A DNA stretch of 64,000 nt from Methylocapsa acidiphila B2 (lineage in GTDB: Bacteria; Pseudomonadota; Alphaproteobacteria; Rhizobiales; Beijerinckiaceae): the NCBI RefSeq assembly GCF_000427445.1, contig NZ_KE386496.1, positions 2,619,504-2,683,503 on the forward strand, read 5' to 3'. The notes under the pieces were generated by a model. The model did no database searches, was not told the origin of the DNA, and was given only the letters and a program-made list of their open reading frames with translations. Of this stretch, positions 1 through 64,000 are shown piece after piece. Positions within the stretch are counted from its first letter, which is position 1. Every line of letters starts with the position of its first letter. The translations under genes were made by a program, and so were the position numbers.

Positions 1-164
1 CCACCAGCATGCTCGAGATCGGCCGCCCCGAACTCGACTGGACGGCGCTTGCGAAAGGCATGGGCGTGCCGGGCGTTCGGGTCGAATCGCTCGAAGCCTT
101 CGCAAAGGCCCTCGATGCGGGATTGCGAAGCCAAGGGCCGTACCTGATCGAGGTTCCTCTATAA
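1..164 (+). CDS. Thiamine-diphosphate-dependent enzyme, C-terminal fragment
   Basis: The reading frame enters from the left edge and ends at TAA 162-164. The roughly 53 visible residues (LDWTALAKGMGVPGVRVES, then an ending GPYLIEVPL) match the last part of the TPP-binding C-terminal domain of the acetolactate synthase/benzoylformate decarboxylase superfamily, where 'D..ALA.amG..g.rv' and a closing 'GP.LIeV' are typical. The catalytic regions lie outside the window, so the substrate cannot be told. It converges on the aldehyde dehydrogenase with about 15 bases between them. A 2-oxoacid decarboxylase paired with an aldehyde dehydrogenase would make metabolic sense, but this is inference. Confidence 0.75.
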   Translation, partial: TSMLEIGRPELDWTALAKGMGVPGVRVESLEAFAKALDAGLRSQGPYLIEVPL

Positions 165-179
165 GCGGCGCGGAGCGCG

Positions 180-1607
180 CTACGGGCTCCAACCCATCAC
201 CGCCTTGACCTCGAGGAATTCGTTGAAGGCGAGCGCGCCCCACTCGCGCCCATTGCCCGATTGCTTGTAGCCTCCAAAGGGCGCAGCGAAGTCGAAGGGC
301 ACGCCATTCAACACGACCTGGCCCGCCCGCAATTCCGCCGCGACGGCCCGCGCGTGCGCGAGCTCGCCGTAAACATAAGCCGCAAGCCCGTAGACCGTGT
401 CATTGGCGATCTCGATCGCTTGGCTCTCCGTCTCATAAGAGAGGATCGCAAGAACAGGCCCGAAGATTTCCTCGCGCGCGATTGTCATGTCATTGGTCAC
501 ATCGGCGAAGATCGTCGGCCGCACGTAATAGCCGCGCTCGAGCCCTTCCGGCTTGCCGGGGCCCCCGAGCACGAGAGTCGCACCCTCCTCGACGCCCTTA
601 TGAATCAGCGCCTGCACCTTGCGCCATTGAGCGTCGGAAACCACGGGTCCGAGCTTCGCATTGCTGTTGGGATCGCCGGGCGCCTGCGCTTCGCCGGCCG
701 CGCGCGCGAGCCGAACGACCTCCTCCATGCGCGACGCCGGCGCCAATAGGCGCGTCGGCGCGTTGCAGGATTGGCCGGAATTGCGCATGATCGCAGCGAC
801 CGCCCAGGGCACGGCTTCGGCGAAATCCGCATCCTCGAGCAAAATAAACGGGCTCTTTCCGCCAAGTTCCTGGCAGACGCGCTTGACCGTCGGCGCGGCG
901 TTCCGCGCAACCTCTACCCCCGCCCGAGTCGAGCCGGTGAAGGAAACCATATCGACAAGCGGATGCCCGCTGAGCGCCGCCCCGGCGACTGGCCCATCGC
1001 CATTCACCATGTTGAAGACGCCCGCGGGCGCTCCGGCGGCCTGCAAGATCTCCGCGACGAGATAGGCCGAGAAGGGAGCGAGTTCTGACGGTTTCAACAC
1101 GACGGCGCAGCCGGTTGCAAGAGCGGGGGCGAGCTTGCAACAGATCTGATTCAGCGGCCAATTCCAGGGCGTGATGAGGCCGCATACGCCGATGGGCTCC
1201 TTGAGCAGGCGCGTGGTCGCATCGAGCGGCTCCTCGAAACTGTAGCGTTGCAGGATCTCGCGGGCGATTTTCAAATGCGCGAGGCCCGCCCCGAATTGAG
1301 CCTGCCGGGCAAGCCAGGCCGGCGCGCCCATCTCTTCCGTCATCGCCTCGGCGAGATCGCTCGCCCGCCGCTCGAATTCGGCGACGACGCGATCGAGAAG
1401 AGAGATCCGCTCGTCCCGGCTCGAGCGCGAGAACGTCTTGAACGCCCGTCGCGCGGCGACCACGGCGCGATCGACATCGACGGCCGACGCGAGGCTGATG
1501 CGCCCAACCGGCGCCTCGGTCGCCGGATTGACGACATCCAACACCCGCGGGTCTATAGGATCAACCCAGGCGCCGTCGATAAAAAATTTCAGATAGTCAC
1601 GCATCAT
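180..1607 (-). CDS. NAD(P)-dependent aldehyde dehydrogenase
   Basis: This 475-residue protein should oxidise an aldehyde to the acid in the cytoplasm. It has full family length and all landmarks: the oxyanion Asn in TPWNWP (about residue 149), the cofactor Lys in LKPSE (172), FTGS (about 223), the general base Glu in QELGG (247) and the nucleophile Cys in GQSCN (281). The start has two consecutive ATG codons; an AGGAG sits just upstream and favours the second one by spacing. The family is broad (aldehyde, betaine-aldehyde or aryl-aldehyde dehydrogenases) and the substrate is not resolvable by eye. The neighbouring TPP enzyme fragment suggests decarboxylation-derived aldehydes. Confidence 0.92.
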   Translation of the reverse strand: MMRDYLKFFIDGAWVDPIDPRVLDVVNPATEAPVGRISLASAVDVDRAVVAARRAFKTFSRSSRDERISLLDRVVAEFERRASDLAEAMTEEMGAPAWLARQAQFGAGLAHLKIAREILQRYSFEEPLDATTRLLKEPIGVCGLITPWNWPLNQICCKLAPALATGCAVVLKPSELAPFSAYLVAEILQAAGAPAGVFNMVNGDGPVAGAALSGHPLVDMVSFTGSTRAGVEVARNAAPTVKRVCQELGGKSPFILLEDADFAEAVPWAVAAIMRNSGQSCNAPTRLLAPASRMEEVVRLARAAGEAQAPGDPNSNAKLGPVVSDAQWRKVQALIHKGVEEGATLVLGGPGKPEGLERGYYVRPTIFADVTNDMTIAREEIFGPVLAILSYETESQAIEIANDTVYGLAAYVYGELAHARAVAAELRAGQVVLNGVPFDFAAPFGGYKQSGNGREWGALAFNEFLEVKAVMGWSP

Positions 1608-2246
1608 TGGCTCCTGAACTCAACGCGGATGTTGCGGCGGCGCAGTGCTCGCCCTTCGCAGTGCGGCGCCGCCTAACGAACGCGGTCATGCGACGACGTG
1701 CTTCGACAACGCACTTGCCACAGCAAAGGGACTTGCCTCAACGAGAGACATGTTGCAACAAAGAGAAGCGAGGCCTCGGCCTGCACGGAAGATTGCATGG
1801 GAACGGCGACGCGGGCCGAGGCGGCCTATGCGCGGCCCTCTCCGGTCGGTGAAGGAAGGCGCGTCAATTCAGCGCAAGTCTTTCGGATGATTCATGTTGA
1901 TAAGGCTTTGATCGAAAGTTCGGACAGATTCCCTGTTACGTTACTTGAACCTACCTAAATTAGCTTAGGTCCACTGAACAGTTTACGGCGCGCCCAAATG
2001 TTGGAGCCCAGCTAATTTTCAAAATCATTATCAGAAATTTGTCATTCAACAGAAGTTATCCGGACGGCGAAGCCGCCTCCGCAAACGCCAAATTCCTGCT
2101 CACCGCCTATGCAGAGCATTTTGTTTGAGCTAAAATTATGTGGTGCCAGACCATATCCTTGGCTCGATCGCCGGCAAAGGATTTCAATCGTCCCTTTTGA
2201 TCGAAATTCATCATTTGCGACTCTTGCAGTTTTAAGGTTGCGCTTA
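1608..2246. other. Intergenic region with AT-rich half and a small inverted repeat
   Basis: This spacer separates the aldehyde dehydrogenase start from the ATP-grasp gene and should hold both promoters. The right half (about 1900-2110) is clearly AT-richer than the genes. A 6-bp inverted repeat, ACCTAA at 1953-1958 and TTAGGT at 1965-1970, could be an operator. Short open frames over 1607-1958 look like chance. No RNA gene was recognised. Confidence 0.5.
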
Positions 2247-3554
2247 ATGGCTTCTATTTTATTGGTTGCGCTGGACGATTGGATCTCGACTGCGCGACTG
2301 CCCAAGGCCTTTGCCGGGCTCGGGGTAGAGATCGTCGCGCTTTGCAAGGCCGACGCTCCGCTCGAAACGAGTAGGTACCTTGCGGCGGCTGCGATCTCGA
2401 CATCTAACATTCTAACCGATTTGGAGCGACTGGTCGAGAAACACGATCCAGTTGCGCTGATCGCTTGCGACGAGAGCGCGGTCCGTGAGCTTTACCGCAC
2501 TGTCGACGCCCCTTCCCTCTCGTCTCGGCTCCGCGAATTGCTTCGCCGATCCCTCGGCGATCCCGCCGGACATCGCGTGGTTTCCAGCAAATGGGCGACG
2601 GCGAAGCTAGCGGAACAGCTCAATATTCGCGCGCCGAAGCAACGTCAGATCAATGCGCCGGAACAAGCTTTGGATTTCGCGGCGGAGGTCGGCTATCCGA
2701 TCATCCTTAAACGGCCGGGCACTTACGGCGGCATGGGATGCTATATCTGCCGATCGGATCACAAGACGCAGGACAATTATCACGCGCTCCTCATGCCGGC
2801 CGGCTTGCGCAAGTTCCGGCACGCTCCGGGCCTTCTTGCGGCTTTTCGCCGCTTCCTCCCCCACTGGCAAGCGCCCATCGACGAGCCGCTCATTGCGCAA
2901 CGCTACCATGAAGGACAACCTGCATTTTGCGCCGCGGTAGCGCGCAACGGCGTCATGCTGGGCGGCTTCGCCGCCGTGGCCGAGGAAGTTCACCCAGCCG
3001 TCACCGGAGCAAGCGCGGTTGTGAGAGCCGTCAACAATCCCGCGCTGCTGGAGGCGACCGAAGCGTTGATCAGGCAAACCGGTTTCAGCGGCTTCATCGG
3101 CGTCGACTTTATTCTCGATCGGACAGACGGCGCCCCCTATCTGCTCGAAATCAATCCGCGCGTGACCCCGGTTTGTCGCTTGGGCGGTCTTCTCGACGCG
3201 GATCTTTGCCGCTTATTCGTCGCCGGTTTCACTGGCGCGCGCCTGGAGTCCGCCGCCTCCCGGACCTTGGAGCCGATCGCCTTTTTTCCCAATGAATGGC
3301 TCAGGGATTGGCGCAGCCATTATCTACGCCTGCCTTACGATGACGTTCCCTATGATGAACCGGCGTTGCTTGCGCGAATCCATCGGACCTTGCCGCTTCG
3401 GCGAAGGCTGATGCTCGCGCTCGGGCTACGCGGCGCCCTTCCATCAACGCCAGGCCAACGTCTTCCGTCCACCACCTCCACGGAGAAGATCGGCAACATC
3501 AGCCCGGACGCGAACACGGCGCTCAACGCGCCTTCAACCGGGGTCGGCCAATAG
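2247..3554 (+). CDS. ATP-grasp domain protein (carbamoyl-phosphate-synthase-like ligase)
   Basis: This 435-residue protein has an ATP-grasp fold. The ATP-binding strand reads YPIILKRPGTYGGMGCY around residue 155, and the metal-binding end reads GFIGVDFILD followed by YLLEINPR, the usual E-x-N magnesium site. Such proteins join a carboxylate to an amine or other nucleophile through an acyl phosphate. The frame is open from 2109, but I chose ATG 2247 (MASILLVALDDW) because the Rossmann-like N-terminus of the family starts there and AAGG lies 9 bases before it. It faces a polysaccharide co-polymerase gene, so a role in decorating a cell-surface polymer is plausible but unproven. Confidence 0.8.
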   Translation: MASILLVALDDWISTARLPKAFAGLGVEIVALCKADAPLETSRYLAAAAISTSNILTDLERLVEKHDPVALIACDESAVRELYRTVDAPSLSSRLRELLRRSLGDPAGHRVVSSKWATAKLAEQLNIRAPKQRQINAPEQALDFAAEVGYPIILKRPGTYGGMGCYICRSDHKTQDNYHALLMPAGLRKFRHAPGLLAAFRRFLPHWQAPIDEPLIAQRYHEGQPAFCAAVARNGVMLGGFAAVAEEVHPAVTGASAVVRAVNNPALLEATEALIRQTGFSGFIGVDFILDRTDGAPYLLEINPRVTPVCRLGGLLDADLCRLFVAGFTGARLESAASRTLEPIAFFPNEWLRDWRSHYLRLPYDDVPYDEPALLARIHRTLPLRRRLMLALGLRGALPSTPGQRLPSTTSTEKIGNISPDANTALNAPSTGVGQ

Positions 3555-3570
3555 CGCGCAGCTCAGGCGG

Positions 3571-3590
3571 CGGCCGTTTGGCGACGGCCG
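3571..3590. terminator. Possible bidirectional hairpin between convergent genes
   Basis: CGGCCGT (3571-3577) and ACGGCCG (3584-3590) form a 7-bp GC stem with a 6-base loop in the 46-base gap between two convergent genes. There is no T tract on either side, so it is only a possible terminator. Confidence 0.35.
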
Positions 3591-3600
3591 GAAGCGCCAG

Positions 3601-5889
3601 TCACTCGGCTTTCTTATAGTAGTTGTCGTAGTGTCGATGGTAGTAGCCGTCCGAGCCGAAGTCCTCGTAAACCCTAAGCTTTTTCATATCGACTTTATTC
3701 AGAATCACCCCGAGCAACTTATCCCTTATGGCATGCTCTTTGGTGAGAACCGCTCGGACCGCGCCGCGGGAGGTCTCCCCCCATGCTACAACAAATATGA
3801 AGGCGTCGACAGACGAAGCCATTCCACGCGCGTTGACGACCGGACCGACAGGGGGAAGATCGAGGATGATATAGTCGAATATTTGATCCGCGCCCGCCAA
3901 CAGCCTATGTAGCGTCTCCGATGTCAGCCCATCGGCGACCCGCGGATCCTCCTTGGAATAGATGCAGGGCACGATCAGGAGCTTGCTGTCGGGCTCATAT
4001 TTGACGAGTTCCGAAAGGGGCGGCAGGAGAGCTTCCTTTTCCGATCCCTGCCTCCGCTCGCAACCGATAGCCCGGGTCAGAGCAGGATTTCGCGTATCCG
4101 CGTCGATGAGAAGAGTTTTCGCGCCTTGCAACGCAAGTAGGCTGGCGAAGTTCTTGGCGACCGTCGATTTTCCTTCTCGAGGCACGAGCGACGCCACGCC
4201 AATGATCTTCGGCCGTTGGTCGTGGAGAGCAAGATCGGCCGCGACCTTGGCCGAGCGCAACGTTTCGGCGAAGGCCGAAAAAGGGTCGTCGATCACATAG
4301 CGCATGATTGGCGCCATGGCGCCGTGATCGGACCGCGGGAGCGCTTCGTTTGGAAGGTTGGGCAAAAGGCCGAGCGCTTCGACGCCGAGCTCGTCGCGAA
4401 TTTGTTCCGCGGTTCGAAAAACGCGATCCAACATCTCCCGAAGCAATCCAAGGCCCCCGCCCACCGCCGCTCCGAGCGCCAGAGCGAGGCCGAGAACAAT
4501 GGGCTTGCGCGGAAAAGTCGGAGTGAGTGAGGGATTCGCCGCGCTGACGATATGCTGATCGGCCAAAGGAAATGTCTCTTGTTGCGCGGAGCCCTGAAAG
4601 CGCTGCATGTAGCTTTCATAAAGCCCCTTGTAGCTGTCAGCCTGTTGCTCGAGCTGCCGCAACTTCACTTGCGCGTCATTCGCCTCAACAGCTACTTTCT
4701 TTTGGCGCGCCAAATTTTCAGCCAGGGATTTTTCGCGCGCCACAGCGACTTCATAGTCATTTCTGTAGCTTTCTGCGACCCGGCCCAATTCCTCGAAAAG
4801 ACGCGCCTGGAGTTCGTCCATCTGATTCTTGTAATTGACGATCGCGGCGTGGGTCGGCGCGAGATTCCGTGCGACCTCCAAGTCTTTCAAACGGTTCGCC
4901 AAGTCCAGATATTTTTTGCGCAGGTCGTTGATGATCGGATTCGCGAGAGATTCGCTGACTGCGGATTCGGTTTGCTTGGTGTCGATAATGTTCTTCAGAT
5001 GCAGATAACGCGCCTTCGCCTTGAAGGTTTCGGATTGCGCGCTGACGAGCTGGGTCGTCATCTCGTTGAATTCCTGGTCCGAAACCAGCAAGCCCTTCAC
5101 TTCCAGAAGATTATTGTCCGCGCGGAACTTCTGCACCGCGAGATCGGCCTTCACGTGGAGGTCGCGAAGCTCATCGATCCGTTGCTTGAGCCAATCGCGG
5201 GCGCGATGCGCGGATTCGATGCGCGAATTGACTTGCTCGCGCATGAAGGCCTCGGCGTAACCATTCGCGATCTCGGCCGCGCGGTCGGGGTCGGTCGCCG
5301 TATACTGAACCTCGAGAACAAACGTATGTCCGACGCGGCTCACCGCGAGATTGCGATTCAGGTTTTTTAGAGCCTCGAGTTGTCTCGCCTCGGCGGCTTC
5401 GGCGCCCGTCAAGGTTTTCGTTGGCGCGGCGATAATCCCCATCTTCGCTTTCAACGAAGCCCAGAGCTCGCGCAGCCAGGACTTGGGGGGATCGGTAAAT
5501 GCCGGATCATTCGCCAAATTCATATATTTGACCGCAGCCAAACCGATTTGGTCCGATCGGAGCACCTCGAGCTGATTTTCCACGTCGGCGCTCACGCCGC
5601 TCGCGTCGGCCGGAGGCTGGTCGGTCAAGCTCGACACTTCATGAAAGGTGCGGCCTGACCGATTGTCGATCATGATTCGCGCGGACGAGGTATATGTCGG
5701 CGTCGCGACCATGATAAATCCGACTCCGCCAGCGAGGCCGAGAAGGCAACAGGCCGCGAACAACCACGCTTGTCGGCGAAGGGCCGAAATGAGGCGAGAA
5801 ACTCCGGCTGCGGATCTCACGGCCTCGTCGACATGGTCATAGGCCGGGCCGCGATCCATATTGTTCAAATGCAATGGGCTTTGAAACAT
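3601..5889 (-). CDS. Polysaccharide co-polymerase / BY-kinase (Wzz-Wzc, GumC-ExoP family)
   Basis: This 762-residue inner-membrane protein would set chain length and drive export of an exo- or capsular polysaccharide. The N-terminal Wzz domain opens with a membrane helix (about residues 42-64) and is followed by a long coiled-coil periplasmic section. A second helix lies near residue 465. The cytosolic kinase domain has Walker A VPREGKST (about 569-576), Walker A' DADTRNP (about 598) and Walker B ILDLPP (about 677). It ends in a tyrosine cluster (GYYHRHYDNYYKK, about 740-758), the usual autophosphorylation tail. Kinase and co-polymerase are fused in one chain, as in proteobacterial Wzc/ExoP. 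No polymerase or initiating glycosyltransferase is in the window. Confidence 0.92.
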   Translation of the reverse strand: MFQSPLHLNNMDRGPAYDHVDEAVRSAAGVSRLISALRRQAWLFAACCLLGLAGGVGFIMVATPTYTSSARIMIDNRSGRTFHEVSSLTDQPPADASGVSADVENQLEVLRSDQIGLAAVKYMNLANDPAFTDPPKSWLRELWASLKAKMGIIAAPTKTLTGAEAAEARQLEALKNLNRNLAVSRVGHTFVLEVQYTATDPDRAAEIANGYAEAFMREQVNSRIESAHRARDWLKQRIDELRDLHVKADLAVQKFRADNNLLEVKGLLVSDQEFNEMTTQLVSAQSETFKAKARYLHLKNIIDTKQTESAVSESLANPIINDLRKKYLDLANRLKDLEVARNLAPTHAAIVNYKNQMDELQARLFEELGRVAESYRNDYEVAVAREKSLAENLARQKKVAVEANDAQVKLRQLEQQADSYKGLYESYMQRFQGSAQQETFPLADQHIVSAANPSLTPTFPRKPIVLGLALALGAAVGGGLGLLREMLDRVFRTAEQIRDELGVEALGLLPNLPNEALPRSDHGAMAPIMRYVIDDPFSAFAETLRSAKVAADLALHDQRPKIIGVASLVPREGKSTVAKNFASLLALQGAKTLLIDADTRNPALTRAIGCERRQGSEKEALLPPLSELVKYEPDSKLLIVPCIYSKEDPRVADGLTSETLHRLLAGADQIFDYIILDLPPVGPVVNARGMASSVDAFIFVVAWGETSRGAVRAVLTKEHAIRDKLLGVILNKVDMKKLRVYEDFGSDGYYHRHYDNYYKKAE

Positions 5890-6445
5890 ATCCAGCCTTC
5901 AGTATCGGTTTCGCGGTCAGATGCCGCAAGACAATAATTTCTCAAAGCCGCGCCGGCTTTATTTGGGGCGCAAGAATAGAAAAATAAGGCTCGTCTCTCG
6001 TCATCGCATCCCGCGCCTATCCATCCTTTTTGGCCGCCCAGCTCGGCGCACCTAAACAAACGGCGACGAAAAACTCGCAAAACGCCCAAAATGTCTCAAA
6101 TATTCAACCAGCCCGCCTCAGGGCGTTTTGACCTGACATACCGACATGCTGATCAGACGACTTAGCCAGATCGGCAATGGCTTGAAGAGTAGCGCATCAA
6201 GGCTTGGAATGACTTTGCTCATATTAATTTATCAGCCCAGCTAAAGACTATAAATATAACTTGTTTACGCCCAAATGTCTATTTCGAAGCGAAAAGCTGA
6301 AACCAGCCATTGTCGAAGTCGCCGCGACCTCTGCGCTAGCGGGACCCCAGCGAGGCAGCGAGCGAACAGTGGCGCTGCGAGATCGCTTCGGACCTAAACG
6401 CCCCACTCCGCGCGCCTCGACTTAACCGCCAAATACTTCAGATCC
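5890..6445. other. Intergenic region, no gene seen
   Basis: These 556 bases lie upstream of the co-polymerase and downstream of the thioesterase. The middle (about 6215-6290) is AT-rich and may hold the co-polymerase promoter. Short frames here are not credible genes, and no RNA or repeat was recognised. Confidence 0.5.
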
Positions 6446-7300
6446 TCAGTTGCTCACAGGACGCAATAAGGGACGAAGACAATCATTGAGCGTCAAAGCG
6501 ACGCCCGCGACGTGAGGCTGATCCAGCATAGTGCGATGGCCGCCAGGGACGAGATGGACTTCCAGCTCCTCGACGCGAGCGCGCCAGAAAACATCCGGAT
6601 CCAATGGCGCCCAACCCGGAGTGTCCGCGGCGAGAAAGATCATCTTTCCCGGGTAGAACCCTGGACAATAATTGGACCCGGCGACGACCTCCTGATCCCA
6701 GACAGCCTGTAGGGCGGGGGGCAACTTCCTTTCGGCGGCGATCATTGGCTTTGCGAGCCGCAAACGTGCGAGGACGACATTGACCAACATGCGCGATCTT
6801 CGGACGACATAGGCGGCCGCTTTGCCCGGCGAGAGCGAAATGATGACGGATAGATGGTGGCGCAGCCGAAGCCAGAGCACGAAGAGAAAATAGGACCACG
6901 GCCAAAACGCTTGATCGATTGGCGAGTCGAGCAGGATCAGCGCGCCGATCTCGGCTCCGGCCGCGCGCAGCCGCGTTGCGATCTCGAAAGCCACCAGGCC
7001 GCCGAGAGAATGACCACAAAGGAAATAGGGCCCTTCCGGTTGGAGCCGAACGACTTCCACGAGGTAATGTTCGGCCATGTCCTCGATTTTCGGATTTGGC
7101 CGGGTCTCGCCGTCGATTCCGAGCGACTGGAAAGCATAGACTTTCACCGGCGTGTCCATTGAGCGGCTCAGTTCCGTCAAAGCGTCGACGGTCCCGCCCA
7201 AACCCGGAAAAATAAACAGGGCGGGAAGGTCTTCCCTACCTTTCCTGAGTTGGACGGCGCAGGTGAAACTGGGCAGCGGGCGTGCGATAGGCCATGTCAT
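6446..7300 (-). CDS. Thioesterase-domain alpha/beta hydrolase
   Basis: The 284-residue product matches the type II thioesterase domain (PF00975) found with polyketide and non-ribosomal peptide synthases. It begins with LFIFPGLGG, the oxyanion loop, and has the nucleophile elbow GHSLGG near residue 98. It ends with a candidate catalytic His in PGGHRTML. It could release an acyl group from a carrier protein. No synthase is visible nearby. It starts 28 bases after the flippase stop with a GAGG ribosome site, so the two probably form an operon, perhaps acting on an acylated surface glycan or lipid. The exact substrate is unknown. Confidence 0.82.
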   Translation of the reverse strand: MTWPIARPLPSFTCAVQLRKGREDLPALFIFPGLGGTVDALTELSRSMDTPVKVYAFQSLGIDGETRPNPKIEDMAEHYLVEVVRLQPEGPYFLCGHSLGGLVAFEIATRLRAAGAEIGALILLDSPIDQAFWPWSYFLFVLWLRLRHHLSVIISLSPGKAAAYVVRRSRMLVNVVLARLRLAKPMIAAERKLPPALQAVWDQEVVAGSNYCPGFYPGKMIFLAADTPGWAPLDPDVFWRARVEELEVHLVPGGHRTMLDQPHVAGVALTLNDCLRPLLRPVSN

Positions 7301-7328
7301 GTGAGGTCCTCGCGATTATGCGGCGGCC

Positions 7329-8786
7329 CTATTCCGCCGCCGCGCCCTGCCGGCGCTGCGCAAGCCATTGCGCCGCACGTCTTGCATAGCTGAATGCGCG
7401 CTCCCGAGAGTCCAGCACATTGAGCGCGACCGCGGCGGCCGCATAGGTCACCGAACCGACGAGTCCGCGCGAAATCAACCCTGCCCAACCGCTATCGGGC
7501 AATTGCGCCACGACCATAGCCATCACGGCGCAGCACAAGCCGATTCGAGCAGCAGGCTCGATTGGGAATGGGAGCGGATAGGCGCGACGGCCTGCGATGA
7601 CTGCATGAACGCAGGAAACCGCCATGGCGACCGTCACGCCGATCGCAGCGCCGACCGGTCCAACTCTCGGAATCAGGACATAGCTCAACCCGATCGCAAT
7701 GATCACGGCCAGACCCATGATCCAAATCTGGAGATGCGGCTTCTTGCCGAGTTGGAAGGCGTGATCGAGATGGAAGGCGCGAAAGCAGCCGAAGAAAGAG
7801 CTGGCCGCCATCCAAGGCATGAGCGGGATGACTCCCGCGATGAATTTCGCGCCGACCAAAGTGGTGGCTATGCTGCGTCCCGCAAGCGCCATGCCCAGGC
7901 TCGCTGGAGCGAGAATCGCCAGCAGCAACGTGCTATTGGCCAAAAGCTGGCGGCGCGCCGCAGCTTGATCGCCGCTTTCCACGGCCTGAACCGCCAGCGA
8001 ATAGCCGGCCGAATAGACCCCCGCGGCCATGACCCCGAGCGTTGTCTGCATGAGAATGGACGCGGCGGTGTAAATGCCGAGCGCCGCCGCCGAGTCGAGC
8101 TTGTCGAGAAGGACGCGCGTCCCATTGTCGATCAGGCTATACAACGTCATGCTGGCCGCGACGGGAGCGCCGAAAAAAATGACGTCGCGCGCGAGCTTTC
8201 GGTCGAAGCGGCGCAAGGACGGCAGCGGAATGGGAATCCGCCCTAAAAACGCTCCGCCGAACATGCCGGCCGCATTTCCCATCGCGGCCCAGAGCGGATT
8301 TGCGGTCAGCCAAGCGGCGGCCGTGGTCCCGACCAGGATCAACGAGGAACGGCCCAAGTTCATGGTCAAATATCTGAAGGGCTGGAATTCGGCCACAGCC
8401 AGCCGAGACACGAGCTCGAACCAGGAATAGGTCCAAACCATGATCATGCCGACGATTGAAACGCCGATCCTGTTCGCTGGGATAAGACCGAAGATCAGCG
8501 CAAGCGCGAGCGCCGCCGCCGACAGGATCGCGATGGCGACGAAAAGCGTGACGAATGTCACGAGGACGTCCGGATCCTCTCGCCGCGCCTGGTAGAACCG
8601 GAGGAACGACATCCCCAGCCAATCGAAAAGCACCGTCGAGCCGAGCATCATCACGACCAGGGCGAGGCCATAATGTCCATATTCCAACGGGTTCAAAAAA
8701 CGCGTCAGGACGGCCGTCGTCGCCAAGCCGAAAATGCCGGGCAGCAATTTGGCGACCGCGTAAAGGGCTGTGTCGCGGATCAGCAT
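7329..8786 (-). CDS. Oligosaccharide flippase (Wzx-like, MATE/MVF superfamily)
   Basis: The 485-residue protein is strongly hydrophobic, with about 12-14 predicted membrane helices. It opens with RDTALYAVAKLLPGIFGLATTAVLTRFLNPLEYG in essence (residues 4-37), the classic start of polysaccharide flippases. It should carry lipid-linked sugar units across the inner membrane. The thioesterase follows immediately, and the Wzz/BY-kinase lies 1.4 kb further on the same strand. No Wzy polymerase was found. The start at 8786 gives the expected N-terminus. Confidence 0.88.
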   Translation of the reverse strand: MLIRDTALYAVAKLLPGIFGLATTAVLTRFLNPLEYGHYGLALVVMMLGSTVLFDWLGMSFLRFYQARREDPDVLVTFVTLFVAIAILSAAALALALIFGLIPANRIGVSIVGMIMVWTYSWFELVSRLAVAEFQPFRYLTMNLGRSSLILVGTTAAAWLTANPLWAAMGNAAGMFGGAFLGRIPIPLPSLRRFDRKLARDVIFFGAPVAASMTLYSLIDNGTRVLLDKLDSAAALGIYTAASILMQTTLGVMAAGVYSAGYSLAVQAVESGDQAAARRQLLANSTLLLAILAPASLGMALAGRSIATTLVGAKFIAGVIPLMPWMAASSFFGCFRAFHLDHAFQLGKKPHLQIWIMGLAVIIAIGLSYVLIPRVGPVGAAIGVTVAMAVSCVHAVIAGRRAYPLPFPIEPAARIGLCCAVMAMVVAQLPDSGWAGLISRGLVGSVTYAAAAVALNVLDSRERAFSYARRAAQWLAQRRQGAAAE

Positions 8787-9423
8787 TTCGCAGCCCGAAC
8801 CATAAATTTCGAGCCGAGGAAAGCCTCAGCCGCGCCCGTTGTCGGAATCGTGTCGACCATTATTTCCCATCCAACAGCTTATGGCCGCGTTTCTTCGATC
8901 TGCCTATCAGCAGACAGACTGTGGGGCGCGTCCCAAATGGTTTATATGGATTGCGCTAGCGTTAATAAAACAGGCGACGACATCTTATGCGAAATCTTAC
9001 GCATTTCCACCGCGCCGTTCGACCAACGCTACAAGCGTTCAAATAGGGATTGGCGCCATAAAAAGATTTCTCAAGAAAAGATGCAAATTACAGACAAAGA
9101 TAAGCGCGTCGCTAGCCCACAAAGCAGCTAGCGGCTAAGACTACCGCTCGTTTTGGCAAAGCGCGCTTCAAATTAAATTGATTGAAGTCAGAGGACAACG
9201 CGCCCGCACTCGGAGACCCAGGCAAGGCCTGCTAAAAGAATTAGCTAACTTATTCGGAACCGATCCAGACAATATCCTCGCGAGAGGAGAGCTTCCAACC
9301 CTGCTTTCGCTCGAGATAATCGAGCCCGATCATCTCGTCGAAGGCAAAAGAGTCGCTCTGTTGCCAAGCCATATACAATAAAACATAGCATCTACCCTTA
9401 ACCAGCGCAACGACAAATAGTCA
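8787..9423. other. Intergenic region with a doubtful 67-codon frame
   Basis: This spacer lies upstream of the flippase. Its right part is AT-rich. An open frame at 9178-9381 (+) begins with TTG and encodes 67 residues with a central LLKELANLFG and a C-terminal stretch that looks protein-like. It has no good ribosome site and no family I know, so I list it separately with low confidence. Confidence 0.45.
9178..9381 (+). CDS. Possible small protein, unknown
   Basis: A 67-codon frame starting with TTG (MIEVRGQRAR.., ending PSHIQ). Its composition (LFGTDPDNILARGELP, SLEIIEPDHLVEG) is more protein-like than most shadow frames, and it lies in a real gap. However, no ribosome site is evident and I recognise no family. 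It may be a real small gene, a gene remnant or chance. Confidence 0.2.
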   Translation: MIEVRGQRARTRRPRQGLLKELANLFGTDPDNILARGELPTLLSLEIIEPDHLVEGKRVALLPSHIQ

Positions 9424-10059
9424 TCAGTATTTATCAGCTGAAATCATATAACTGCCGTATATTGAAAATAGTGGAAAATATCGTCCCACATATCTTGACG
9501 CCCGTCCCGACCCAAATATTCTAACATTAGAAAATCCATGCATCTGCATTCTTAAGCGAAGAATTTTTGGGAAATGTTGAGTAAGATGACCCGGTCCATA
9601 AACAGAATAATTATATATCTTATTTCTTAAATAATGCGGATTTGGCGTCGTCAGCAACACCCTCCCGCCGATCTTCAATATTCTTTGAATTTCGCAGAGC
9701 GTCTTATCAACGTCTGAAGGGTATAAATGCTCCAGAAATTCTCCCGCAACCACCACGTCGAACGAACGGTCCTCGATCGGCATATCCGTCGCTAGGCCGT
9801 AGATCTTTTCTGAATACGCCTTCGGAAGACGCTCCAGCCGTTCATGAACGCAATCAATGCCGACGATCTGGAGACGATTGTCGAGAGCCTTCAGGGCTTC
9901 GCCGCCGCGCCCGGTATTGCATCCAATATCCAGAAGTTTTTCCGCGCCCGATGGAAGCAACCGGTAAAATTGTCCATAACGTTCGACGGTGAAGCCATCT
10001 TCTTCGGAGATGACCTGAACCTCATTTTGCTGCTCATAGGCTTGAAGCGACACGCTCAC
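9424..10059 (-). CDS. Class I SAM-dependent methyltransferase
   Basis: The 211-residue product has the SAM-binding motif I as LLDIGCNTGRGGEAL (about residues 42-56), an acidic end of strand 2 in VGIDCVHE, and the motif IV region FDVVVAGEFLEHL (about 104-116), followed by LTTPNP. This is the Methyltransf_11/UbiG-like fold. Its place beside polysaccharide genes suggests methylation of a sugar or lipid, but nothing in the sequence fixes the acceptor. Codon use at the 5' end is somewhat AT-richer than in the neighbours. Confidence 0.85.
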   Translation of the reverse strand: MSVSLQAYEQQNEVQVISEEDGFTVERYGQFYRLLPSGAEKLLDIGCNTGRGGEALKALDNRLQIVGIDCVHERLERLPKAYSEKIYGLATDMPIEDRSFDVVVAGEFLEHLYPSDVDKTLCEIQRILKIGGRVLLTTPNPHYLRNKIYNYSVYGPGHLTQHFPKILRLRMQMHGFSNVRIFGSGRASRYVGRYFPLFSIYGSYMISADKY

Positions 10060-10115
10060 AACAAAAGTCCCTCGTTAAAAGACCAATCGACAGGCGTCCG
10101 GCGGCCGAGCGTGGA

Positions 10116-11390
10116 TTACCCGCTGACCCTGCCGCCGCGTTGCACGCTTGCCTGGCGATCGCCATAGGCCGGCGCGGCGACATATGGCTTGCGCGCCCGC
10201 GTGGCGCGGACGATATGGTTGGCGATTTGAGGCGCCGCGAATTTGGCCCCGACAATAAAGCGAAGCACTGGACCGAAGCTGTTCGCCGCCGCCGGACCGG
10301 CAAAATAGAGGCCCGGGACCGTGGACTGCAAAGAGGACGAGAGCACCGGGGTATTGCCGGCCGTCTTAAGCCGGCCGAGAATAGATGCGCTCAAGAACGG
10401 CAAACGTCGGACATCGGGCGCATATCCGGTGGCGGCGACGACATGTTCCGCCGTCAATTGCTTCCTCGCGCCGTCGCGCCCCAGTAAATGAAGGTTCACG
10501 CGGCCGCCTTTAATTTCCGCACAATCCACTGTGTAGCCGAGAAGCGCCGGGACTTTTCCGACAAAACGCTCCTTCATGAACCATCCCGCGGAAGGGCCGA
10601 GCGACTTTCGCACGATGCGCAGCCGTCTTTGTTCAGGAATCCAATGAAAAAGCTGCGGGAAATCCGAATAGAGCAGGCTGCGCCAACCCGGTCCGACGCC
10701 TGACATCGGCGCCGTGAGTCGATCCCAAAGCGGACGGGGCAGTTGCATTTTTTCATGAATGGAGAGGCTTTGGCCGCGCGCGACGAGTTGCGCGTCGGCT
10801 CCGCTTTCATGAAGAAGCGTCGCGAGGTCAATTGCGGAAGAGCCGCCGCCTATGACGACAACCTTTCTCGATTTGAAGGGAGTCAGGTCGTGATGATCCT
10901 GAGAATGCGTGATGAATTCGCTTCCGAGCCCTTCCAGCGCCGGGGGGATCTGCCGAAAATAGCTCAAGCCGACCGCGACCACGACGGCGTCTGCGGCGAC
11001 CGTTTCACCGTCGTCGAGAGTCAGGACAAATTCGTCCTCTCGGCGATCGAGGCCAGCGACAAGCCTGTCCTCGACGTCGGGAGCGAACCTGCTTTGAAAG
11101 GCGAGCCCGTAGGCGTTGAGCGTATCGAGGGGCACCGGAAGGCCGAGATCGGCGTAAGGCAAGCCGGCGTCATGGCAATATTGCTTCAACGTAAAGGCCG
11201 ACTGCGGATCGTACAGGGTCGACGCGAAGCCTTCCGACTTGAGATGCATGCCCGCCGGCATTTGTGTCCGCCAAGGCCCCATCGTCCGGCCGAATATCCG
11301 ATGCTCCACGCCACAGGCGCGCAAATGCGCCGCGATCGACAAGCCATACGGACCGGCTCCGATAATTGCGACTGGAATAGATTTCGTCAT
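10116..11390 (-). CDS. FAD/NAD(P)-dependent oxidoreductase (flavin monooxygenase-like)
   Basis: This 424-residue protein starts with an FAD-binding Rossmann motif, IIGAGPYGLS (about residues 8-17). It has a second nucleotide motif VVIGGGSSAIDLA in the middle (about 160-172) and the ATG motif AATGYAPD near residue 330. That layout is shared by flavin-containing monooxygenases and YdhS/SidA-like hydroxylases. ATG 11390 was preferred over ATG 11402 because AGGAAAG lies just before it. It is 57 bases before the methyltransferase and on the same strand. The substrate is unknown. Confidence 0.82.
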   Translation of the reverse strand: MTKSIPVAIIGAGPYGLSIAAHLRACGVEHRIFGRTMGPWRTQMPAGMHLKSEGFASTLYDPQSAFTLKQYCHDAGLPYADLGLPVPLDTLNAYGLAFQSRFAPDVEDRLVAGLDRREDEFVLTLDDGETVAADAVVVAVGLSYFRQIPPALEGLGSEFITHSQDHHDLTPFKSRKVVVIGGGSSAIDLATLLHESGADAQLVARGQSLSIHEKMQLPRPLWDRLTAPMSGVGPGWRSLLYSDFPQLFHWIPEQRRLRIVRKSLGPSAGWFMKERFVGKVPALLGYTVDCAEIKGGRVNLHLLGRDGARKQLTAEHVVAATGYAPDVRRLPFLSASILGRLKTAGNTPVLSSSLQSTVPGLYFAGPAAANSFGPVLRFIVGAKFAAPQIANHIVRATRARKPYVAAPAYGDRQASVQRGGRVSG

Positions 11391-11533
11391 ATCTTTCCTC
11401 ATACGCGCGTCTGAATAAATCCAAATGATAAAAGCGCCGCGGCCCTTTCGGCCTCCGTCGCGAATGCTGGCTTACGACGCCGAAAATCTCTTCTCCGACG
11501 CAAAATCTCCGGCCCAAATATTGCGCGCCGATC

Positions 11534-12562
11534 CTACAGGCGCGCCAATATTTCCTGCTCCTTGCGCGCAACGAGATGCGATAGCCAATTGCGATAGATG
11601 ATCGCCGCCGGCGTCCCGAGCGACCGGTCCGCCGCCTGGACTTCGGATGCGAGAGGAAATTCGGCCAGGAGCCCTTCATCCCGCCGCACGGCCGCGCGCG
11701 CGCGAAAGCCCGCGAGCCGCTCGACCGAGTCCGCGTCGAAATAGCCTTTCGGAATATTGGGATAGTCGGGCCTTTCCGACCGGAGATATCGCCCGACGTC
11801 GCGCTTGTATTCCTTAAGCAGGACACCCGAGTCATACTCGGGGTGTCCTTGAAAGAACAGGAACAGGGCCTTTCTCTCCTTGATGAAGAGATCGACGCCC
11901 GCCTCGGGCGAACAGGTAAGCACAAGATAGCCGCAGGCGCGCAGGGTCGCCGCGTCGACCTCGTTCCAACGCGAGTGTGGAATTTTCAAGCGCGGCGGAA
12001 GACCGACGACGAGCGGATGATCTTCGACGACGTCGTGGTCGAAGAGGCCGAGGCGTTTGTCAGGAAGCGCGCGGCGTTCGACGCCGTCGAGGTGCAGCAC
12101 CGCGGCATGAGCCGCGAGGCACGACGAAACCGTCGAGACGGCATTGTCTTCCGCCCATTCGAGAACTCGACGAAAATCGGGCCAAAAAGGCTCGTCCTGA
12201 AGCTTCGCCGTCTGCGGCTCGGCCCCGGTGATCACCAGTCCGTCGAGCCGACGATTCCACAGATCCTCGATCGGGGCATAACGTCCGCTGGCGTAATGTC
12301 CGTTTATGTAGCGCAGCCCACGTTCGGCGCGGGGAACGCCGGGTAGGGAGTAGCAAGTAATGCGCAAGGGCGCGCCGCCGCCTGCGGCGCTCATTAATCC
12401 GGCGAACTGTCGTTCCGCGCCTTCGAGCGCAGCGTCCGGCATATTGTTGATCAAGCCGATCTCGATCGGCTCCCGCGAGCTTGGCGTGAGCCTCGTCCGC
12501 ACTGGCTCGCGCCGCCTGATCGAGACGGCGGCGCCCTGATCCGTAGTCAAGATCGCCGGCAT
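11534..12562 (-). CDS. metA: Homoserine O-acyltransferase, MetA (HTS) family
   Basis: The 342-residue product belongs to the MetA family, which acylates L-homoserine from succinyl- or acetyl-CoA as the first step of methionine synthesis. Visible landmarks are the IGLINNMPD start of the domain (about residue 32), the C-containing loop VSSCLAAHAAV (about 140-150), where MetA usually has CWGAQ around the nucleophile, and FFQGHPEYD with the catalytic His and Glu (about 232-240). The cysteine is kept but its surroundings differ from the enterobacterial form. metY lies just upstream on the same strand (gap about 46 bases), so the two make homocysteine by direct sulfhydrylation. Which acyl donor it uses cannot be told by eye. 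Confidence 0.85.
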   Translation of the reverse strand: MPAILTTDQGAAVSIRRREPVRTRLTPSSREPIEIGLINNMPDAALEGAERQFAGLMSAAGGGAPLRITCYSLPGVPRAERGLRYINGHYASGRYAPIEDLWNRRLDGLVITGAEPQTAKLQDEPFWPDFRRVLEWAEDNAVSTVSSCLAAHAAVLHLDGVERRALPDKRLGLFDHDVVEDHPLVVGLPPRLKIPHSRWNEVDAATLRACGYLVLTCSPEAGVDLFIKERKALFLFFQGHPEYDSGVLLKEYKRDVGRYLRSERPDYPNIPKGYFDADSVERLAGFRARAAVRRDEGLLAEFPLASEVQAADRSLGTPAAIIYRNWLSHLVARKEQEILARL

Positions 12563-12608
12563 ATTCGCGCCTCGCCTTCAATCGAAAAAGCCGCCCCCCC
12601 GCGCCGGT

Positions 12609-13883
12609 TCATCGCGTCGCGTCCAACGCCTGAGCGAGATCGGCGAGAATGTCGTCAATATGCTCGATTCCGATGCTGAGGCGGATCGTCTCGGGCGAGA
12701 TGCCCGCCTTGCGCTGCTCCTCTAGCGACAATTGTCGATGCGTGGTCGAGGCTGGATGGCAGGCCAAGGATTTCGCGTCGCCCATGTTGACGAGCCGCTT
12801 GAATAATTTCAACGCATCGAAAAATTTCGCTCCCGACTCGAACCCTCCGGCGACGCCGAAGGTCATCAGGGAGCAGCATCGACCAGCCAAATATCTTTGC
12901 GCGAGCTTGTAGTAAGGGCTCTCCGGAAAGCCGACATAATTGATCCACTCCACGCGATCGTGGGCGCGCAGGAATTCCGCCGCGCGACGCGCATTCTCGA
13001 CATGGCGCTCGACGCGAAGCGGCAAGGTCTCGACGCCTTGCAGCAGCAGAAAAGCGCTCAGAGGCGATAGAGTCGAGCCGGTGTTTCTTTGGGCGACGGT
13101 GCGGCATCGGGCGATATAAGCTGCGTCGCCATACTGCTCCGTGTAGACGACGCCGTGGTAGGACGGCTCCGGCTCGTTGAACATGTAGAAGCGCCGCCGA
13201 TGCTCTCGCCACGGAAACCGCCCGCTGTCGACGATGATCCCCCCCAACGTGGTGCCGTGGCCGCCCATGAATTTCGTCAAGGCGTGAACGACGATATCCG
13301 CGCCATGCTGGATGGGCTTCAGGAGAACAGGCGTCGCGACCGTATTGTCGACGATGAGCGGAACGCCATGCTTGTGGGCGATCTCCGCGAGCGCGGCGAT
13401 GTCGGCGATGTTGCCGGCAGGGTTGCCGACCGTTTCGCAGTAGATCGCGCGCGTGCCGTCGTCGATCAGCCGCTCGATCGCGGCTGGATCGTCGCTTTCG
13501 GCGAAACGCGTATTAATTCCCTGCTTAGGCAGCAGATGCGCGAAAAGCGTGTAGGTGGCCCCGTAAAGCTGAGGCAGCGATACAATGTTGTTTCCCGCCT
13601 CCGCCAGGTTGAGAATGGCGTAATTGATCGCCGCCATCCCCGAGCTCACGGTCAACGCCTCCACGCCGCCCTCGAGCGCCGCGACGCGCCGCTCCAGCAC
13701 GGCGTTGGTCGGATTGCCGATCCTCGTGTAGATATTCCCCTCGACCTCGAGATTGAAAAGCGCGGCCCCATGCTCCGCGCTATCGAATTCATAGGCCACG
13801 GTCTGGTATATCGGCACGGCGCAAGCGTGCGTCGTAGGATCGCCGGCATAGCCGCCATGAATGGAAACGGTCTCATCCTTCAT
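12609..13883 (-). CDS. metY: O-acetyl/succinylhomoserine sulfhydrylase
   Basis: This 424-residue PLP enzyme of the Cys/Met metabolism family would make homocysteine from an O-acylhomoserine and sulfide. The length and start (KDETVSIHGGY) fit MetY. Conserved parts are the Tyr/Arg phosphate-binding stretch YTRIGNPT (about 52-59), SSGMAAINYA (about 79), DNTVATPVLLKP (about 177) and the PLP lysine in HALTKFMGGHGTT (about 204). It precedes metA on the same strand. The ribosome site is weak, and the upstream spacer carries an inverted repeat listed separately. Confidence 0.9.
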   Translation of the reverse strand: MKDETVSIHGGYAGDPTTHACAVPIYQTVAYEFDSAEHGAALFNLEVEGNIYTRIGNPTNAVLERRVAALEGGVEALTVSSGMAAINYAILNLAEAGNNIVSLPQLYGATYTLFAHLLPKQGINTRFAESDDPAAIERLIDDGTRAIYCETVGNPAGNIADIAALAEIAHKHGVPLIVDNTVATPVLLKPIQHGADIVVHALTKFMGGHGTTLGGIIVDSGRFPWREHRRRFYMFNEPEPSYHGVVYTEQYGDAAYIARCRTVAQRNTGSTLSPLSAFLLLQGVETLPLRVERHVENARRAAEFLRAHDRVEWINYVGFPESPYYKLAQRYLAGRCCSLMTFGVAGGFESGAKFFDALKLFKRLVNMGDAKSLACHPASTTHRQLSLEEQRKAGISPETIRLSIGIEHIDDILADLAQALDATR

Positions 13884-13935
13884 TGCGCAGCAAACCTGAC
13901 GATAAAAATTTGTAAATAAGCCTTAAGATGTAAAT

Positions 13936-13963
13936 ATAACAATGAACATTTCAACATTGTTAT
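13936..13963. promoter_or_regulatory. Inverted repeat upstream of metY
   Basis: ATAACAATG (13936-13944) and CATTGTTAT (13955-13963) form a perfect 9-bp inverted repeat with a 10-base spacer, 53 bases before the metY start, in an AT-rich spacer. It could be an operator for a methionine regulator or a 5' leader hairpin. It does not resemble the SAM-II riboswitch often found before such genes in this class. Confidence 0.45.
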
Positions 13964-14132
13964 CACTTTCTAAAGATTTAAGTGATTTATAATTATGTAA
14001 ACAATGCATGCACTATTTTTTATGTCAAGCTTATCAAGACGGACTACACCATGGACCGTTGGTTTATAAATTTATCACAAATATTATCTTTCAGAATATC
14101 TTCTGGGCTGCTTCGGTCGCCCGTCGGCTAAA

Positions 14133-14978
14133 TCATGGGAACGAACGCAGCGCCGCGATGCGATCATCGGGCATCGTCCTGCCTTCCGCCTCGACGCCTC
14201 CCATCAAGAAAACGACTTCGGTGCGATTTTTCGCGCGAAGCTTCTTCATGATATTTCGGACATGAACCTTGACGGTGCTTTCGCACATGCTGAGCTCATG
14301 CGCGATCACCTTGTTGGCTTTGCCTTGCCGCAACAACTCAACCACAGCCATTTGGCGGGCCGTAAAAAGGCCGCGCCGAGGCTTCTCGTCCCGCAACGAC
14401 GGATGTTCTATCGAACCGCGCGACGCGATCAGCGCTCCCGCCGGCACGAAAGTGCCGCCTGCCCTCACGAGATGAATGGCGTGCAGGACGACGTCAAAGG
14501 CCATGCTCGTCGTGACATAGCCGCGCGCGCCCTTGTCCAGCGCCTGGAATATGCTTCGAGGATCCTCCCGATCGGAAACGACGACGATTGCAAGATCGCT
14601 GACAGCCCGCAAAAGCATGGCGACGTCCCGCCCGACCTCGACCTCAGACCTCTCGCCGAGGCAAAGAACGATGACCGGCCCAGGCGCCGCGAAGGGTTGC
14701 TCCTTTAACCAATCTTCCGCAGAAGAAAAGGAACGGACCAAATCGTAGCTGGAGCTGCCCTTCAGACATCGCACAAGGCATTCGCGAATGAGCGCCCGCT
14801 CCTCGATCACGACCAGCGTTCGCAGACCCGCATCCGCCGCCCTTGCCGGAATAGGCGGGCTACGTCGCGCATCAGCGACGAGCGCAACAGCTTCATCCAA
14901 GCCCTTAGGCGCATCAGCCTGCGTAATGAGAAGCGACTCATGAGCGAATGCCGATGATCCCATTTCGGATTCGGCCAT
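14133..14978 (-). CDS. LuxR/NarL-type regulator with degenerate receiver
   Basis: The 281-residue protein has a receiver-like domain (about 53-165) and a C-terminal LuxR helix-turn-helix (FTARQMAVVELLRQG through STVKVHVRNIMKKL, about 205-265). ATG 14978 was chosen because AAGGAGG precedes it by 9 bases. The receiver keeps the acidic pair in VVIEE and a Ser in VVVSD. The phosphoacceptor Asp is Cys in VIVLCLGE (about residue 106), and the usual Lys before helix 5 is Thr in GYVTTSM. It is therefore probably not switched by normal phosphotransfer. The first 50 residues match nothing I know. No sensor kinase is adjacent. Confidence 0.83.
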   Translation of the reverse strand: MAESEMGSSAFAHESLLITQADAPKGLDEAVALVADARRSPPIPARAADAGLRTLVVIEERALIRECLVRCLKGSSSYDLVRSFSSAEDWLKEQPFAAPGPVIVLCLGERSEVEVGRDVAMLLRAVSDLAIVVVSDREDPRSIFQALDKGARGYVTTSMAFDVVLHAIHLVRAGGTFVPAGALIASRGSIEHPSLRDEKPRRGLFTARQMAVVELLRQGKANKVIAHELSMCESTVKVHVRNIMKKLRAKNRTEVVFLMGGVEAEGRTMPDDRIAALRSFP

Positions 14979-15020
14979 GCGACAATGCCTCCTTTTAAAT
15001 TTTGGGGTAAATTGCTTCAT

Positions 15021-15864
15021 CGCCCGGGTACAAAACTCTAAAACAGCTTAACTATAGATATTTAGCTATTAATAAATACAATACGCTAAAAACTTTGCAT
15101 AATCGTCAGTTGATAGTCTTATTTATTTAAAATGCACATATAATGTAAAATGCACAAGTGACTTTCATATACATAAGTTTAATACGAATAGCAACTGCCT
15201 GTATATATTTGACCATGAGGTCTTGTCCAAACCTACCTCCAAATCAAATAGTGGTGAACCTCGCGACGCTTTTGCCGCTCTTGCAACAAAATCGCAGGCC
15301 GTGATGTTCTATTAAATTTTGAAAGTATTTAGCGCGCATACATCATCGCGCTATGTTGCGACATTTATTTTCACTTACTGGATCGACGTGGCATGATGGC
15401 GCAAACGTAAGGCCCTACCAGCTTGAGGCCTTCGATCAAATATACGCATCAGCGGTCGCAGACGACCAAAACACGATCGGATCCGTGTCGGAGCCCGCGA
15501 AGCGCATGGCTTATGTCGCTTCCGAGGGCTCCGGCAAAAATGCTGGCGTCTTAAAAGCAGTTCCGATGGATCAAATGCCCATCCCGCAGCTCGTTTTCCG
15601 ACGCTTAGCGAAAAGCGAGACCCCAGCGCCGAGACGTAAAGCCTTACGCCGGGAGCGGCTGCGCCGGCGGCGTAAGGCTTCGGGCTTTAGGGATGCACCC
15701 GCGGACCCGCCGCAGCGCGCGGATAGGCGCGAGCAATCCACCGACCGTCTGTCAGCAGGACCGGATCTGAAGGGGGAAACGGCCGAGGCGACAACCCGCT
15801 CAATTCGGCAGGAGGCCGCCCATAGCCATGATCAAGAGCCGATTTCGATCCAGATTTACGCGAT
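15021..15864. other. Long spacer, AT-rich then GC-rich with hairpin
   Basis: From 15045 to 15350 the sequence is very AT-rich, and AAAATGCACA is present twice (15129-15138 and 15147-15156, 18-base period). This probably includes the regulator's promoter. From 15353 a 171-codon frame runs to 15868, but its second half is arginine-rich filler across a hairpin, and no family is recognised, so I do not call it a gene. Confidence 0.45.
15639..15680. terminator. Strong stem-loop (13-bp arms)
   Basis: AAGCCTTACGCCG (15639-15651) and CGGCGTAAGGCTT (15668-15680) form a perfect 13-bp stem with a 16-base loop. There is no T run, so it may be a factor-assisted terminator, an RNA structure or a repeat unit, about 190 bases downstream of the DUF465 gene stop on the minus strand. 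Confidence 0.4.
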
Positions 15865-16053
15865 CTAATGCAAGAGCGCATCCGATCGGTCGTGGCGCAA
15901 TTTGGCGATCTCATCCTTGAGCAAAAGCTTGCGACGCTTCAATTCCGCCAGCTTCAGCTCGTCGGCTGCCGGATGGGCCAATTCCTTGGCTATTTCCTTG
16001 TCGAGGGCCTCATGGCGCTGCTCAAGCGCGCTCAAATGAGTATCGAGGGACAT
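15865..16053 (-). CDS. DUF465 (YdcH-like) small coiled-coil protein
   Basis: The 62-residue product (MSLDTHLSALEQRHEALDKE.., with LKLAELKRRKLLLKDEIAKL) matches the DUF465/YdcH pattern: two short charged helices joined by a turn, and the conserved 'LK.rKL.LKDEI'. AAAGGAG precedes the ATG by 6 bases. The function of the family is unknown. A second, related gene lies 325 bases away on the other strand, diverging from it. Confidence 0.85.
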   Translation of the reverse strand: MSLDTHLSALEQRHEALDKEIAKELAHPAADELKLAELKRRKLLLKDEIAKLRHDRSDALLH

Positions 16054-16378
16054 GCAGAACTCCTTTCGTCAAGGTCTTCGCATAGCCATCAAATTTGGCA
16101 CAGGTTTTGGAATTTACGAAGGCGCTTCTTCGGGCTTTCATTCAATTTTCATATCGCCGCCATGTCGTCGAAGAAAGCGCTGCGGCGCCGCGACGGCCCT
16201 TGTCCGAAACGACCGCCGAACTTATTTTCGCGCGTCGCGCGCAACGACGGCATATCGCGAGCGGTCTGTCATCAAGCGTGACCGAGACCCTAGATTGGCT
16301 CAAAGCAGGGGCGAACGCATATTCGCGCCGGCGCCCCAGAAGCTTCGCCCGCCGCTAGAATAAGGAGAGTTTCAATTC
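16054..16378. other. Divergent spacer between the two DUF465 genes
   Basis: This 325-base spacer must carry both promoters. Short overlapping frames are present in several phases, but none has a ribosome site or recognisable product. No repeat or RNA was recognised. Confidence 0.5.
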
Positions 16379-16600
16379 ATGGCCGAAAAACTGAGCGACG
16401 AAGACCGCGCCTTGCTACAGGCGGAGCTCGAGCATCTCAAGCAAGAGCACCGCGATCTCGACGCCGCGATCGAAGCGTTGCTCCAGCTCGGCGCCGCCGC
16501 CGATCAACTGCAAGTTCAACGGCTCAAAAAGCGCAAGCTCGTTTTGCGCGACCGCCTCGTCTTCCTCGAAGATCAGCTGACGCCGGATATTATCGCGTGA
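16379..16600 (+). CDS. DUF465-like small coiled-coil protein (second copy)
   Basis: The 73-residue product contains LEHLKQEHRDLDAAIEALL and then QRLKKRKLVLRDRLVFLEDQ, the DUF465 two-helix pattern with the RLKKRKL.L.D core. AAGGAG lies 11 bases before ATG. It is diverged from the copy at 15865-16053, so the pair looks like an old duplication. It overlaps no other gene and converges on the pmtA-like gene with a 15-base gap. Confidence 0.8.
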   Translation: MAEKLSDEDRALLQAELEHLKQEHRDLDAAIEALLQLGAAADQLQVQRLKKRKLVLRDRLVFLEDQLTPDIIA

Positions 16601-16615
16601 GGAGGCGCGTCAGGC

Positions 16616-17320
16616 CTACAGCTTCTCGATGCGCGCGAGGGTGAACAATCCGAAAGGCGCCAGCCGCCGCCGCTCCAACAGGCGAACCTGGGGATTGGAG
16701 TCGATCCAATCTCCCAAGATGGACCAAGGAAATTCCGGTCGCCACCCGAGTTCCGCGCTGCACCTTGCGAGCATGCTTTCAATCCAAGCCATAGGGCCGG
16801 ACGCCGCGCCGACATGGTTGACGAGGATGATTTGGCCGCCGGGCTTTGCGACCCGAACCAATTCGTCGAGGCTTGCCTCCGGCTCCGGCACGACGGTCAG
16901 AACATAAGGCGCAACCACCGCATCGAAATGACTGTCGGGAAAGGCGAGCCGCGTTGCGTCCATCGCCGCGAGCCCCTCCACATTGGATAGAGCCTTGGCG
17001 CCGACGCGGCGCTGCGCGCGCCGCAACATCGGCTCGGATAGATCAATGCCGATCAATTTGGTTCGGCGATCGAACATGGGAAGTTCGAGGCCCGTGCCCA
17101 CCCCGACGTCGAGGACTCGTCCGCCCGGGCGGGCGCCGGCGGCGGCAACCGCTTTCCGTCCAGGCCGCATGACCAAGGCGAAGACAAAGTCATAAACCGG
17201 CGCCCAGCGCGCATAGCTCGACTTGACATGCTTATTGTCGAGGATGGAGACCTCGTGCGCCTCTGGCGCGGACGCCGCATCCGAGGCGAGCATGGGGCCG
17301 GAAAAGACTTCCTCCTGCAC
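16616..17320 (-). CDS. pmtA: Phosphatidylethanolamine N-methyltransferase-like (PmtA)
   Basis: The 234-residue SAM-dependent methyltransferase has motif I VLDVGVGTGLELP (about residues 69-81), acidic GIDLSEPML (about 91) and the typical alphaproteobacterial PmtA start YARWAPVYDFVF (about 36-47). PmtA methylates phosphatidylethanolamine three times to phosphatidylcholine at the membrane. The family also includes UbiE-like enzymes, so the lipid substrate is inferred from the N-terminus. The first in-frame start is GTG at 17320; ATG 17293 is an alternative. Confidence 0.75.
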   Translation of the reverse strand: MQEEVFSGPMLASDAASAPEAHEVSILDNKHVKSSYARWAPVYDFVFALVMRPGRKAVAAAGARPGGRVLDVGVGTGLELPMFDRRTKLIGIDLSEPMLRRAQRRVGAKALSNVEGLAAMDATRLAFPDSHFDAVVAPYVLTVVPEPEASLDELVRVAKPGGQIILVNHVGAASGPMAWIESMLARCSAELGWRPEFPWSILGDWIDSNPQVRLLERRRLAPFGLFTLARIEKL

Positions 17321-17416
17321 GGGCGTTAACCTCCAGCCTGGGCCGTCGACGGATTGAGCTCCGAGAATCGGAGACCGCCGCCGCGATCGCGTTTTTTTAG
17401 TTTGTTTATTCGAAAT

Positions 17417-18685
17417 TCAGGCCCCGCCCGCTGCAGGAGCTTCAACCAAAGACGGAAACTCATCCGTCCGCGCGCGGCGCGAGATCTTAGTCGCGGCCGG
17501 GCAAGCCGGTTCAGTCGCGCTGATGAAGCCTCCGCCCAGAACCCGCGCCTGTGGCCGGTCCGACTCGTAAAAGACGCAAGCTTGGCCGGGAGACACCGCG
17601 TCCTCGTCGCTCGCGAACTCGACCAAGGTGTCGCCGTCGGCGACATAAAGATAGCCTGGAACAGGCGGTCGGCTGGAGCGCACCTGCACGAAAAGCTCAC
17701 GCCCTTCACTCGTCGCGGCCCCAGGCCCGTCGGGGCCGATCCAGTTGAGGCCGCGCAGTCGCACCAGGCGCGTCGCAAGCGCCCGTCGCGGACCAACGAT
17801 CACGCGCGCGCGCGCCGCATCGAGCCGGATGACGAAAAGAGGCTCGCCCGCGGCGGCGCCTGTGGCGCCCAGTCCCAGCCCGCGCCTCTGCCCGATCGTA
17901 TAATGGATGACGCCCGAATGACGCCCGAGAACGCGGCCGTCGACATGGACGATCTCGCCAGGCGCCGCCGCGCCCGGCGACAGGCGCTCGATGAGATCGC
18001 TATATTTGCCTTCAGGCACGAAGCAAATATCCTGGCTGTCCGCTTTATCGGCGACGAGCAGGTCGAATCGGCGCGCCAAGGCGCGAACCTCGCTCTTGGC
18101 CAAATCGCCGAGGGGAAAGCGCAAAAGCTCAAGCTGGGCCTTTGTCGTGGCGAACAGGAAATAGCTTTGGTCTCGCGTGGCGTCGGCGGCGCGGTGGAGC
18201 GCCCGCCGTCCGGATGAGTCGAGCCTCGAGGAGACATAATGCCCCGTCGCCAGCGCATCCGCGCCGAGATCCTGCGCCGTCTGGAACAAATCGGCGAATT
18301 TGATCTCGCTGTTGCAGGAGACGCAGGGGATGGGGGTCTCCCCCGTCACATAGCTATGCGCGAAAGGATCGATGACCTTTTTACGGAATAGCTCCTCGTA
18401 ATCCAGAACATAGTGGGGAATGCCGAGACGCGACGCGACGGTGCGGGCGTCTTGAATGTCCTGGCCAGCGCAGCAAGATCCTTTGCGATGGACTGCGTCT
18501 CCATGATCATAAAGCTGCAGGGTCACCCCGATCACGTCGTAACCCTGCTCCTTGAGCAGAGCGGCGACGACTGCGGAATCGACGCCGCCCGACATTGCGA
18601 CGACGACGCGAGTCTGCGCCGGCGGCTTCGCAAAGCCCAGACTATTGACGCCGTCGTTGTGTCTCGAAGCTTGGCTTTTCGTCAT
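17417..18685 (-). CDS. mnmA: tRNA-specific 2-thiouridylase
   Basis: The 422-residue enzyme puts sulfur on U34 of Lys, Glu and Gln tRNAs using ATP. It shows the PP-loop [10 protein letters not shown] (about residue 28), the KGSCCAG and IPHYVLDY segments typical of MnmA, the catalytic cysteine in PCVSCN (about 120), the QSYFLF motif and the GQRRGLGLG stretch. I chose ATG 18685 ([10 protein letters not shown]) because the upstream 37 codons are arginine-rich and not conserved. It stands alone on its strand, with sciP starting 407 bases away in the other direction. Confidence 0.93.
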
Positions 18686-19092
18686 GGCCGCCGTATTTCT
18701 ATTGAGCCGAACCCGCCTCCGCGCAGTCCCATCGCCGCGCGCCTTCCACGTCTCGGATCCGTGCGCCTGATCGCGGCGGCGCAGCCGTCTCGCCATTCAA
18801 ATCCAATCCTCTTCATATATCGTCCGCCCGCCACCGCGCAATCCCGCTCCGCGCCAAGCTCGCGGATCCTGGCGACCTTCCGCCAGCTCGCCCGACAGGC
18901 CGGAGCTCCGCGCGAGCTGCAAAAGCGTGGTTTTTGTCGTCAAATGGATCGATCCGAGCTGAAATCACAAAAATCCGGCGGCAAGGGCACGGAGATTCTT
19001 CAGCAAAATCATGGCGCCGGCTTAGGCAAATTTTAAAACACCGCCCCTATTCTCGCGACCAATGAACAGAGTTTGTCGCGCGAGTTTCGGAA
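18686..19092. other. Divergent spacer mnmA-sciP
   Basis: These 407 bases should hold the promoters of mnmA and sciP. The left half is GC-rich with long chance frames. No RNA gene, repeat or clear CtrA-type box was identified by eye. Confidence 0.45.
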
Positions 19093-19368
19093 ATGGCTGA
19101 ACCAAATCGTCACCGGGCCAAATATGTCATCGGGCCGGACGGAAGCCCATTGACCATAGCGGACTTGCCGCCCGCGACGACAAAACGTTGGGTGATTCGG
19201 CGTAAGGCGGAAGTGGTCGCGGCGGTTCGCGGCGGCCTGCTCACCCTGGACGAAGCCTGCAGCCGTTACACGCTCACGGTCGATGAATTCCTATCGTGGC
19301 AAATGTCCATCGATCAGCATGGGCTTGCCGGTCTTCGCACAACGCGAATCCAGCAATATCGGCTCTGA
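19093..19368 (+). CDS. sciP: CtrA inhibitor SciP (DUF1153)
   Basis: The 91-residue protein carries the conserved YVIGPDGSPLTIADLPP and RWVIRRKAEVVAAV, followed by a helix-turn-helix (LTLDEACSRYTLTVDEFLSW). This is the DUF1153/SciP family, restricted to Alphaproteobacteria. In Caulobacter it binds CtrA and blocks CtrA-driven transcription. The family's usual length is about 90. It is a single-gene unit and a good taxonomic marker. Confidence 0.93.
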   Translation: MAEPNRHRAKYVIGPDGSPLTIADLPPATTKRWVIRRKAEVVAAVRGGLLTLDEACSRYTLTVDEFLSWQMSIDQHGLAGLRTTRIQQYRL

Positions 19369-19424
19369 AGCAGATTGCCGCGAAGCGCGGTTTTTCGTCC
19401 CGGCGCCTATTTCGCCGCTGCGCT

Positions 19425-20105
19425 TCAAACATCCGCATTGTCTATTGGGTCGGGCTCCAGCTTGTAGCGCACGATCAAGGGCGCCTGGGCGACCGAGAAG
19501 ACGAAGATCAGTATAAGAATCCCCGGAAATTTGAAGTAGACCCAGAAATCATTCGACTGGGTCCGCCAAACCAGCTCATTCAACAGCGCGAGCAAGAAGA
19601 AGAAGGCGCCCCAGCGAATGGTCAGCGCGCGCCAGCCTTTCTCGGTGATCGCGAAAGCGTTTTCGAATATGATCGGCAGCAAGAGCTTGTTCATGGCGAG
19701 GCCGCCGAAAAGCGCCACGCCGAAGCCGACATAAAGAACTGTCGGCTTCATCTTGATGAAGCTCGTGTCCTGCAAATAAAGGGTAAGAGCACCGAAAATC
19801 AGCGCCATGACCGCTGTCAGGAGAGGCATGGCCGGAAGCTTCCGGGTTTTGACGAGCGAAACCGCCAGCGCGACGACGACCGCCGCCATCAATACCAAGG
19901 TCGCCGTGAAAAGACCGGCGTTGGGGCCGGCGAGGATCGCTTGCGGCAAGAACGGCGCGACAAGAGGCTCGAACAGTTTCGGCCGTGCGTTCGCGATGAA
20001 AAATAGCAGAAGCGGGCCCATCTCCACGCCGAGCTTCAACCACGGGACGGACCGCTTATCCTGCGGAGCGGCGAGGGCCGTCACCGGATTCGACATATCG
20101 TTCAT
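19425..20105 (-). CDS. yciB: Inner-membrane septation protein A homologue (YciB/IspZ)
   Basis: The 226-residue protein has about six hydrophobic segments and the family marks GPLLLFFIANAR (about residue 25), KPTVLYVGFGVALFGG and TIRWGAFFFLLALLNELVWR, followed by DFWVYFKF. YciB proteins sit in the inner membrane and affect septation and envelope synthesis. ATG 20105 was chosen because GAAGGAAG precedes it; an ATG at 20132 would add nine residues. It follows ftsY on the same strand with a 74-base gap. Confidence 0.9.
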   Translation of the reverse strand: MNDMSNPVTALAAPQDKRSVPWLKLGVEMGPLLLFFIANARPKLFEPLVAPFLPQAILAGPNAGLFTATLVLMAAVVVALAVSLVKTRKLPAMPLLTAVMALIFGALTLYLQDTSFIKMKPTVLYVGFGVALFGGLAMNKLLLPIIFENAFAITEKGWRALTIRWGAFFFLLALLNELVWRTQSNDFWVYFKFPGILILIFVFSVAQAPLIVRYKLEPDPIDNADV

Positions 20106-20179
20106 ATGAACCGCTCTTCCTTCTCTGCGCATCCATTCGCCCCCAATGTACGCGAGACGCTGACCCGGGCAAGACTGCT

Positions 20180-21421
20180 CTACTCTTCCATTCCCGCGAT
20201 CGCGCGGGCGAAATCGCGCGCGGTGAAGGCTTCGAGATCATCAGCCGTTTCGCCGATGCCGATGAAATGGACCGGTAGCTGAAACTTATCCGTAATCGCG
20301 ACGAGAATGCCTCCGCGCGCCGTGCCGTCGAGCTTTGTCATGACCAGGCCGGTCACGCCCGCCACCCGACCGAAAATCTCGACCTGGCTGATGGCGTTTT
20401 GACCGACCGTGGCGTCGAGGACGAGAAGGACGGCGTGCGGCGCCTCCGCGTCGACTTTCTTCATGACGCGAATGATTTTCTCGAGCTCAGCCATGAGCTC
20501 GGCCCGATTTTGCAAGCGTCCTGCGGTGTCCATCAGCACAATGTCGTCGCCCCGCTCCTGCGCGGCCTTGATCGCGTCGAATGCGAGCGCCGAGGCGTCG
20601 GCGCCTTGCTCGCGCGAAATCACCGGGCAATGAAGCCTTGAGCCCCAAATCATCAATTGCTCGATCGCCGCGGCGCGAAACGTGTCGCCGGCGGCCAGAA
20701 GCACGCGTTGGCCTTCGGCCGTGAATTTGGCTGCGAGCTTGCCGATGGTCGTCGTCTTGCCGGAGCCGTTCACGCCGACCACGAGAATCACATAAGGTTT
20801 CTTCGCGGGGTCGATTTCAAGAGGGCGGGCGTAAGGCGCCAAGACCCGCTCCACCTCCGCGGAGAGGATCGCCTTGACCTCGTCCACTTCGACATTCTTG
20901 TCGTAGCGGCCCTGGCCGACGATTTTGGCGATGCGCGACGCGGTGGCGACGCCGAGATCGGCGCGAATAAGGACGTCCTCGAGATCGTCGAGCATAGCCT
21001 CATTGAGCTTGCGCTTCGTGAAGATCGCGACGAGACCGCTCGCAATCGAATTGGACGAGCGCGCGAGGCCCTCGCGCAGCCGCGCCCACCAGCTCCGCTT
21101 CTGCGCCGGGGCCGCTTGCTCCAAGGGCTGCAAGGGCGATTGCGCGAGGGGCCGCGCCTCCGGCTCCGCATCCATCTCGCTTTCGACCGGCTCGCGCGTT
21201 TCCACGAGCACCGCCTCGGCCGCCTCGGGAAGCAGCGCTTCCTCCGTGCGCAGCTCGCCAACCGGGCTCTCCTCGGCCAGAGATTGATCGGGCTCCGACG
21301 GCGCCGCCTCGCGGCTTTGCGTCTGCGTCTGTTCCTCGACGCTCTCCTTGCGGCCGAAGACGCGGCGGAAAAAACTCTGCTTCGACTTTGCCGTCGAGTC
21401 GTTTTCTTGGCTCACAATCAC
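20180..21421 (-). CDS. ftsY: Signal recognition particle receptor FtsY
   Basis: The 413-residue GTPase docks SRP-ribosome complexes at the membrane. After an acidic, Glu/Ala-rich A domain (about 1-105), the NG domain starts with SWWARLREGLARSS. It has G1 GVNGSGKTTT (about 218), DTAGR (about 300), TKLDG (about 365) and a closing GIGETADDLEAF. The start is GTG 21421 with AGGAT just before it. It forms a likely operon with yciB. Confidence 0.95.
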   Translation of the reverse strand: MIVSQENDSTAKSKQSFFRRVFGRKESVEEQTQTQSREAAPSEPDQSLAEESPVGELRTEEALLPEAAEAVLVETREPVESEMDAEPEARPLAQSPLQPLEQAAPAQKRSWWARLREGLARSSNSIASGLVAIFTKRKLNEAMLDDLEDVLIRADLGVATASRIAKIVGQGRYDKNVEVDEVKAILSAEVERVLAPYARPLEIDPAKKPYVILVVGVNGSGKTTTIGKLAAKFTAEGQRVLLAAGDTFRAAAIEQLMIWGSRLHCPVISREQGADASALAFDAIKAAQERGDDIVLMDTAGRLQNRAELMAELEKIIRVMKKVDAEAPHAVLLVLDATVGQNAISQVEIFGRVAGVTGLVMTKLDGTARGGILVAITDKFQLPVHFIGIGETADDLEAFTARDFARAIAGMEE

Positions 21422-21732
21422 ATCCTATCCTTCGGTCCGCCGGAGCGGCCGCTTACGCGCCGGCGCGCTTTTGGGAGGTCCCTGCTCGCGTTCTTTCGGC
21501 GGGCGCCTCGGCCAAAAGGAACGTAAAAACAACTCGTGGACGCAGCGCTTCTCAATATTCTCCGTTTCAGCGAACTATATAAGACTGGCGGCGCGATTGT
21601 GATCATATAAAATTCCGGTCGACGGGAACGGTCTCGCCTCAGTTCCATTATTATACGCGGCGGCGCGCCGCAGGCGGCGAAGATCAGAGCCTCAACTCCG
21701 AATCGTCGCGTCTTGGCACCGGGAGGATAATA
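21422..21732. other. Divergent spacer upstream of ftsY
   Basis: This 311-base spacer lies between ftsY and the small secreted peptide gene. It ends in GGAGG, the peptide gene's ribosome site. Nothing else was recognised. Confidence 0.45.
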
Positions 21733-21927
21733 ATGGATCGCCGGTCTTTCGTGACGTCGGCTCTGCTGTCTGCGGGCGTTCTTGCTTTGACGCTTGGAGC
21801 AGCCCAAGCTTTGCCAGGAGCCTCTCCGCACGACGATCTCGCTCAGATAACGAAAAGCGATGTAGAAACCGTCTGGTGGAGACGCCGTTGGCGCCGTCGC
21901 CATTGGCGGCGCTGGCGGCGTTGGTGA
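21733..21927 (+). CDS. Small secreted Trp/Arg-rich peptide
   Basis: The 64-residue product starts MDRRSFVTSALLSAGVLA, a typical signal peptide with likely cleavage after AQA (about residue 26). The mature part is a short acidic linker followed by an extreme cationic-aromatic tail, WWRRRWRRRHWRRWRRW. A GGAGG ribosome site is 6 bases before ATG, which supports it as a real gene. I recall similar short exported proteins with His/Arg/Trp-rich tails in Rhizobiales, but no function is known to me. A membrane, cell-wall or metal interaction is a guess. Confidence 0.7.
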   Translation: MDRRSFVTSALLSAGVLALTLGAAQALPGASPHDDLAQITKSDVETVWWRRRWRRRHWRRWRRW

Positions 21928-21953
21928 TCGAGGCCCGCCCCAATCCGAACGGG

Positions 21954-22073
21954 CCTAGAGCGCTTTCCGACCGAATGGACCCGTTCGGTCGATTAGAACT
22001 CGCTCCAGTTTCAGAGACTCAAGCATATTCTGGTCGATCTGATCGATTCGGCCCGAGCGAAATACGCTCTAGG
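21954..22073. repeat. 120-bp palindromic extragenic element with 9-bp terminal inverted repeats
   Basis: CCTAGAGCG (21954-21962) and CGCTCTAGG (22065-22073) are perfect 9-bp terminal inverted repeats. Inside are GACCGAA/TTCGGTC and a run of GATCGATTC-like motifs. This has the look of the dispersed REP/MITE-like units of Methylocystis-type genomes. Its right end runs 5 bases into recF and supplies the recF stop. A related palindrome core (GACCGAAT/ATTCGGTC) appears at 45845-45877. Confidence 0.7.
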
Positions 22074-23259
22074 CGAGCGGATCGATCTGGCCGGGCGTGA
22101 CTCGCAGCATTTGCGCCCGCATCTCCAGCCCCGTGAAAGTCGCCGGATCGGCGCCGGTCAACCAAACCTGCCCGCCGAGAGATCCGAATTGATCGTAAAG
22201 CGCCATCCGCCGGGTCGGATCGAAATGCGCCGCGATCTCGTCGAGAAGGACAAGAGGGGGAAGGCCGCTCGTCCTTTCGACCAGATGCGCCTGCGCCAGG
22301 ACGAGCCCGACCAGCAGCGCCTTCTGCTCGCCGGTCGAGGCCTGAGCCGCCTCGATGTTCTTGGGGCCGTGGCGCACGCAAAGGTCGCTCGCCTGCGGCC
22401 CAATGAGGGCGCGTCCCGCCGCGCTATCCCTGGCGCGATGGTCGCGCAGCATCTCGCGATAGAGATCTTCCGCCTCCAGCGCGGGCCGCTCGGCGACAAG
22501 GGTCTCCACCTCCCCGCGCAGAGCGATTTCCGCCCAAGGAAAAGCCGCTGCCCCTTCTCGCGTCGCCGCGATCAAAGCTGAAAGCAAGGAGACCGTCTCG
22601 ACGCGAGCGGCGGCGACCGCGACCCCGAGCTCGGCGATCTCGCGCTCGATCGCGTCGAGCCAGCTCCTTTCCGATTGGCTTTGTCCCGATTCGAGAAGCC
22701 GGTTGCGGCCGCGCAAGGCGCGCTCGAAGGCGCTCACGCGCGCGCCATGATCGGCGTCGACCGAAAGCACGAGCCGGTCGAGGAAACGGCGGCGTTCGCC
22801 CGGCGATCCGGTGAAAAGCCCATCCATGGACGGCGTCAGCCAGACGACACGGAGGTGATCGCAGAAGGCGCGGATCGAGCCGACTGGCTCCCGGTCGATA
22901 CGATATTTGCGCAAAGGCGGCGCATTATCCTGGCGCTCGACGCCGGTCCCGAGCTGAATTTCGCCCAAGGGCGCGGCGAGCTCGACCGAGACCGCAAAAC
23001 CGCCCGAGCTCATCTTGCGCGAAAATTCGCTCAAATCCGCCCGGCGCAGGCCGCGCCCCGGCGTCAGCAAGGACAAGGCCTCGATCACATTGGTCTTGCC
23101 GGCACCATTGTCCCCCGTGAGGACGACGACGGGCGCCGATATAGCGAGATCAAGCGCTGAGTAGGAACGAAAATCGGCCAGGGTCAGGCGCCGCACGCCG
23201 CGAAAACCGTCTCCGCGCGGCACGGCGCTGATCGGCGCCCTTTCCATCTGATCACACAT
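22069..23259 (-). CDS. recF: DNA replication and repair protein RecF
   Basis: The 396-residue SMC-like ATPase helps load RecA at gaps. It shows LADFRSYSALDL, Walker A TGDNGAGKTN (about residue 50), the RRFLDRLV segment (about 138), the signature STGEQKALLVGLVLAQ (about 312) and Walker B PLVLLDEIAAHFD (about 341). The length is a little above the usual 370-380. The TAG stop lies inside the terminal repeat of the 120-bp element. It is not next to dnaA-dnaN, unlike in many bacteria. Confidence 0.94.
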   Translation of the reverse strand: MCDQMERAPISAVPRGDGFRGVRRLTLADFRSYSALDLAISAPVVVLTGDNGAGKTNVIEALSLLTPGRGLRRADLSEFSRKMSSGGFAVSVELAAPLGEIQLGTGVERQDNAPPLRKYRIDREPVGSIRAFCDHLRVVWLTPSMDGLFTGSPGERRRFLDRLVLSVDADHGARVSAFERALRGRNRLLESGQSQSERSWLDAIEREIAELGVAVAAARVETVSLLSALIAATREGAAAFPWAEIALRGEVETLVAERPALEAEDLYREMLRDHRARDSAAGRALIGPQASDLCVRHGPKNIEAAQASTGEQKALLVGLVLAQAHLVERTSGLPPLVLLDEIAAHFDPTRRMALYDQFGSLGGQVWLTGADPATFTGLEMRAQMLRVTPGQIDPLA

Positions 23260-23366
23260 TGAAACGCGCCTTCAAGGCCTCAAGCCTCTTGAAGCTCGAG
23301 CGATCTCTTGCAACCGATAAGCGCCGAGGCCAATCGCTTCATCGCCGGCCGTGTTATGGTTCGGCC

Positions 23367-23828
23367 ATGGAAAAAGCGCTCCTCCTCCGCCGCCGGACGC
23401 CCGATGACCTCGATCGCCTCGCCGATCTTTGGGTCGCGAGCTGGCGGGAAGCAATGCCCGACATCGATTTTTCCGCGAGACGCTCCTGGTTTTGCGATCA
23501 TCTCCGCGCGCTCGAAGCGGCTGGAGCCGCCACGGTCTGCGCAGTCGACGGGTCCGACCGGCCAATCGGTTTCGTGACCATTGATCCCGCGACCGCCTAT
23601 CTCGATCAGATCGCCGTCGCGCCGAGAGCCAAGGGGAGCGGCGCCGCCGCCCTCCTTCTGAGCGAGGCCCGCCGCCTCTCGCCGACCAGCCTGATCCTGG
23701 AGGTCAACCAGGACAACGCCCGCGCCCTTCGATTTTACGAGCGCGAAGGCTTCGAAAAAATCGCCGAAGGCGTGAATCCGCGCTCCGGGCTGAAAACGTG
23801 GCGCCTTCGCTGGCAGAAACGAGCTTGA
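23367..23828 (+). CDS. GNAT family N-acetyltransferase
   Basis: The 153-residue protein has a GNAT fold: an RRRTPDDLDRLADLW start, the acetyl-CoA motif A region LDQIAVAPRAKGSGAAALLL (about 75-95) and motif B NQDNARALRFYEREGF (about 112-127), as in ribosomal-protein and aminoglycoside acetyltransferases. ATG 23367 (MEKALLLRR) was chosen over the upstream frame from 23259, whose residues are not family-like. It is divergent from recF with about 107 bases between. The substrate is unknown. Confidence 0.85.
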   Translation: MEKALLLRRRTPDDLDRLADLWVASWREAMPDIDFSARRSWFCDHLRALEAAGAATVCAVDGSDRPIGFVTIDPATAYLDQIAVAPRAKGSGAAALLLSEARRLSPTSLILEVNQDNARALRFYEREGFEKIAEGVNPRSGLKTWRLRWQKRA

Positions 23829-24030
23829 ATATTTTTGTGCATTGCGGCATTTAGATCGCGATTGCTTTGGATCGTCTCGATTCAAGATCACTAAACTAAT
23901 CGATTTCAATAACTTCAGGTGACTTAACGGCGGATTGCCTGACGTCGCCTCTCCTCACACTCCGCGCCGGCATCCAGCGGCGCGTGACGCCGATCAGCGC
24001 GCATCCGGCGCAAAACGGGAGCTGCGGTCA

Positions 24031-24315
24031 ATGCTGCAAAGATTCGTGGTGGTCCAGGCCCTGGGCGGCAAGCCCTTGAAGCGAATCGTCATGACGAGCG
24101 ATTCAAAGGGCATTCTCGTCGCAGACCCAGGCCTTCTCGGCGAAATCGAAACCGGCATTCATCAGCCCGTGACCGCGCCGCTGAGAACCGTGTTCAATTT
24201 CGACGAACCGGTCTTCGCCGAGCTCATGTCGCAATGGCATGCGGACAAGAAGACCGACGCCGCGACCTGGGCCAAGCTCGACCGGTTCCAGCCTATGCTT
24301 GACGCGGCCGAATAA
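24031..24315 (+). CDS. Conserved-looking hypothetical protein
   Basis: The 94-residue product (MLQRFVVVQALGGKPLKRIV..) has well-behaved secondary structure: two beta-rich stretches and a C-terminal amphipathic helix (EPVFAELMSQWHADKK). It contains no motif I know. The frame is open from TTG 23935, but ATG 24031 is preferred, since the preceding residues are proline/arginine-rich. It converges on the ABC exporter gene with a 23-base gap. Confidence 0.55.
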   Translation: MLQRFVVVQALGGKPLKRIVMTSDSKGILVADPGLLGEIETGIHQPVTAPLRTVFNFDEPVFAELMSQWHADKKTDAATWAKLDRFQPMLDAAE

Positions 24316-24338
24316 GCAATTTTTCGCGGCCTTCGCCG

Positions 24339-26168
24339 TCACTCGGCGGCGACTGATTGGTCCGGCTTCAGCGCCGCCGCGCCGGTCTCGAATTGCAGCT
24401 TGGCGAGGCGGGCGTAAAGCCCGTTCCGCGCGACGAGGGTCGCATGATCGCCCTCCTCGACCAGCCGGCCGTTGTCCAGGACCAGAATGCGGTCGGCCTT
24501 GAGCACCGTCGCGAGGCGATGCGCGATGACGATGGTCGTGCGTTCTGACATCACCTTTTCGAGCGCGCCTTGGACGAGCATCTCGTTTTCCGAATCGAGG
24601 GCCGAGGTCGCTTCGTCGAGGAGCAGCACCGGGGCGTCCTGAAGGATCGCGCGGGCGATGGCGAGCCGCTGGCGCTGCCCGCCCGAGAGAGTCACGCCAC
24701 GCTCGCCGACTTTAGTCGCATAGCCTTCCGGCAAGGCGCGGATAAATTCGTCCGCCGCCGCCCGCACGGCGGCGTCGCGCACCGCCTCGTCGCTGGCGTC
24801 GGGCGCGCCATAGCGGATATTGTCGGCGATCGAGACGCCGAAAATCACCGGATCTTGCGGCACGCTTTTGATTCGCCGCCGCAGCTCCGCCGGATCGGCG
24901 CTCTTGATGTCGACGCCGTCGAGAAGGATGCGGCCAGCGGTCGGATCATAGAAGCGCAACAGAAGCTGAAAAAGCGTCGTTTTTCCGGCGCCCGACGGTC
25001 CGACGAGCGCGACCGTCTCGCCCGCCGCGATCGTGAGAGTGAGATCATGCAGGGCGCGGTCGTCCGGCCGCGTCGGATAGTGGAATTCGACATGCTCGAA
25101 ACCAATGGCGCCGCGCGTCGGCGCCGGGAAAGCCGCCGCCGGAACCGGCGCCACAATGGTCGGCTTCAGACTTAATATGTCGGCGATCCGCCCAGCGGCG
25201 CCGGCGGCGGCGGCGACTTCGCCCCAAACCTGGCTCAACTCGCTGAGCGCGCCGGCGCCGAGAATGGCGTAAAGGACGAATTGCGAGAGCAGTCCTCCGG
25301 TCATGCGGTCGGCGAGCACGTCCTGCGCCCCGAGCCAGAGCACGCCGACAATGCTGGCGAAAACCAGAAAAATGACCACGATCGTGAGCCGCGCCCGCGC
25401 GGAGGCCGCGTTGCGGGCGGCGACATAGGCCTCTTCGGCCGCTGCGGCGAAATGCGCGCCGGCAGCGGATTCCGCGCCATAGGCCTGCATCACCCGCACG
25501 GCCCCGAGATTTTCCGCGGCGAAGGCGCTCGCTTCGGCGAGGGCGTCCTGCGCCGTGCGGGACCGCTTGCGCACGAGGCGTCCCGACGCGACGAGGGGCA
25601 GGACGATGACCGGAATGGCGATCAGCACGAAAGCCGATAGTTTCGGGCTGGTATAGACCATGAGCCCGATCGCGCCGATGAAGAGAAATAAGTTACGAAG
25701 CGCCAGCGCGGCTGTCGCGCCGAACGCCGATTTCATTTGCGTCGTGTCGGCGGTGAGCCGCGAAAGCAGCTCGCCGATTTTGGCGGAATCGAAAAAGGCG
25801 GCGTCTTGCCGGCAAAGATGCTTGAACACATCCGCCCGGAGGTCGGCGACGACCCGCTCCCCGAGGGTCGTCACGAAATAGTAACGCGCGCCCGATGAGA
25901 GGGCGAGAATCGCCGCGACGCCGACCAGCGCGAAGAAATATGTGTCGACCAGGCCGGCGCTATCCGTTGAAAAGCCGAAATCGATCATTCGGCGGATCGC
26001 CAGCGGCACGGCGAGCGTCGCCGCCGCCGCCATCGTCACAGCGATGAGCGCGCCGGCGATGCGCGGCTTGTAGCGCAGCACATAAGGCAGCAACGGCAGC
26101 AGGGCGCGCGGCGAGGCTTTTTGCTTCGGCGCGGCGGATGGGTCGAGAGCGGGGCGGGGTTTGGCCAT
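24339..26168 (-). CDS. ABC exporter, fused permease and ATPase (MsbA-like)
   Basis: This 609-residue half-transporter has six membrane helices in the first 330 residues, then an ATP-binding domain with Walker A VGPSGAGKTT (about 395), the signature LSGGQRQR (about 498) and Walker B VLLLDEAT (about 518). The family exports lipids, peptides or drugs, and MsbA-like members flip lipid A. The substrate is not evident. It is a single gene, 156 bases from the aminotransferase. Confidence 0.92.
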   Translation of the reverse strand: MAKPRPALDPSAAPKQKASPRALLPLLPYVLRYKPRIAGALIAVTMAAAATLAVPLAIRRMIDFGFSTDSAGLVDTYFFALVGVAAILALSSGARYYFVTTLGERVVADLRADVFKHLCRQDAAFFDSAKIGELLSRLTADTTQMKSAFGATAALALRNLFLFIGAIGLMVYTSPKLSAFVLIAIPVIVLPLVASGRLVRKRSRTAQDALAEASAFAAENLGAVRVMQAYGAESAAGAHFAAAAEEAYVAARNAASARARLTIVVIFLVFASIVGVLWLGAQDVLADRMTGGLLSQFVLYAILGAGALSELSQVWGEVAAAAGAAGRIADILSLKPTIVAPVPAAAFPAPTRGAIGFEHVEFHYPTRPDDRALHDLTLTIAAGETVALVGPSGAGKTTLFQLLLRFYDPTAGRILLDGVDIKSADPAELRRRIKSVPQDPVIFGVSIADNIRYGAPDASDEAVRDAAVRAAADEFIRALPEGYATKVGERGVTLSGGQRQRLAIARAILQDAPVLLLDEATSALDSENEMLVQGALEKVMSERTTIVIAHRLATVLKADRILVLDNGRLVEEGDHATLVARNGLYARLAKLQFETGAAALKPDQSVAAE

Positions 26169-26324
26169 GGCAGGATGATCCCGGGATCGTGGACATTCGG
26201 GCCCGAACGCCCTTCGTCGCGTCTCTAATTTACGCGTCTCCGAACGCCGCCGTCGCAGCGCCGGACGCCTCTCTTTCCTTAGAACAGATCAAGCTGTGAC
26301 GAAAGTGAGAACCACGCCGCGCCC

Positions 26325-27629
26325 TTAGGCCGGCCGCGCAAGCTCCGGCCGGCGCAGCGCCCCTTCTTTCTCAATCCCGGCGAGAAGAATGCAGAGCGCG
26401 ATCCCTTCCGACGCCGCGCGAACCTCCTCGAGACTCGGATAAGTCGGCGCGAGACGCAGCGAGCTGTCGTCGGGGTCCTGGCCAAACGGCCAGGTGGCGC
26501 CCGCCGGCGTGAGCGCCAGCCCCGCGTCCTTGGCGAGCGCGACGACGCGCTTCGCGGTCTCCTTGCGGGCGTCGACGCTGATGAAATAGCCGCCTTCGGG
26601 ACGCGTCCAGCGCGCGACGCCGGTTCCGGCGAGCCGGCGCTCCAGGGCCTCTTCGACCGCCGCGAATTTCGGCGCGATGAGGGCGCGATGCGCGTCCATC
26701 AGGCGGAGGATGCCCGCCTCGTCGCGGAGAAAACGGACATGGCGCAGCTGGTTCAGCTTGTCTGGACCGATGGTGCGCTTGCCGGCCCGCGCGAGAAGCC
26801 ATTTCACATTGGCGGAAGACGAGGCGAAAAATGCGAGCCCCCCGCCCGCGAGAGTGACCTTGGAGGTCGAGGCGAAGACGAAGGCGCGGTCGGCGTTTCC
26901 GACGCGCGCGCAGGCCTCGAGAATATTCAGAATTTCATGCCGGCGCTCGGTCAGATGGTGGACGACATAGGCATTGTCCCAGAACAGCCGGAAATCGGGC
27001 GCGCCCGTCTTCATCGCGGCAAGACGCTCGACAGTGGCCGCGGAGTAGATCTCGCCGGTCGGGTTCGAATATTTCGGCACGCACCACATGCCCTTCACCG
27101 CCGGGTTGGCGGCAAGAGCCTCGACCGCATCCATGTCGGGTCCCTCGCCCGTCATGGGGACCGGCAGCATGCGGAAGCCATATTCCTCGCAGATCGCGAA
27201 ATGCCGGTCATAGCCGGGCGACGGGCAGATGAACGCGACCTCCGCCTCCTTCGACCAGGGCCTCGGCGAACCGACGACGCCTTTTAGCAGCGCCCAGACG
27301 ATGCAGTCATGCATCAGCGCGAGGCTCGAATTATTGCCGACGACGACGCGATCCGGCGGCGCGCCGAGCATGGGCGCGAACAGGGCCCTCGCTTCGGCGA
27401 GCCCCTGCAGACCGCCATAGTTGCGGGCGTCTTCGCCGGCTTCGGTGAAATGGTCGGCGTTGCCGGGAAGCGCGAGCAGCCCGCTCGAGAGGTCGAGCTG
27501 CTCCGGCGCGGGCTTGCCGCGCGTCATGTCCAGCTTGAGGCCCTGCGCGCGAAAGGCGTCGTATTGATCTTGGACGCGCGCCCGCAGCGCTTCGAGATCG
27601 GCGTCCGAAAGATCGGCGATCGTGGTCAT
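26325..27629 (-). CDS. Aspartate aminotransferase, AspT (subgroup Ic) type
   Basis: The 434-residue PLP enzyme closely recalls the Corynebacterium glutamicum AspT type: a start with KLDMTRGKP and QLDLSSGLLALPG (about 37-58), then RNYGGLQG, SPGYDRHF (about 166), DNAYVVHHL (about 218), the PLP lysine in ASTSKVTLAGGG (about 258) and GGYFISVD near the C-terminus. It would interconvert aspartate/glutamate and their 2-oxo acids. It is divergent from hpnA. A wider substrate range cannot be excluded. Confidence 0.87.
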   Translation of the reverse strand: MTTIADLSDADLEALRARVQDQYDAFRAQGLKLDMTRGKPAPEQLDLSSGLLALPGNADHFTEAGEDARNYGGLQGLAEARALFAPMLGAPPDRVVVGNNSSLALMHDCIVWALLKGVVGSPRPWSKEAEVAFICPSPGYDRHFAICEEYGFRMLPVPMTGEGPDMDAVEALAANPAVKGMWCVPKYSNPTGEIYSAATVERLAAMKTGAPDFRLFWDNAYVVHHLTERRHEILNILEACARVGNADRAFVFASTSKVTLAGGGLAFFASSSANVKWLLARAGKRTIGPDKLNQLRHVRFLRDEAGILRLMDAHRALIAPKFAAVEEALERRLAGTGVARWTRPEGGYFISVDARKETAKRVVALAKDAGLALTPAGATWPFGQDPDDSSLRLAPTYPSLEEVRAASEGIALCILLAGIEKEGALRRPELARPA

Positions 27630-27967
27630 GGAAACCCCGGCTATTTATCGAGTTGGCGGGTTGTAGCGCTACGTCGACAGCGGCGCCAGCCCAGCGCGCT
27701 TGCAAATGGCTTCCAAGGCCTCGACGCGTCCGCTTTGCGCCGAGGGACGATGGGCAAGGAGGGACCCGCTGCGAAGCCCCGTCGCGAAATTTTGATCGCG
27801 CCGCCGTCCAGCGCCCCCCGATCGGGCTTAAACTATTGTCGAAAGGATTATTTCGAGAGGTTCCGATCTCGGGCGCCGGCCGTCTTGCCGATAGCGCCGC
27901 AGGGGTGATATGCCGCAACTGTCAAATGGATGGCGGCGCAAGCGCATGCTGCGGAGGGCAAAACGAC
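27630..27967. other. Spacer between aminotransferase and hpnA
   Basis: These 338 bases carry the promoters of the two divergent genes. Open frames continue upstream of hpnA from 27653, but the residues are not family-like. GGAGG at 27953-27957 is the likely hpnA ribosome site. No repeat or RNA was recognised. Confidence 0.45.
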
Positions 27968-28966
27968 GTGGCGGGCGACAAGGTTCTGGTCACGGGGGCT
28001 TCGGGCTTCGTCGGCTCCGCCGTCGCGCATGCGCTGGTTCGATCCGGCTATTCGGTGCGGGCGCTCACGCGCTGCACGAGCCCGCGAACCAATCTCGCCA
28101 ATCTGGACATTGAGATCGCCGAGGGAGACATGCGCGACGCCGCGGCGGTCAAGCGAGCGATGACCGGCGCGCGCTTCTTGTTCCATGTCGCCGCCGATTA
28201 TCGGCTCTGGGCGCGCGACCGCGAGGAAATCCTGACGACCAATCGCGACGGGACGCGCAATTTGATGCAGGCTGCCCTGCACGAGGGCGTCGAGCGAGTC
28301 GTCTATACGAGCAGCGTGGCGACGATCGCCTGCACGAAGGACGGCAAGCCGGCGGACGAGACCATGCGCCTCGCGCAATCCTGCGCGATCGGCGCCTATA
28401 AACGCAGCAAGGTCGCCGCCGAGCAAGTCGTCGAGACGATGATCACGCGCGAGCGGCTGCCGGCCGTTATCGTGCATCCCTCGACGCCGATCGGCCCGCG
28501 CGACGTCAAACCGACGCCGACGGGCCGCATCATTCTCGAAGCGGCGGCGGGGCGCATGCCCGGCTATGTCGACACAGGACTTAATCTGGTGCATGTCGAC
28601 GATGTCGCCAAAGGCCATTTGGCGGCTCTGGAGCGCGGCGAGATCGGCGAGCGCTATATTCTCGGCGGCCAAGACGCCTCGCTGGCGCGCCTTCTCGCCG
28701 ATATCGCCGCGCTCTGCGGCCGCAAGGCGCCGAAACTCCAGTTCCCCCGTGCGCTGGTCTACCCTCTCGCCATTGCGGCCGAGGCTGCGGCGCATTTCAC
28801 CAAACGAGAGCCCTTCGTGACCGTCGACGGATTGCGGATGTCGAAGCATCGCATGTTCTTCAGCTCCGCCAAAGCCGAACACAAGCTCGGCTATGCGGCG
28901 CGGCCCTATGGCGAGGCCCTCGCCGAGGCTTTGGCTTGGTTTCGCGACAATGGCTATCTGCGATGA
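27968..28966 (+). CDS. hpnA: Hopanoid-associated sugar epimerase
   Basis: The 332-residue SDR-family protein has VLVTGASGFVGSAV (about residues 6-19), the YxxxK active site in AYKRSKVAAEQ and HPSTPIGPRD. HpnA is a nucleoside-diphosphate-sugar epimerase-like protein linked to making composite hopanoids. GTG 27968 is preferred because GGAGG lies 10 bases before it and the Rossmann strand follows directly. ATG 27926 would add 14 residues. The stop overlaps the hpnC start by four bases (ATGA), showing translational coupling. Confidence 0.92.
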   Translation: MAGDKVLVTGASGFVGSAVAHALVRSGYSVRALTRCTSPRTNLANLDIEIAEGDMRDAAAVKRAMTGARFLFHVAADYRLWARDREEILTTNRDGTRNLMQAALHEGVERVVYTSSVATIACTKDGKPADETMRLAQSCAIGAYKRSKVAAEQVVETMITRERLPAVIVHPSTPIGPRDVKPTPTGRIILEAAAGRMPGYVDTGLNLVHVDDVAKGHLAALERGEIGERYILGGQDASLARLLADIAALCGRKAPKLQFPRALVYPLAIAAEAAAHFTKREPFVTVDGLRMSKHRMFFSSAKAEHKLGYAARPYGEALAEALAWFRDNGYLR

Positions 28967-29844
28967 GCGACGATTTCCGCGCGGAGCCCTCAAAGACGCA
29001 TCGCCAAGAGAATTTTCCCGTCGCCTCGCGGCTGATCGCGGCGAAATATCGCCCTGCGATCCTTGCCTATTACCGCTTCGCGCGCGGCGCCGACGATGTC
29101 GTGGACAATGGCGCGCTGTCCCCGGACGCGAAGCTCGCCGGGCTCGATCTGTTCGAGGCCACGCTTCTGGGCGACAGCGACCGCGTCGAGGCGGCCAAGC
29201 CGCTTCGCGCCATCCTAGCCGAAAGAAAGCTCTCGCCCCGGCATGCGCTCGATCTGCTGCGGGCGTTTCGTATGGACGCTGTGAAATCCCGTTATGCGAA
29301 TTGGGACGAGCTGATGGAATATTGCGCCTATTCGGCGGCGCCAGTCGGACGCTTCGTCCTCGACGTGCATGGCGAGAGCGAGGCGACATGGCCCGCCTCG
29401 GACGCGCTGTGCTCGGCGTTGCAAGTCATTAATCATTTGCAGGATTGCGCCGCCGATTTTCGCAATCTCGACCGCGTCTATATTCCCCTGGACGCGCTCG
29501 CCGCGCAGGAAGCAGCGGTCGAGTCGCTCGCTGCGGCGCGGGCCTCGCCGGGGCTCAGGGCCTGCCTGCGCGGCCTGGCCGAAAAGACCGGAACGCTCAT
29601 CGACGAGGGCGCCCGCTTGCCTGCGCAAGTGCGCGATTTCAGACTTCGGCTCGAGACTGCGGCCATCGCGAGGCTCGCCCGCACGCTCAACAACATCCTG
29701 CTCGCGCGCGATCCTCTGAGCGAAAAGGTGCATCTCAGCAAGCCGGCCTTTCTCGCCTGGACCTTGATCGGGGTGTTTTCGGTCCTCTCGGCCCCAGCGG
29801 CCAGCGCCTCGCGGCCTTCGGCGCCACGCGCGGAGGACGCATGA
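28963..29844 (+). CDS. hpnC: Hydroxysqualene synthase / squalene synthase HpnC
   Basis: The 293-residue trans-isoprenyl-diphosphate synthase-like protein starts with ENFPVASRLI and has the first acidic motif RGADDVVDN (about 43-51) and the second LQDCAADFRNLDRVY (about 163-177). In the HpnCDE route, HpnD makes presqualene diphosphate, HpnC converts it to hydroxysqualene and HpnE reduces that to squalene. It overlaps hpnA by ATGA and hpnD by ATGA. Confidence 0.93.
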   Translation: MSDDFRAEPSKTHRQENFPVASRLIAAKYRPAILAYYRFARGADDVVDNGALSPDAKLAGLDLFEATLLGDSDRVEAAKPLRAILAERKLSPRHALDLLRAFRMDAVKSRYANWDELMEYCAYSAAPVGRFVLDVHGESEATWPASDALCSALQVINHLQDCAADFRNLDRVYIPLDALAAQEAAVESLAAARASPGLRACLRGLAEKTGTLIDEGARLPAQVRDFRLRLETAAIARLARTLNNILLARDPLSEKVHLSKPAFLAWTLIGVFSVLSAPAASASRPSAPRAEDA

Positions 29845-30689
29845 GCGCTGAAACCTCGGCGGCCGCGGACGGCGAGGACGCCGCCGTCCGCTCGCGCGGA
29901 AGCTCCTTCTACGCGGCCATGCGGATCCTGCCCCGCCCGCGCCGCGAGGCCATGTTCGAAATCTATTCCTTCTGCCGCGCCGTCGACGACATCGCGGACG
30001 AGGGCGGCCAGCCCGCCGCTCGCCTCGATGCGCTTGAAGCCTGGCGCCGCGACATCGGCGCGCTTTGCGGCGGGCGGACGCCCTCTCGGCCCCTGCTCGG
30101 CCTCCAAACCGCGATCGAGCAGTTCGATCTTCGGCGGGAGGATTTCCTCGCCGTCATCGACGGCATGGAGATGGACGTCCTCTCCGACATTCAGGCGCCG
30201 AGTTTCGCGACGCTCGATCTTTATTGCGATCGAGTCGCGAGCGCGGTCGGCCGGCTCTCGGTGCGCATCTTCGGCGCGCCGCCGGCCGAAGGACGCGAGC
30301 TCGCGCATCATCTCGGACGCGCGTTTCAGCTCACCAACATCTTGCGCGACCTCGACGAGGACGCCGCGATCGGACGTCTCTATCTGCCGCGCGAGCAATT
30401 GCTGGCGGCAGGCATTTTCACCACAGCTCCCAACGAGGTGCTGGCTAGTCCCGCGCTCGGAAAAGCTTGCGCGCCGCTCATCGACATCGCGGCCGAGCAT
30501 TTCGCGCAAGGCCGCCGCATCATGGCAGGGCTCCCACGCGCGACCGTGCGCGCCCCACGCGTGATGGCCGAGGTCTATCAGAGCATTCTCGCCGGCTTGG
30601 CCGCGCGGGGCTTTGCGCCGCCACGCCTGCGCCAGCGCACGCCCCGCCATCGCATTCTCCTCGCGATCCTCCGCTACGGCCTCATCTAA
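29841..30689 (+). CDS. hpnD: Presqualene diphosphate synthase HpnD
   Basis: The 282-residue protein has SSFYAAMRILPRPRREAM, the Asp motif CRAVDDIADE (about 49-58) and the second motif NILRDLDEDAAIGRLYLP (about 166-183), as expected for head-to-head condensation of two farnesyl diphosphates. A GGAGG precedes ATG 29841. Its TAA shares a base with the hpnE start (TAATG), so all four hpn genes are coupled. Confidence 0.93.
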   Translation: MSAETSAAADGEDAAVRSRGSSFYAAMRILPRPRREAMFEIYSFCRAVDDIADEGGQPAARLDALEAWRRDIGALCGGRTPSRPLLGLQTAIEQFDLRREDFLAVIDGMEMDVLSDIQAPSFATLDLYCDRVASAVGRLSVRIFGAPPAEGRELAHHLGRAFQLTNILRDLDEDAAIGRLYLPREQLLAAGIFTTAPNEVLASPALGKACAPLIDIAAEHFAQGRRIMAGLPRATVRAPRVMAEVYQSILAGLAARGFAPPRLRQRTPRHRILLAILRYGLI

Positions 30690-31942
30690 TGCCGGGATCC
30701 GCCATTCATGTCGTCGGCGCCGGGCTCGCCGGCCTCGCCGCGGCGGTGCGCCTCGCCGATGGATCGCGCGAAATCATCCTGCACGAGGCTGCGCGCCAAG
30801 CGGGCGGACGTTGCCGCTCCTATCACGACGCGCAGCTCGGCATGACGATTGACAATGGCAATCACCTGCTCCTTTCGGGGAATGTCTCTGCGCGAAACTT
30901 CCTCGCTGCGATCGGCGGCGCGGAAGAAATGCAAGGGCCGGACGACGCCGAATTCAGCTTCGTTGATCTCGCCTCCATGCAGCGCTGGGTCGTGCGGCCG
31001 AACGCCGGCCCGCTGCCCTGGTGGATCTTTTCCGCGCACCGTCGGACGCCTGGCTCCCGCTGGAGCGATCATCTCGCCCTGCTGCGCCTCCTCCTTCCTG
31101 GCGGTGACCGCCCGATCGCGGAGGTCATGCGTTGCGAAGGCGCTCTTTACGAGCGACTCTGGCGTCCGTTCCTTCTCGCCGCACTGAACACCGAGCCGAA
31201 AGAAGGCTCGCGCCGCCTCGCCGCCGCCGTCGTGCGCGAGACCCTGGCGAAGGGCGGAGTCGCTTGCCGTCCGCTTGTCGCCGCGCATGGGCTCTCCGCA
31301 GCCTTCATCGAGCCGGCGCTCCGCCATCTCGCCGCGCGCGGGGCGCAGATCCGCTTCGACCACAGGCTGAAGAAGATCATTTTCTCGCAAGACCGCATCG
31401 ACGCGCTTGATTTCGGCGAGGAGACGACCCCGCTCGGACCGCAGGATCATGTCATTCTCGCCGTGCCGCCGAATGTCGCGCGCGAGCTCTTGCCGGAACT
31501 CGAAACTCCGGAAAGTTTTCGCGCCATCGTCAACGCCCATTTCAAAATCCCTCCGCCAGCTGATTTGCCGCCTGTGCTCGGCGTGATCAACGGGACTGTG
31601 GAATGGATCTTCGCCTTTCCGGACCGGATCTCAATCACGATCAGCGGCGCTGACCGTCTCCTCGACGTTCCGCGCGAGGAGCTTGCGCAAAGCCTGTGGG
31701 CGGAGGTCGTCAGGGCCGCGCATATTGAAAAGCCGCTTCCGCCATGGCAGATCATCAAGGAAAAACGGGCGACTTTCGCGGCGACGGTCGCTGAAAACAC
31801 ACGCCGTCCAGACGCAGCCACGGCCTACGCCAATTTGACGTTGGCCGGCGATTGGACAGCGACCGGCCTGCCGGCGACGATCGAAGGCGCCATTCGTTCA
31901 GGCGACCTAGCCGCCGATCTCGTCGCGCGATCGCGCCGATGA
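30689..31942 (+). CDS. hpnE: Squalene-associated FAD-dependent desaturase HpnE
   Basis: The 417-residue flavoprotein starts with the dinucleotide motif IHVVGAGLAGLAAAVRL and has the amine-oxidase continuation AGGRCRSYHD (about 36-45), NGNHLLLSG and a C-terminal ending in GDWTATGLPATIEGAIRSG. HpnE reduces hydroxysqualene to squalene. The start is ATG 30689, directly at the hpnD stop. It is followed by a repeat-rich 160-base spacer before shc. Confidence 0.92.
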   Translation: MPGSAIHVVGAGLAGLAAAVRLADGSREIILHEAARQAGGRCRSYHDAQLGMTIDNGNHLLLSGNVSARNFLAAIGGAEEMQGPDDAEFSFVDLASMQRWVVRPNAGPLPWWIFSAHRRTPGSRWSDHLALLRLLLPGGDRPIAEVMRCEGALYERLWRPFLLAALNTEPKEGSRRLAAAVVRETLAKGGVACRPLVAAHGLSAAFIEPALRHLAARGAQIRFDHRLKKIIFSQDRIDALDFGEETTPLGPQDHVILAVPPNVARELLPELETPESFRAIVNAHFKIPPPADLPPVLGVINGTVEWIFAFPDRISITISGADRLLDVPREELAQSLWAEVVRAAHIEKPLPPWQIIKEKRATFAATVAENTRRPDAATAYANLTLAGDWTATGLPATIEGAIRSGDLAADLVARSRR

Positions 31943-31964
31943 GCGCGCGCGCCCGTCGTCCTTG

Positions 31965-32080
31965 AGCGGGATGCGAAAAAGTGGAATCCGGTTTTTCGCG
32001 TAAGATCTCGCTCTCGCTTTCAAAACACGATCACGTTTCATGCTTTTGGATGTTTTCATCCAAAAGCTTCGTGATCTAAG
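31965..32080. repeat. Nested palindromic repeat between hpnE and shc
   Basis: GCGAAAAA (31973-31980) pairs with TTTTTCGC (31992-31999). Then GCTTTTGGATG (32042-32052) pairs with CATCCAAAAGC (32057-32067) around a TTTT loop, flanked by GATCACG (32029-32035) and CGTGATC (32070-32076). The first part is of the GAGCGGGATGCGAAAAA type scattered in Rhizobiales genomes. It may act as terminator or mRNA stabiliser within the hpn operon, 24 bases before the shc ATG. Confidence 0.7.
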
Positions 32081-32103
32081 ACGGCGAAAACAGCGGAGGC
32101 TTC

Positions 32104-34092
32104 ATGCTGGAACTGGGAATGGGGGCGAATAAAGTGGGTGAGCGTGATTTCGACCTCGCCGAAGTCGAGAAGGCGGTCGGCCACGCATCCCGAGCGCTCC
32201 GAGCGCAGCAACGTCCCGACGGCCATTTCGTCTTCGAGCTCGAGGCCGACGTTTCGATTCCGGCCGAATATATTCTCTTCCGACATTTTCTCGCGGAGCC
32301 GATATCCAACGCGCTCGAAGCCAAGATCGGCCGCTATTTGCGGGCGAGGCAGGCTGCGGACGACGGCTGGCCGCTGTTCACCGACGGCGCATTCAACGTC
32401 AGCAACAGCGTCAAGGCCTATTTCGCGCTGAAAATGATCGGCGACTCGCCCGACGCCGAGCATATGAGGCGCGCCCGCGCCGCCATTCTCGCGCATGGGG
32501 GAGCGGCGGCCAGCAATGTCTTCACCCGCGCTTTGCTCGCTCTCTACGGCGCGTTGCCTTGGCGCGGCGTGCCGGTGATGCCGGTCGAGATCATGCATCT
32601 GCCGCGCTGGTTCCCGTTCCATCTAAGCAAGATCTCCTATTGGGGCCGGACGGTGCTTGCGCCCCTGCTCGTGGTGAACGCGCTCAAGCCTAGAGCGCGT
32701 AATCCGCGCAAGATCGAGATTCAGGAGCTATTCGTCGTTCCGCCGGAAGAGGTCCGGCAATGGCCGGGCGCGCCACATCAGAAATTTCCTTGGACCACGC
32801 TGTTTGGCGCGGTGGACAAGCTGTTGCGTTGGGCCGAGCCGTATTTTCCGAAGGGCGTGCGCCAAAGCGCGATCGATAAGGCGGTCGCTTTCGTCACAGA
32901 AAGATTGAACGGCGAGGACGGACTCGGCGCGATTTACCCGGCGATGGCCTATTCCGCGCTGATGTTCGACGCACTCGGCGTCCCGCGATCCGACCCGCGA
33001 CTGGTCCAGATCCTGGCCGCCATCGACAAGCTGCTCGTCGTCAAGGACGACGAAGCCTATTGCCAGCCCTGCGTCTCGCCGGTTTGGGACACGGGCCTCG
33101 CTTGCCACGCGCTGATGGAGACGGGCGGCGGCGATCTCGCGCCGGCCGTCGACGCCGCGCTTGCTTGGCTCATGCCCTTGCAAGTCAAGGATGTCGTCGG
33201 CGATTGGGCGATGCAGAAGCCGCATGTGCGGGCGGGCGGTTGGGCGTTCCAATACGCCAACGCCTATTATCCCGATCTCGACGACACGGCCGTCGTCGCC
33301 ATGGCCTTGGATCGCGCCTCCGCGACTTGGCCAATCGCGCAGGAGGCAGATCGCAAGGAGGCGATTGCGCGGGCGCGCGAATGGATCGAGGGCCTGCAAA
33401 GCGCCAATGGCGGCTTCGGCGCCTTCGACGCCGACAACGATCGCGAATATTTGAACTACATCCCCTTCGCCGATCACGGCGCCTTGCTCGACCCCCCCAC
33501 GGAAGACGTCACCGCACGATGCGTCTCGCTCCTCGGTCAGCTCGGAGAGACGGCGGATTCGAGCCCCATCGTGGCTCGCGCAGTCGACTATCTCATACGC
33601 GCGCAGAAGCCCGACGGCAGCTGGTTTGGACGCTGGGGCATGAACTACATCTACGGCGTTTGGTCCGTGCTCTGCGCCTTCAATGCAATCAAGCTGGACC
33701 CGAAGAGCGAAACGGTGCACAAAGCAACAGCGTGGCTGAAACGCATTCAGAACCCAGATGGGGGCTGGGGTGAAGACGGCGAAAGCTATGCTTTGGACTA
33801 TGCCGGCTATCGATCGGCGCCGAGCACGGCGTCGCAGACGGCATGGGCGTTGCTTGGCCTCATGGCGGCGGGCGTAGTCGATGACCCCTCCGTGGAGCGC
33901 GGCATGCGCTATTTGGCGCGGAGCCAGACAGGGGACGGATTTTGGAGCGAAGAGCGTTTCACCGCGACGGGCTTTCCCCGAGTTTTTTTCCTCCGTTATC
34001 ATGGCTACGCGAAATTCTTTCCGCTTTGGGCGATGGCGCGCTACCGCAATCTCAAATCAGGCAACCGTCCGCCAATTCTGACCGGAATGTAG
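32104..34092 (+). CDS. shc: Squalene-hopene cyclase
   Basis: The 662-residue membrane-associated enzyme cyclises squalene to hopene/hopanol. The catalytic DXDD motif is present as D391-L-D-D394 within YYPDLDDTAV. Several QW repeats are visible (QKPDGSWFGRWG, QNPDGGWGE, QTGDGFWSE), as are QSANGGFGAFD and the C-terminal GTGFPRVFFLRYH-like segment (TATGFPRVFFLRYHGY). The length is normal for the family. ATG 32104 was taken; ATG 32119 is also possible. The stop overlaps the start region of hpnG. Confidence 0.95.
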   Translation: MLELGMGANKVGERDFDLAEVEKAVGHASRALRAQQRPDGHFVFELEADVSIPAEYILFRHFLAEPISNALEAKIGRYLRARQAADDGWPLFTDGAFNVSNSVKAYFALKMIGDSPDAEHMRRARAAILAHGGAAASNVFTRALLALYGALPWRGVPVMPVEIMHLPRWFPFHLSKISYWGRTVLAPLLVVNALKPRARNPRKIEIQELFVVPPEEVRQWPGAPHQKFPWTTLFGAVDKLLRWAEPYFPKGVRQSAIDKAVAFVTERLNGEDGLGAIYPAMAYSALMFDALGVPRSDPRLVQILAAIDKLLVVKDDEAYCQPCVSPVWDTGLACHALMETGGGDLAPAVDAALAWLMPLQVKDVVGDWAMQKPHVRAGGWAFQYANAYYPDLDDTAVVAMALDRASATWPIAQEADRKEAIARAREWIEGLQSANGGFGAFDADNDREYLNYIPFADHGALLDPPTEDVTARCVSLLGQLGETADSSPIVARAVDYLIRAQKPDGSWFGRWGMNYIYGVWSVLCAFNAIKLDPKSETVHKATAWLKRIQNPDGGWGEDGESYALDYAGYRSAPSTASQTAWALLGLMAAGVVDDPSVERGMRYLARSQTGDGFWSEERFTATGFPRVFFLRYHGYAKFFPLWAMARYRNLKSGNRPPILTGM

Positions 34093-34823
34093 CCGGGCGT
34101 CCCGTCATCGCGGTCACCGGCCTTCGCGCCGAAGCCCGGGTGGCGGCAGGCCCTCAAATCATTGTGATGTCCGGCGGCGGCGATGGCGCAGGCCTCGCGC
34201 GCGCCCTGGATCAAGCGGCCGCAAACAAAGCGTCGGCGATCATTAGTTTCGGCGTCGCGGGCGGGCTGGCGCCCGGCCTCGCCTCGGGCGCGGCTCTCGT
34301 CGCCCGCTCGATCGTCGCGGAAGACGGCCAGCGTTATTACGGCGACCCCAAATGGTCGCGTCGACTGTCGACCGCGCTCGGCGGCGCCCCGATCGTCGAC
34401 ATGGCCGGAGTTGACGCGCCGGTAGTCGACCACGCCACGAAACACGCGCTGCATCTCAGGACCGGCGCCTTCGCCGTCGATATGGAATCGCATATCGCCG
34501 CCAGGGTTGCCGCAGCGCATGGACTTCCATTCGCGGCTTTTCGCGTGGTCGCAGATCCGGCGGAGAGGCGCTTGCCGCATGCCGCGTTGGTCGGCATGCA
34601 GGCCGACGGCTCGCTCGCCCTAGGGGCTGTAGCGCGTTCACTTCTCCGCGATCCGCGCCAGGTTCCTCAATTGCTCCAGGCCGCGCTCGATGCGCGCGCG
34701 GCCTTCACAGCGCTACTCCGCGGCCGAAAGATGCTCGTCGGCGCGCTGGGCTTCACCGAATTCCGCGAGCTTGTCCTCGACCTGCCGCCCGAAGACGTAA
34801 TCGGCCGGTCGTTGCCGGTCTAA
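34026..34823 (+). CDS. hpnG: Hopanoid-associated phosphorylase HpnG (adenosylhopane nucleosidase)
   Basis: The product belongs to the nucleoside phosphorylase/MTA-SAH nucleosidase fold and should cleave adenine from adenosylhopane to give ribosylhopane. It shows VIAVTGLRAEA, SFGVAGGLAPGL, DMESHIAARVAAAHGLP and FRVVADPAERRLP. The start is unclear: the first conserved strand (VIAVTGL, from about 34104) has no ATG, GTG or TTG after the shc stop. The nearest start is TTG 34026 inside shc; ATG 33942 is another. The 3' end overlaps the hpnH 3' end by 111 bases. Confidence 0.8.
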   Translation: MGDGALPQSQIRQPSANSDRNVAGRPVIAVTGLRAEARVAAGPQIIVMSGGGDGAGLARALDQAAANKASAIISFGVAGGLAPGLASGAALVARSIVAEDGQRYYGDPKWSRRLSTALGGAPIVDMAGVDAPVVDHATKHALHLRTGAFAVDMESHIAARVAAAHGLPFAAFRVVADPAERRLPHAALVGMQADGSLALGAVARSLLRDPRQVPQLLQAALDARAAFTALLRGRKMLVGALGFTEFRELVLDLPPEDVIGRSLPV

Positions 34824-35861
34824 CGGAATATCCGGGGCCATCGGCCCTTCGGTGCGGACGCCGCGCAAGGCGACGCCGAGCAAGCGCAACGGATGGCTGA
34901 AGGCCTCCTCGACCGCGGTCGCCTCGAAGCCGCTATGCACCATGCAGTCGGCGCATTTTTCGTAATTGCCGGTTCCGTAGGCATCCCAATCGGTTTCTTC
35001 CATCAGTTCCTTGAAACTGGCCGCATATCCTTCGCCAAGCAGATAGCAAGGCCGCTGCCAGCCGAAGACCGTCCGCGTCGGATTGCCCCACGGGGTGCAC
35101 TGATAGGTTCGATTGCCGGCGAGGAAATCGAGGAAGAGCTGGGACTGGAAGAACGGCCAAGCCTTGCCGCCGCGTCCGAGCGCGAAGACTCGACGGAACA
35201 GGTTCTTCGTCTTCTCGCGATTGAGAAAATGCTGCTGATCGGGCGCGCGCTCATAGGCGTAGCCGGGAGACACGGTGATGCCTTCGATCCCCAGCGCCGC
35301 TGCGCTGTCGAAAAAGGCCGCGACTCGCGCCGGTTCGGCCGTGTTGAACAGCGTGCAATTGATGGTGACGCGAAACCCCCGCTCCTTGGCGAGCTTCAGA
35401 GCGGCGAGCGCGCGATCATACACGCCAGTCTGGCACACCGACTGATCATGCATCCCGGCGTCGCCGTCGAGATGAATGGACCAGTTGAAATAGCGGTTCG
35501 GCTTGTAGCGATGAAGATTCTTCTCCAACAGCAAGGCGTTGGTGCAAACCGTGACGAATTTCCGCCGGGCGATGGCGCCGGAGACGATCTCAGGCAGATC
35601 CTTGTGCAGCAAGGGCTCGCCGCCAGCGATGACGACGACCGGCGCGCCGCATTCGTCGATCGCGGCGAGACAATCGGCGAGCGGCAAGCGCTGATTGAGA
35701 ATCGTGTCCGGGTAATCGATCTTGCCGCAGCCGGCGCAGGCGAGATTGCAGCGAAACAAGGGCTCGAGCATCAGGACGAGCGGAAAGCGCTTGACGCCGG
35801 AGATGCGCTTGCGAGCCACATAGGCGCCGACCTGCGCCATTTGGAGAAACGGTATTCCCAA
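34713..35861 (-). CDS. hpnH: Adenosyl hopene transferase HpnH (radical SAM)
   Basis: The 382-residue radical SAM enzyme adds the 5'-deoxyadenosyl group to hopene, the first step to C35 hopanoids. The cluster motif is C-x3-C-x2-C in FRCNLACAGCGK (about residues 32-43), followed by VIAGGEPLLH. TTG 35861 is the best start: GAGGAG lies 6 bases before it and the protein then begins GIPFLQMAQVGAYV, as in homologues. ATG 35924 would add 21 unusual residues. It runs opposite to hpnG and the two 3' ends overlap. Confidence 0.92.
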   Translation of the reverse strand: MGIPFLQMAQVGAYVARKRISGVKRFPLVLMLEPLFRCNLACAGCGKIDYPDTILNQRLPLADCLAAIDECGAPVVVIAGGEPLLHKDLPEIVSGAIARRKFVTVCTNALLLEKNLHRYKPNRYFNWSIHLDGDAGMHDQSVCQTGVYDRALAALKLAKERGFRVTINCTLFNTAEPARVAAFFDSAAALGIEGITVSPGYAYERAPDQQHFLNREKTKNLFRRVFALGRGGKAWPFFQSQLFLDFLAGNRTYQCTPWGNPTRTVFGWQRPCYLLGEGYAASFKELMEETDWDAYGTGNYEKCADCMVHSGFEATAVEEAFSHPLRLLGVALRGVRTEGPMAPDIPLDRQRPADYVFGRQVEDKLAEFGEAQRADEHLSAAE

Positions 35862-36321
35862 TGCGTGCTCCTCGAAAGTAGTGCGATCCGCCAAATCGCG
35901 ATGATTCGGACCGAAGAAACCCAAAAATCAGGGACGCGATCGCTTCCTATAGGTTTGCGCAGGGCGCCGTCGGAAAGCGACTCCTGCTGCGCGCCGTCCC
36001 GCTCTCGCGCCTTGCCGGATCCGCGCGCATCCAAGGCGCGAGACGCGGTCCAGCGGCTCGAGATTTGGATTATTGCTCGGACAAGCCGCCTGAAACGGAC
36101 AACGCTCCGCTTTGCCAGGTTTCGTCCGTCGCGCCTCATCGACGGCGAACCGTGCTTCGCCGTCGCAGCTTCCGCCAACAGACAAGCTGCATTTTGAGTT
36201 GCGGCGCAAACAGAAAATGCGCATCAAATTTCATTACAGATTTTTTTTTGGAGTTATCACGAGGCGCGCGCGTTCCGTTCGACCGACGAACAAGGCCTGT
36301 GGCGGAGGTCCGGCGGCCGCG
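35862..36321. other. Spacer between hpnH and ispH, no gene seen
   Basis: These 460 bases lie upstream of hpnH and downstream of ispH, with both genes on the minus strand. There is a T9 run at 36242-36250 on the plus strand. Chance frames are present on both strands. No RNA or operator was recognised. Confidence 0.45.
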
Positions 36322-37248
36322 TCAATGATCGAGCAACTCGGCCGGCAATTTGAACTCGATGTTTTCCTCTTCGCCGGGCAACATGGAGAGCTCTAAGGGG
36401 CCGAGGCCGCGCAGCGCCTCGATCACCTCTTCGACGAGAATTTCCGGCGCCGACGCCCCGGCCGTGAGGCCCACGATCCCCGCGCCGCGCAAAGATTCGA
36501 GATCGAGCTCGGATTTGTCGGCGATGAGAAAAGTCGGAACCTGGGCTTCCGTCCCTATTTCGCGCAATCTGTTCGAGTTCGAGCTGTTTTTCGCGCCAAC
36601 GACCAGGATCACATCGACCAACTGACTCAATTGCCGCACGGCGCTTTGCCTATTCTGCGTCGCGTAGCAAATGTCCTTGGTCTCGGGACCGACGATGTCG
36701 CTGAAACGGCGTTCGAGCGCCGCGATGATCAATTTCGTGTCGTCGACGCTCAAGGTCGTCTGGGACACATAGGCGAGAGGCTCGTCGGGAGCGAGCGCTA
36801 GCGCCTCGACGTCCGCTTCGCACTGGACAAGATGGACCGGCCCCGGAATGCGCCCCATCGTTCCCTCGACCTCGGGGTGGCCGGCATGGCCTATGAGGAC
36901 CACCGACCGGCCCTGTTGCACATAACGCTCGCCCTGGCTATGAACCTTGGCGACCAAGGGGCAGGTCGCATCGAGCACGGGCAGGCCGAGCGCCGCGGCT
37001 TCGTCCTCGACCGATCGGGCGACGCCATGCGCGCTGAAGATCGTTCGCGCGCCGGACGGCACCTCGGCGAGGCTCTCGACAAATCGGGCGCCTTTTGCTT
37101 TCAGGCTCTCCACGACATAACCGTTATGGACGATTTCATGCCGCACATAGATGGGCGCGCCATATTTGGCGAGAGCTTGCTCGACGATCTCGATCGCCCG
37201 GACAACGCCGGCGCAGAATCCGCGAGGCTGTGCCAAAATGACCTTCAT
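36322..37248 (-). CDS. ispH: 4-hydroxy-3-methylbut-2-enyl diphosphate reductase
   Basis: The 308-residue iron-sulfur enzyme makes IPP and DMAPP in the last step of the MEP pathway. The three cluster cysteines are in [11 protein letters not shown] (Cys12), [11 protein letters not shown] (about 96) and [10 protein letters not shown] (about 193). [17 protein letters not shown] and TAGASAPE are also present. It sits between hopanoid genes and feeds their isoprenoid supply, though it is transcribed as a separate unit. Confidence 0.95.
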
Positions 37249-37483
37249 GCAATTCGCCTAGCGTGGAAGCCCCCTATAAGCGGGCGATAATTGACGCAAG
37301 TCTTATAGTTTAGCTTGTAACGACGACATTGACATTGTCAAACAACGCTCGTCTCTGTCGCTCGGCTCCCAAACAAGACGCGGATTGGCCGAATCACAAG
37401 ATTGCAAGCCATTAAGCTTATCTGAACTCAATATTCGTTAACGCTGCCTTGCTCTGGCCCTTTTCGATTGGCGATGACCCCGC

Positions 37484-40150
37484 ATGACGACACATGAAGA
37501 CAGCATGAGCCTGACGCCGCCGCCCGAGCCGACGGCCTCGGGTCTGATCGCCAGAGCGATCGTCGCGATCGTAATCGCGTGCAAACGCTTCAAATGGGTG
37601 GTTCTCGCCCTCGCGGTGGTCGCGACGCTGTTTTCAGCGCGCTACGCCGCCCTGCATTTCAAGATCAACACCAACACCAATGATTTCATCTCCGCCAAGC
37701 TGAAATGGCGGCAAAACCTCGCCGCCGTGGACAACGCCTTTCCACAGCGCAAGGATCAGATCCTGGTCGTGATCGACGGCGCCACGCCCGAGCTCGCCGA
37801 TTCGGCGGCCCGGCGCCTAACCGAAAAGCTCGCCGCGCGGCCCGATCTTTTCCAATCGGTCCTGCGGCCCGACGGCGGCGCCTATTTCAATCGAAACGGC
37901 CTGATGTTCATGCCGGTCGCCGAGCTTCAACGCACCACGGACGAACTCTTCAGAGCGCAGCCCTTCCTCGGCGCCCTAGTGTCCGATCCGAGCCTGCGCG
38001 GAATCATGGACGCCTTCGCCTTCATCAATCGGGGCGTGCGGGCCAAGGCTGGCACGCTCGACGATTTCGATCGGCCGATGGCGGCGCTCGCGGGCGCCTT
38101 CGATGGCCTGCTCGCCGGCCGGCCGACCTTTTTCTCCTGGCGGAGCCTGATGACCGGCCAGGCGCCCGATCCGCGCGAGCTGCGCCGCTTCATCGAGACC
38201 AAGCCGCGGCTCGATTACGCCGCGCTGCAGCCCGGCGCGGTCCCATCGGATTTCATCCGCCAGAGCGCCGAGGCGCTCGGTCTATCCCCTGCCGCTGGCG
38301 TAACCGTGCGGTTGACTGGCCTCGTGCCGCTGGCCGACGAAGAATTCGCGACGGTCGAGCAAGGGGCCGGTTGGAACGGCGCCGCAACCGCCCTGATCGT
38401 CTTATTCATCATTTGGCGAGCGCTGAAATCGAAGCGCATCGTCGCCGCCGTCGCCTTGAGCGTCGCCGCGGGCCTCGCCATCACCGCGGCGGTCGGGCTG
38501 ATGATGGTCGGCGCCCTTAATCTCATATCGGTCGCTTTCGCCGTTCTCTTCGTCGGCATCGGCGTCGATTTCGGCATCCAGTTCAGCGTGCGCTACCGCG
38601 CGGAGCGCCATGTCGAGCCTGATTTCGACAAGGCGCTGCGCCGCGCCGCCGCGAAATCCGGACGACCCTTGGCGCTGGCCGCCGCCGCCACCGCCGCCGG
38701 CTTTTATTCCTTCCTGCCGACCGATTATCGCGGCGTGTCGGAGCTCGGCCTCATCGCCGGGACGGGCATGTTCATCGCCTTTTTTTCCGCGATCACGGTT
38801 CTGCCCGCCCTGCTCGCGATCTTTCGGCCTCCTGCAGAACAAGAACCGGTCGGCTATAAGTTCCTGGCCCCTGTCGATGAATTCATGGCCACGCATCGCT
38901 ATGCGATCGTCATCGGCACGCTGACCATAGCCTTGGCCGGCGCGCCCTTGCTGCGCCACCTGCATTTCGACTTCAACCCGCTCAACTTGCGCAGCAGCAC
39001 CGTCGAATCCGTCTCGACCTTGCTCGATTTGATGAAGAACCCCTCGACCGACCCCAATATGATCGACGTCCTCGCGCCTTCGCTCAAGGAGGTCCCAGCC
39101 CTCGCGGCGCGTTTGCGCAGCTTGCCCGAGGTGGCGCAGGTGACCGACCTTTTGAGCCTCGTTCCCGACGACCAGGATCAGAAGCTCGCGATCATCCACA
39201 AGGCTGCGCTGGTCCTCGGCCCTGTGCTCGATCCCCGCCGCGCCCGCCCTGCGCCGACCGACGCCGAGGATGTGGCGGCGATGCGCCGCGCCGCCGATTC
39301 CTTCGCGGCGACCGCCGGCGACGCTCCGGGAAAGGGCGCGGACGACGCCCGTCGTCTCGCCGATTTGATTCGGAAGATGGCCGATGCGCCCCCCGAACGA
39401 CGGGAGGCCGCCCGCGCCGCCCTTCTACCCGGCCTCGACACAATGCTCGATCTCTTGCGCCAGTCGCTGAACGCGCAAAAGGTGACGACCGCGTCGATTC
39501 CGCCGGAATTGATGCGCAACTGGGTGAGCGCCGACGGCCGCGCGCTGATCGTCGCGGCCCCAACCGGCAACCCGAACGACAATGAGAATCTCAAGCGCTT
39601 CGCCAAGGCGATCGAGGCGATCGATCCCAACGCCACCGGTCAGCCGATCGCCATCCAAGAATCCGGAAACACGGTCGTGCACGCCTTTGTCGAGGCGGGC
39701 GTCTGGGCGCTGCTTTCGATCAGCGTGCTCTTGCTGTTCGTCCTGCGGCGGGTGACTGACGTGCTCCTGACTTTGGTGCCACTGCTCCTGGCGGGCGTCG
39801 TCACGCTCGAGATCACCGTCTTGATCGGCTTACCGCTCAATTTCGCCAATATCATCGCCTTGCCCTTGCTTCTCGGCCTCGGCGTCGCCTTCAAGATCTA
39901 TTTTGTGATGGCCTGGCGAGCGGGCACGACCAACCTCCTGCAATCAAGCCTGACGCGCGCGGTCTTTTTCAGCGCCATGACCACGGCGACCGCCTTCGGC
40001 AGCCTATGGCTCTCAAATCACCCCGGAACGTCGAGCATGGGCAAGCTTCTCGCCTTGTCCCTCCTCTGCACCCTGGCGGCGGCCGTCCTGTTTCAGCCGG
40101 CGCTGATGGGCCCGCCCCGACATGTGAACAAGGAAGGGGAGAGCGCTTGA
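37484..40150 (+). CDS. hpnN: Hopanoid transporter HpnN (RND/MMPL family)
   Basis: This 888-residue inner-membrane protein belongs to the RND superfamily. It has an N-terminal helix (about 32-52), a periplasmic domain starting INTNTNDFISAKLKWR, a first bundle of helices with VGIGVDFGIQFSVRYR (about 355), a second periplasmic domain, and a final helix bundle with ADSMFFSA-like positions (SLTRAVFFSAMTTATAFGSL). HpnN moves hopanoids from the inner to the outer membrane. ATG 37484 or ATG 37505 could be the start. It closes the hopanoid region. Confidence 0.92.
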   Translation: MTTHEDSMSLTPPPEPTASGLIARAIVAIVIACKRFKWVVLALAVVATLFSARYAALHFKINTNTNDFISAKLKWRQNLAAVDNAFPQRKDQILVVIDGATPELADSAARRLTEKLAARPDLFQSVLRPDGGAYFNRNGLMFMPVAELQRTTDELFRAQPFLGALVSDPSLRGIMDAFAFINRGVRAKAGTLDDFDRPMAALAGAFDGLLAGRPTFFSWRSLMTGQAPDPRELRRFIETKPRLDYAALQPGAVPSDFIRQSAEALGLSPAAGVTVRLTGLVPLADEEFATVEQGAGWNGAATALIVLFIIWRALKSKRIVAAVALSVAAGLAITAAVGLMMVGALNLISVAFAVLFVGIGVDFGIQFSVRYRAERHVEPDFDKALRRAAAKSGRPLALAAAATAAGFYSFLPTDYRGVSELGLIAGTGMFIAFFSAITVLPALLAIFRPPAEQEPVGYKFLAPVDEFMATHRYAIVIGTLTIALAGAPLLRHLHFDFNPLNLRSSTVESVSTLLDLMKNPSTDPNMIDVLAPSLKEVPALAARLRSLPEVAQVTDLLSLVPDDQDQKLAIIHKAALVLGPVLDPRRARPAPTDAEDVAAMRRAADSFAATAGDAPGKGADDARRLADLIRKMADAPPERREAARAALLPGLDTMLDLLRQSLNAQKVTTASIPPELMRNWVSADGRALIVAAPTGNPNDNENLKRFAKAIEAIDPNATGQPIAIQESGNTVVHAFVEAGVWALLSISVLLLFVLRRVTDVLLTLVPLLLAGVVTLEITVLIGLPLNFANIIALPLLLGLGVAFKIYFVMAWRAGTTNLLQSSLTRAVFFSAMTTATAFGSLWLSNHPGTSSMGKLLALSLLCTLAAAVLFQPALMGPPRHVNKEGESA

Positions 40151-40278
40151 GGCGGCAGGGCGAGGGCGCGGCGACGGCTTCCGTTCCGCTCACGCCCATT
40201 CGATTCGAACCATCGCGACGGACAGCTAAACCTGCCTCGTCGATCGGGAATCTCCAATTCTGGATCGCTCCCGCGGGT

Positions 40279-40824
40279 CTATTGAACAACCCGGTAGCGT
40301 GGCGCGTTATTGCCTTCATTGGCGCCTCCGGTGGCTGCGCCGAGCGTGTTGAGATCGTTCATGCCGCCGGTTCCGGCGCCGATCGCCGTCCCGTTGATTC
40401 CGCCCGTATTAATGCCGATGCCGGCCGCGGCCGTATCCTTGATGCCGCCGCTGCCGGCCCCGAGCCCACGACCCACGCCATTGACGCCGCCCGTGGTGCT
40501 GCCCCAAGATGCTCCGTCCTTGATGCCGCCGGTGCCCACGCCGATCGCGCTCGCGTTGACGCCGCCGACGGCATTCCCCATTCCGAGACCGAGACCGCCG
40601 GTCCCGGCGCCGATATGGCCTTGCCCGCTGATGACGGCCGGGGAGCGAGCGCGATTGCCCAAGACGTTTCCTTGGGATCCGGCGGCGCCGGCGCCGGCCC
40701 CCAGGCCCGTGCCGGCGATGCCCCCGCCGCGATTGATAACCGGCGTCTGGCTCGTCTGCTGCCCGAGCACGGCCGACGACGCTCCGAGAATCAAGACCAT
40801 GCTCGAGACGAGTTGGATGCGCAT
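40279..40824 (-). CDS. Secreted glycine-rich repeat protein
   Basis: The 181-residue product starts with a signal peptide (MRIQLVSSMVLILGASSAVLG). A strong AAGGAGGAGGGCAG ribosome site precedes ATG 40824, which decides the start over the longer frame. The mature part is a degenerate Gly/Ala/Asn repeat with units such as GVGTGGIKDG, GAGSGGIKDT, GINTGGINGT and GAGTGGMND, about 15-20 residues apart. This looks like an extracellular structural or surface protein. No family is recognised. It lies convergent to hpnN. Confidence 0.75.
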   Translation of the reverse strand: MRIQLVSSMVLILGASSAVLGQQTSQTPVINRGGGIAGTGLGAGAGAAGSQGNVLGNRARSPAVISGQGHIGAGTGGLGLGMGNAVGGVNASAIGVGTGGIKDGASWGSTTGGVNGVGRGLGAGSGGIKDTAAAGIGINTGGINGTAIGAGTGGMNDLNTLGAATGGANEGNNAPRYRVVQ

Positions 40825-40989
40825 CTGCCCTCCTCCTTGGCGACGAAACCGTCGACTCGCCAGCCATTCCGCCGAGCTTTGCCCAAAATCCTTAACCGGC
40901 ATCCTTCGCGCGGCGTTGGCCCCTCCGAGTCCGCTGGACGCCGGCCCGATCAAGCCATTATCAACCGCAAAACGGCGAATTTCGGGAGC

Positions 40990-43900
40990 TCAACCGTCAG
41001 GCTTGGCCTTCTCTTCAAGTTGCGCCTTGAGGGCCGCCAGCTTGGCGAAGGGTGAATTAGGGTCCGGCGCGCGTTCGGCCTGCCTCTTTTCGCCGCCGAA
41101 CGAGCCGCTGCGCCCGTGGCGACGATCGTCGCCGCCCCGCGTCTGGCTTCTCTCCTCATTGCGATCGCTGGATGGACCAGCGAAGCGGCCTTTTGTTTGG
41201 CCTTGAGGCGGCCGCCCGTTCCCGTGGCCGTTTCGGCGCTGATCCGGCCCCGCCGTACCGCGCCCTGCGCCCGGCCTCCCTTCGGCCGCGCCCCCTTCGC
41301 CGCGTTTTCGTTCCGGACGGCGCCGGTCTTGACTCGGCGGTCGGGCGGCCGCGTCGCCTTGCGGTTCGCCGATGGCCCCGGCCGCTTCGCCGACGGGCGG
41401 TCCGCGCCGCGCGCCTCGGTTCGCGCGCGGCTCGGGCCGGCGACCATGGTGATGCTGACGATGTGGTCGCCAAACCTCGATCAAGGTTGGCTCGGACTCG
41501 GCCGAAACTTCGGCCGGCTGAGCCGGATCACCCGCAGAGTCGGAGACCGCCGCTATCTCGGGCGAGGTCTCGGCCTCTTCAGAAACGATCGCCGAGGCGT
41601 CCGCCGCGACGGCCTCAGCCTCGTCCGTCGACAGTGAATCGGCCTGATCCCCTGATGGCTCGGGGGCGTCCTCGGGCTGCGCCGCGCGCTCTTCCGCTTC
41701 ATCGGCGAACTCGGCGCGCGCTTCGTCGATCTGCTCGGGGGATGCATCGGACTCTAGCTCCGACGCCTCGGTAGGCGCGAGAGCGACTTCGGCTTGCTCC
41801 GCTCCATCTTGCGCCTGCTCGCGCGGGTCGGCGTCCGCCATAAGCTCGGCCGTTGCCGCAAACTGCGCGGCGTCTGATTCGGGCTCGGACGCCTCCGCTG
41901 ACGCGGCGCTCGGCCCCCGCACGGGTTCGATCGCCGCCTTGGGGACGAGCGTCGCCGTGATCGCGGGACCCTTGCGGCGCTCGAGAACATAGCCCAGAGA
42001 CCGCAGGATCGACGCGAAGCTCTCGCCCGAACAGCCGGCGAGCGACGTCATTCCGACGGTGACGACAAACCCGTCGCCGTCAGCGGTCCCCGCCGGCGGA
42101 TCGCCCGGGGTCAGGCCCGGACGATAGGACACCGCGGGACGAATCAGATCGGCGAGACGCTCGAGAATATCGACCCTGACCGCGCGGTCGCCGCAAACGC
42201 GGAAGCCCGCGGCGCGATAAAATCCTTTGGGAACGTCCTTGTCGGCGACGAAGGAGGTCCGGCCGGACGAGGCGAGATGGGGCACGTCTTCAAGGCCTTT
42301 GACCTCATCGACGCCGCCATTTTTCAACGCCCAGAGCTGAGCAGCGAGCGCGCGGGGCGCCGGCTTCACGAGATTGGGAAGATAAAGGTGATAGGCGCCG
42401 AAACGGACGCCGAACTTCCGCAGCGCTGCGCGCGCCTCCTGCGAAAGCGCCTTGACGTCATCGGCGACGCGGGCCCGCTCGAGAACGCCAAGCGATTCGG
42501 CGATTTGGAAGGCGATGCCTCTGGCTATGCCCTCGAGCCCTTCGCCGGCTTCGAGTTCGGCGAGCGGGCCGAGCAGCTTCTTCACATGCTGGGCGAGCCA
42601 GAGCGCCAGACGGCGCTGGACCATTTCAAGCGCCGGGCCGGACAATTGCTCGTCGGACAGGACGCGCAGGCTCGGCTCGAGCATATGCGCGCCCGCGGCG
42701 ATCTTCGCCACCGGCTCGCCGAGCCAACGAATAATTCCGTCATTGGCGAGAACGAACGCCTCGTCGACGGCCTCGTTGACGCGGGCGGCGCGGCCTTCGA
42801 TCTCGCTGACAAGCGCCTTTTGCGCCGCCGCGTTGAGGGCCTTGGCGGCCTCCCCGGCCGCGTGCGGATCGGCGGTGAAACGAAATCCGTTCAGTTGGCC
42901 GACGTGCTGGCCCTCGACGATGACGTCGCCGCTTTGGGTGACTTCCGCTTCCAGCATGGCGTTCTCTCTTAAGCGTCGCATCAACACGCTCGTCCGGCGG
43001 TCGACAAACCTTTGGGCCAATCGTTCGTGCAAGGCGTCCGATAATGTGTCCTCTACCTGACGCGTGACGCCCTGCCAATGCTCAGGATCGCGCAACCAGT
43101 CGGAACGGTTGGCGATGAAGGTCCATGTCCGCACTTGGGCGATGCGGGCGGAGAGCGCGTCTAGGTCTCCGTCGATGCGGTTCAACGCGTCGATATGGCG
43201 GGCGAACCAATCGTTGGGGATGTGGCCGGCCCGCACGACGAAGCCATAGACGGAGAGGACGAGTTCCGCGTGCGCCGCCGGGGCGAGCTTTCGATAATCC
43301 GGAATCTGGCAACATTCCCAGAGCCGGGCGATGTCCGCCCGCGTCTTGGCCTCGCGGATCACTTTTTCATCGCGCGCGACTATATCGAGAACCAATTGGT
43401 CCTCCGCGAGCGGCGCGCGGGCGAGGCCCGCCTGCTTCGGCAAAACGTCGAGAGACGCGGCGAGATCCGCGATCGAGGAGAAATCGAGGTCCGAATTGCG
43501 CCATTGCAGCATCCGGACGGGGTCGAAACGGTGGTCCTCGAGCGCTTCGACGAGTTCCGGATCGAATGGCGGACAGCGCCCGGTCGTGCCGAAGGCGCCG
43601 TCGCGGAGGTGGCGCCCCGCGCGCCCGGCAATCTGGCCGAATTCGGCCGGATTGAGCCTGCGATATTGCCAGCCGTCGAACTTTCTGTCGCCGGCGAAGG
43701 CGATTTGGTCGACATCGAGATTGAGCCCCATGCCGATCGCGTCTGTGGCGATGATGTAATCGACGTCGCCGCTTTGAAACAACTCGACCTGAGCATTGCG
43801 GGTGCGCGGCGAGAGCGCGCCCAGCACGACCGCGGCGCCGCCGCGCTGACGCCTTATCCATTCGGCGATCGCATAGACCTCCTCGGCGGAAAAGGCGACG

Positions 43901-44439
43901 ATCGCGCTACGGCGCGGCAAGCGGGTCATCTTCTTGTCGCCGGCGAAGCTCAGCTTGGACAGGCGCGGGCGCGAAAGGATGCGCGCGCCAGGCAAGAGCT
44001 CCTGGACAGCGCGCTGCATGGTCGCCGCGCCGATGAGCAAAGTCTCCTCGCGGCCGCGGCGGTTCAGGAGCCTGTCAGTGAAGACATGGCCGCGGTCGAG
44101 ATCGGCGGCGAGCTGAATTTCATCAATCGCCACAAAGGCGAGATCGAGGTCGCGCGGCATGGCCTCGACGGTCGAGATCCAATAGCGCGCTGATTTGGGC
44201 TTGATCTTCTCCTCGCCGGTGATCAGAGCCACGGCGCCGGAGCCGACCTTTTCGACGCAGCGATTATAGACCTCGCGCGCCAATAGCCGGAGCGGCAGGC
44301 CGATCATCCCGCTCGGATAGGAGAGCATCCGCTCGATGGCGTAATGGGTCTTGCCGGTGTTCGTCGGGCCGAGCAAGACGCTCACCCCTCTGGCGCGATC
44401 CAGCGGGTGCGGTTTGGCGGCCGGAAAAGAAATGTTCAT
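40990..44439 (-). CDS. SUV3/MgpS-like superfamily II RNA helicase with long disordered tail
   Basis: This 1149-residue protein has Walker A LLGPTNTGKTHYA (about 18-30), the DEAD-equivalent AIDEIQLA (about 105), SAT-like IGAATM, and motif VI IAGRAGRHLRDG (about 275). This is the arrangement of SUV3-type RNA helicases common in Alphaproteobacteria. The last 300 residues are first very acidic (Ala/Glu/Asp), then basic with Arg/Gly/Gln. That gives a disordered, RNA-binding-like tail which ends in a helix, PFAKLAALKAQLEEKAK. ATG 44439 was chosen over ATG 44469 because it starts just before the conserved core. Confidence 0.88.
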   Translation of the reverse strand: MNISFPAAKPHPLDRARGVSVLLGPTNTGKTHYAIERMLSYPSGMIGLPLRLLAREVYNRCVEKVGSGAVALITGEEKIKPKSARYWISTVEAMPRDLDLAFVAIDEIQLAADLDRGHVFTDRLLNRRGREETLLIGAATMQRAVQELLPGARILSRPRLSKLSFAGDKKMTRLPRRSAIVAFSAEEVYAIAEWIRRQRGGAAVVLGALSPRTRNAQVELFQSGDVDYIIATDAIGMGLNLDVDQIAFAGDRKFDGWQYRRLNPAEFGQIAGRAGRHLRDGAFGTTGRCPPFDPELVEALEDHRFDPVRMLQWRNSDLDFSSIADLAASLDVLPKQAGLARAPLAEDQLVLDIVARDEKVIREAKTRADIARLWECCQIPDYRKLAPAAHAELVLSVYGFVVRAGHIPNDWFARHIDALNRIDGDLDALSARIAQVRTWTFIANRSDWLRDPEHWQGVTRQVEDTLSDALHERLAQRFVDRRTSVLMRRLRENAMLEAEVTQSGDVIVEGQHVGQLNGFRFTADPHAAGEAAKALNAAAQKALVSEIEGRAARVNEAVDEAFVLANDGIIRWLGEPVAKIAAGAHMLEPSLRVLSDEQLSGPALEMVQRRLALWLAQHVKKLLGPLAELEAGEGLEGIARGIAFQIAESLGVLERARVADDVKALSQEARAALRKFGVRFGAYHLYLPNLVKPAPRALAAQLWALKNGGVDEVKGLEDVPHLASSGRTSFVADKDVPKGFYRAAGFRVCGDRAVRVDILERLADLIRPAVSYRPGLTPGDPPAGTADGDGFVVTVGMTSLAGCSGESFASILRSLGYVLERRKGPAITATLVPKAAIEPVRGPSAASAEASEPESDAAQFAATAELMADADPREQAQDGAEQAEVALAPTEASELESDASPEQIDEARAEFADEAEERAAQPEDAPEPSGDQADSLSTDEAEAVAADASAIVSEEAETSPEIAAVSDSAGDPAQPAEVSAESEPTLIEVWRPHRQHHHGRRPEPRANRGARRGPPVGEAAGAIGEPQGDAAARPPSQDRRRPERKRGEGGAAEGRPGAGRGTAGPDQRRNGHGNGRPPQGQTKGRFAGPSSDRNEERSQTRGGDDRRHGRSGSFGGEKRQAERAPDPNSPFAKLAALKAQLEEKAKPDG

Positions 44440-45024
44440 CAATTTCTCGACCCGGGAAAGGCGGCGCAAGACCGCATGGGCGCGGGGGTCAAAATCTCCG
44501 ACGGCGGCGCGGAACGACCGGCGCCTCGGATGAGGTCGGATTGGGCGTCAGGCGGTCGACTTCAGTTTGCGCGCTCCTCGTATGTTCGCCTAATCGAAAC
44601 GGTCTCGTCTAAATTCAATGGGTTGGAGCCGCTCGGCTCTCGATCTCGCCTCTTTTCGCCCGCCGATGGCAGAGGCTTGATAGGTCCCAAACAGGTTTCG
44701 CGGACGGATGCCGGCGCGTTCTTCTGTATCACAATGGTTCGGCGTCGAGCAGAGTTCTTTACGCCTCGAACGTCAGACGAACGAATCGCGGCCGAATCGC
44801 CGACTTCGGTCGAGTCTGGCTTTGTTCACCGCAAGATGTGGGGATCAGCGCGCCCGTGCGGGCTAACTCTTGAGAAAACCGTCTCTTGAGCTGCATGATG
44901 ATGGCGCAGCAGAGCAAGCCGCGCGGAGACTCGGAACCGCCCTCATGTCAACCGAGCAAAAAACGAGAGGTCCGAGGCGCGCCGGGCCGGCGCCAAGGCG
45001 CGCCTTCCGAAGAGGGCGCGGAGC
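44440..45024. other. Spacer upstream of helicase, no gene seen
   Basis: These 585 bases lie between the helicase start and the RlpA-like stop. Frames over 44344-44889 are interrupted shadows with no ribosome site. No RNA gene was recognised. Confidence 0.45.
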
Positions 45025-45339
45025 CTATGGATTCGACAGCGTCTCCATGCTGACCCTTGCGACGCCTGCGCGCCGAAAGCCCAAGGCGTCCGCGGCCCCG
45101 GTTGAGACGTCTACGATTCGACCGCCGACAAAAGGCCCACGATCATTGACGACGAGCACCACCGAGCGCCGATTGGACAGATTGGTGACCCGCACATGGG
45201 TTCCCAAAGGCAGGGACCGATGAGCGCAAGTCATATGTCCCCGTCCCGAGTAATAAGACGCCTTGCCGGTCCAGCTTTGCGCGCTCGCCGGATGACTAAC
45301 AATAATGGACAGCAAAACAACCGTGATAGGTAACCTCAA
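45025..45339 (-). CDS. RlpA-like double-psi beta-barrel protein
   Basis: The 104-residue protein has a signal peptide (MRLPITVVLLSIIVSHPASAQ) and then one DPBB domain: GKASYYSGRG, THVRVTNLSNRRSVVLVV, NDRGPFVGGRIVDVS and AADALGF. This is the RlpA pattern (septal lytic transglycosylase-like). The SPOR domain of full RlpA is absent, so it is a short secreted form. The start is TTG 45339, with GGAG seven bases before it. Confidence 0.85.
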   Translation of the reverse strand: MRLPITVVLLSIIVSHPASAQSWTGKASYYSGRGHMTCAHRSLPLGTHVRVTNLSNRRSVVLVVNDRGPFVGGRIVDVSTGAADALGFRRAGVARVSMETLSNP

Positions 45340-45932
45340 TGATCATCTCCATTTGCGCTTTATGACCCGCGCTTTGTCAGGCATTACTCAGGCGCTACAT
45401 GGAAGATGTGATCACAAGTTGGCGATATACATAGGCTATAGGTACGAGATCCTAGTCTCAGTCTATGCTTTAGAGGCTCTGTATTGAATTCGTCATTTCA
45501 GTGTAATCTTGGCCCGCCGGGGCCTCGTCACAGCTTCGAACCTAATCAGCGCGACGGCTCGAGTCCGCAGTAACCGCAGCTTGCGATATGAACAGACGAG
45601 CGGAACGCGGCTGCGGACCGGGCATGCGGAGGATTTCCGCGCCAGTCGGCGTTGTTGCAAGGATGAAGACGCGCGGGATTCGGCTCGATTGGCGCCGACC
45701 GGACCGCGCTCGACAATGAAGGAAAGCACACCGCGATCTCGCGCGCGGAGACAGCGGCCTCGCCAGATTTATGTCTGCGTCATTCGATCAGATCATGGTC
45801 TAATCGACGCTGCGATCTCAGCGCAGATGTGGCTTGGCAAAAATTTGGTCGACCGAATGAGACATTCGGTCGACCAACTCGATCAGGCTCTAGTGGATAA
45901 ACCTGGGCGTAGAATTTTCGACGCGAGGATCT
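45340..45932. other. Spacer downstream of the nif cluster
   Basis: This 593-base spacer lies between the last nif-cluster gene and the RlpA-like gene. Apart from the terminator hairpin at 45840-45877 it holds no recognisable gene. The stretch at 45340-45490 is AT-richer and may carry the rlpA-like promoter. Confidence 0.5.
45840..45877 (-). terminator. Strong hairpin-T terminator of the nif cluster
   Basis: TTGGTCGACCGAATG (45845-45859) and CATTCGGTCGACCAA (45863-45877) form a perfect 15-bp stem with a 3-base loop. Read on the minus strand, the stem is followed by ATTTTTG, so it is a good intrinsic terminator 56 bases after the last gene's stop. Its core is shared with the 120-bp repeat at 21954-22073. 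Confidence 0.8.
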
Positions 45933-46523
45933 TCAGACCGGCCGATTTTCGTTCGGATTGCGAACTGGACCCATCCGCTTCAAGCCTTCCTCGTAGCTGA
46001 TAACCTCCCAGTCGGCGTCGAACTCAAGCGCCTTCTCGGTGATATAATCCATCTTGCCGGCCGTATTGAGCTTCTTGATGTCGTTCTTATCGATGAAGAG
46101 CAATTCCAGGAATTCATTATAGGCGGTCGCTTCGCCGATCGGGAGGCAGTAGAAGGTCACGTCCCCCATCGGGATGCGATATTTGCACAAAAGATCCTGA
46201 TTGTTCGAATAGATGAAATATTTCCCGCCGGGCTTGAAGAACTCGCCGAGGACTTCCATCGTCAGCTGCAGATATTCGAACGAAAGGAGATAGCACATGA
46301 AGACTTCAAAAGAAGACGAGCCCTCCTTCGTCGTCACGAAGGCCTGCCAAATCGACAGTTCCGGAGGCCGCTTTTCATCGGCCATGCTGGTCTGAAACTT
46401 CAACGCGATCTCGCCGCGGAACCCGAACCGGCCGGGGCTGATTTCTTCCTTGATGATCGGATGCGTCAGACGTCCCTCGGTTTCAAGGCGCGCGAAGACT
46501 GTGTTCTCTATTTTGAGCGTCAT
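45933..46523 (-). CDS. Nif-cluster protein of unknown function
   Basis: The 196-residue soluble protein (MTLKIENTVFARLETEGRL.., ending NPNENRPV) has alternating strands and helices and no membrane segment. Its three Cys (MCYLLS, LLCKYR, FYCLPI) are scattered, so no cluster motif is seen. ATG 46523 has ACGGGAA nearby; ATG 46541 is also possible. It overlaps the end of the globin gene by about 41 bases and closes the nif run before a terminator. It is therefore very likely co-expressed with nitrogen fixation genes. I recognise no family. Confidence 0.72.
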   Translation of the reverse strand: MTLKIENTVFARLETEGRLTHPIIKEEISPGRFGFRGEIALKFQTSMADEKRPPELSIWQAFVTTKEGSSSFEVFMCYLLSFEYLQLTMEVLGEFFKPGGKYFIYSNNQDLLCKYRIPMGDVTFYCLPIGEATAYNEFLELLFIDKNDIKKLNTAGKMDYITEKALEFDADWEVISYEEGLKRMGPVRNPNENRPV

Positions 46524-46926
46524 GAGGGTTCCCGTCGTCATTGCGGACCCAGTCCGCCAATTTGTAAAAAGATTGGAGCAATTGCTCCCGTAATGCGGGA
46601 TCCGCGACAACCTCGTCAAGGGCGCCGCTCATGCAGAGCATCCAGGCGTCGCGCTCCGCCGGACCGATCCGAAACTGCATATGCCGCATCCGCAGGCGTG
46701 GATGTCCACGCTCTTGCGAATAGGCTTTCGGACCGCCGAGCCACTCGCCCAAATAGCGCTTGAGGATTTCGCCAACGGGCGCCAAGTCTTTCGCGTGCAT
46801 GGCGCGAATTAATTTGGCTTCCGGCAAGGAATCCATGCGGCGATAGAACGAATCGACGAGGGCGTCGATTGACGCCTGACCACCGATGCGCGCGAATGGC
46901 GTTGAGGGCTCTTGAGAAGACGTCAC
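46483..46926 (-). CDS. Group II truncated hemoglobin
   Basis: The 147-residue globin has FARIGGQASIDALVDSFYRRM (essentially B helix with the B9-B10 Phe-Tyr pair), the EF region YLGEWLGGPKAYSQ, the proximal His in RMRHMQF and a Trp in DAWMLCM (G8). These are marks of trHb2/GlbO. Such globins bind oxygen or NO tightly. Being inside the nif run suggests oxygen or NO management for nitrogenase. The start codon is GTG 46926. It ends inside the start of the next gene. Confidence 0.87.
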   Translation of the reverse strand: MTSSQEPSTPFARIGGQASIDALVDSFYRRMDSLPEAKLIRAMHAKDLAPVGEILKRYLGEWLGGPKAYSQERGHPRLRMRHMQFRIGPAERDAWMLCMSGALDEVVADPALREQLLQSFYKLADWVRNDDGNPHDAQNREHSLRAP

Positions 46927-46990
46927 TGCCGCGAGTCGTCTTGCAAGAGGCTCCGAGACTTTCGTCCCGGAACCTCAAGATCTGTTCTAC

Positions 46991-47848
46991 TCATGCGAGC
47001 GCGGCTTCCTTTTGCGAGGCCATCGTCGCCACGAAATCCGCGAGCGGCATGTCGATTCGCTCGACATTATATCGCTCGAGGAATTTTACTTCGTTCTTGG
47101 TCGGCGTCTCGGGCAAGACCGCCCAGTGCTTTTCGGAAGAGCGCTTCATGATTTGCCAAGCGAAGATTCGCTCCAGCTGGGTCATGAAGCGGCAACCGAG
47201 AAACAGGAAGCTCCGGTCGGAGCGCAGAGACTGAACCTTTTCCGGAATCGGCGTTTGAATGTCGATCTCGGTGAGCACTTCCACGAAGTCCGAGTCGGAG
47301 ACGAGGAAATTGCCTTCCGGGGCGACTGAGCCCCAGGGCTGGTAAAGGACGGTCGCCCACCCTTCGGCCGCGGCTAATTCCGCCTCCTTGTCGATCTTCG
47401 CTCCGGTCTTGTCGAAATACCGAACCCAGGTCGCGAGATGCTCGGCTTGGCTCACGCCCTGAATAAAGCCCCAGTTCTCACGGACCGCCAGCGCCTGTTG
47501 CGGCAGGTCGTCGTACCAAGAATGGACGACGAGCGGCAGCTTGGGCCAAGAGGCGATCCAATTATGGAGCGTCGTCGGCTCGACATGAGGCTTGAACGCC
47601 TCCGTCATCACCGCGCTGATGGTCTTGCGATGCTTGAAATTCTCAATGAACTGCGCCGCCGCCGAAAGATTCTTGCGGATCTTATGCGGCACGGAGGCTT
47701 TGGCAGTGAGCTTCGCCACCAACGGGTCCGGCCCGACGGGAAGCGGGCAATCCGCGCCGGCCAGCGCCAAGACGCCCGGGCCCAAGTACGGGACAAGGAG
47801 GCCGGCGTCCAGAGCCGCATGAATCTGTTCGAGCGTTTGCGTGGTCAT
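46991..47848 (-). CDS. SIR2-like domain protein of the nif cluster
   Basis: The 285-residue protein looks like the SIR2_2 family: an N-terminal VPYLGPGVLALAG in place of the NAD-binding GAGxS loop (about 19-31), a middle VVHSWYDDLPQQAL (about 107-120), and a C-terminal SFLFLGCRFMTQLERIFAW (about 226-244). The usual T-x-N-[YF]-D is H-S-W111-Y-D, so the catalytic Asn is missing. It starts at ATG 47848, sharing bases with the stop of the preceding small gene (TAATG). Similar SIR2-like proteins have been seen in nif clusters, but the function is unknown. Confidence 0.75.
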   Translation of the reverse strand: MTTQTLEQIHAALDAGLLVPYLGPGVLALAGADCPLPVGPDPLVAKLTAKASVPHKIRKNLSAAAQFIENFKHRKTISAVMTEAFKPHVEPTTLHNWIASWPKLPLVVHSWYDDLPQQALAVRENWGFIQGVSQAEHLATWVRYFDKTGAKIDKEAELAAAEGWATVLYQPWGSVAPEGNFLVSDSDFVEVLTEIDIQTPIPEKVQSLRSDRSFLFLGCRFMTQLERIFAWQIMKRSSEKHWAVLPETPTKNEVKFLERYNVERIDMPLADFVATMASQKEAALA

Positions 47849-48072
47849 TAGAATGCCTCGAGCTTGACGCCTTCCAAGGTCTTCAGCTTGGCGAGCTCGT
47901 CGAACGTCGTGTAGAACGCCGCCCGTCCGCCGGACAGCGCATGAATGGCGAGATGATTGGACAGATGGTTGTGCCAGTCCTGGGCTGAAATGCCTTCCGG
48001 CGCCTCGCCGCAGAAAATGCATTCGCCCTTCGGATTGTAGCGGACCTGAATGATGACTTCACCGGTGGCCAT
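47848..48072 (-). CDS. Small CxxC protein of the nif cluster
   Basis: The 74-residue product (MATGEVIIQVRYNPKGECIFCGEAPEG..) has one CxxC (CIFC, residues 18-21) and His-rich text DWHNHLSNHLAIHAL (about 32-46), which could form a zinc or iron site. AGAGGAG precedes ATG. It lies 45 bases after the 2Fe-2S ferredoxin stop and its stop overlaps the SIR2-like start. I do not know a named family. Confidence 0.75.
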   Translation of the reverse strand: MATGEVIIQVRYNPKGECIFCGEAPEGISAQDWHNHLSNHLAIHALSGGRAAFYTTFDELAKLKTLEGVKLEAF

Positions 48073-48117
48073 TGCGAAACTCCTCTCTGGTGATGGGCAG
48101 TGCGTCGATTGACGGAA

Positions 48118-48423
48118 TCAACCGGAAAGCGCGCCGAGCAATTCAACTGTTACATTTTCCGTGCCGTTGAGCACGCATTGGCAGGCAAGGCGCGATTTTG
48201 ATCCGACGCCGACCATCGCGTCGAGGCGCTCGCTCTCCGGCGCCACCAACTTTTTCAAGCCCTTTTTGCCCTCGAGAACAAAAAGATGGCACGGATCATA
48301 TTTATTCTTGCTCTCGCAGGTGCATTCGATCGGGATTCCGGCAGCTTGAAGAGCGGCCAGAATTGTCGTGCCCTCAGCCGCCTCTTGTGTCTTTCCTGAA
48401 GGCTTAATCGTGATGGTGGGCAT
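48118..48423 (-). CDS. 2Fe-2S ferredoxin of the nif cluster
   Basis: The 101-residue protein has a ubiquitin-like ferredoxin fold (TITIKPSGKTQEAAEGTTIL) with four or more candidate cluster cysteines in IECTCESKNKYDPCHLF (about 32-48) and LACQCVL (about 84-90). The spacing differs from the plant-type C-x4-C-x2-C and resembles ferredoxins found in nif regions. It probably moves electrons for cofactor assembly or nitrogenase. AGAGGAT precedes ATG 48423. Confidence 0.85.
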   Translation of the reverse strand: MPTITIKPSGKTQEAAEGTTILAALQAAGIPIECTCESKNKYDPCHLFVLEGKKGLKKLVAPESERLDAMVGVGSKSRLACQCVLNGTENVTVELLGALSG

Positions 48424-48479
48424 TTAAAATCGATCCTCTGTTGGTTGGATTGAACTCATGCGAGCGCTTGAAGCGATCG

Positions 48480-49631
48480 CTATAGGGTGATTTCCGCGCC
48501 GGCGCCGATATTGATCGATGCGTCCTTCATCGAGCCGACGATGAACGCGATCTGATCCTCGGTGAGATGGGCGTGGAACGGGAGCACGACGGCGCGATCG
48601 GCGACTTTTTCGGTCACGAGAAAGTCCGTCTTGCGATAGCCGAGCTCGAAGTAAAGAGGCTGAAGATGCAACGGCATGGAATAAGCCGCCGCCTCGACTT
48701 CCTCTTTCTTCAGATCGTCAATGATCGCGTCGCGGCTCGAGCGCGAAAACCGCGTGCCGAGATGTACGGTATAGAGGAACCAATGCGCCTCGGTCACGTC
48801 GGGGGCGATGAACGGGTCCTTGATCCCTTCGAATGATTTGACATAGTCGTAGTACCAATATTCAGCGCGCTTTCGCTTTGCCAGGATCAGCTCGAGGCGC
48901 TGAAGCTGCGCCAACCCGAGCGCCGCCGATATATTGCTCATGCCGCCATTATAGGCCGGCGCGCCGCCGACGACGACGGAAGCGCGCTCCTCCAGCCGAT
49001 GCGACCGGTAGCGGCGTAGCGCCATTGCGACGTCGATGTCGTCGGTGACGACCATCCCGCCCTGGCCGCAGACGAGCGGTCCTGGTTGGGAAAAATCAAA
49101 GATCGAACAATCGCCGAAGGTTCCGACCAATGCGTCTTTGTAAGTGGAGCCGATCGCCTCACTCGAATCTTCGATCAAAATCAGCTTGTGGCGCTGAGCG
49201 ATCTCGCGAAATTCCGTCCACTGCGCGGGATGGCCGTTCACATTGCTGACAAGGATCGCCCGCGTCTTCTCCGATATTTTTCTTTCCGCCTTTTCGGGAA
49301 CGAGCGTGCCCGCCCAATAATCGATGTCAGCGAAGATCGGAAAGGCGCCGCGAATGGCGATCGCATGCGCGATTTCCCGAAACGAGTGCGGCGACGCAAT
49401 GACTTCGGCGCCCGGACCGATTCCATAGGCGTCAAGCGTCAGCATCAGTCCCATAGTCCCGCTCGACACCGAGACTGCGAATTTACGTCCGAGATAGGTT
49501 GCGAAGGCTTCCTCGAAGGCCTCAACCGCTTCGCCAGAACTGACATGTGCGGACTGAAGCACCTCCATCACGGCGTCGAGCTCCGCCTGCGACATATCGG
49601 GATCGCAAAGCGGGATCATGTTGACGCTCAT
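48480..49631 (-). CDS. DegT/DnrJ/EryC1/StrS-like protein lacking the PLP lysine
   Basis: The 383-residue protein follows the DegT sugar aminotransferase fold: SSGTMGLMLTLDA (about 56-68), the PLP-pyridine Asp in LIEDSSEAIGSTY (about 152-164), SNISAALGLAQL and a C-terminal Leu-rich end. At the Schiff-base position the sequence reads FDFSQPGPLVCGQGG (178-192), so the expected Lys is Gly184. It is also not the His found in ColD-like dehydratases. It may bind PLP or another ligand without transamination. The start overlaps the upstream gene by ATGA. Confidence 0.85.
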   Translation of the reverse strand: MSVNMIPLCDPDMSQAELDAVMEVLQSAHVSSGEAVEAFEEAFATYLGRKFAVSVSSGTMGLMLTLDAYGIGPGAEVIASPHSFREIAHAIAIRGAFPIFADIDYWAGTLVPEKAERKISEKTRAILVSNVNGHPAQWTEFREIAQRHKLILIEDSSEAIGSTYKDALVGTFGDCSIFDFSQPGPLVCGQGGMVVTDDIDVAMALRRYRSHRLEERASVVVGGAPAYNGGMSNISAALGLAQLQRLELILAKRKRAEYWYYDYVKSFEGIKDPFIAPDVTEAHWFLYTVHLGTRFSRSSRDAIIDDLKKEEVEAAAYSMPLHLQPLYFELGYRKTDFLVTEKVADRAVVLPFHAHLTEDQIAFIVGSMKDASINIGAGAEITL

Positions 49632-49903
49632 GGCGAGACCTTATTCTGAACAACGATGATTCCCGTCGCGACCGCCGGATCCCTTGTCATCGTCACGCAA
49701 TGATTAACGGCGCTGACCAGGAAGAGGTTGAACCGCGAGAATTCCTTATAAGGACGCTCGCCGTCGACGTCGCTCGGATCGCATCGCGTCAGCGAGACGC
49801 CGGGAAACCGCTGTCGGAAATCCGCCAGTACGGAGGCGTCCGCGTCCGGAGCCGAGAGCAGCGCTTCGATCTGCGCCAAATTTTCCGTGGTGAGAGCGCT
49901 CAT
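49628..49903 (-). CDS. Small nif-associated protein (possibly DUF6129)
   Basis: The 91-residue protein has an N-terminal helix (LTTENLAQIEALLSAP), then FRQRFPGVSLTRCDPSDVDGERPYKEF and AVNHCVTMTRDPAVATGIIV. I recall a small family of this size between nifT and other nif genes, named DUF6129, but cannot verify it. It sits 12 bases after nifT and overlaps the DegT-like gene by ATGA. Confidence 0.72.
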   Translation of the reverse strand: MSALTTENLAQIEALLSAPDADASVLADFRQRFPGVSLTRCDPSDVDGERPYKEFSRFNLFLVSAVNHCVTMTRDPAVATGIIVVQNKVSP

Positions 49904-49915
49904 GCCGCCTTCTCG

Positions 49916-50125
49916 TCAATCATTCAGCTTGCGGGCTTCGACCGTACAAGGGATTTCCAGCCCCTCTGCGGCCGGCGGCAATTCGAGCTGCCAGCCATTG
50001 GCGAGGGTCACGATGCCGCCCCACATTTCCGGCTTCTCCATGGAGACGACCGGCTCTTCCAGATCCTTTTTCGGCACATAGACCGAAAGAACGCCGGCGC
50101 CGTCCTTACGAAGCATGATCTTCAT
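49916..50125 (-). CDS. nifT: NifT/FixU family protein
   Basis: The 69-residue protein starts MKIMLRKDGAGVLSVYVPKKDLEE and has WGGIVTLANGWQLELP, the NifT/FixU pattern. Its role in nitrogen fixation is unclear, and mutants often have little phenotype. GAGG precedes ATG. It lies 40 bases after nifS. Confidence 0.92.
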   Translation of the reverse strand: MKIMLRKDGAGVLSVYVPKKDLEEPVVSMEKPEMWGGIVTLANGWQLELPPAAEGLEIPCTVEARKLND

Positions 50126-50165
50126 TTAAAACCTCACTGACCCCGCCACGCGCAGGGCGCTTTTG

Positions 50166-51302
50166 TCACGCGGCAATCGCCGCCGCTTCGTTGACGATCC
50201 CGGGCAGAACATCGAGGACCGCGTCGATCTCAGCCGCGGTCGTTTCACGGCCAAGCGAAAAACGGATGGACGATAAAGCGCCCCGTGCGTCAAGCCCCAT
50301 GGCGAGAAGCACATGCGAAGGCTCCGTTCCAGACGAGGTGCAAGCAGCTCCTGCAGAGGCGCAAATCCCCGCTCGATCGAGCCGCTCAAGGATCAGCTCG
50401 GCCTCGAGATCGCCGAAGCGAATGTTTGTTGTATTTGCGACGCGTTCGGCGCCCTGGCCATTGATCGACGCAAACGGCAGGCGCTCCAGAACGCCCGCCT
50501 CAAGCTTGTCGCGCAGGCCGGCCAGATGGGCGTTTTTCGCCCCCATCTCTTTTTGCGCCAGCGCCGCCGCCGCGCCGAGGCCGATAATCCCGGGGACATT
50601 CTCGGTGCCGCCGCGACGGGCGCGCTCCTGATGGCCAAAGATCTGGGCCGGGAGCTTGACGCCCTTCCGCATGAATAAGGCCCCTATCCCGGTCGGCGCG
50701 TGAAGTTTGTGACCGGTCAAGGACAATAAGTCGATCTGTGACGTCTTGAGATTGATCTCGATTTTGCCGACCGCCTGAACCGCGTCGGTATGGAAGAGCA
50801 CGCCCCGCTCGCGGGCTAGGCGCGCGATGGCCTCGATCGGAAAAATGACGCCTGTTTCATTATTCGCCCACATCACGGACACGAGCGCGGTGTCAGGCGC
50901 AAGACTGGCTGCGACTTTCTCCGGGTCCGGGTGTCCGACGGCGTCGACAGGGACGTAGGTGACGCGCGCGCCCTTGGATTCGAGATGGGCGAGCAGCTCC
51001 AGACACGAAGGATGCTCGACGGCCGTCGTGACGATATGCTGCTTGGCGGGATCGAGGGCCAAGGCGCCCAAAATGGCCAGATGGTTGGCCTCCGTGCCGC
51101 AGCTCGTGAAGACGAGCTCGGGCGGCGCGCAACCGAGCAACTTGGCGAGATCGCCCCGCGCCGCCATGACCGCGCTCTTGCTGCATTCGCCGGCCTGATG
51201 CTTGCTCGACGGATTTGTTGGACCGCCACGCATGCAGGCGGCCATGGCCTCGATGGCTTCGGGCGCGACCGCGGTCGTCGCATTATTGTCGAGATAAATC
51301 AT
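50166..51302 (-). CDS. nifS: Cysteine desulfurase NifS
   Basis: The 378-residue PLP enzyme frees sulfur from cysteine for nitrogenase Fe-S clusters. It shows MIYLDNNATTAVAPE, HxxxC-type TAVEHPSC (about 100), the PLP lysine in SLTGHKLHAPTG (about 201) and the catalytic-loop Cys in ASAGAACTSSGTEPSHVL (about 325). ATG 51302 gives the canonical start. A near-consensus sigma-54 site lies 72 bases upstream, so it may start its own transcript. Confidence 0.95.
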   Translation of the reverse strand: MIYLDNNATTAVAPEAIEAMAACMRGGPTNPSSKHQAGECSKSAVMAARGDLAKLLGCAPPELVFTSCGTEANHLAILGALALDPAKQHIVTTAVEHPSCLELLAHLESKGARVTYVPVDAVGHPDPEKVAASLAPDTALVSVMWANNETGVIFPIEAIARLARERGVLFHTDAVQAVGKIEINLKTSQIDLLSLTGHKLHAPTGIGALFMRKGVKLPAQIFGHQERARRGGTENVPGIIGLGAAAALAQKEMGAKNAHLAGLRDKLEAGVLERLPFASINGQGAERVANTTNIRFGDLEAELILERLDRAGICASAGAACTSSGTEPSHVLLAMGLDARGALSSIRFSLGRETTAAEIDAVLDVLPGIVNEAAAIAA

Positions 51303-51768
51303 TTTGGCACAATCCACCCAAACGCCAGGCGAGCCCGCGTCGGCCCGATCAGGATCTCCGTTTTCCGACAGTAGCAAGACTCGTGCACGCTGGCCCGCGT
51401 GAGTCCCCGGCCGAGAGCCCAAGCCTTGAATTTCTTCTGTTTTCCCTACGCCCCTGTTTCGCGACGGCGATCAAACGCAATAAGGCGTCAGCCTAATCCC
51501 TCGCCCGCCTTGGAGACGCCAATTCATGCGAAACGACTTGCGGAGTCGCCATCGACGAAAAGTCGAGACGATTTCGGCCGATCAGACCGAGAGGATCTGA
51601 AAAAAGAGGCGACGCGCGAGATGTCCCGATCGCGCAAGATTTGACGTGGGCCAAATCCGCCGATGCGCGCCCGGCATGTGATCGGGCGAAGCATGCCTAA
51701 TTCTTAAGCGCCAAAATCGACCAAGAGCCGGATGTCGCAGCGGACAGACGGGCGGCTCGCAACGCGCC
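51303..51768. other. Spacer between nifZ and nifS
   Basis: This 466-base spacer is the longest break inside the nifB-to-end run and holds the possible sigma-54 site listed next. No NifA box in the TGT-N10-ACA form was found near it. No gene or RNA was recognised. Confidence 0.5.
51374..51388 (-). promoter_or_regulatory. Possible imperfect sigma-54 promoter for nifS
   Basis: Read on the minus strand this is GTGCACGAGTCTTGC. It fits TGGCACG-N4-TTGC except for the first two bases, so only one of the two -24 guanines is present. It lies 72 bases before the nifS ATG. The imperfect -24 element makes this tentative. Confidence 0.35.
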
Positions 51769-52023
51769 TCAGGCCTCCGGCGCCAATTCCTCCTCGAGGC
51801 ATCCGACGACAAGCCGCGTTCCGTCGAACTCGACAAGATAGAGCGGGCGTTTGGTTTCCTCGATCATGCCGATATTGACGACCTCGCCTGTCTCGCCTGT
51901 ACGCACGAGCAAGACATCAAGAGGCTGGTCCGGATAAGATCCGTCGTTATACAGGTCCTCGGTCGCCTGAACGCGCTGGCCCCATTGGAATTTCGGCGCA
52001 TAAGCGGCCCCCGGATCAATCAT
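51769..52023 (-). CDS. nifZ: NifZ domain protein (second copy)
   Basis: The 84-residue protein has PKFQWGQRVQATEDLYNDGS and TGEVVNIGMIEETKRPLYLVEF, the SH3-like NifZ domain. NifZ helps P-cluster maturation of the MoFe protein. It overlaps the first copy by ATGA, so the two are coupled, and is shorter than it. Confidence 0.88.
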   Translation of the reverse strand: MIDPGAAYAPKFQWGQRVQATEDLYNDGSYPDQPLDVLLVRTGETGEVVNIGMIEETKRPLYLVEFDGTRLVVGCLEEELAPEA

Positions 52024-52355
52024 CCCTCATCTCCTTTTGGCGGCTTCGCCGTCTTTTTCTTCGCGTCGGAGGGCTCGTCATCGCCGTCGACAGCCTCGAG
52101 CTCGCGCGATTTCATGCCAACCTTGTTGCCAGTCTCGATAAACTCGACGCCGAAAATGTAGAACTGCTGAAGAAAGGTGCCGATATTGCAGACATAGCCC
52201 TCCTCGCCCTTCTTTGCGAGAATGTCGCCGACGTCTTTGCCGCAATAGGTCCCGTCGTTCCGAACGGTGCGTTTCGTGCGAACTCTTTGACCATAGGTGA
52301 AGCGCGGCGGCTCATTGAGCTCGACGACGTCGCTATCCCGGCTGATATTGGTCAT
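52020..52355 (-). CDS. nifZ: NifZ domain protein (first copy)
   Basis: The 111-residue protein has RFTYGQRVRTKRTVRNDGT, GDILAKKGEEGYVCNIG and YIFGVEFIE, then a charged Lys/Asp tail absent from the second copy. It is a NifZ domain with GAGGAG before ATG 52355. The two copies are clearly diverged (one starts FTYGQRV, the other FQWGQRV), so this is an old tandem duplication. Confidence 0.9.
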   Translation of the reverse strand: MTNISRDSDVVELNEPPRFTYGQRVRTKRTVRNDGTYCGKDVGDILAKKGEEGYVCNIGTFLQQFYIFGVEFIETGNKVGMKSRELEAVDGDDEPSDAKKKTAKPPKGDEG

Positions 52356-52437
52356 CTTCGCAACTCCTCGACAATTCTTTTGGTGCGCAACCTGATATTC
52401 GCGGGCCGAGCGAGACGCTGAAGCATTCAGCTGGCGC

Positions 52438-53232
52438 TCAGTTGATCATTGTGACGACCGGGCCATCGCCCTGCCCGCTCGGCGGCCGCCCGTCGCGCAA
52501 TCTTTGCGAAACCATCTCCCGCACCAGCGGATCGGAGTCGTCGGCCATCGCCGCCAAATCCGCGCGATCGATGCGGCTCGCGACCTCATAGCGCACGCGC
52601 CAATCCGGATCGCCCTTCATCGCGACAAGTTGCTCATTGGAGAGCCGACGCGCGACGTCGAGCCGCACGCTCGGATCCTTGTCTTGAGCCATACGCATCA
52701 ACCAGGCCGGATCGATTCGCGCGACGACGGTGCGACGGACTTCCGTCTCCCGATCATGAATCATCATCGGCAGCGTCGAAGGAGACAGTCGCCGAGCGAT
52801 CATGGTGCGCACGTAATAATCGGGATCGTTCATCATCGAGACGAGCCCCGCGTCGTCGAGGCGGGACGCCACCCGAATACGGACCTCGCGATGCGGATCG
52901 TTGCGAAGGCGCAGAAGATAGCTGTCTGGAAGGCGGGCTCCTGCCGCCCAACGCACCGTTTCGTCCGGATCATTCAGCAATGGCGGCAGGCGAAACACGT
53001 CGGCATGCTTGGCCGCGACGGCGCGGGCCTCGAAATATTCATCCGCCAAATGGTCATTGGCGAGAGTAGGATTCCAATCGAAAAATCGGTCGATCCGACG
53101 GGCGTAGCGGTCTTTCACGCAAGCCATTTTCGGCTGGCACTTCCCCTCTTGCTTCAAGCCTTCATATTGGCAGGCCCCGCAGTCAATCTCGCGCCCGGCA
53201 AAATCGCGCGCCTCGTCGATCTCATTCCTCAT
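52438..53232 (-). CDS. LRV Fe-S repeat protein
   Basis: The 264-residue protein starts with a cysteine cluster, DCGACQYEGLKQEGKCQPKMAC (within residues 17-38), expected to hold a 4Fe-4S cluster. It continues with about seven helical leucine-rich-variant repeats of 24 residues (such as LLNDPDETVRWAAGARLPDSY and MMNDPDYYVRTMIARRLSPST). This is the LRV family described from the Azotobacter nif region, where its role is unknown. ATG 53232 overlaps the TPR gene's stop by 11 bases. Confidence 0.9.
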   Translation of the reverse strand: MRNEIDEARDFAGREIDCGACQYEGLKQEGKCQPKMACVKDRYARRIDRFFDWNPTLANDHLADEYFEARAVAAKHADVFRLPPLLNDPDETVRWAAGARLPDSYLLRLRNDPHREVRIRVASRLDDAGLVSMMNDPDYYVRTMIARRLSPSTLPMMIHDRETEVRRTVVARIDPAWLMRMAQDKDPSVRLDVARRLSNEQLVAMKGDPDWRVRYEVASRIDRADLAAMADDSDPLVREMVSQRLRDGRPPSGQGDGPVVTMIN

Positions 53233-53749
53233 CAGCGCTCTCCATGCGTTGATGGACCTCGAGCAGAACCGTCGCGCCGATTTTATCGGTCGCATCGAGC
53301 TCGAGCAGTTTTGTGGCCGCCTCGACCCCCTCTTCGAGATTGCCGAGCCGCATTTGTAGATAAGCGTAGCCCTTCAAAACGAAGAGATAGAAGCGCGGCA
53401 TCATGTCATAGCTGCTGAAATTCGCGTCGTCGCTGCGAACCTGGCGCCAATCGTTCGAGAGATTATTATGATGCGCGGCTTCGGCGAGGCAAATCTTGGC
53501 GACCTCGAGACATTCGCTCAGCCGACCTTTGTAAAAGTAAAATCGGTACAGACCGATCAGCACCGCCGGATGCGCGGGCGCCAGCGCCTCCGCCTGACGG
53601 AGATGCTCAAGCGCCAGCGAGTCATGCGCATAAAGACTCGCGGCCTCGTTCAGATGGTCAGCCGCGCCCGGAGGCAGACCGGCGCCGAGCAGAATTTCCA
53701 CATCCTGAAGCGAGGCCCCTTGTCCGCTCCCGCCAAACGTCAGATCCAT
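53222..53749 (-). CDS. TPR-like nif-cluster protein
   Basis: The 175-residue protein has tetratricopeptide-like helices: HLNEAASLYAHDSLALEHL, AHPAVLIGLYRFYFYKGRL (about 57-75) and FVLKGYAYLQMRLGNLEEG. Such proteins act as scaffolds. It lies 12 bases after the IscA-like gene and overlaps the LRV gene. Its partner in nitrogenase assembly is unknown. Confidence 0.82.
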   Translation of the reverse strand: MDLTFGGSGQGASLQDVEILLGAGLPPGAADHLNEAASLYAHDSLALEHLRQAEALAPAHPAVLIGLYRFYFYKGRLSECLEVAKICLAEAAHHNNLSNDWRQVRSDDANFSSYDMMPRFYLFVLKGYAYLQMRLGNLEEGVEAATKLLELDATDKIGATVLLEVHQRMESADEE

Positions 53750-53761
53750 GCCAGCCGCTTT

Positions 53762-54121
53762 TCAATGCTCATGCGCATGTTCATGCTCGACGACCGGTGC
53801 GCTGTGGCTGGAGCAGGTCGAGGTGTTTTTCGGATCGTGAAATTTGAGTCCGGCCGAAGTCGGAGTCTCGACGAAATCCATCGTCACGCCCTGAAGCAAC
53901 AGACGGCTTTGCGCCGGAAGGAAAAACTTCAAGCCATTGTATTCGTGCACCGTCTCGCCGCTCGCAGGATTGGCCTCGACGCTGAATTCCGCCGAAAGGC
54001 CGGAACATCCGCCGGGCGAGACGTGGAGACGCAGGCCGCTGCCGGGACCGCCATCAAAACGAAGCATGCGGCGAATGAATTTATCCGCCGCGGGAGTAAG
54101 TGTGACGTTCAAATCTTGCAT
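53762..54121 (-). CDS. IscA/HesB-like Fe-S assembly protein with His tail
   Basis: The 119-residue protein has the HesB/IscA fold: VTLTPAADKFIRRML, LRLHVSPGGCSGLSAEF with the first ligand Cys (about 39), and the C-terminal STCSSHS with a second. It ends in a His-rich tail, EHEHAHEH. It probably carries an Fe-S cluster to nif proteins. It starts 2 bases after the fdxN stop (TAAACATG), so translation is coupled. Confidence 0.88.
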   Translation of the reverse strand: MQDLNVTLTPAADKFIRRMLRFDGGPGSGLRLHVSPGGCSGLSAEFSVEANPASGETVHEYNGLKFFLPAQSRLLLQGVTMDFVETPTSAGLKFHDPKNTSTCSSHSAPVVEHEHAHEH

Positions 54122-54123
54122 GT

Positions 54124-54345
54124 TTAGGCCGCCGGTTGGTAACGAGGATAATTATTGTCGATCACGCAGGTCTCTTCAATCGGACAAATCAAAGCGCATT
54201 GCGGATCGTCGTGAAATCCGATGCATTCGGTGCATTTCGCCGGATCGATGACATAGATGCCATCGGCTGCAGAGATGGCTTCGTTAGGGCATTCAGGCTC
54301 GCAGGCCGAGCAATTCACGCAGGAAGCCGCAATTTTCAACGACAT
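54124..54345 (-). CDS. fdxN: 2[4Fe-4S] ferredoxin FdxN
   Basis: The 73-residue ferredoxin has CVNCSACEPECP (residues 9-20) and CTECIGFHDDPQCALICP (about 38-55), the second with the insertion typical of FdxN/NifB-linked ferredoxins. It donates electrons for NifB or nitrogenase. ATG 54345 is preceded by GGAGCGG. It is the first gene after nifB. Confidence 0.93.
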   Translation of the reverse strand: MSLKIAASCVNCSACEPECPNEAISAADGIYVIDPAKCTECIGFHDDPQCALICPIEETCVIDNNYPRYQPAA

Positions 54346-54426
54346 TGAGCCGCTCCGATCAGAGGCCGCATTTCGGCCTAGTCGCCGGGGGCATAAGACC
54401 GCCCCCGGCATGGTGCATTAGGAAAA

Positions 54427-56016
54427 TTACTCCGCGGCGACCGCCGCGACGTCGACGGCGACTTCGCCGGGCCGGATCTCCGCGTCGCCCTTTTCGACGT
54501 GGATGATCGAGCCGTCCTTCACGCCTTCGAGATAGCGCTTGAAGTAGGTGATCGCCGACTTCTCGATGAATTCATGGGCGAATTCATCGACCGCCTCAAT
54601 GCCGGCCGCCAAGAGATCCTTCTTGGGGCAGCCGCCGATCTTGGCGACGAACACCGCATGGCAGTCCTTGATGGCGCGAATGACCGTCTCGAGCGCGTCT
54701 TCCTCGCCATAGCCGCCTTGGCAATAGAGATCGACGCGGCGATGGCCGATGAAGTGAGCGCCCTTGCCGGTGCTCAGCTCATAGATCTGGAACTCGGCGG
54801 CATGGCCGAAATGCTCGTTGATGCGGCCCGAGCCCTTGGTCGCGACGGCGATCAGGATCTTGATGTCGCTTTCGACGCCCGCGAGGATCTGTAGCTCGTT
54901 GGCCTTGGCGCCAGAGACCGCCAGACGCTCTTCCTCGACCCGGGCCTGATAGGCCTGGCGCGTGGCGAGATCGTAATTGACGTCCATCTCCATGATCTTT
55001 TCAGTGGTGAACTCGGCGCTGCGGTCTTCGCCGAGAAGACCGACGGCGTCGGCGCGGCACTGGCGGCAATGCCGCATCATGTTCATCTCGCCTTCGCAGC
55101 TGTCCTGCAGGCGCTTCAGCTCTTGCGCCGTCGGGCCGCGCTGTCCGGTCAAGCCGAACACCGTGCCATGCTCGGCGGCGGAGATGAGCGGCATGATGTT
55201 GTGCAGGAAGGCTCCGCGCGACTTGACGGCCTTGTTCACCTCGACGAGATGCTGGTCGTTGACGCCGGGGATCATGACGGAATTGATTTTCGAGAGAATT
55301 CCGCGCGCGGTGAGCATCTCAAGACCCTGCATCTGACGATCGGTCAGGATCTGCGCGGCCTCTTTGCCCGTATAGCGCTTATGCTTGTAGAAGATCCAAG
55401 GATAGATCTTCGCGCCGACCTCGGCGTCCACCATATTCACCGTGATCGTGACATGATCGACGTTATAGCGCGCGATCGTGTCGACATGATCGGGAAGCGT
55501 CAGTCCGTTGGTCGACAGGCAGAGCTTGATGTCGGGAGCGGTCTTGGCGATGAGGTCGAAGGTCTTGAAGGTCTTCTCAGGATTGGCGAGCGGATCGCCC
55601 GGGCCGGCGATGCCGAGAACGGTCATCTGCGGAATGGTGGAGGCGACGGCGAGCACTTTCTTCGCGGCCTGCTCCGGCGTCAAACGCTCGCTGACGACGC
55701 CGGGACGCGATTCATTCGCGCAATCATATTTGCGGTTGCAGTAATTGCATTGAATGTTGCAAGCCGGCGCGACCGCGACATGCATGCGGGCGTAATGATG
55801 ATGCGCCTCTTCGCTGTAGCACGGATGATTCTTGACTTTTTCCCAGATTTCGGGAGCAAGGTCGTTCTGGCCGGCCTCGGTGCCGCAGCTCGCCTTTTTG
55901 CCGCCGTCGCTGTTGGTCTCGCAGCCTTTGTGCTCGGCCATCTTCTTCATGATTTCGTCGGCCGATGCGCCCGCCTTGACAGCCGCTTCAGCGACCTCGC
56001 GTTCTGACAATTCCAT
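54427..56016 (-). CDS. nifB: FeMo-cofactor biosynthesis protein NifB
   Basis: The 529-residue radical SAM enzyme fuses two [4Fe-4S] units and inserts carbide to give NifB-co. The radical SAM cysteines are Cys86, Cys90 and Cys93 (ACNIQCNYC). It has [29 protein letters not shown] for the accessory clusters, and a C-terminal NifX-like domain (about 400 to the end, [18 protein letters not shown]). ATG 56016 was chosen with GAGGA before it. A sigma-54 promoter lies about 120 bases upstream. Confidence 0.96.
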
Positions 56017-56137
56017 TGTTCGATCCTCGCTTTTGGCTTGGAACCTATTGGTACTAAAGGGGCGCGCCACGCCTCCCCCCGTCCGCCGATAAGCTCTACT
56101 GCGATCCCGCTCGGCAAGACCGCCTGGCCCTTGGGGA

Positions 56138-56152
56138 GCAACTAGCGTGCCA
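56138..56152 (-). promoter_or_regulatory. Sigma-54 (-24/-12) promoter of nifB
   Basis: On the minus strand the sequence is TGGCACGCTAGTTGC, a perfect match to TGGCACG-N4-TTGC. It lies 122 bases before the nifB ATG. Confidence 0.9.
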
Positions 56153-56251
56153 CATATGGAATAAGTCTAAACATTTGAATCTTCGAGCATTTTGATGAGT
56201 CAGCAATGCGGTCGAAACCCGTCATCTTTATAACCAGTCGTAGGGCCGGCC

Positions 56252-56267
56252 TGTTTGAAAGATGACA
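56252..56267 (-). promoter_or_regulatory. NifA upstream activator site for nifB
   Basis: TGTTTGAAAGATGACA fits TGT-N10-ACA. It is about 100 bases upstream of the sigma-54 promoter, the usual range for looping by NifA with IHF. Confidence 0.8.
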
Positions 56268-56701
56268 AGGCGTCGCCGCCTCAAGACGTGACGAAATTGG
56301 TCGGAGGCAGGCTCGTTTTGCCGCGCGCATCGAGAACCGCGCGTGGCTTTGTGATTATCGCGACAGCGTTAGCCCAGAGACTCGTCCCATAAGGCTTGGA
56401 GGCTCCTTGCAGGAAGCGAGATCCGCTCTTTCAGAACCACAGATGTGAATGAGCCCGCGCTGCGGACGAATGAAATGCGACAACAAACCGGTGCCCCTGG
56501 CTCCGGCATCCAGCGCGGTTAGCGTGACGTCGCGTTCCATTCAACCCTTTTGGCCAGGCGGCGCATCACCCCTCTTGTTCAGTTCGACATAAGTCCTTCT
56601 GGACGGGGTGTGTGCGTTTCGCAAAGACGGTCGCCGTTATTCCCAGCGACATTCTTCGATGCCGGAAACGGCTTCAGCCCGCACGGTTGCAAATCCGACA
56701 T

Positions 56702-56730
56702 AAAAAAAGCTGGTCGAGGTCCGACCAGCT
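56702..56730 (-). terminator. Intrinsic terminator of the nif ferredoxin gene
   Basis: AGCTGGTC (56708-56715) and GACCAGCT (56723-56730) form an 8-bp stem. On the minus strand it is followed by a run of seven Ts (56702-56708). It lies about 120 bases after the ferredoxin stop and makes that gene its own unit. Confidence 0.85.
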
Positions 56731-56849
56731 TTCAAATCTCGAGACATGCCTTGCTTCAGCCGGTTGGACGATGCGTTCCTATTAAAGCGCTCCGTTCAGT
56801 TGAAGCCGGCCGATCGACGGGCCCGAACACCCTTCCCCAGACGGTCGCC

Positions 56850-57044
56850 TCAGGCCGGCACGCAGGTCTGCGGAACGGGGCAAACCGTATCGCACTGAGG
56901 ATGGTCATGATCGCCTTCGCATTCGGTGCATTTCTTGGGATCGATCACATAGGTCTCGTTCTTGAACGAGATCGCGGCGTTCGGGCATTCGAACTCGCAC
57001 GCGCCGCAAACCGTGCATTGGGAGGCGATGATCTTGTAGGCCAT
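56850..57044 (-). CDS. 2[4Fe-4S] ferredoxin, NifA-regulated
   Basis: The 64-residue ferredoxin has [12 protein letters not shown] (residues 10-21) and [18 protein letters not shown] (about 40-57). It is close in length and pattern to FdxN, the second such gene in the cluster. AAGGAG precedes ATG 57044. It is flanked by its own sigma-54 promoter/NifA site and a terminator, so it is a single-gene unit. It may be the main nitrogenase electron carrier or a NifB partner. Confidence 0.92.
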
Positions 57045-57219
57045 TACCGATTCTCCTTCAACAAAGGGGCCCGGGATCGGCTTGTGCATCCCGGAGCGAT
57101 AGAAAATGAGGTCGAGCTTTCATCGTCTCCGTCGAGATGGGAGGCGTGCGCGGAATTTTGGGGACGGCTCGGCGCCAGCCCAACGCAAATTCGCGCAAGA
57201 GCAACCGAAAAGCGTCTAA

Positions 57220-57234
57220 GCAAATTCAGGACCA
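57220..57234 (-). promoter_or_regulatory. Probable sigma-54 promoter of the ferredoxin gene
   Basis: On the minus strand the sequence is TGGTCCTGAATTTGC. It keeps the -24 GG and -12 TTGC with correct spacing (TGGNNNN-N4-TTGC), but the -24 element is not TGGCACG. It lies 176 bases before the ATG and has a NifA site upstream. Confidence 0.6.
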
Positions 57235-57307
57235 CCAACTAATCCGTTGAATTTCCAAGACACTATTGGCCGCTTCGTCGACAGGCCGGAGACGAGGCGG
57301 ACAAACC

Positions 57308-57323
57308 TGTCCGACCTTCGACA
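57308..57323 (-). promoter_or_regulatory. NifA upstream activator site for the ferredoxin gene
   Basis: TGTCCGACCTTCGACA fits TGT-N10-ACA. It lies about 75 bases upstream of the -24 element, just past the nifA stop. Confidence 0.65.
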
Positions 57324-57340
57324 ATTGGCGCGGGCGATAA

Positions 57341-59095
57341 TCAGAACTTTTTGATCTCGATCGCATGCTTGCGCAGCGCATAGCCGATCTGGCGCGGCGT
57401 AAGCCCCAACATGCGCGCGGCTTTGGCTTGGACCCAGCCGGATTTCTCCATCGCTTCGAGCAAGCGCGCGCGTTCCGAATCGTCGCCCCGATCGAATGAC
57501 TCCGGCCATTGGGTTCCCGGCGCGGCCTCGACCGATTCCGCATTGGACGGCGCGGCGACAGGACGCGCCAGTTGCGGAGGTTCGCGATATGCCTCGACCG
57601 GCGGCGGCGCGGAGAATGGCCCGAGTCCGCCCACGGCCTTCGGCCAAGGATCCGCCGACGCCTTTCCTTTCCAGAGAGTCGCCGACAGACATTGATCCTG
57701 CCCGCAGGCGAAATCCGCGGCGACGATCGATTCCTCGGCCGCGAAAGTCGCCGTCCGCTGGACGCAATTTTCGAGCTCGCGGACATTGCCGGGAAAATAG
57801 CAGGATTTCAGCACCTGCATGGCCTGCTTGCTGAACGCGAGCTGGCGGCCGTTTTCTTCGTTGAACTGTTCGAGGAACCGCGCAGCTAGAAGCGGTATGT
57901 CGCTGCTCCGCTCGCGCAACGGCGGCAATAACAGCGGCACGACGCTGATGCGATAATAGAGATCGGCCCGAAACTCGCCATTGCGGACGGCCTCTTCCAG
58001 ATTTTTGTTCGTCGCCGCGATAAGCCGGACATCCGCCTTCAAGGTCTTGGTTCCGCCGACCCGCTCGAACTCGCCGCTCTGAAGGACGCGCAACAGCTTG
58101 GCCTGGAAGGACGCCGAAATTTCGCCGATCTCGTCGAGGAAAAGCGTGCCCCCGTCGGCGAGTTCGAAACGGCCCTTGCGGGTCGCGACCGCGCCGGTGA
58201 AAGCGCCCTTCTCATGGCCGAAAAGCTCGGATTCGAGCACGCTTTCGGCGAGCGCGGCGCAATTGACCTTGACGAAGGCCTTCGGCGCCCTCGGCGACAT
58301 TTCATGCAAGGCGCGGGCGAATAATTCCTTGCCGGTTCCGGATTCGCCACGAAGCAGCATGGTCGCGTTCGAACGCGCGACGATCGCGATCTTGTCGAGA
58401 ACCGAACGTATCGCCGGGCTTTCCCCGATAATGCCGGAGGCCCGCACCCCGCTCGCCGGAGCCGGCTGCAGCTTGGTGATCTCCTTCTGAAGCCGATGGC
58501 TCTCCTCGATGAGACGATCGCGATCGCGCGCGACGACGCGATGAAGCTTCACGGTCTGCCCGATCAGATTGGCGATCATCACCAGGAAGCGGACATCGGA
58601 ATCGAAGCGAAACACGCTTTCGCCGTCCCAGATGCGGTCCACAGTCAAAGTGCCGACGACTCTATCCCCCGCCCGGATCGGCACGCCCATGAAAGAAACC
58701 TTGACCCCGTCCGAGGCGAGCGCCGCGACGTCGCTGGCGTCGAAGAGATCATGGTCGGCGACATTGTGAACGACGAGCGGAACGTCCGTCGCGACGATCT
58801 GTCCGATGGCGCGCTCCGGATAGCGCTGCGGGGTCTGTGAAAGACTGTCCTCGCTCCATCCCGCTCCCACGGCCACCTCGGGCGCGCCGTCATCCGCCAA
58901 GAGAACGATGGTTCCGTGCCGCATCTGAAGGAAAGACGACAGAAGATTGAGGACATTGGCGAGGGTCGTCTCGAGCCGGGTCGGGGCGGTCAGGATCTTG
59001 GAGATTTCATAGACGCCGATCAGCGCGATCTCGCTCAATTGGATGCGCTGAGAGGGGGCCTGCGTCGTCGCAGCCAGAGCGTCTGCGTCACTCAT
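57341..59095 (-). CDS. nifA: Nif-specific transcriptional activator NifA
   Basis: This 584-residue sigma-54 activator has an N-terminal GAF domain (about 20-180), an AAA+ domain with GESGTGKE (about 250) and the sigma-54 contact loop GAFTGA, and a C-terminal Fis-type helix-turn-helix (KAARMLGLTPRQIGYALRKH). Between them is the full C-x11-C-x19-C-x4-C motif (from SCYFPGNV to CGQDQC), which marks oxygen-sensitive NifA of Alphaproteobacteria. ATG 59095 is preferred over GTG 59101 by spacing to AAGGAAGG. No nifL is adjacent, consistent with direct oxygen sensing. Confidence 0.96.
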   Translation of the reverse strand: MSDADALAATTQAPSQRIQLSEIALIGVYEISKILTAPTRLETTLANVLNLLSSFLQMRHGTIVLLADDGAPEVAVGAGWSEDSLSQTPQRYPERAIGQIVATDVPLVVHNVADHDLFDASDVAALASDGVKVSFMGVPIRAGDRVVGTLTVDRIWDGESVFRFDSDVRFLVMIANLIGQTVKLHRVVARDRDRLIEESHRLQKEITKLQPAPASGVRASGIIGESPAIRSVLDKIAIVARSNATMLLRGESGTGKELFARALHEMSPRAPKAFVKVNCAALAESVLESELFGHEKGAFTGAVATRKGRFELADGGTLFLDEIGEISASFQAKLLRVLQSGEFERVGGTKTLKADVRLIAATNKNLEEAVRNGEFRADLYYRISVVPLLLPPLRERSSDIPLLAARFLEQFNEENGRQLAFSKQAMQVLKSCYFPGNVRELENCVQRTATFAAEESIVAADFACGQDQCLSATLWKGKASADPWPKAVGGLGPFSAPPPVEAYREPPQLARPVAAPSNAESVEAAPGTQWPESFDRGDDSERARLLEAMEKSGWVQAKAARMLGLTPRQIGYALRKHAIEIKKF

Positions 59096-59472
59096 TTGCA
59101 CGGCCTTCCTTAGCTCGCGGCGTCGCTGAACTGTTGGAACCCGAACACTGACAATAAGTCAGTATGTTTTTTGACAGCGACCTGTCTCAATTCCAACCTT
59201 TGTGAATCTAATCCGACGGCCAAAGCCTGTCGCTCTCAAATTTTGGGCAGGATTTTGCGCTGCAACTAAACAACGCGCCCATTTTGACAGCATAAATTGT
59301 TCGGCTAGTCGCATTTCACGCCAATTTCTCTTCACCCCCGCGAATGTCGTCCCGGAACGGCGTAAAGGCAACAATCCGCGCAGGCGCGCGAAGCCTCTGC
59401 CGCATCACGGCTCTGAGGAGGCAAAAAAGATTTTGCCAATCGGTGAGGCGACAATCGCGACGCTGCGCGGCG
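59096..59472. other. nifA upstream region
   Basis: This 377-base spacer contains inverted repeats ACTGAC/GTCAGT (59147-59163) and GACAG/CTGTC (59173-59186) close to the nifA start. No -24/-12 promoter was found, so nifA may use another sigma factor and a repressor or activator at these repeats. No gene was seen. Confidence 0.5.
59147..59186. promoter_or_regulatory. Paired inverted repeats before nifA
   Basis: ACTGAC-N5-GTCAGT and GACAG-N4-CTGTC lie 52-91 bases before the nifA ATG, in an otherwise plain stretch. They look like operator halves. They do not fit the FNR/FixK TTGAT-N4-ATCAA form. Confidence 0.4.
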
Positions 59473-60957
59473 TCACCAAACCCAAAGAAAGACGGCCCAG
59501 CCGCCCGCTCCGATCAAGACGGCGAGCCCGACCAAACCGGTCGCCGCCGCGCGGCGGAAGATGTCGGTCGTCGAGAGACCGGCGATCCGCCAGCCAAGCC
59601 AGAGCGACCAAAGCGCGCTTCCGACCAGTAACGCGCCGCGCAGAAGGCCGACATATCCAAGCGCTAGGCCCTCGCCGTGCAGCATCGTGACGGTCGTGGC
59701 GCTGAGCCCAATGAATACGCCGCAAGCAGCGATCGGGATGAGGCTTTGGGCGAAATGATGGAACCGCGCCGCCGGCCATGGGCCGAGGCTGCGGGCGGCG
59801 GCCCAGAGGCAAAGCGAGATCGCCCCGCCGATCGCCGCCGCGGTCGCCGCGATATAGGCGACAAGCAGGGCGCCGTCGAGAAAGGTCAATTGATCATTGA
59901 CCTCGGGATAGTCGGTGAGAATCCACCACGGCGGCTGCAAGCGCAGCGGCCAAAGCAGATCCCTGTCGATCAGCCATTCCGCGACCGCCTGCTTGAGGGC
60001 GACGAACCACGGGCTCACGCTCCAGTGAAAAGCGCCGGTGGCGACGCCCAGGAGGCCGAAGATAATGAGCAGCGTCTCCGCCGGTTTCGACGTCGATCCC
60101 GCGACATGAACGATCTCATGATTGGGACCGCGCGGGGCGAGGCTGACCGCGCCGCGAAAATCGCTGCAGCGGCCGCACATATGGCAATCGGAGGCGCCGC
60201 GCATGGTGCGAATTGGAACAAGCGGAGCGCAATTGATCGCCTTCGCATGGGCGTGTCCCGAAAGGCGCGATTGCGTCCAAGCCGCCGGATCGACCTTGAA
60301 ATGCACCGGCGCCAGCTTCGCCAAAAGGCCGAAAACGCCATTGACCGGGCACAGATAGCGGCACCAGACCCGTTTATTGCGGCCGTAGAGATAGCCGACG
60401 AGGATAGCCCCGGCGGTCGAGCCGCCGAGAATGAGAAGCGCCGGCTTTGGATACTGATAGACGCTGATCATCTGGCCATAGATCGTCGTGCAAACGAAGG
60501 CGACGAAAGGCCAACCCTTCCAGGCGATCCAGCGCGGAACCGCATGGCCGCGGCCGAACCGGCTCGCCGCCTCGGAAAGCGCGCCCTCGGGACAGAACAG
60601 TCCGCACCACGCGCGCCCGACCAACGCCATGCTGAGCAAGACGAAGGGCCACCAAATCCCCCAGAACGCGAATTGCGCGAAAAGAGTGAGATTGCTCCAA
60701 ATATGCGCCGTCCGCGCCGGCAAAGGAAGGAAAGCCGGGACTGCGACGAGAAGGACATAGGCAAAAACGACGGCCCATTGGATGCGCTGGATGAGGCTTT
60801 GGCGCTGGCGCAACCATTCGCCTGCCTCAAAAAAAAGGCGCACGGCGGCCGTCGGTCGGCGCGGCAAAACCTCCTCCGCCATGGCTTTGGGCTCAAATCC
60901 CGGCTGATCTCGCTCGAGGGCGCGCCGGTCGCGTTCAACGGCGTCAAAGGCGCTCAT
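59473..60957 (-). CDS. NapH/FtrD-like polyferredoxin membrane protein
   Basis: The 494-residue membrane protein has several helices and ferredoxin-like motifs C-x3-CP in WCGLFCPEGALSE (about 118-130) and WCRYLCPVNGVFG (about 200-212), plus CHMCGRCSDFRG (about 258-269). This arrangement matches FtrD of the FtrABCD iron-uptake system and NosR/NapH-like proteins. It would pass electrons across the membrane to reduce Fe(III) or another cofactor. It follows the cupredoxin gene by 126 bases. It carries no REXXE motif of an FTR1 permease. Confidence 0.85.
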   Translation of the reverse strand: MSAFDAVERDRRALERDQPGFEPKAMAEEVLPRRPTAAVRLFFEAGEWLRQRQSLIQRIQWAVVFAYVLLVAVPAFLPLPARTAHIWSNLTLFAQFAFWGIWWPFVLLSMALVGRAWCGLFCPEGALSEAASRFGRGHAVPRWIAWKGWPFVAFVCTTIYGQMISVYQYPKPALLILGGSTAGAILVGYLYGRNKRVWCRYLCPVNGVFGLLAKLAPVHFKVDPAAWTQSRLSGHAHAKAINCAPLVPIRTMRGASDCHMCGRCSDFRGAVSLAPRGPNHEIVHVAGSTSKPAETLLIIFGLLGVATGAFHWSVSPWFVALKQAVAEWLIDRDLLWPLRLQPPWWILTDYPEVNDQLTFLDGALLVAYIAATAAAIGGAISLCLWAAARSLGPWPAARFHHFAQSLIPIAACGVFIGLSATTVTMLHGEGLALGYVGLLRGALLVGSALWSLWLGWRIAGLSTTDIFRRAAATGLVGLAVLIGAGGWAVFLWVW

Positions 60958-61083
60958 GACTCATACTCTCCGGATCCGACCTGCACGTCTCGGCGATCTG
61001 GCGTCCCGCGCAGGGAGGGACATTAAGCGCTTCGGCGAATGTCATGGTTCGGACATGCCCGTCGAGACAATGCAATTCGCGCC

Positions 61084-61416
61084 TCACTTCGCCACGAGCA
61101 CCGCCTTGGGCGCGTCGGGATGAAAATCGTCGAAAAACGAATATTCGCCTGGATCGAGCGTCCTGAAGACGAGAATTGACGTCGAATTCGGCGCAAGCAC
61201 TTTTTCCTTGCGCAATTCTCCGCTCTCGAATTCCGCCGGCGACGCCCCAGTGTTGCGCAGCTCGAGCTTGAACCTCCGGTTTGCGGGAACCTCGATCCGG
61301 AGCGGCTCGACCTTCCCATCATGAAACTCGATCGAGAAGGTCGGCTCGTCGTCTGCGCGCGCCGCGGCCGTCGCGCAGAGAAAAATGAGCGCCGCACAAA
61401 GCCGCATCGCATTCAT
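61084..61416 (-). CDS. Periplasmic cupredoxin-like protein (FtrB-like)
   Basis: The 110-residue protein has a signal peptide (MNAMRLCAALIFLCATAAARA) and one cupredoxin-fold domain (FSIEFHDGKVEPLRIEVPANRRFKLEL in essence, then FRTLDPGEYSFFDDFHPDAP). In Brucella-type FtrABCD systems the FtrB cupredoxin works with P19 to oxidise or carry iron at the cell surface. ATG 61416 was taken; a TTG at 61446 would overlap the P19 gene. The usual copper ligands are not complete in the visible text. Confidence 0.8.
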   Translation of the reverse strand: MNAMRLCAALIFLCATAAARADDEPTFSIEFHDGKVEPLRIEVPANRRFKLELRNTGASPAEFESGELRKEKVLAPNSTSILVFRTLDPGEYSFFDDFHPDAPKAVLVAK

Positions 61417-61442
61417 GGACAAACTTTGATCCTTTGCCTCGT

Positions 61443-61988
61443 TCAATAGGCGCCCTTTTTCCCGGCGCCGGCATAGACAAAATCATAATCGATGGAAAAG
61501 GCGTCGAACCAAGGCGCCACCCCGGTCTCCTTGTCGACATGGCGCCCGAAATGGGCGTGGGCGTCGGCGCCGGGCGGCGCGATCGTCAAGCGGAGCCTAT
61601 ATTTGCCAGGGCCGAACATTTTGACATTGTCGCCGTAGTGCGGCCCGTCATTCGCGACCATGGGCATGAAGGCGCCCTTTTGTATCTGGTTGTCATCGAG
61701 CTTGGTCAATTCGTAATTGACGGAGAGATAGGGAATCCAATCCCCTTGCGCAAAGCCGTTCTTGTTGTCTTTCGCAGCCTTGATGTCGGATTCGAGATGA
61801 ACGTCAGAATCCTTCGCCGGGCGCATCACGTCGGGCGGATCCATCTCAATCGGCTGAAGATAGACCGCGCCGATCTCCATCCCGTTTTTCTGCTGTGGCT
61901 TGCCTATCGGATATTCCTTGGCGAAAGCGCCGGATCCGAGCGAGGAGCCGAGAAGCGCGACGCAGGTCAAAGCAAAGCCAAAGCGCAT
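61443..61988 (-). CDS. Periplasmic P19/FtrA-type iron-transport protein
   Basis: The 181-residue protein has a signal peptide (MRFGFALTCVALLGSSLG) and the Tp34/P19 core: KNGMEIGAVYLQPIEMDPP, SDVHLESDIKA, GDWIPYLSVNYEL, MVANDGPHYGDNV and YRLRLTIAPPG. These hold the metal-binding Met and His/Glu positions of P19. It would bind iron (with copper) in the periplasm. GAGGAG precedes ATG. A nearly perfect AT-rich palindrome upstream may be an iron-regulator site. Confidence 0.88.
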   Translation of the reverse strand: MRFGFALTCVALLGSSLGSGAFAKEYPIGKPQQKNGMEIGAVYLQPIEMDPPDVMRPAKDSDVHLESDIKAAKDNKNGFAQGDWIPYLSVNYELTKLDDNQIQKGAFMPMVANDGPHYGDNVKMFGPGKYRLRLTIAPPGADAHAHFGRHVDKETGVAPWFDAFSIDYDFVYAGAGKKGAY

Positions 61989-62103
61989 CAGTTTCTCCTC
62001 GGATAAGATTGGTCGCGCAATAATCGTCATAAGTAGCAAGGATGACGCCTTACATTCAAGGCTTCAAAGCCAATATTTTCCAAGATGGGTCAAAATGCAC
62101 TTC

Positions 62104-62130
62104 TCTATTTTATAATGATTTTAAAATAGA
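62104..62130. promoter_or_regulatory. AT-rich palindrome upstream of the P19 operon
   Basis: TCTATTTTA (62104-62112) and TAAAATAGA (62122-62130) form a 9-bp inverted repeat with a 9-base spacer, 116 bases before the P19 ATG. It resembles AT-rich iron-regulator boxes (Fur/Irr type) but is not a precise consensus match. Confidence 0.4.
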
Positions 62131-62165
62131 CGAACAAAGCCCTACTAAGCTTAGATTGCTCAATT

Positions 62166-63206
62166 CTATTTTCTCGTCGCGCCAAAGCTCAGCGCCGCAC
62201 GAAGGCGCGCGCGATCCGCATCCGATCCGGGCAGGCCGAAGCGGAGCAAAGCGGGCCGCGAGGCGAAGCGCCGAACCAGGATTCCCGCCCTCGCCAAGGC
62301 GTCAAACAGCTTCAGGGCGTCCCGATGCGCGGCAAGGCGAAAAAGCGGGCTCCCACCGACGATCTCGAATTGCGCCGACAACAGAATCTCGTCGAGCGCG
62401 GCCGCATCCGCCGTAAGCTTTCGGCGCGCGGTCGCAAGCCAGTCCGCATCGGCCAAAGCCTTCGCGCCGAGCGCAATCGCCGCGCCCGAAACCGGCCACG
62501 GCCCCAGGGCCGCACGCAGTTTTTTGGCGAGCTCCACCGGCGCGATCACAAAGCCGAGGCGAAGCCCCGCCAGGCCATATGCCTTGCCGAAGGAGCGCAG
62601 GGCGAGGACGCCGCGGGTCGGCATGGCCGGGATGATGCTGGCCGCAGGCTCGACAAAATCCATGAAGGCTTCATCAACGATCAGCAAACCGTCATGTTCG
62701 CCGAGTTCCCTCGCAAGTGCGTGCAGGTCCTCCGCGGGAACGAGCCGGCCGTCGGGATTATTGGGATTGACCACAATGGCGACGTCCCTGTCGGCAAGCC
62801 CGGCGAGGTCCTCGACCCTATCGACCTCGGCCCCAGCCGCCCGCCACGCATCGGAATGTCCGCGATAAGCATGGCCCAAAATCCCAACGCGGCGGGCGGG
62901 CCAAAGATAAGGCAGACAGCCGATGATCGCCTGGCTTCCGGGAGCGGCGAGCGCTGCGGCGCCTTCGCTGGCGCGATAGGCGAGCGCCGCCGCCTTTTCG
63001 AGCGCGCGCAGGGCCTCTGGCTCCGGCAGGCGGCTCCACGCCTCGGCAGGCAAATCCCCGATCGGATAGGCATAGGGGCTGACGCCGGTCGAAAGATCGA
63101 GCCAGGGCTCGGGCGCCAAAGGATAGGCGCGCCGCGCCGCGGAAAGATCGCCGCCGTGACCGTCGCCGAATGGCGTCGGCGCCGCGAATGTTGGATGATG
63201 CCGCAT
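62166..63206 (-). CDS. cobC: L-threonine-O-3-phosphate decarboxylase-like protein (CobC)
   Basis: The 346-residue PLP enzyme of the class I/II aminotransferase fold has GHGGDLSAARRAYPL near its start, VNPNNPDGRLV (about 140), DEAFMDF and the PLP lysine in LRSFGKAYGLAGLRLGF (about 202-218). CobC supplies the aminopropanol linker of cobalamin's nucleotide loop. It is divergent from cbiB and their start codons share CATG. The P19 operon follows it. Confidence 0.9.
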   Translation of the reverse strand: MRHHPTFAAPTPFGDGHGGDLSAARRAYPLAPEPWLDLSTGVSPYAYPIGDLPAEAWSRLPEPEALRALEKAAALAYRASEGAAALAAPGSQAIIGCLPYLWPARRVGILGHAYRGHSDAWRAAGAEVDRVEDLAGLADRDVAIVVNPNNPDGRLVPAEDLHALARELGEHDGLLIVDEAFMDFVEPAASIIPAMPTRGVLALRSFGKAYGLAGLRLGFVIAPVELAKKLRAALGPWPVSGAAIALGAKALADADWLATARRKLTADAAALDEILLSAQFEIVGGSPLFRLAAHRDALKLFDALARAGILVRRFASRPALLRFGLPGSDADRARLRAALSFGATRK

Positions 63207-64000
63207 GGATCTCTATGTCACGCTTCCGCTCGCGGCGCTGGCCGCGGCGATCGAGGCCGGCCTCGGCTATCCGCAAGCCCTGTTCAAGGCGATCGGCCAT
63301 CCCGTGACCTGGATCGGCGCCCTGATCGCCCGCGCCGACCACGGCCTCAATCGCGACGCCGACTCATTTGCGCAAAGGCGCGCCCTCGGCTTTCTCGCCC
63401 TGGGCCTTGTGCTAGCCATCGCCGGAGGCGGCGGCTTCATTATCGCCCAAGGCATCGAGGCGTTGGCGATCCCCCACGCAATCGGCCTAATGCTGACAGC
63501 GCTTATCGCGTCGAGCCTCATCGCGCAACGCAGCCTGCATGCGCATGTCCGCGCCGTCGCCGACGCGCTCGAGCGCGAGGGGCTCGCCGCCGGCCGGACG
63601 ACCGTGGCCGCCATCGTCGGCCGCGACGTCGTGGCTCTCGACGAGGCCGGCGTCGCCCGCGCCGCGATCGAGTCGCTCGCGGAGAATTTTTCCGATGGCG
63701 TCGTCGCGCCAATCTTCTGGCTGGCGCTCGGCGGGCTTCCGGGCGGAATGGCCTATAAAGCGATCAACACCGCCGACAGCATGATGGGGCATCGGACCGC
63801 GCGGCACGTAGCTTTCGGCTTCGCCGCCGCCAGGCTCGACGATCTGGTCAATCTTGTTCCCGCACGCCTCTCCGCGCTGTTGATCGCGACGGCGGCTCTT
63901 TTCACGCCCGGCGCTTCCGCCATCGGGGCGCTGCGGACCGCATGGCGCTTTTCCGGCGGGCATCCCTCCCCCAACGCCGGCTGGCCGGAGGCGGCCTTCG
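63205..64000 (+). CDS. cbiB: Adenosylcobinamide-phosphate synthase, partial (CbiB/CobD)
   Basis: The frame starts at ATG 63205 and is open to the right edge (265 residues visible). The product begins MDLYVTLPLAALAAAIEAGLGYP, has membrane segments, and shows ARAAIESLAENFSDGVVAPIFW and YKAINTADSMMGHR, the CbiB/CobD hallmarks. It attaches the aminopropanol arm to adenosylcobyric acid. The C-terminus lies beyond the window. Its start overlaps the cobC start on the opposite strand. Confidence 0.93.
   Translation, partial: MDLYVTLPLAALAAAIEAGLGYPQALFKAIGHPVTWIGALIARADHGLNRDADSFAQRRALGFLALGLVLAIAGGGGFIIAQGIEALAIPHAIGLMLTALIASSLIAQRSLHAHVRAVADALEREGLAAGRTTVAAIVGRDVVALDEAGVARAAIESLAENFSDGVVAPIFWLALGGLPGGMAYKAINTADSMMGHRTARHVAFGFAAARLDDLVNLVPARLSALLIATAALFTPGASAIGALRTAWRFSGGHPSPNAGWPEAAF

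Follow-up and report, generated by a model that had tools for sequence, protein, structure and literature searches.

A conserved gene tail downstream of nifT encodes predicted DegT-fold and SIR2-fold pseudoenzymes

In Mesorhizobium loti, the genes running from nifB through fixU to msi351 lie behind a NifA-type promoter, and nodules carrying an msi351::lacZ insertion are described, in the part of that paper available to us, as fully effective (PMC3538637); the sirtuin-like Msi351 protein is therefore dispensable in that organism. In R. capsulatus, the SIR2 protein Rcc03262 is detected in the wild type and not in a strain without NifA (PMC6925177, Table 1). The accessible portions of two further reports list a 2Fe-2S protein (BRADO5410) and a DegT protein (BRADO5411) of Bradyrhizobium ORS278 under nitrogen fixation, together with NifZ, LRV and TPR proteins, and place a NifA-dependent ferredoxin-like gene, fer22 (azo3368), beside nifZ in Azoarcus BH72. 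We found no mention of nifT, an aminotransferase or a hemoglobin in the Azoarcus paper, none of a sirtuin, an aminotransferase or nifT in a paper on the alphaproteobacterial NifA regulon, and no description of the gene tail considered here in the open-access literature searched. Defining the full set of genes that nitrogenase requires or benefits from matters for the transfer of nitrogen fixation to new hosts.

The locus examined here lies within a 64-kb stretch of Methylocapsa acidiphila B2 DNA (hereafter the window; Table 1). A run of genes on one strand reads nifB-fdxN-iscA-TPR-LRR-nifZ-nifZ-nifS-like-nifT-DUF6129-DegT-Fer2-small-SIR2-globin-UNK, in which nifB, fdxN, nifZ and the nifS-like gene are cluster-assembly genes. 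The last six open reading frames, from 49631 down to 45933 on the minus strand, form the 3' end of this run, with a sigma-54-type site in front of the run and a terminator-like hairpin behind it. Intergenic gaps are short (DegT-Fer2, 56 nt; Fer2-small, 45 nt; SIR2-globin, 64 nt) and neighboring frames overlap elsewhere (DUF6129-DegT, 4 nt; small-SIR2, 1 nt; globin-UNK, 41 nt), in keeping with the initial annotation, which had described six tightly packed genes ending at a strong terminator. That annotation also had the block follow nifT, but the DUF6129 gene intervenes. Its family calls for the DegT, Fer2, SIR2 and globin proteins all score above the Pfam cut-offs.

Table 1. Features of the nifB gene run and its tail, with coordinates in the window.
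Feature	Coordinates	Strand	Evidence
Sigma-54 (-24/-12) promoter-like site TGGCACGCTAGTTGC	56138..56152	-	upstream of nifB
nifB	54427..56070	-	ORF; served as NifB query; NifB annotated at the equivalent place in related loci
nifS-like cysteine desulfurase	50166..51302	-	TIGR03402, 490.8 bits, under the cut-off of 530.75
nifT	49916..50125	-	TIGR02934, 104.1 bits; PF06988
DUF6129 protein, 91 aa	49628..49903	-	between nifT and DegT; PF19624, 24.7 bits (cut-off 23.6)
DegT/DnrJ-fold predicted pseudo-aminotransferase, 383 aa	48480..49631	-	PF01041, 298.9 bits, above Pfam cut-off
[2Fe-2S]-type ferredoxin (Fer2), 101 aa, variant Cys set	48118..48423	-	PF00111, 29.7 bits (cut-off 21)
Small protein, 74 aa	47848..48072	-	no Pfam/NCBIfam match
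SIR2-fold predicted pseudo-NADase, 285 aa	46991..47848	-	PF13289 (SIR2_2), 67.7 bits (cut-off 24.5)
Truncated globin, 147 aa, GTG start	46483..46926	-	PF01152, 120.7 bits, above Pfam cut-off
UNK, 196 aa, nif-linked	45933..46523	-	no family match; 9/9 UNK genomes (of 299) with nifT
Hairpin resembling an intrinsic terminator, 15-pair stem plus T run	45845..45877	-	just downstream of UNK

The promoter-like site is the sole exact sigma-54 match in the 64-kb window, where shuffled sequences predict 0.03, and it precedes nifB, the first gene of the presumed operon, whose true start probably lies some codons inside the listed frame. Terminator-like hairpins of 5-7 pairs occur within the gene run; a scan of both strands, covering bases up to 55000, returned 17 sites against 10.6 expected, and the only long stem on the minus strand is the one behind UNK. 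The nifS-like gene was assumed to start at MIYLDNNATT (its frame opens at 51422), which leaves a 466-nt gap before it and, if that start is right, room for a second promoter. Sites of the NifA upstream type (TGT-N10-ACA) number five in 20 kb, about our own estimate for chance, and were dropped as regulatory evidence. Taken with the R. capsulatus SIR2 protein data, the candidate sigma-54 site makes NifA-type control of the nifB run plausible.

Comparison of loci separates the block into two parts. We collected the best 80 of at least 561 SIR2 loci, a set that for this reason leans to close relatives; nifT is present in 76 of them, DUF6129 in 67, DegT in 61 (a count separate from the 61 DegT sequences aligned below) and a globin in 11. 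Within the 65 complete loci, DUF6129, DegT, Fer2, the small protein and SIR2 occur together in 33, whereas all six genes of the block stand on one strand in two, both close relatives, and the idea of the six as a single module was accordingly given up. Alpha-, Beta- and Gammaproteobacteria all include members with the tail nifT-DUF6129-DegT-Fer2-small-SIR2; reduced versions such as nifT-SIR2 exist too, for instance in Acidobacteria MAGs. DegT, Fer2, the small protein and SIR2 are thus a conserved tail of nifT, and globin and UNK are nif-linked genes in their own right, frequently found as a pair, that are joined to it only in one Beijerinckiaceae clade.

Presence was also counted in a sample of 299 genomes, 39 of them with nifT. 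SIR2 relatives were found in 16 genomes, 15 with nifT: 12 of 12 among strong matches and three of four among remote ones (75-93 bits). All nine UNK genomes and all four with the small protein also have nifT. The nif association of these genes is supported beyond chance, with hypergeometric P values, which ignore the kinship of the genomes, of 5e-14 for SIR2, 5e-9 for UNK and 3e-4 for the small protein. SIR2 is missing from 24 of the 39 nifT genomes and nif-type DegT from 33, and therefore the tail does not accompany nitrogenase in general. Close relatives of all six proteins were found together, among the 39 nifT genomes, in the window's own genome only, the globin having been looked for in 19 of them, including all four with the small protein, and the Fer2 query having run from stop to stop, beyond the gene itself. 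Lack of co-occurrence in other genomes, named with the initial annotation as a refutation, is what we find for the full set of six, but the core genes do co-occur.

For the sequence comparisons, two entries that duplicate the window (L001 and L087) and two X-containing sequences were left out, identical sequences were removed, and minimum lengths of 200 aa (SIR2) and 250 aa (DegT) were applied. A profile search of the PDB with the SIR2 protein places 7uxt ('USG protein', 7e-7) first and ThsA (6lhx, 8bto) second and third. In ThsA-type SIR2 NADases, an Asn and a His are catalytic. When aligned to ThsA, all 111 SIR2 sequences have Trp at the position of the Asn, and the His is kept in 13, the window not among them. 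The SIR2-type protein is therefore predicted to be a pseudoenzyme in every sequence examined, having lost its NADase residues; nucleotide sensing by the non-catalytic fold is possible.

In 14 aligned sequences of the truncated globin, one Tyr, one Trp and one His are conserved that may correspond to the group II residues B10 Tyr, G8 Trp and F8 His; relatives in two other loci (L003 and L100) are annotated as group II. In Cupriavidus, no nif gene is annotated within 14 kb of UNK; in P. phymatum, UNK is divergent from nifH. The nif cluster of that species, Bphy_7728-7755, is up in nodules according to the accessible part of the report and should cover the UNK gene, although its presumed tag, Bphy_7752, guessed from gene order, was not found in the main texts searched of P. 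phymatum papers. An AlphaFold2 model of UNK (pLDDT 89.3) gave no PDB match by Foldseek at E 0.001 or better (best E 0.13), and the best VIA comparison, Z 3.8 with an rmsd of 5.0 across 120 residues, stood among unrelated proteins at similar Z; a PDB sequence search yielded nothing convincing (best E 0.071). These genes bear on whether the block serves mainly oxygen/NO protection and nucleotide sensing, the globin scavenging O2 or NO and the SIR2-like protein sensing NAD or ADP-ribose. The overlap of the globin gene with UNK, the adjacency of the two near nifH in Methylococcus and Paraburkholderia as well, and the kinship of the SIR2 domain to NAD-handling ThsA would all fit, but a globin accompanies few of the SIR2 loci and is tail-attached only in the window's clade, and the invariant Trp could equally block the nucleotide pocket. 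Oxygen/NO protection, as initially proposed, draws on the globin and no other gene of the block; we regard the combined reading as unlikely.

Two further members of the tail, Fer2 and the small protein, have changed in the same clade. In the window's ferredoxin, the second Cys of the Cx5Cx2C motif is replaced, an extra Cys appears upstream, and the canonical four-Cys set is absent; the motif is intact in 46 of the 55 loci that carry both Fer2 and the small protein. The nine others, all of the window's clade, are exactly those in which the small protein has a CxxC, and in them one ferredoxin Cys is lost, another gained (giving CxC...C), the small protein has also gained a His, and globin and UNK are attached (one locus is cut). 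As CxxC occurs in three of 45 aligned small-protein sequences, all from this clade, it does not define the family, and the name 'CxxC protein' was dropped. That neither the 74-aa nor the 196-aa protein belongs to a known family was borne out: no Pfam or NCBIfam model matches either at E 1 or better, and 22 UNK and 35 small-protein relatives give only scattered Pfam matches at E 0.04 or worse. The small protein is modeled by AlphaFold2 (pLDDT 83.5) as beta-beta-alpha-beta-beta-alpha, with no PDB match by Foldseek at E 0.001 or better and nothing convincing by sequence (best E 0.55).

The DegT protein matches PF01041 (DegT/DnrJ/EryC1/StrS) over its full length, residues 12-368. Alignment to 3bn1 puts a Gly where that enzyme has its PLP lysine, and none of 61 DegT sequences has Lys at this position (Ser in 32, Gly in 25, another residue in 4). 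The DegT-type protein thus appears to be a pseudoenzyme in every sequence examined, having lost the residue for PLP-aldimine chemistry. The claim that two proteins of the block lack canonical active-site residues accordingly stands for DegT and SIR2 and extends to the relatives examined, and the ferredoxin has also lost a Cys ligand. Whether DegT might still be an enzyme, using PMP or PLP without a Schiff-base lysine and taking electrons from the neighboring ferredoxin like an E1/E3 deoxysugar dehydrase pair, is a question raised by the Glu-Asp pair that is conserved in 61/61 sequences and presumably sits where the PLP ring is held, by a Cys four residues past the lost Lys in 58/61, by the many loci with Fer2 directly after DegT, and by the appearance of ColD and an E1-type 3-dehydrase among its PDB relatives. 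ColD and the E1-type 3-dehydrase have His in place of Lys. The nif-type proteins, however, have Ser or Gly instead in 57/61, 14 of the 65 complete loci have DegT without same-strand Fer2, and no nucleotide-sugar gene is annotated in two plasmid stretches bearing nif-type DegT, all of which makes such an activity improbable.

The tail genes have dN/dS values of 0.05-0.27 against two relatives, next to 0.05-0.14 (one value saturated) for nifT, nifZ and nifB, in each case from stop-to-stop frames of which some extend into an overlapping neighbor; by this measure, the DegT-fold and SIR2-fold proteins are under purifying selection. SIR2 relatives are present on 75 plasmid records from seven genera, from which we infer spread by transfer. 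Neutral hitchhiking with the nifB operon, the tail genes being retained through linkage, would agree with the effective msi351 mutant (PMC3538637, in the part available) and with a tail composition that differs between lineages, but is very doubtful given the low dN/dS, the many positions invariant across 79 SIR2 sequences and the plasmid distribution.

The reading we prefer, though tentatively and at somewhat less than even confidence, is that the tail is a non-essential helper of nitrogenase Fe-S or cofactor maturation, with scaffold pseudoenzymes and clade-specific redox additions. The DegT and SIR2 pseudoenzymes would provide scaffolding, or regulation in a ligand-bound state, to the NifB, NifZ, NifS-like and NifT machinery whose genes precede theirs, Fer2 could supply or relay electrons, and, in the window's clade, globin and UNK together with the rewired cysteines might add O2/NO tolerance or redox control. 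A more specific version, quite unlikely in our estimate, would make the clade's tail a rewired redox device in which Fer2 and the small protein share or pass a metal cluster, its state set by O2 or NO at the globin, and act on a DegT/SIR2 dead-enzyme scaffold that guides nitrogenase cofactor maturation. A nif tail with two predicted pseudoenzymes of unrelated folds offers concrete, deletable candidates, as does the strongly nif-linked UNK family, which has no clear fold match. Annotation names such as aminotransferase or SIR2 family protein mislead here and are not to be taken as activities.

The nif-tail DegT protein shares its whole-length fold with DegT aminotransferases such as perosamine synthetase (3bn1, 3dr4; E 8e-56), but unlike them it has no PLP lysine in any sequence aligned. 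ThsA, the SIR2-domain NADase of Thoeris, is profile-level kin of the nif-tail SIR2 domain (E 5e-6), from which it differs in its catalytic Asn, Trp in the nif-tail proteins, and in length (476 aa versus 285 aa in the window). Rhizobium and Sinorhizobium stretches of the M. loti-type layout contain no recognized DUF6129, DegT, Fer2, small-protein, globin or UNK gene. In Bradyrhizobium ORS278, BRADO5410 and BRADO5411 are neighboring ferredoxin and DegT genes, as in the tail, a likeness judged from names in a table that gives them no function. In R. capsulatus, judged by annotation rather than sequence in the available part of the report, Rcc03262 (SIR2) and Rcc03263 (NifT) have adjacent gene numbers, with a NifA-dependent product. 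The M. loti run nifB-fdxN-nifZ-fixU-msi351, by its layout as given in the part of the paper available, has the same arrangement as the gene run in the window, a SIR2-like gene ('prokaryotic sirtuin-like') coming right after nifT/fixU.

The nif genes lie in one minus-strand run that opens with nifB and continues through fdxN, IscA-like, TPR, 4Fe4S-LRR, two nifZ and nifS-like genes (those above nifS-like named from the annotated order in Methylococcus and Paraburkholderia stretches) to nifT, DUF6129, DegT, Fer2, a 74-residue protein ('small'), SIR2_2, globin and a 196-residue protein of unknown function (UNK), behind which a 15-pair terminator closes the run. An exact sigma-54 site (TGGCAC-N5-TTGC) stands 67 nt before the nifB ORF, its sole occurrence in 64 kb (chance expectation 0.03); TGT-N10-ACA sites, five in 20 kb, occur at about the chance number by our own estimate. 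The tail genes, nifT through UNK, are spaced by -41 to +64 nt. The initial annotation, which proposed a six-gene module following nifT, had the coordinates and most labels right, but DUF6129 separates nifT from DegT. The longest intergenic gap in the run, 466 nt between the second nifZ and nifS-like (ORF coordinates, assuming a start at the conserved MIYLDNN), possibly marks where a gene was lost or houses an internal promoter.

Coordinates of features in the window, in its own genome (contig C2) and in fetched loci
Feature	Location	Strand	Observation
nifB	56070-54427	-	first gene in run
Longest gap	51303-51768		small gene (DUF3024 or hypothetical) here in Methylococcus and Paraburkholderia
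Second 74-residue family copy, own genome	L102:7625-7951 (C2:1581000-1597000)		no CxxC; two luciferase-like frames separate it from a nifK-like gene (Oxidored_nitro and DUF3364) about 2.6 kb before; CxxCxxCC-domain gene directly after, TOBE-domain ABC transporter further on
Third 74-residue family copy, own genome	L103:7689-8072 (C2:1657000-1673000)		near PhyH and Usp genes (two neighbours scanned against Pfam)
UNK paralogue, own genome	L104:7765-8442 (C2:1237000-1253000)		35% identity, without the conserved NENRPV end
BolA-family gene, Methylococcus EFPC2	L002:15755-16024		after SIR2, at the window's globin position
DegT matches, Bradyrhizobium nodule plasmid	L005:14960-16300		two frames, no annotated gene; DegT seems broken; nifT-SIR2 intact

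SIR2 relatives occur on 75 plasmid records, 69 of them from Rhizobium, Sinorhizobium or Mesorhizobium, and SIR2 sits one to five genes 3' of nifT in all five plasmid records examined for it. Among GTDB genomes we confirmed at least 561 SIR2 relatives and took the best 80 as loci; within these best 80, nifT is present in 76 (the contig ends before its place in the other four), DUF6129 in 67, DegT in 61, Fer2 in 48, small in 43, and globin and UNK in 11 each. Complete loci from the same best 80 of at least 561 (nifT present and 1.5 kb or more beyond SIR2) number 65, and 33 of them carry DUF6129, DegT, Fer2, small and SIR2 on a single strand, two with globin and UNK as well. Sampling 299 genomes of the phylum yielded nifT in 39, SIR2 in 16 (15 with nifT) and small in four (all with nifT); the 12 strong SIR2 matches all accompany nifT, and one of the four remote ones does not. 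DegT and Fer2 were counted in 40 genomes, the 39 with nifT plus that exception (G068), giving nif-type DegT in six (at least 45% identity and 357 bits; next best match 169 bits) and close Fer2 (at least 56% identity) in four. By these counts the tail is bound to nif, yet resides in only a minority of nifT genomes. Within the family Beijerinckiaceae, SIR2 is present in 26 of 149 genomes. G068, the sole genome of its kind in the sample, pairs a remote SIR2 relative (75 bits) and no NifT match with a globin at 48% identity.

Two tail proteins have lost catalytic residues. The SIR2-type protein is alignable with ThsA (E 5e-6), and Trp replaces the catalytic Asn in 111 of 111 sequences; Asn loss is thus common to every SIR2-type sequence seen. 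The catalytic His is missing from 98, the window's included, and retained in 13 that form one side of a well-supported tree branch, with Rhizobium, Sinorhizobium and Bradyrhizobium rows among them. Alignment of the window's DegT-type protein to perosamine synthetase places Gly at the PLP-lysine position, which across 61 DegT sequences is Ser in 32, Gly in 25, another residue in four and never Lys; a Cys four residues later is conserved in 58. Values of dN/dS for the tail proteins (0.05-0.27, rough because synonymous sites are near saturation) point to purifying selection.

Nine loci (the window, L007, L008 and L106-L111) have four states in common: a CxxC in the small protein, a ferredoxin without its second canonical Cys, an extra upstream Cys (CxC) in that ferredoxin, and globin and UNK directly after SIR2 on the same strand. 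Across 55 loci with Fer2 and small near SIR2, the four states are all missing from 46 and all present in eight; L110, whose contig is cut in Fer2, has every visible state, and mixed loci are absent. This pattern is only suggestive of linkage among the states. The nine loci form a single clade in the SIR2 tree (support 100/99), so that one origin suffices and the pattern is no case of repeated co-evolution. The SIR2 proteins of L107 and L008 are identical. Three congeners of the window's genome (G431, G333, G366) have the canonical form and fall elsewhere in the SIR2 tree, a hint of transfer or ancient paralogy.

Globin adjoins UNK in seven of the best 80 of at least 561 loci; the pair follows the tail in two, both in the window's clade, and lies on the opposite strand 2-6 kb off in five (L050, L057, L064, L065, L078). 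The same 80 include four with UNK and no globin (one contig cut there) and four with globin and no UNK. UNK was found in nine of the 299 genomes, three as remote relatives, all nine with nifT. Both genes adjoin nifH on Paraburkholderia plasmid pBN1; UNK is divergent from nifH in P. phymatum; in Methylococcus a response regulator-globin-UNK group stands divergent to nifHDK; two Bradyrhizobium plasmids place UNK near iscA-nifU-nifS-nifT with no annotated globin; and in Cupriavidus nod genes lie near UNK, with no annotated nif genes within 14 kb. An AlphaFold2 model of UNK (pLDDT 89.3) had no convincing match in the PDB.

The genes that precede the tail work in Fe-S and cofactor assembly. Alongside the observed linkage, promoter site, residue losses and selection, we infer, as the likeliest mechanism, that the tail is a non-essential helper for this assembly, one that would be built on two non-catalytic scaffolds plus a ferredoxin, with a putative O2/NO-related add-on in one clade. 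Our searches of open-access papers turned up no account that treats the tail as one unit or mentions its lost active sites. Possible relatives, likened to the tail by description and gene numbers rather than by sequence comparison, appear in excerpts of three studies: in M. loti, where the sirtuin-like msi351 ends a nifB-fdxN-nifZ-fixU-msi351 run behind a NifA-type promoter, an msi351::lacZ insertion strain remained fully effective in nodules (PMC3538637); the R. capsulatus SIR2 protein Rcc03262, whose number adjoins that of NifT, was detected in wild type and not detected in a nifA double mutant (PMC6925177); and PMC3899966 places Bradyrhizobium ORS278 BRADO5410 (2Fe-2S) and BRADO5411 (DegT) in its nitrogen fixation category.
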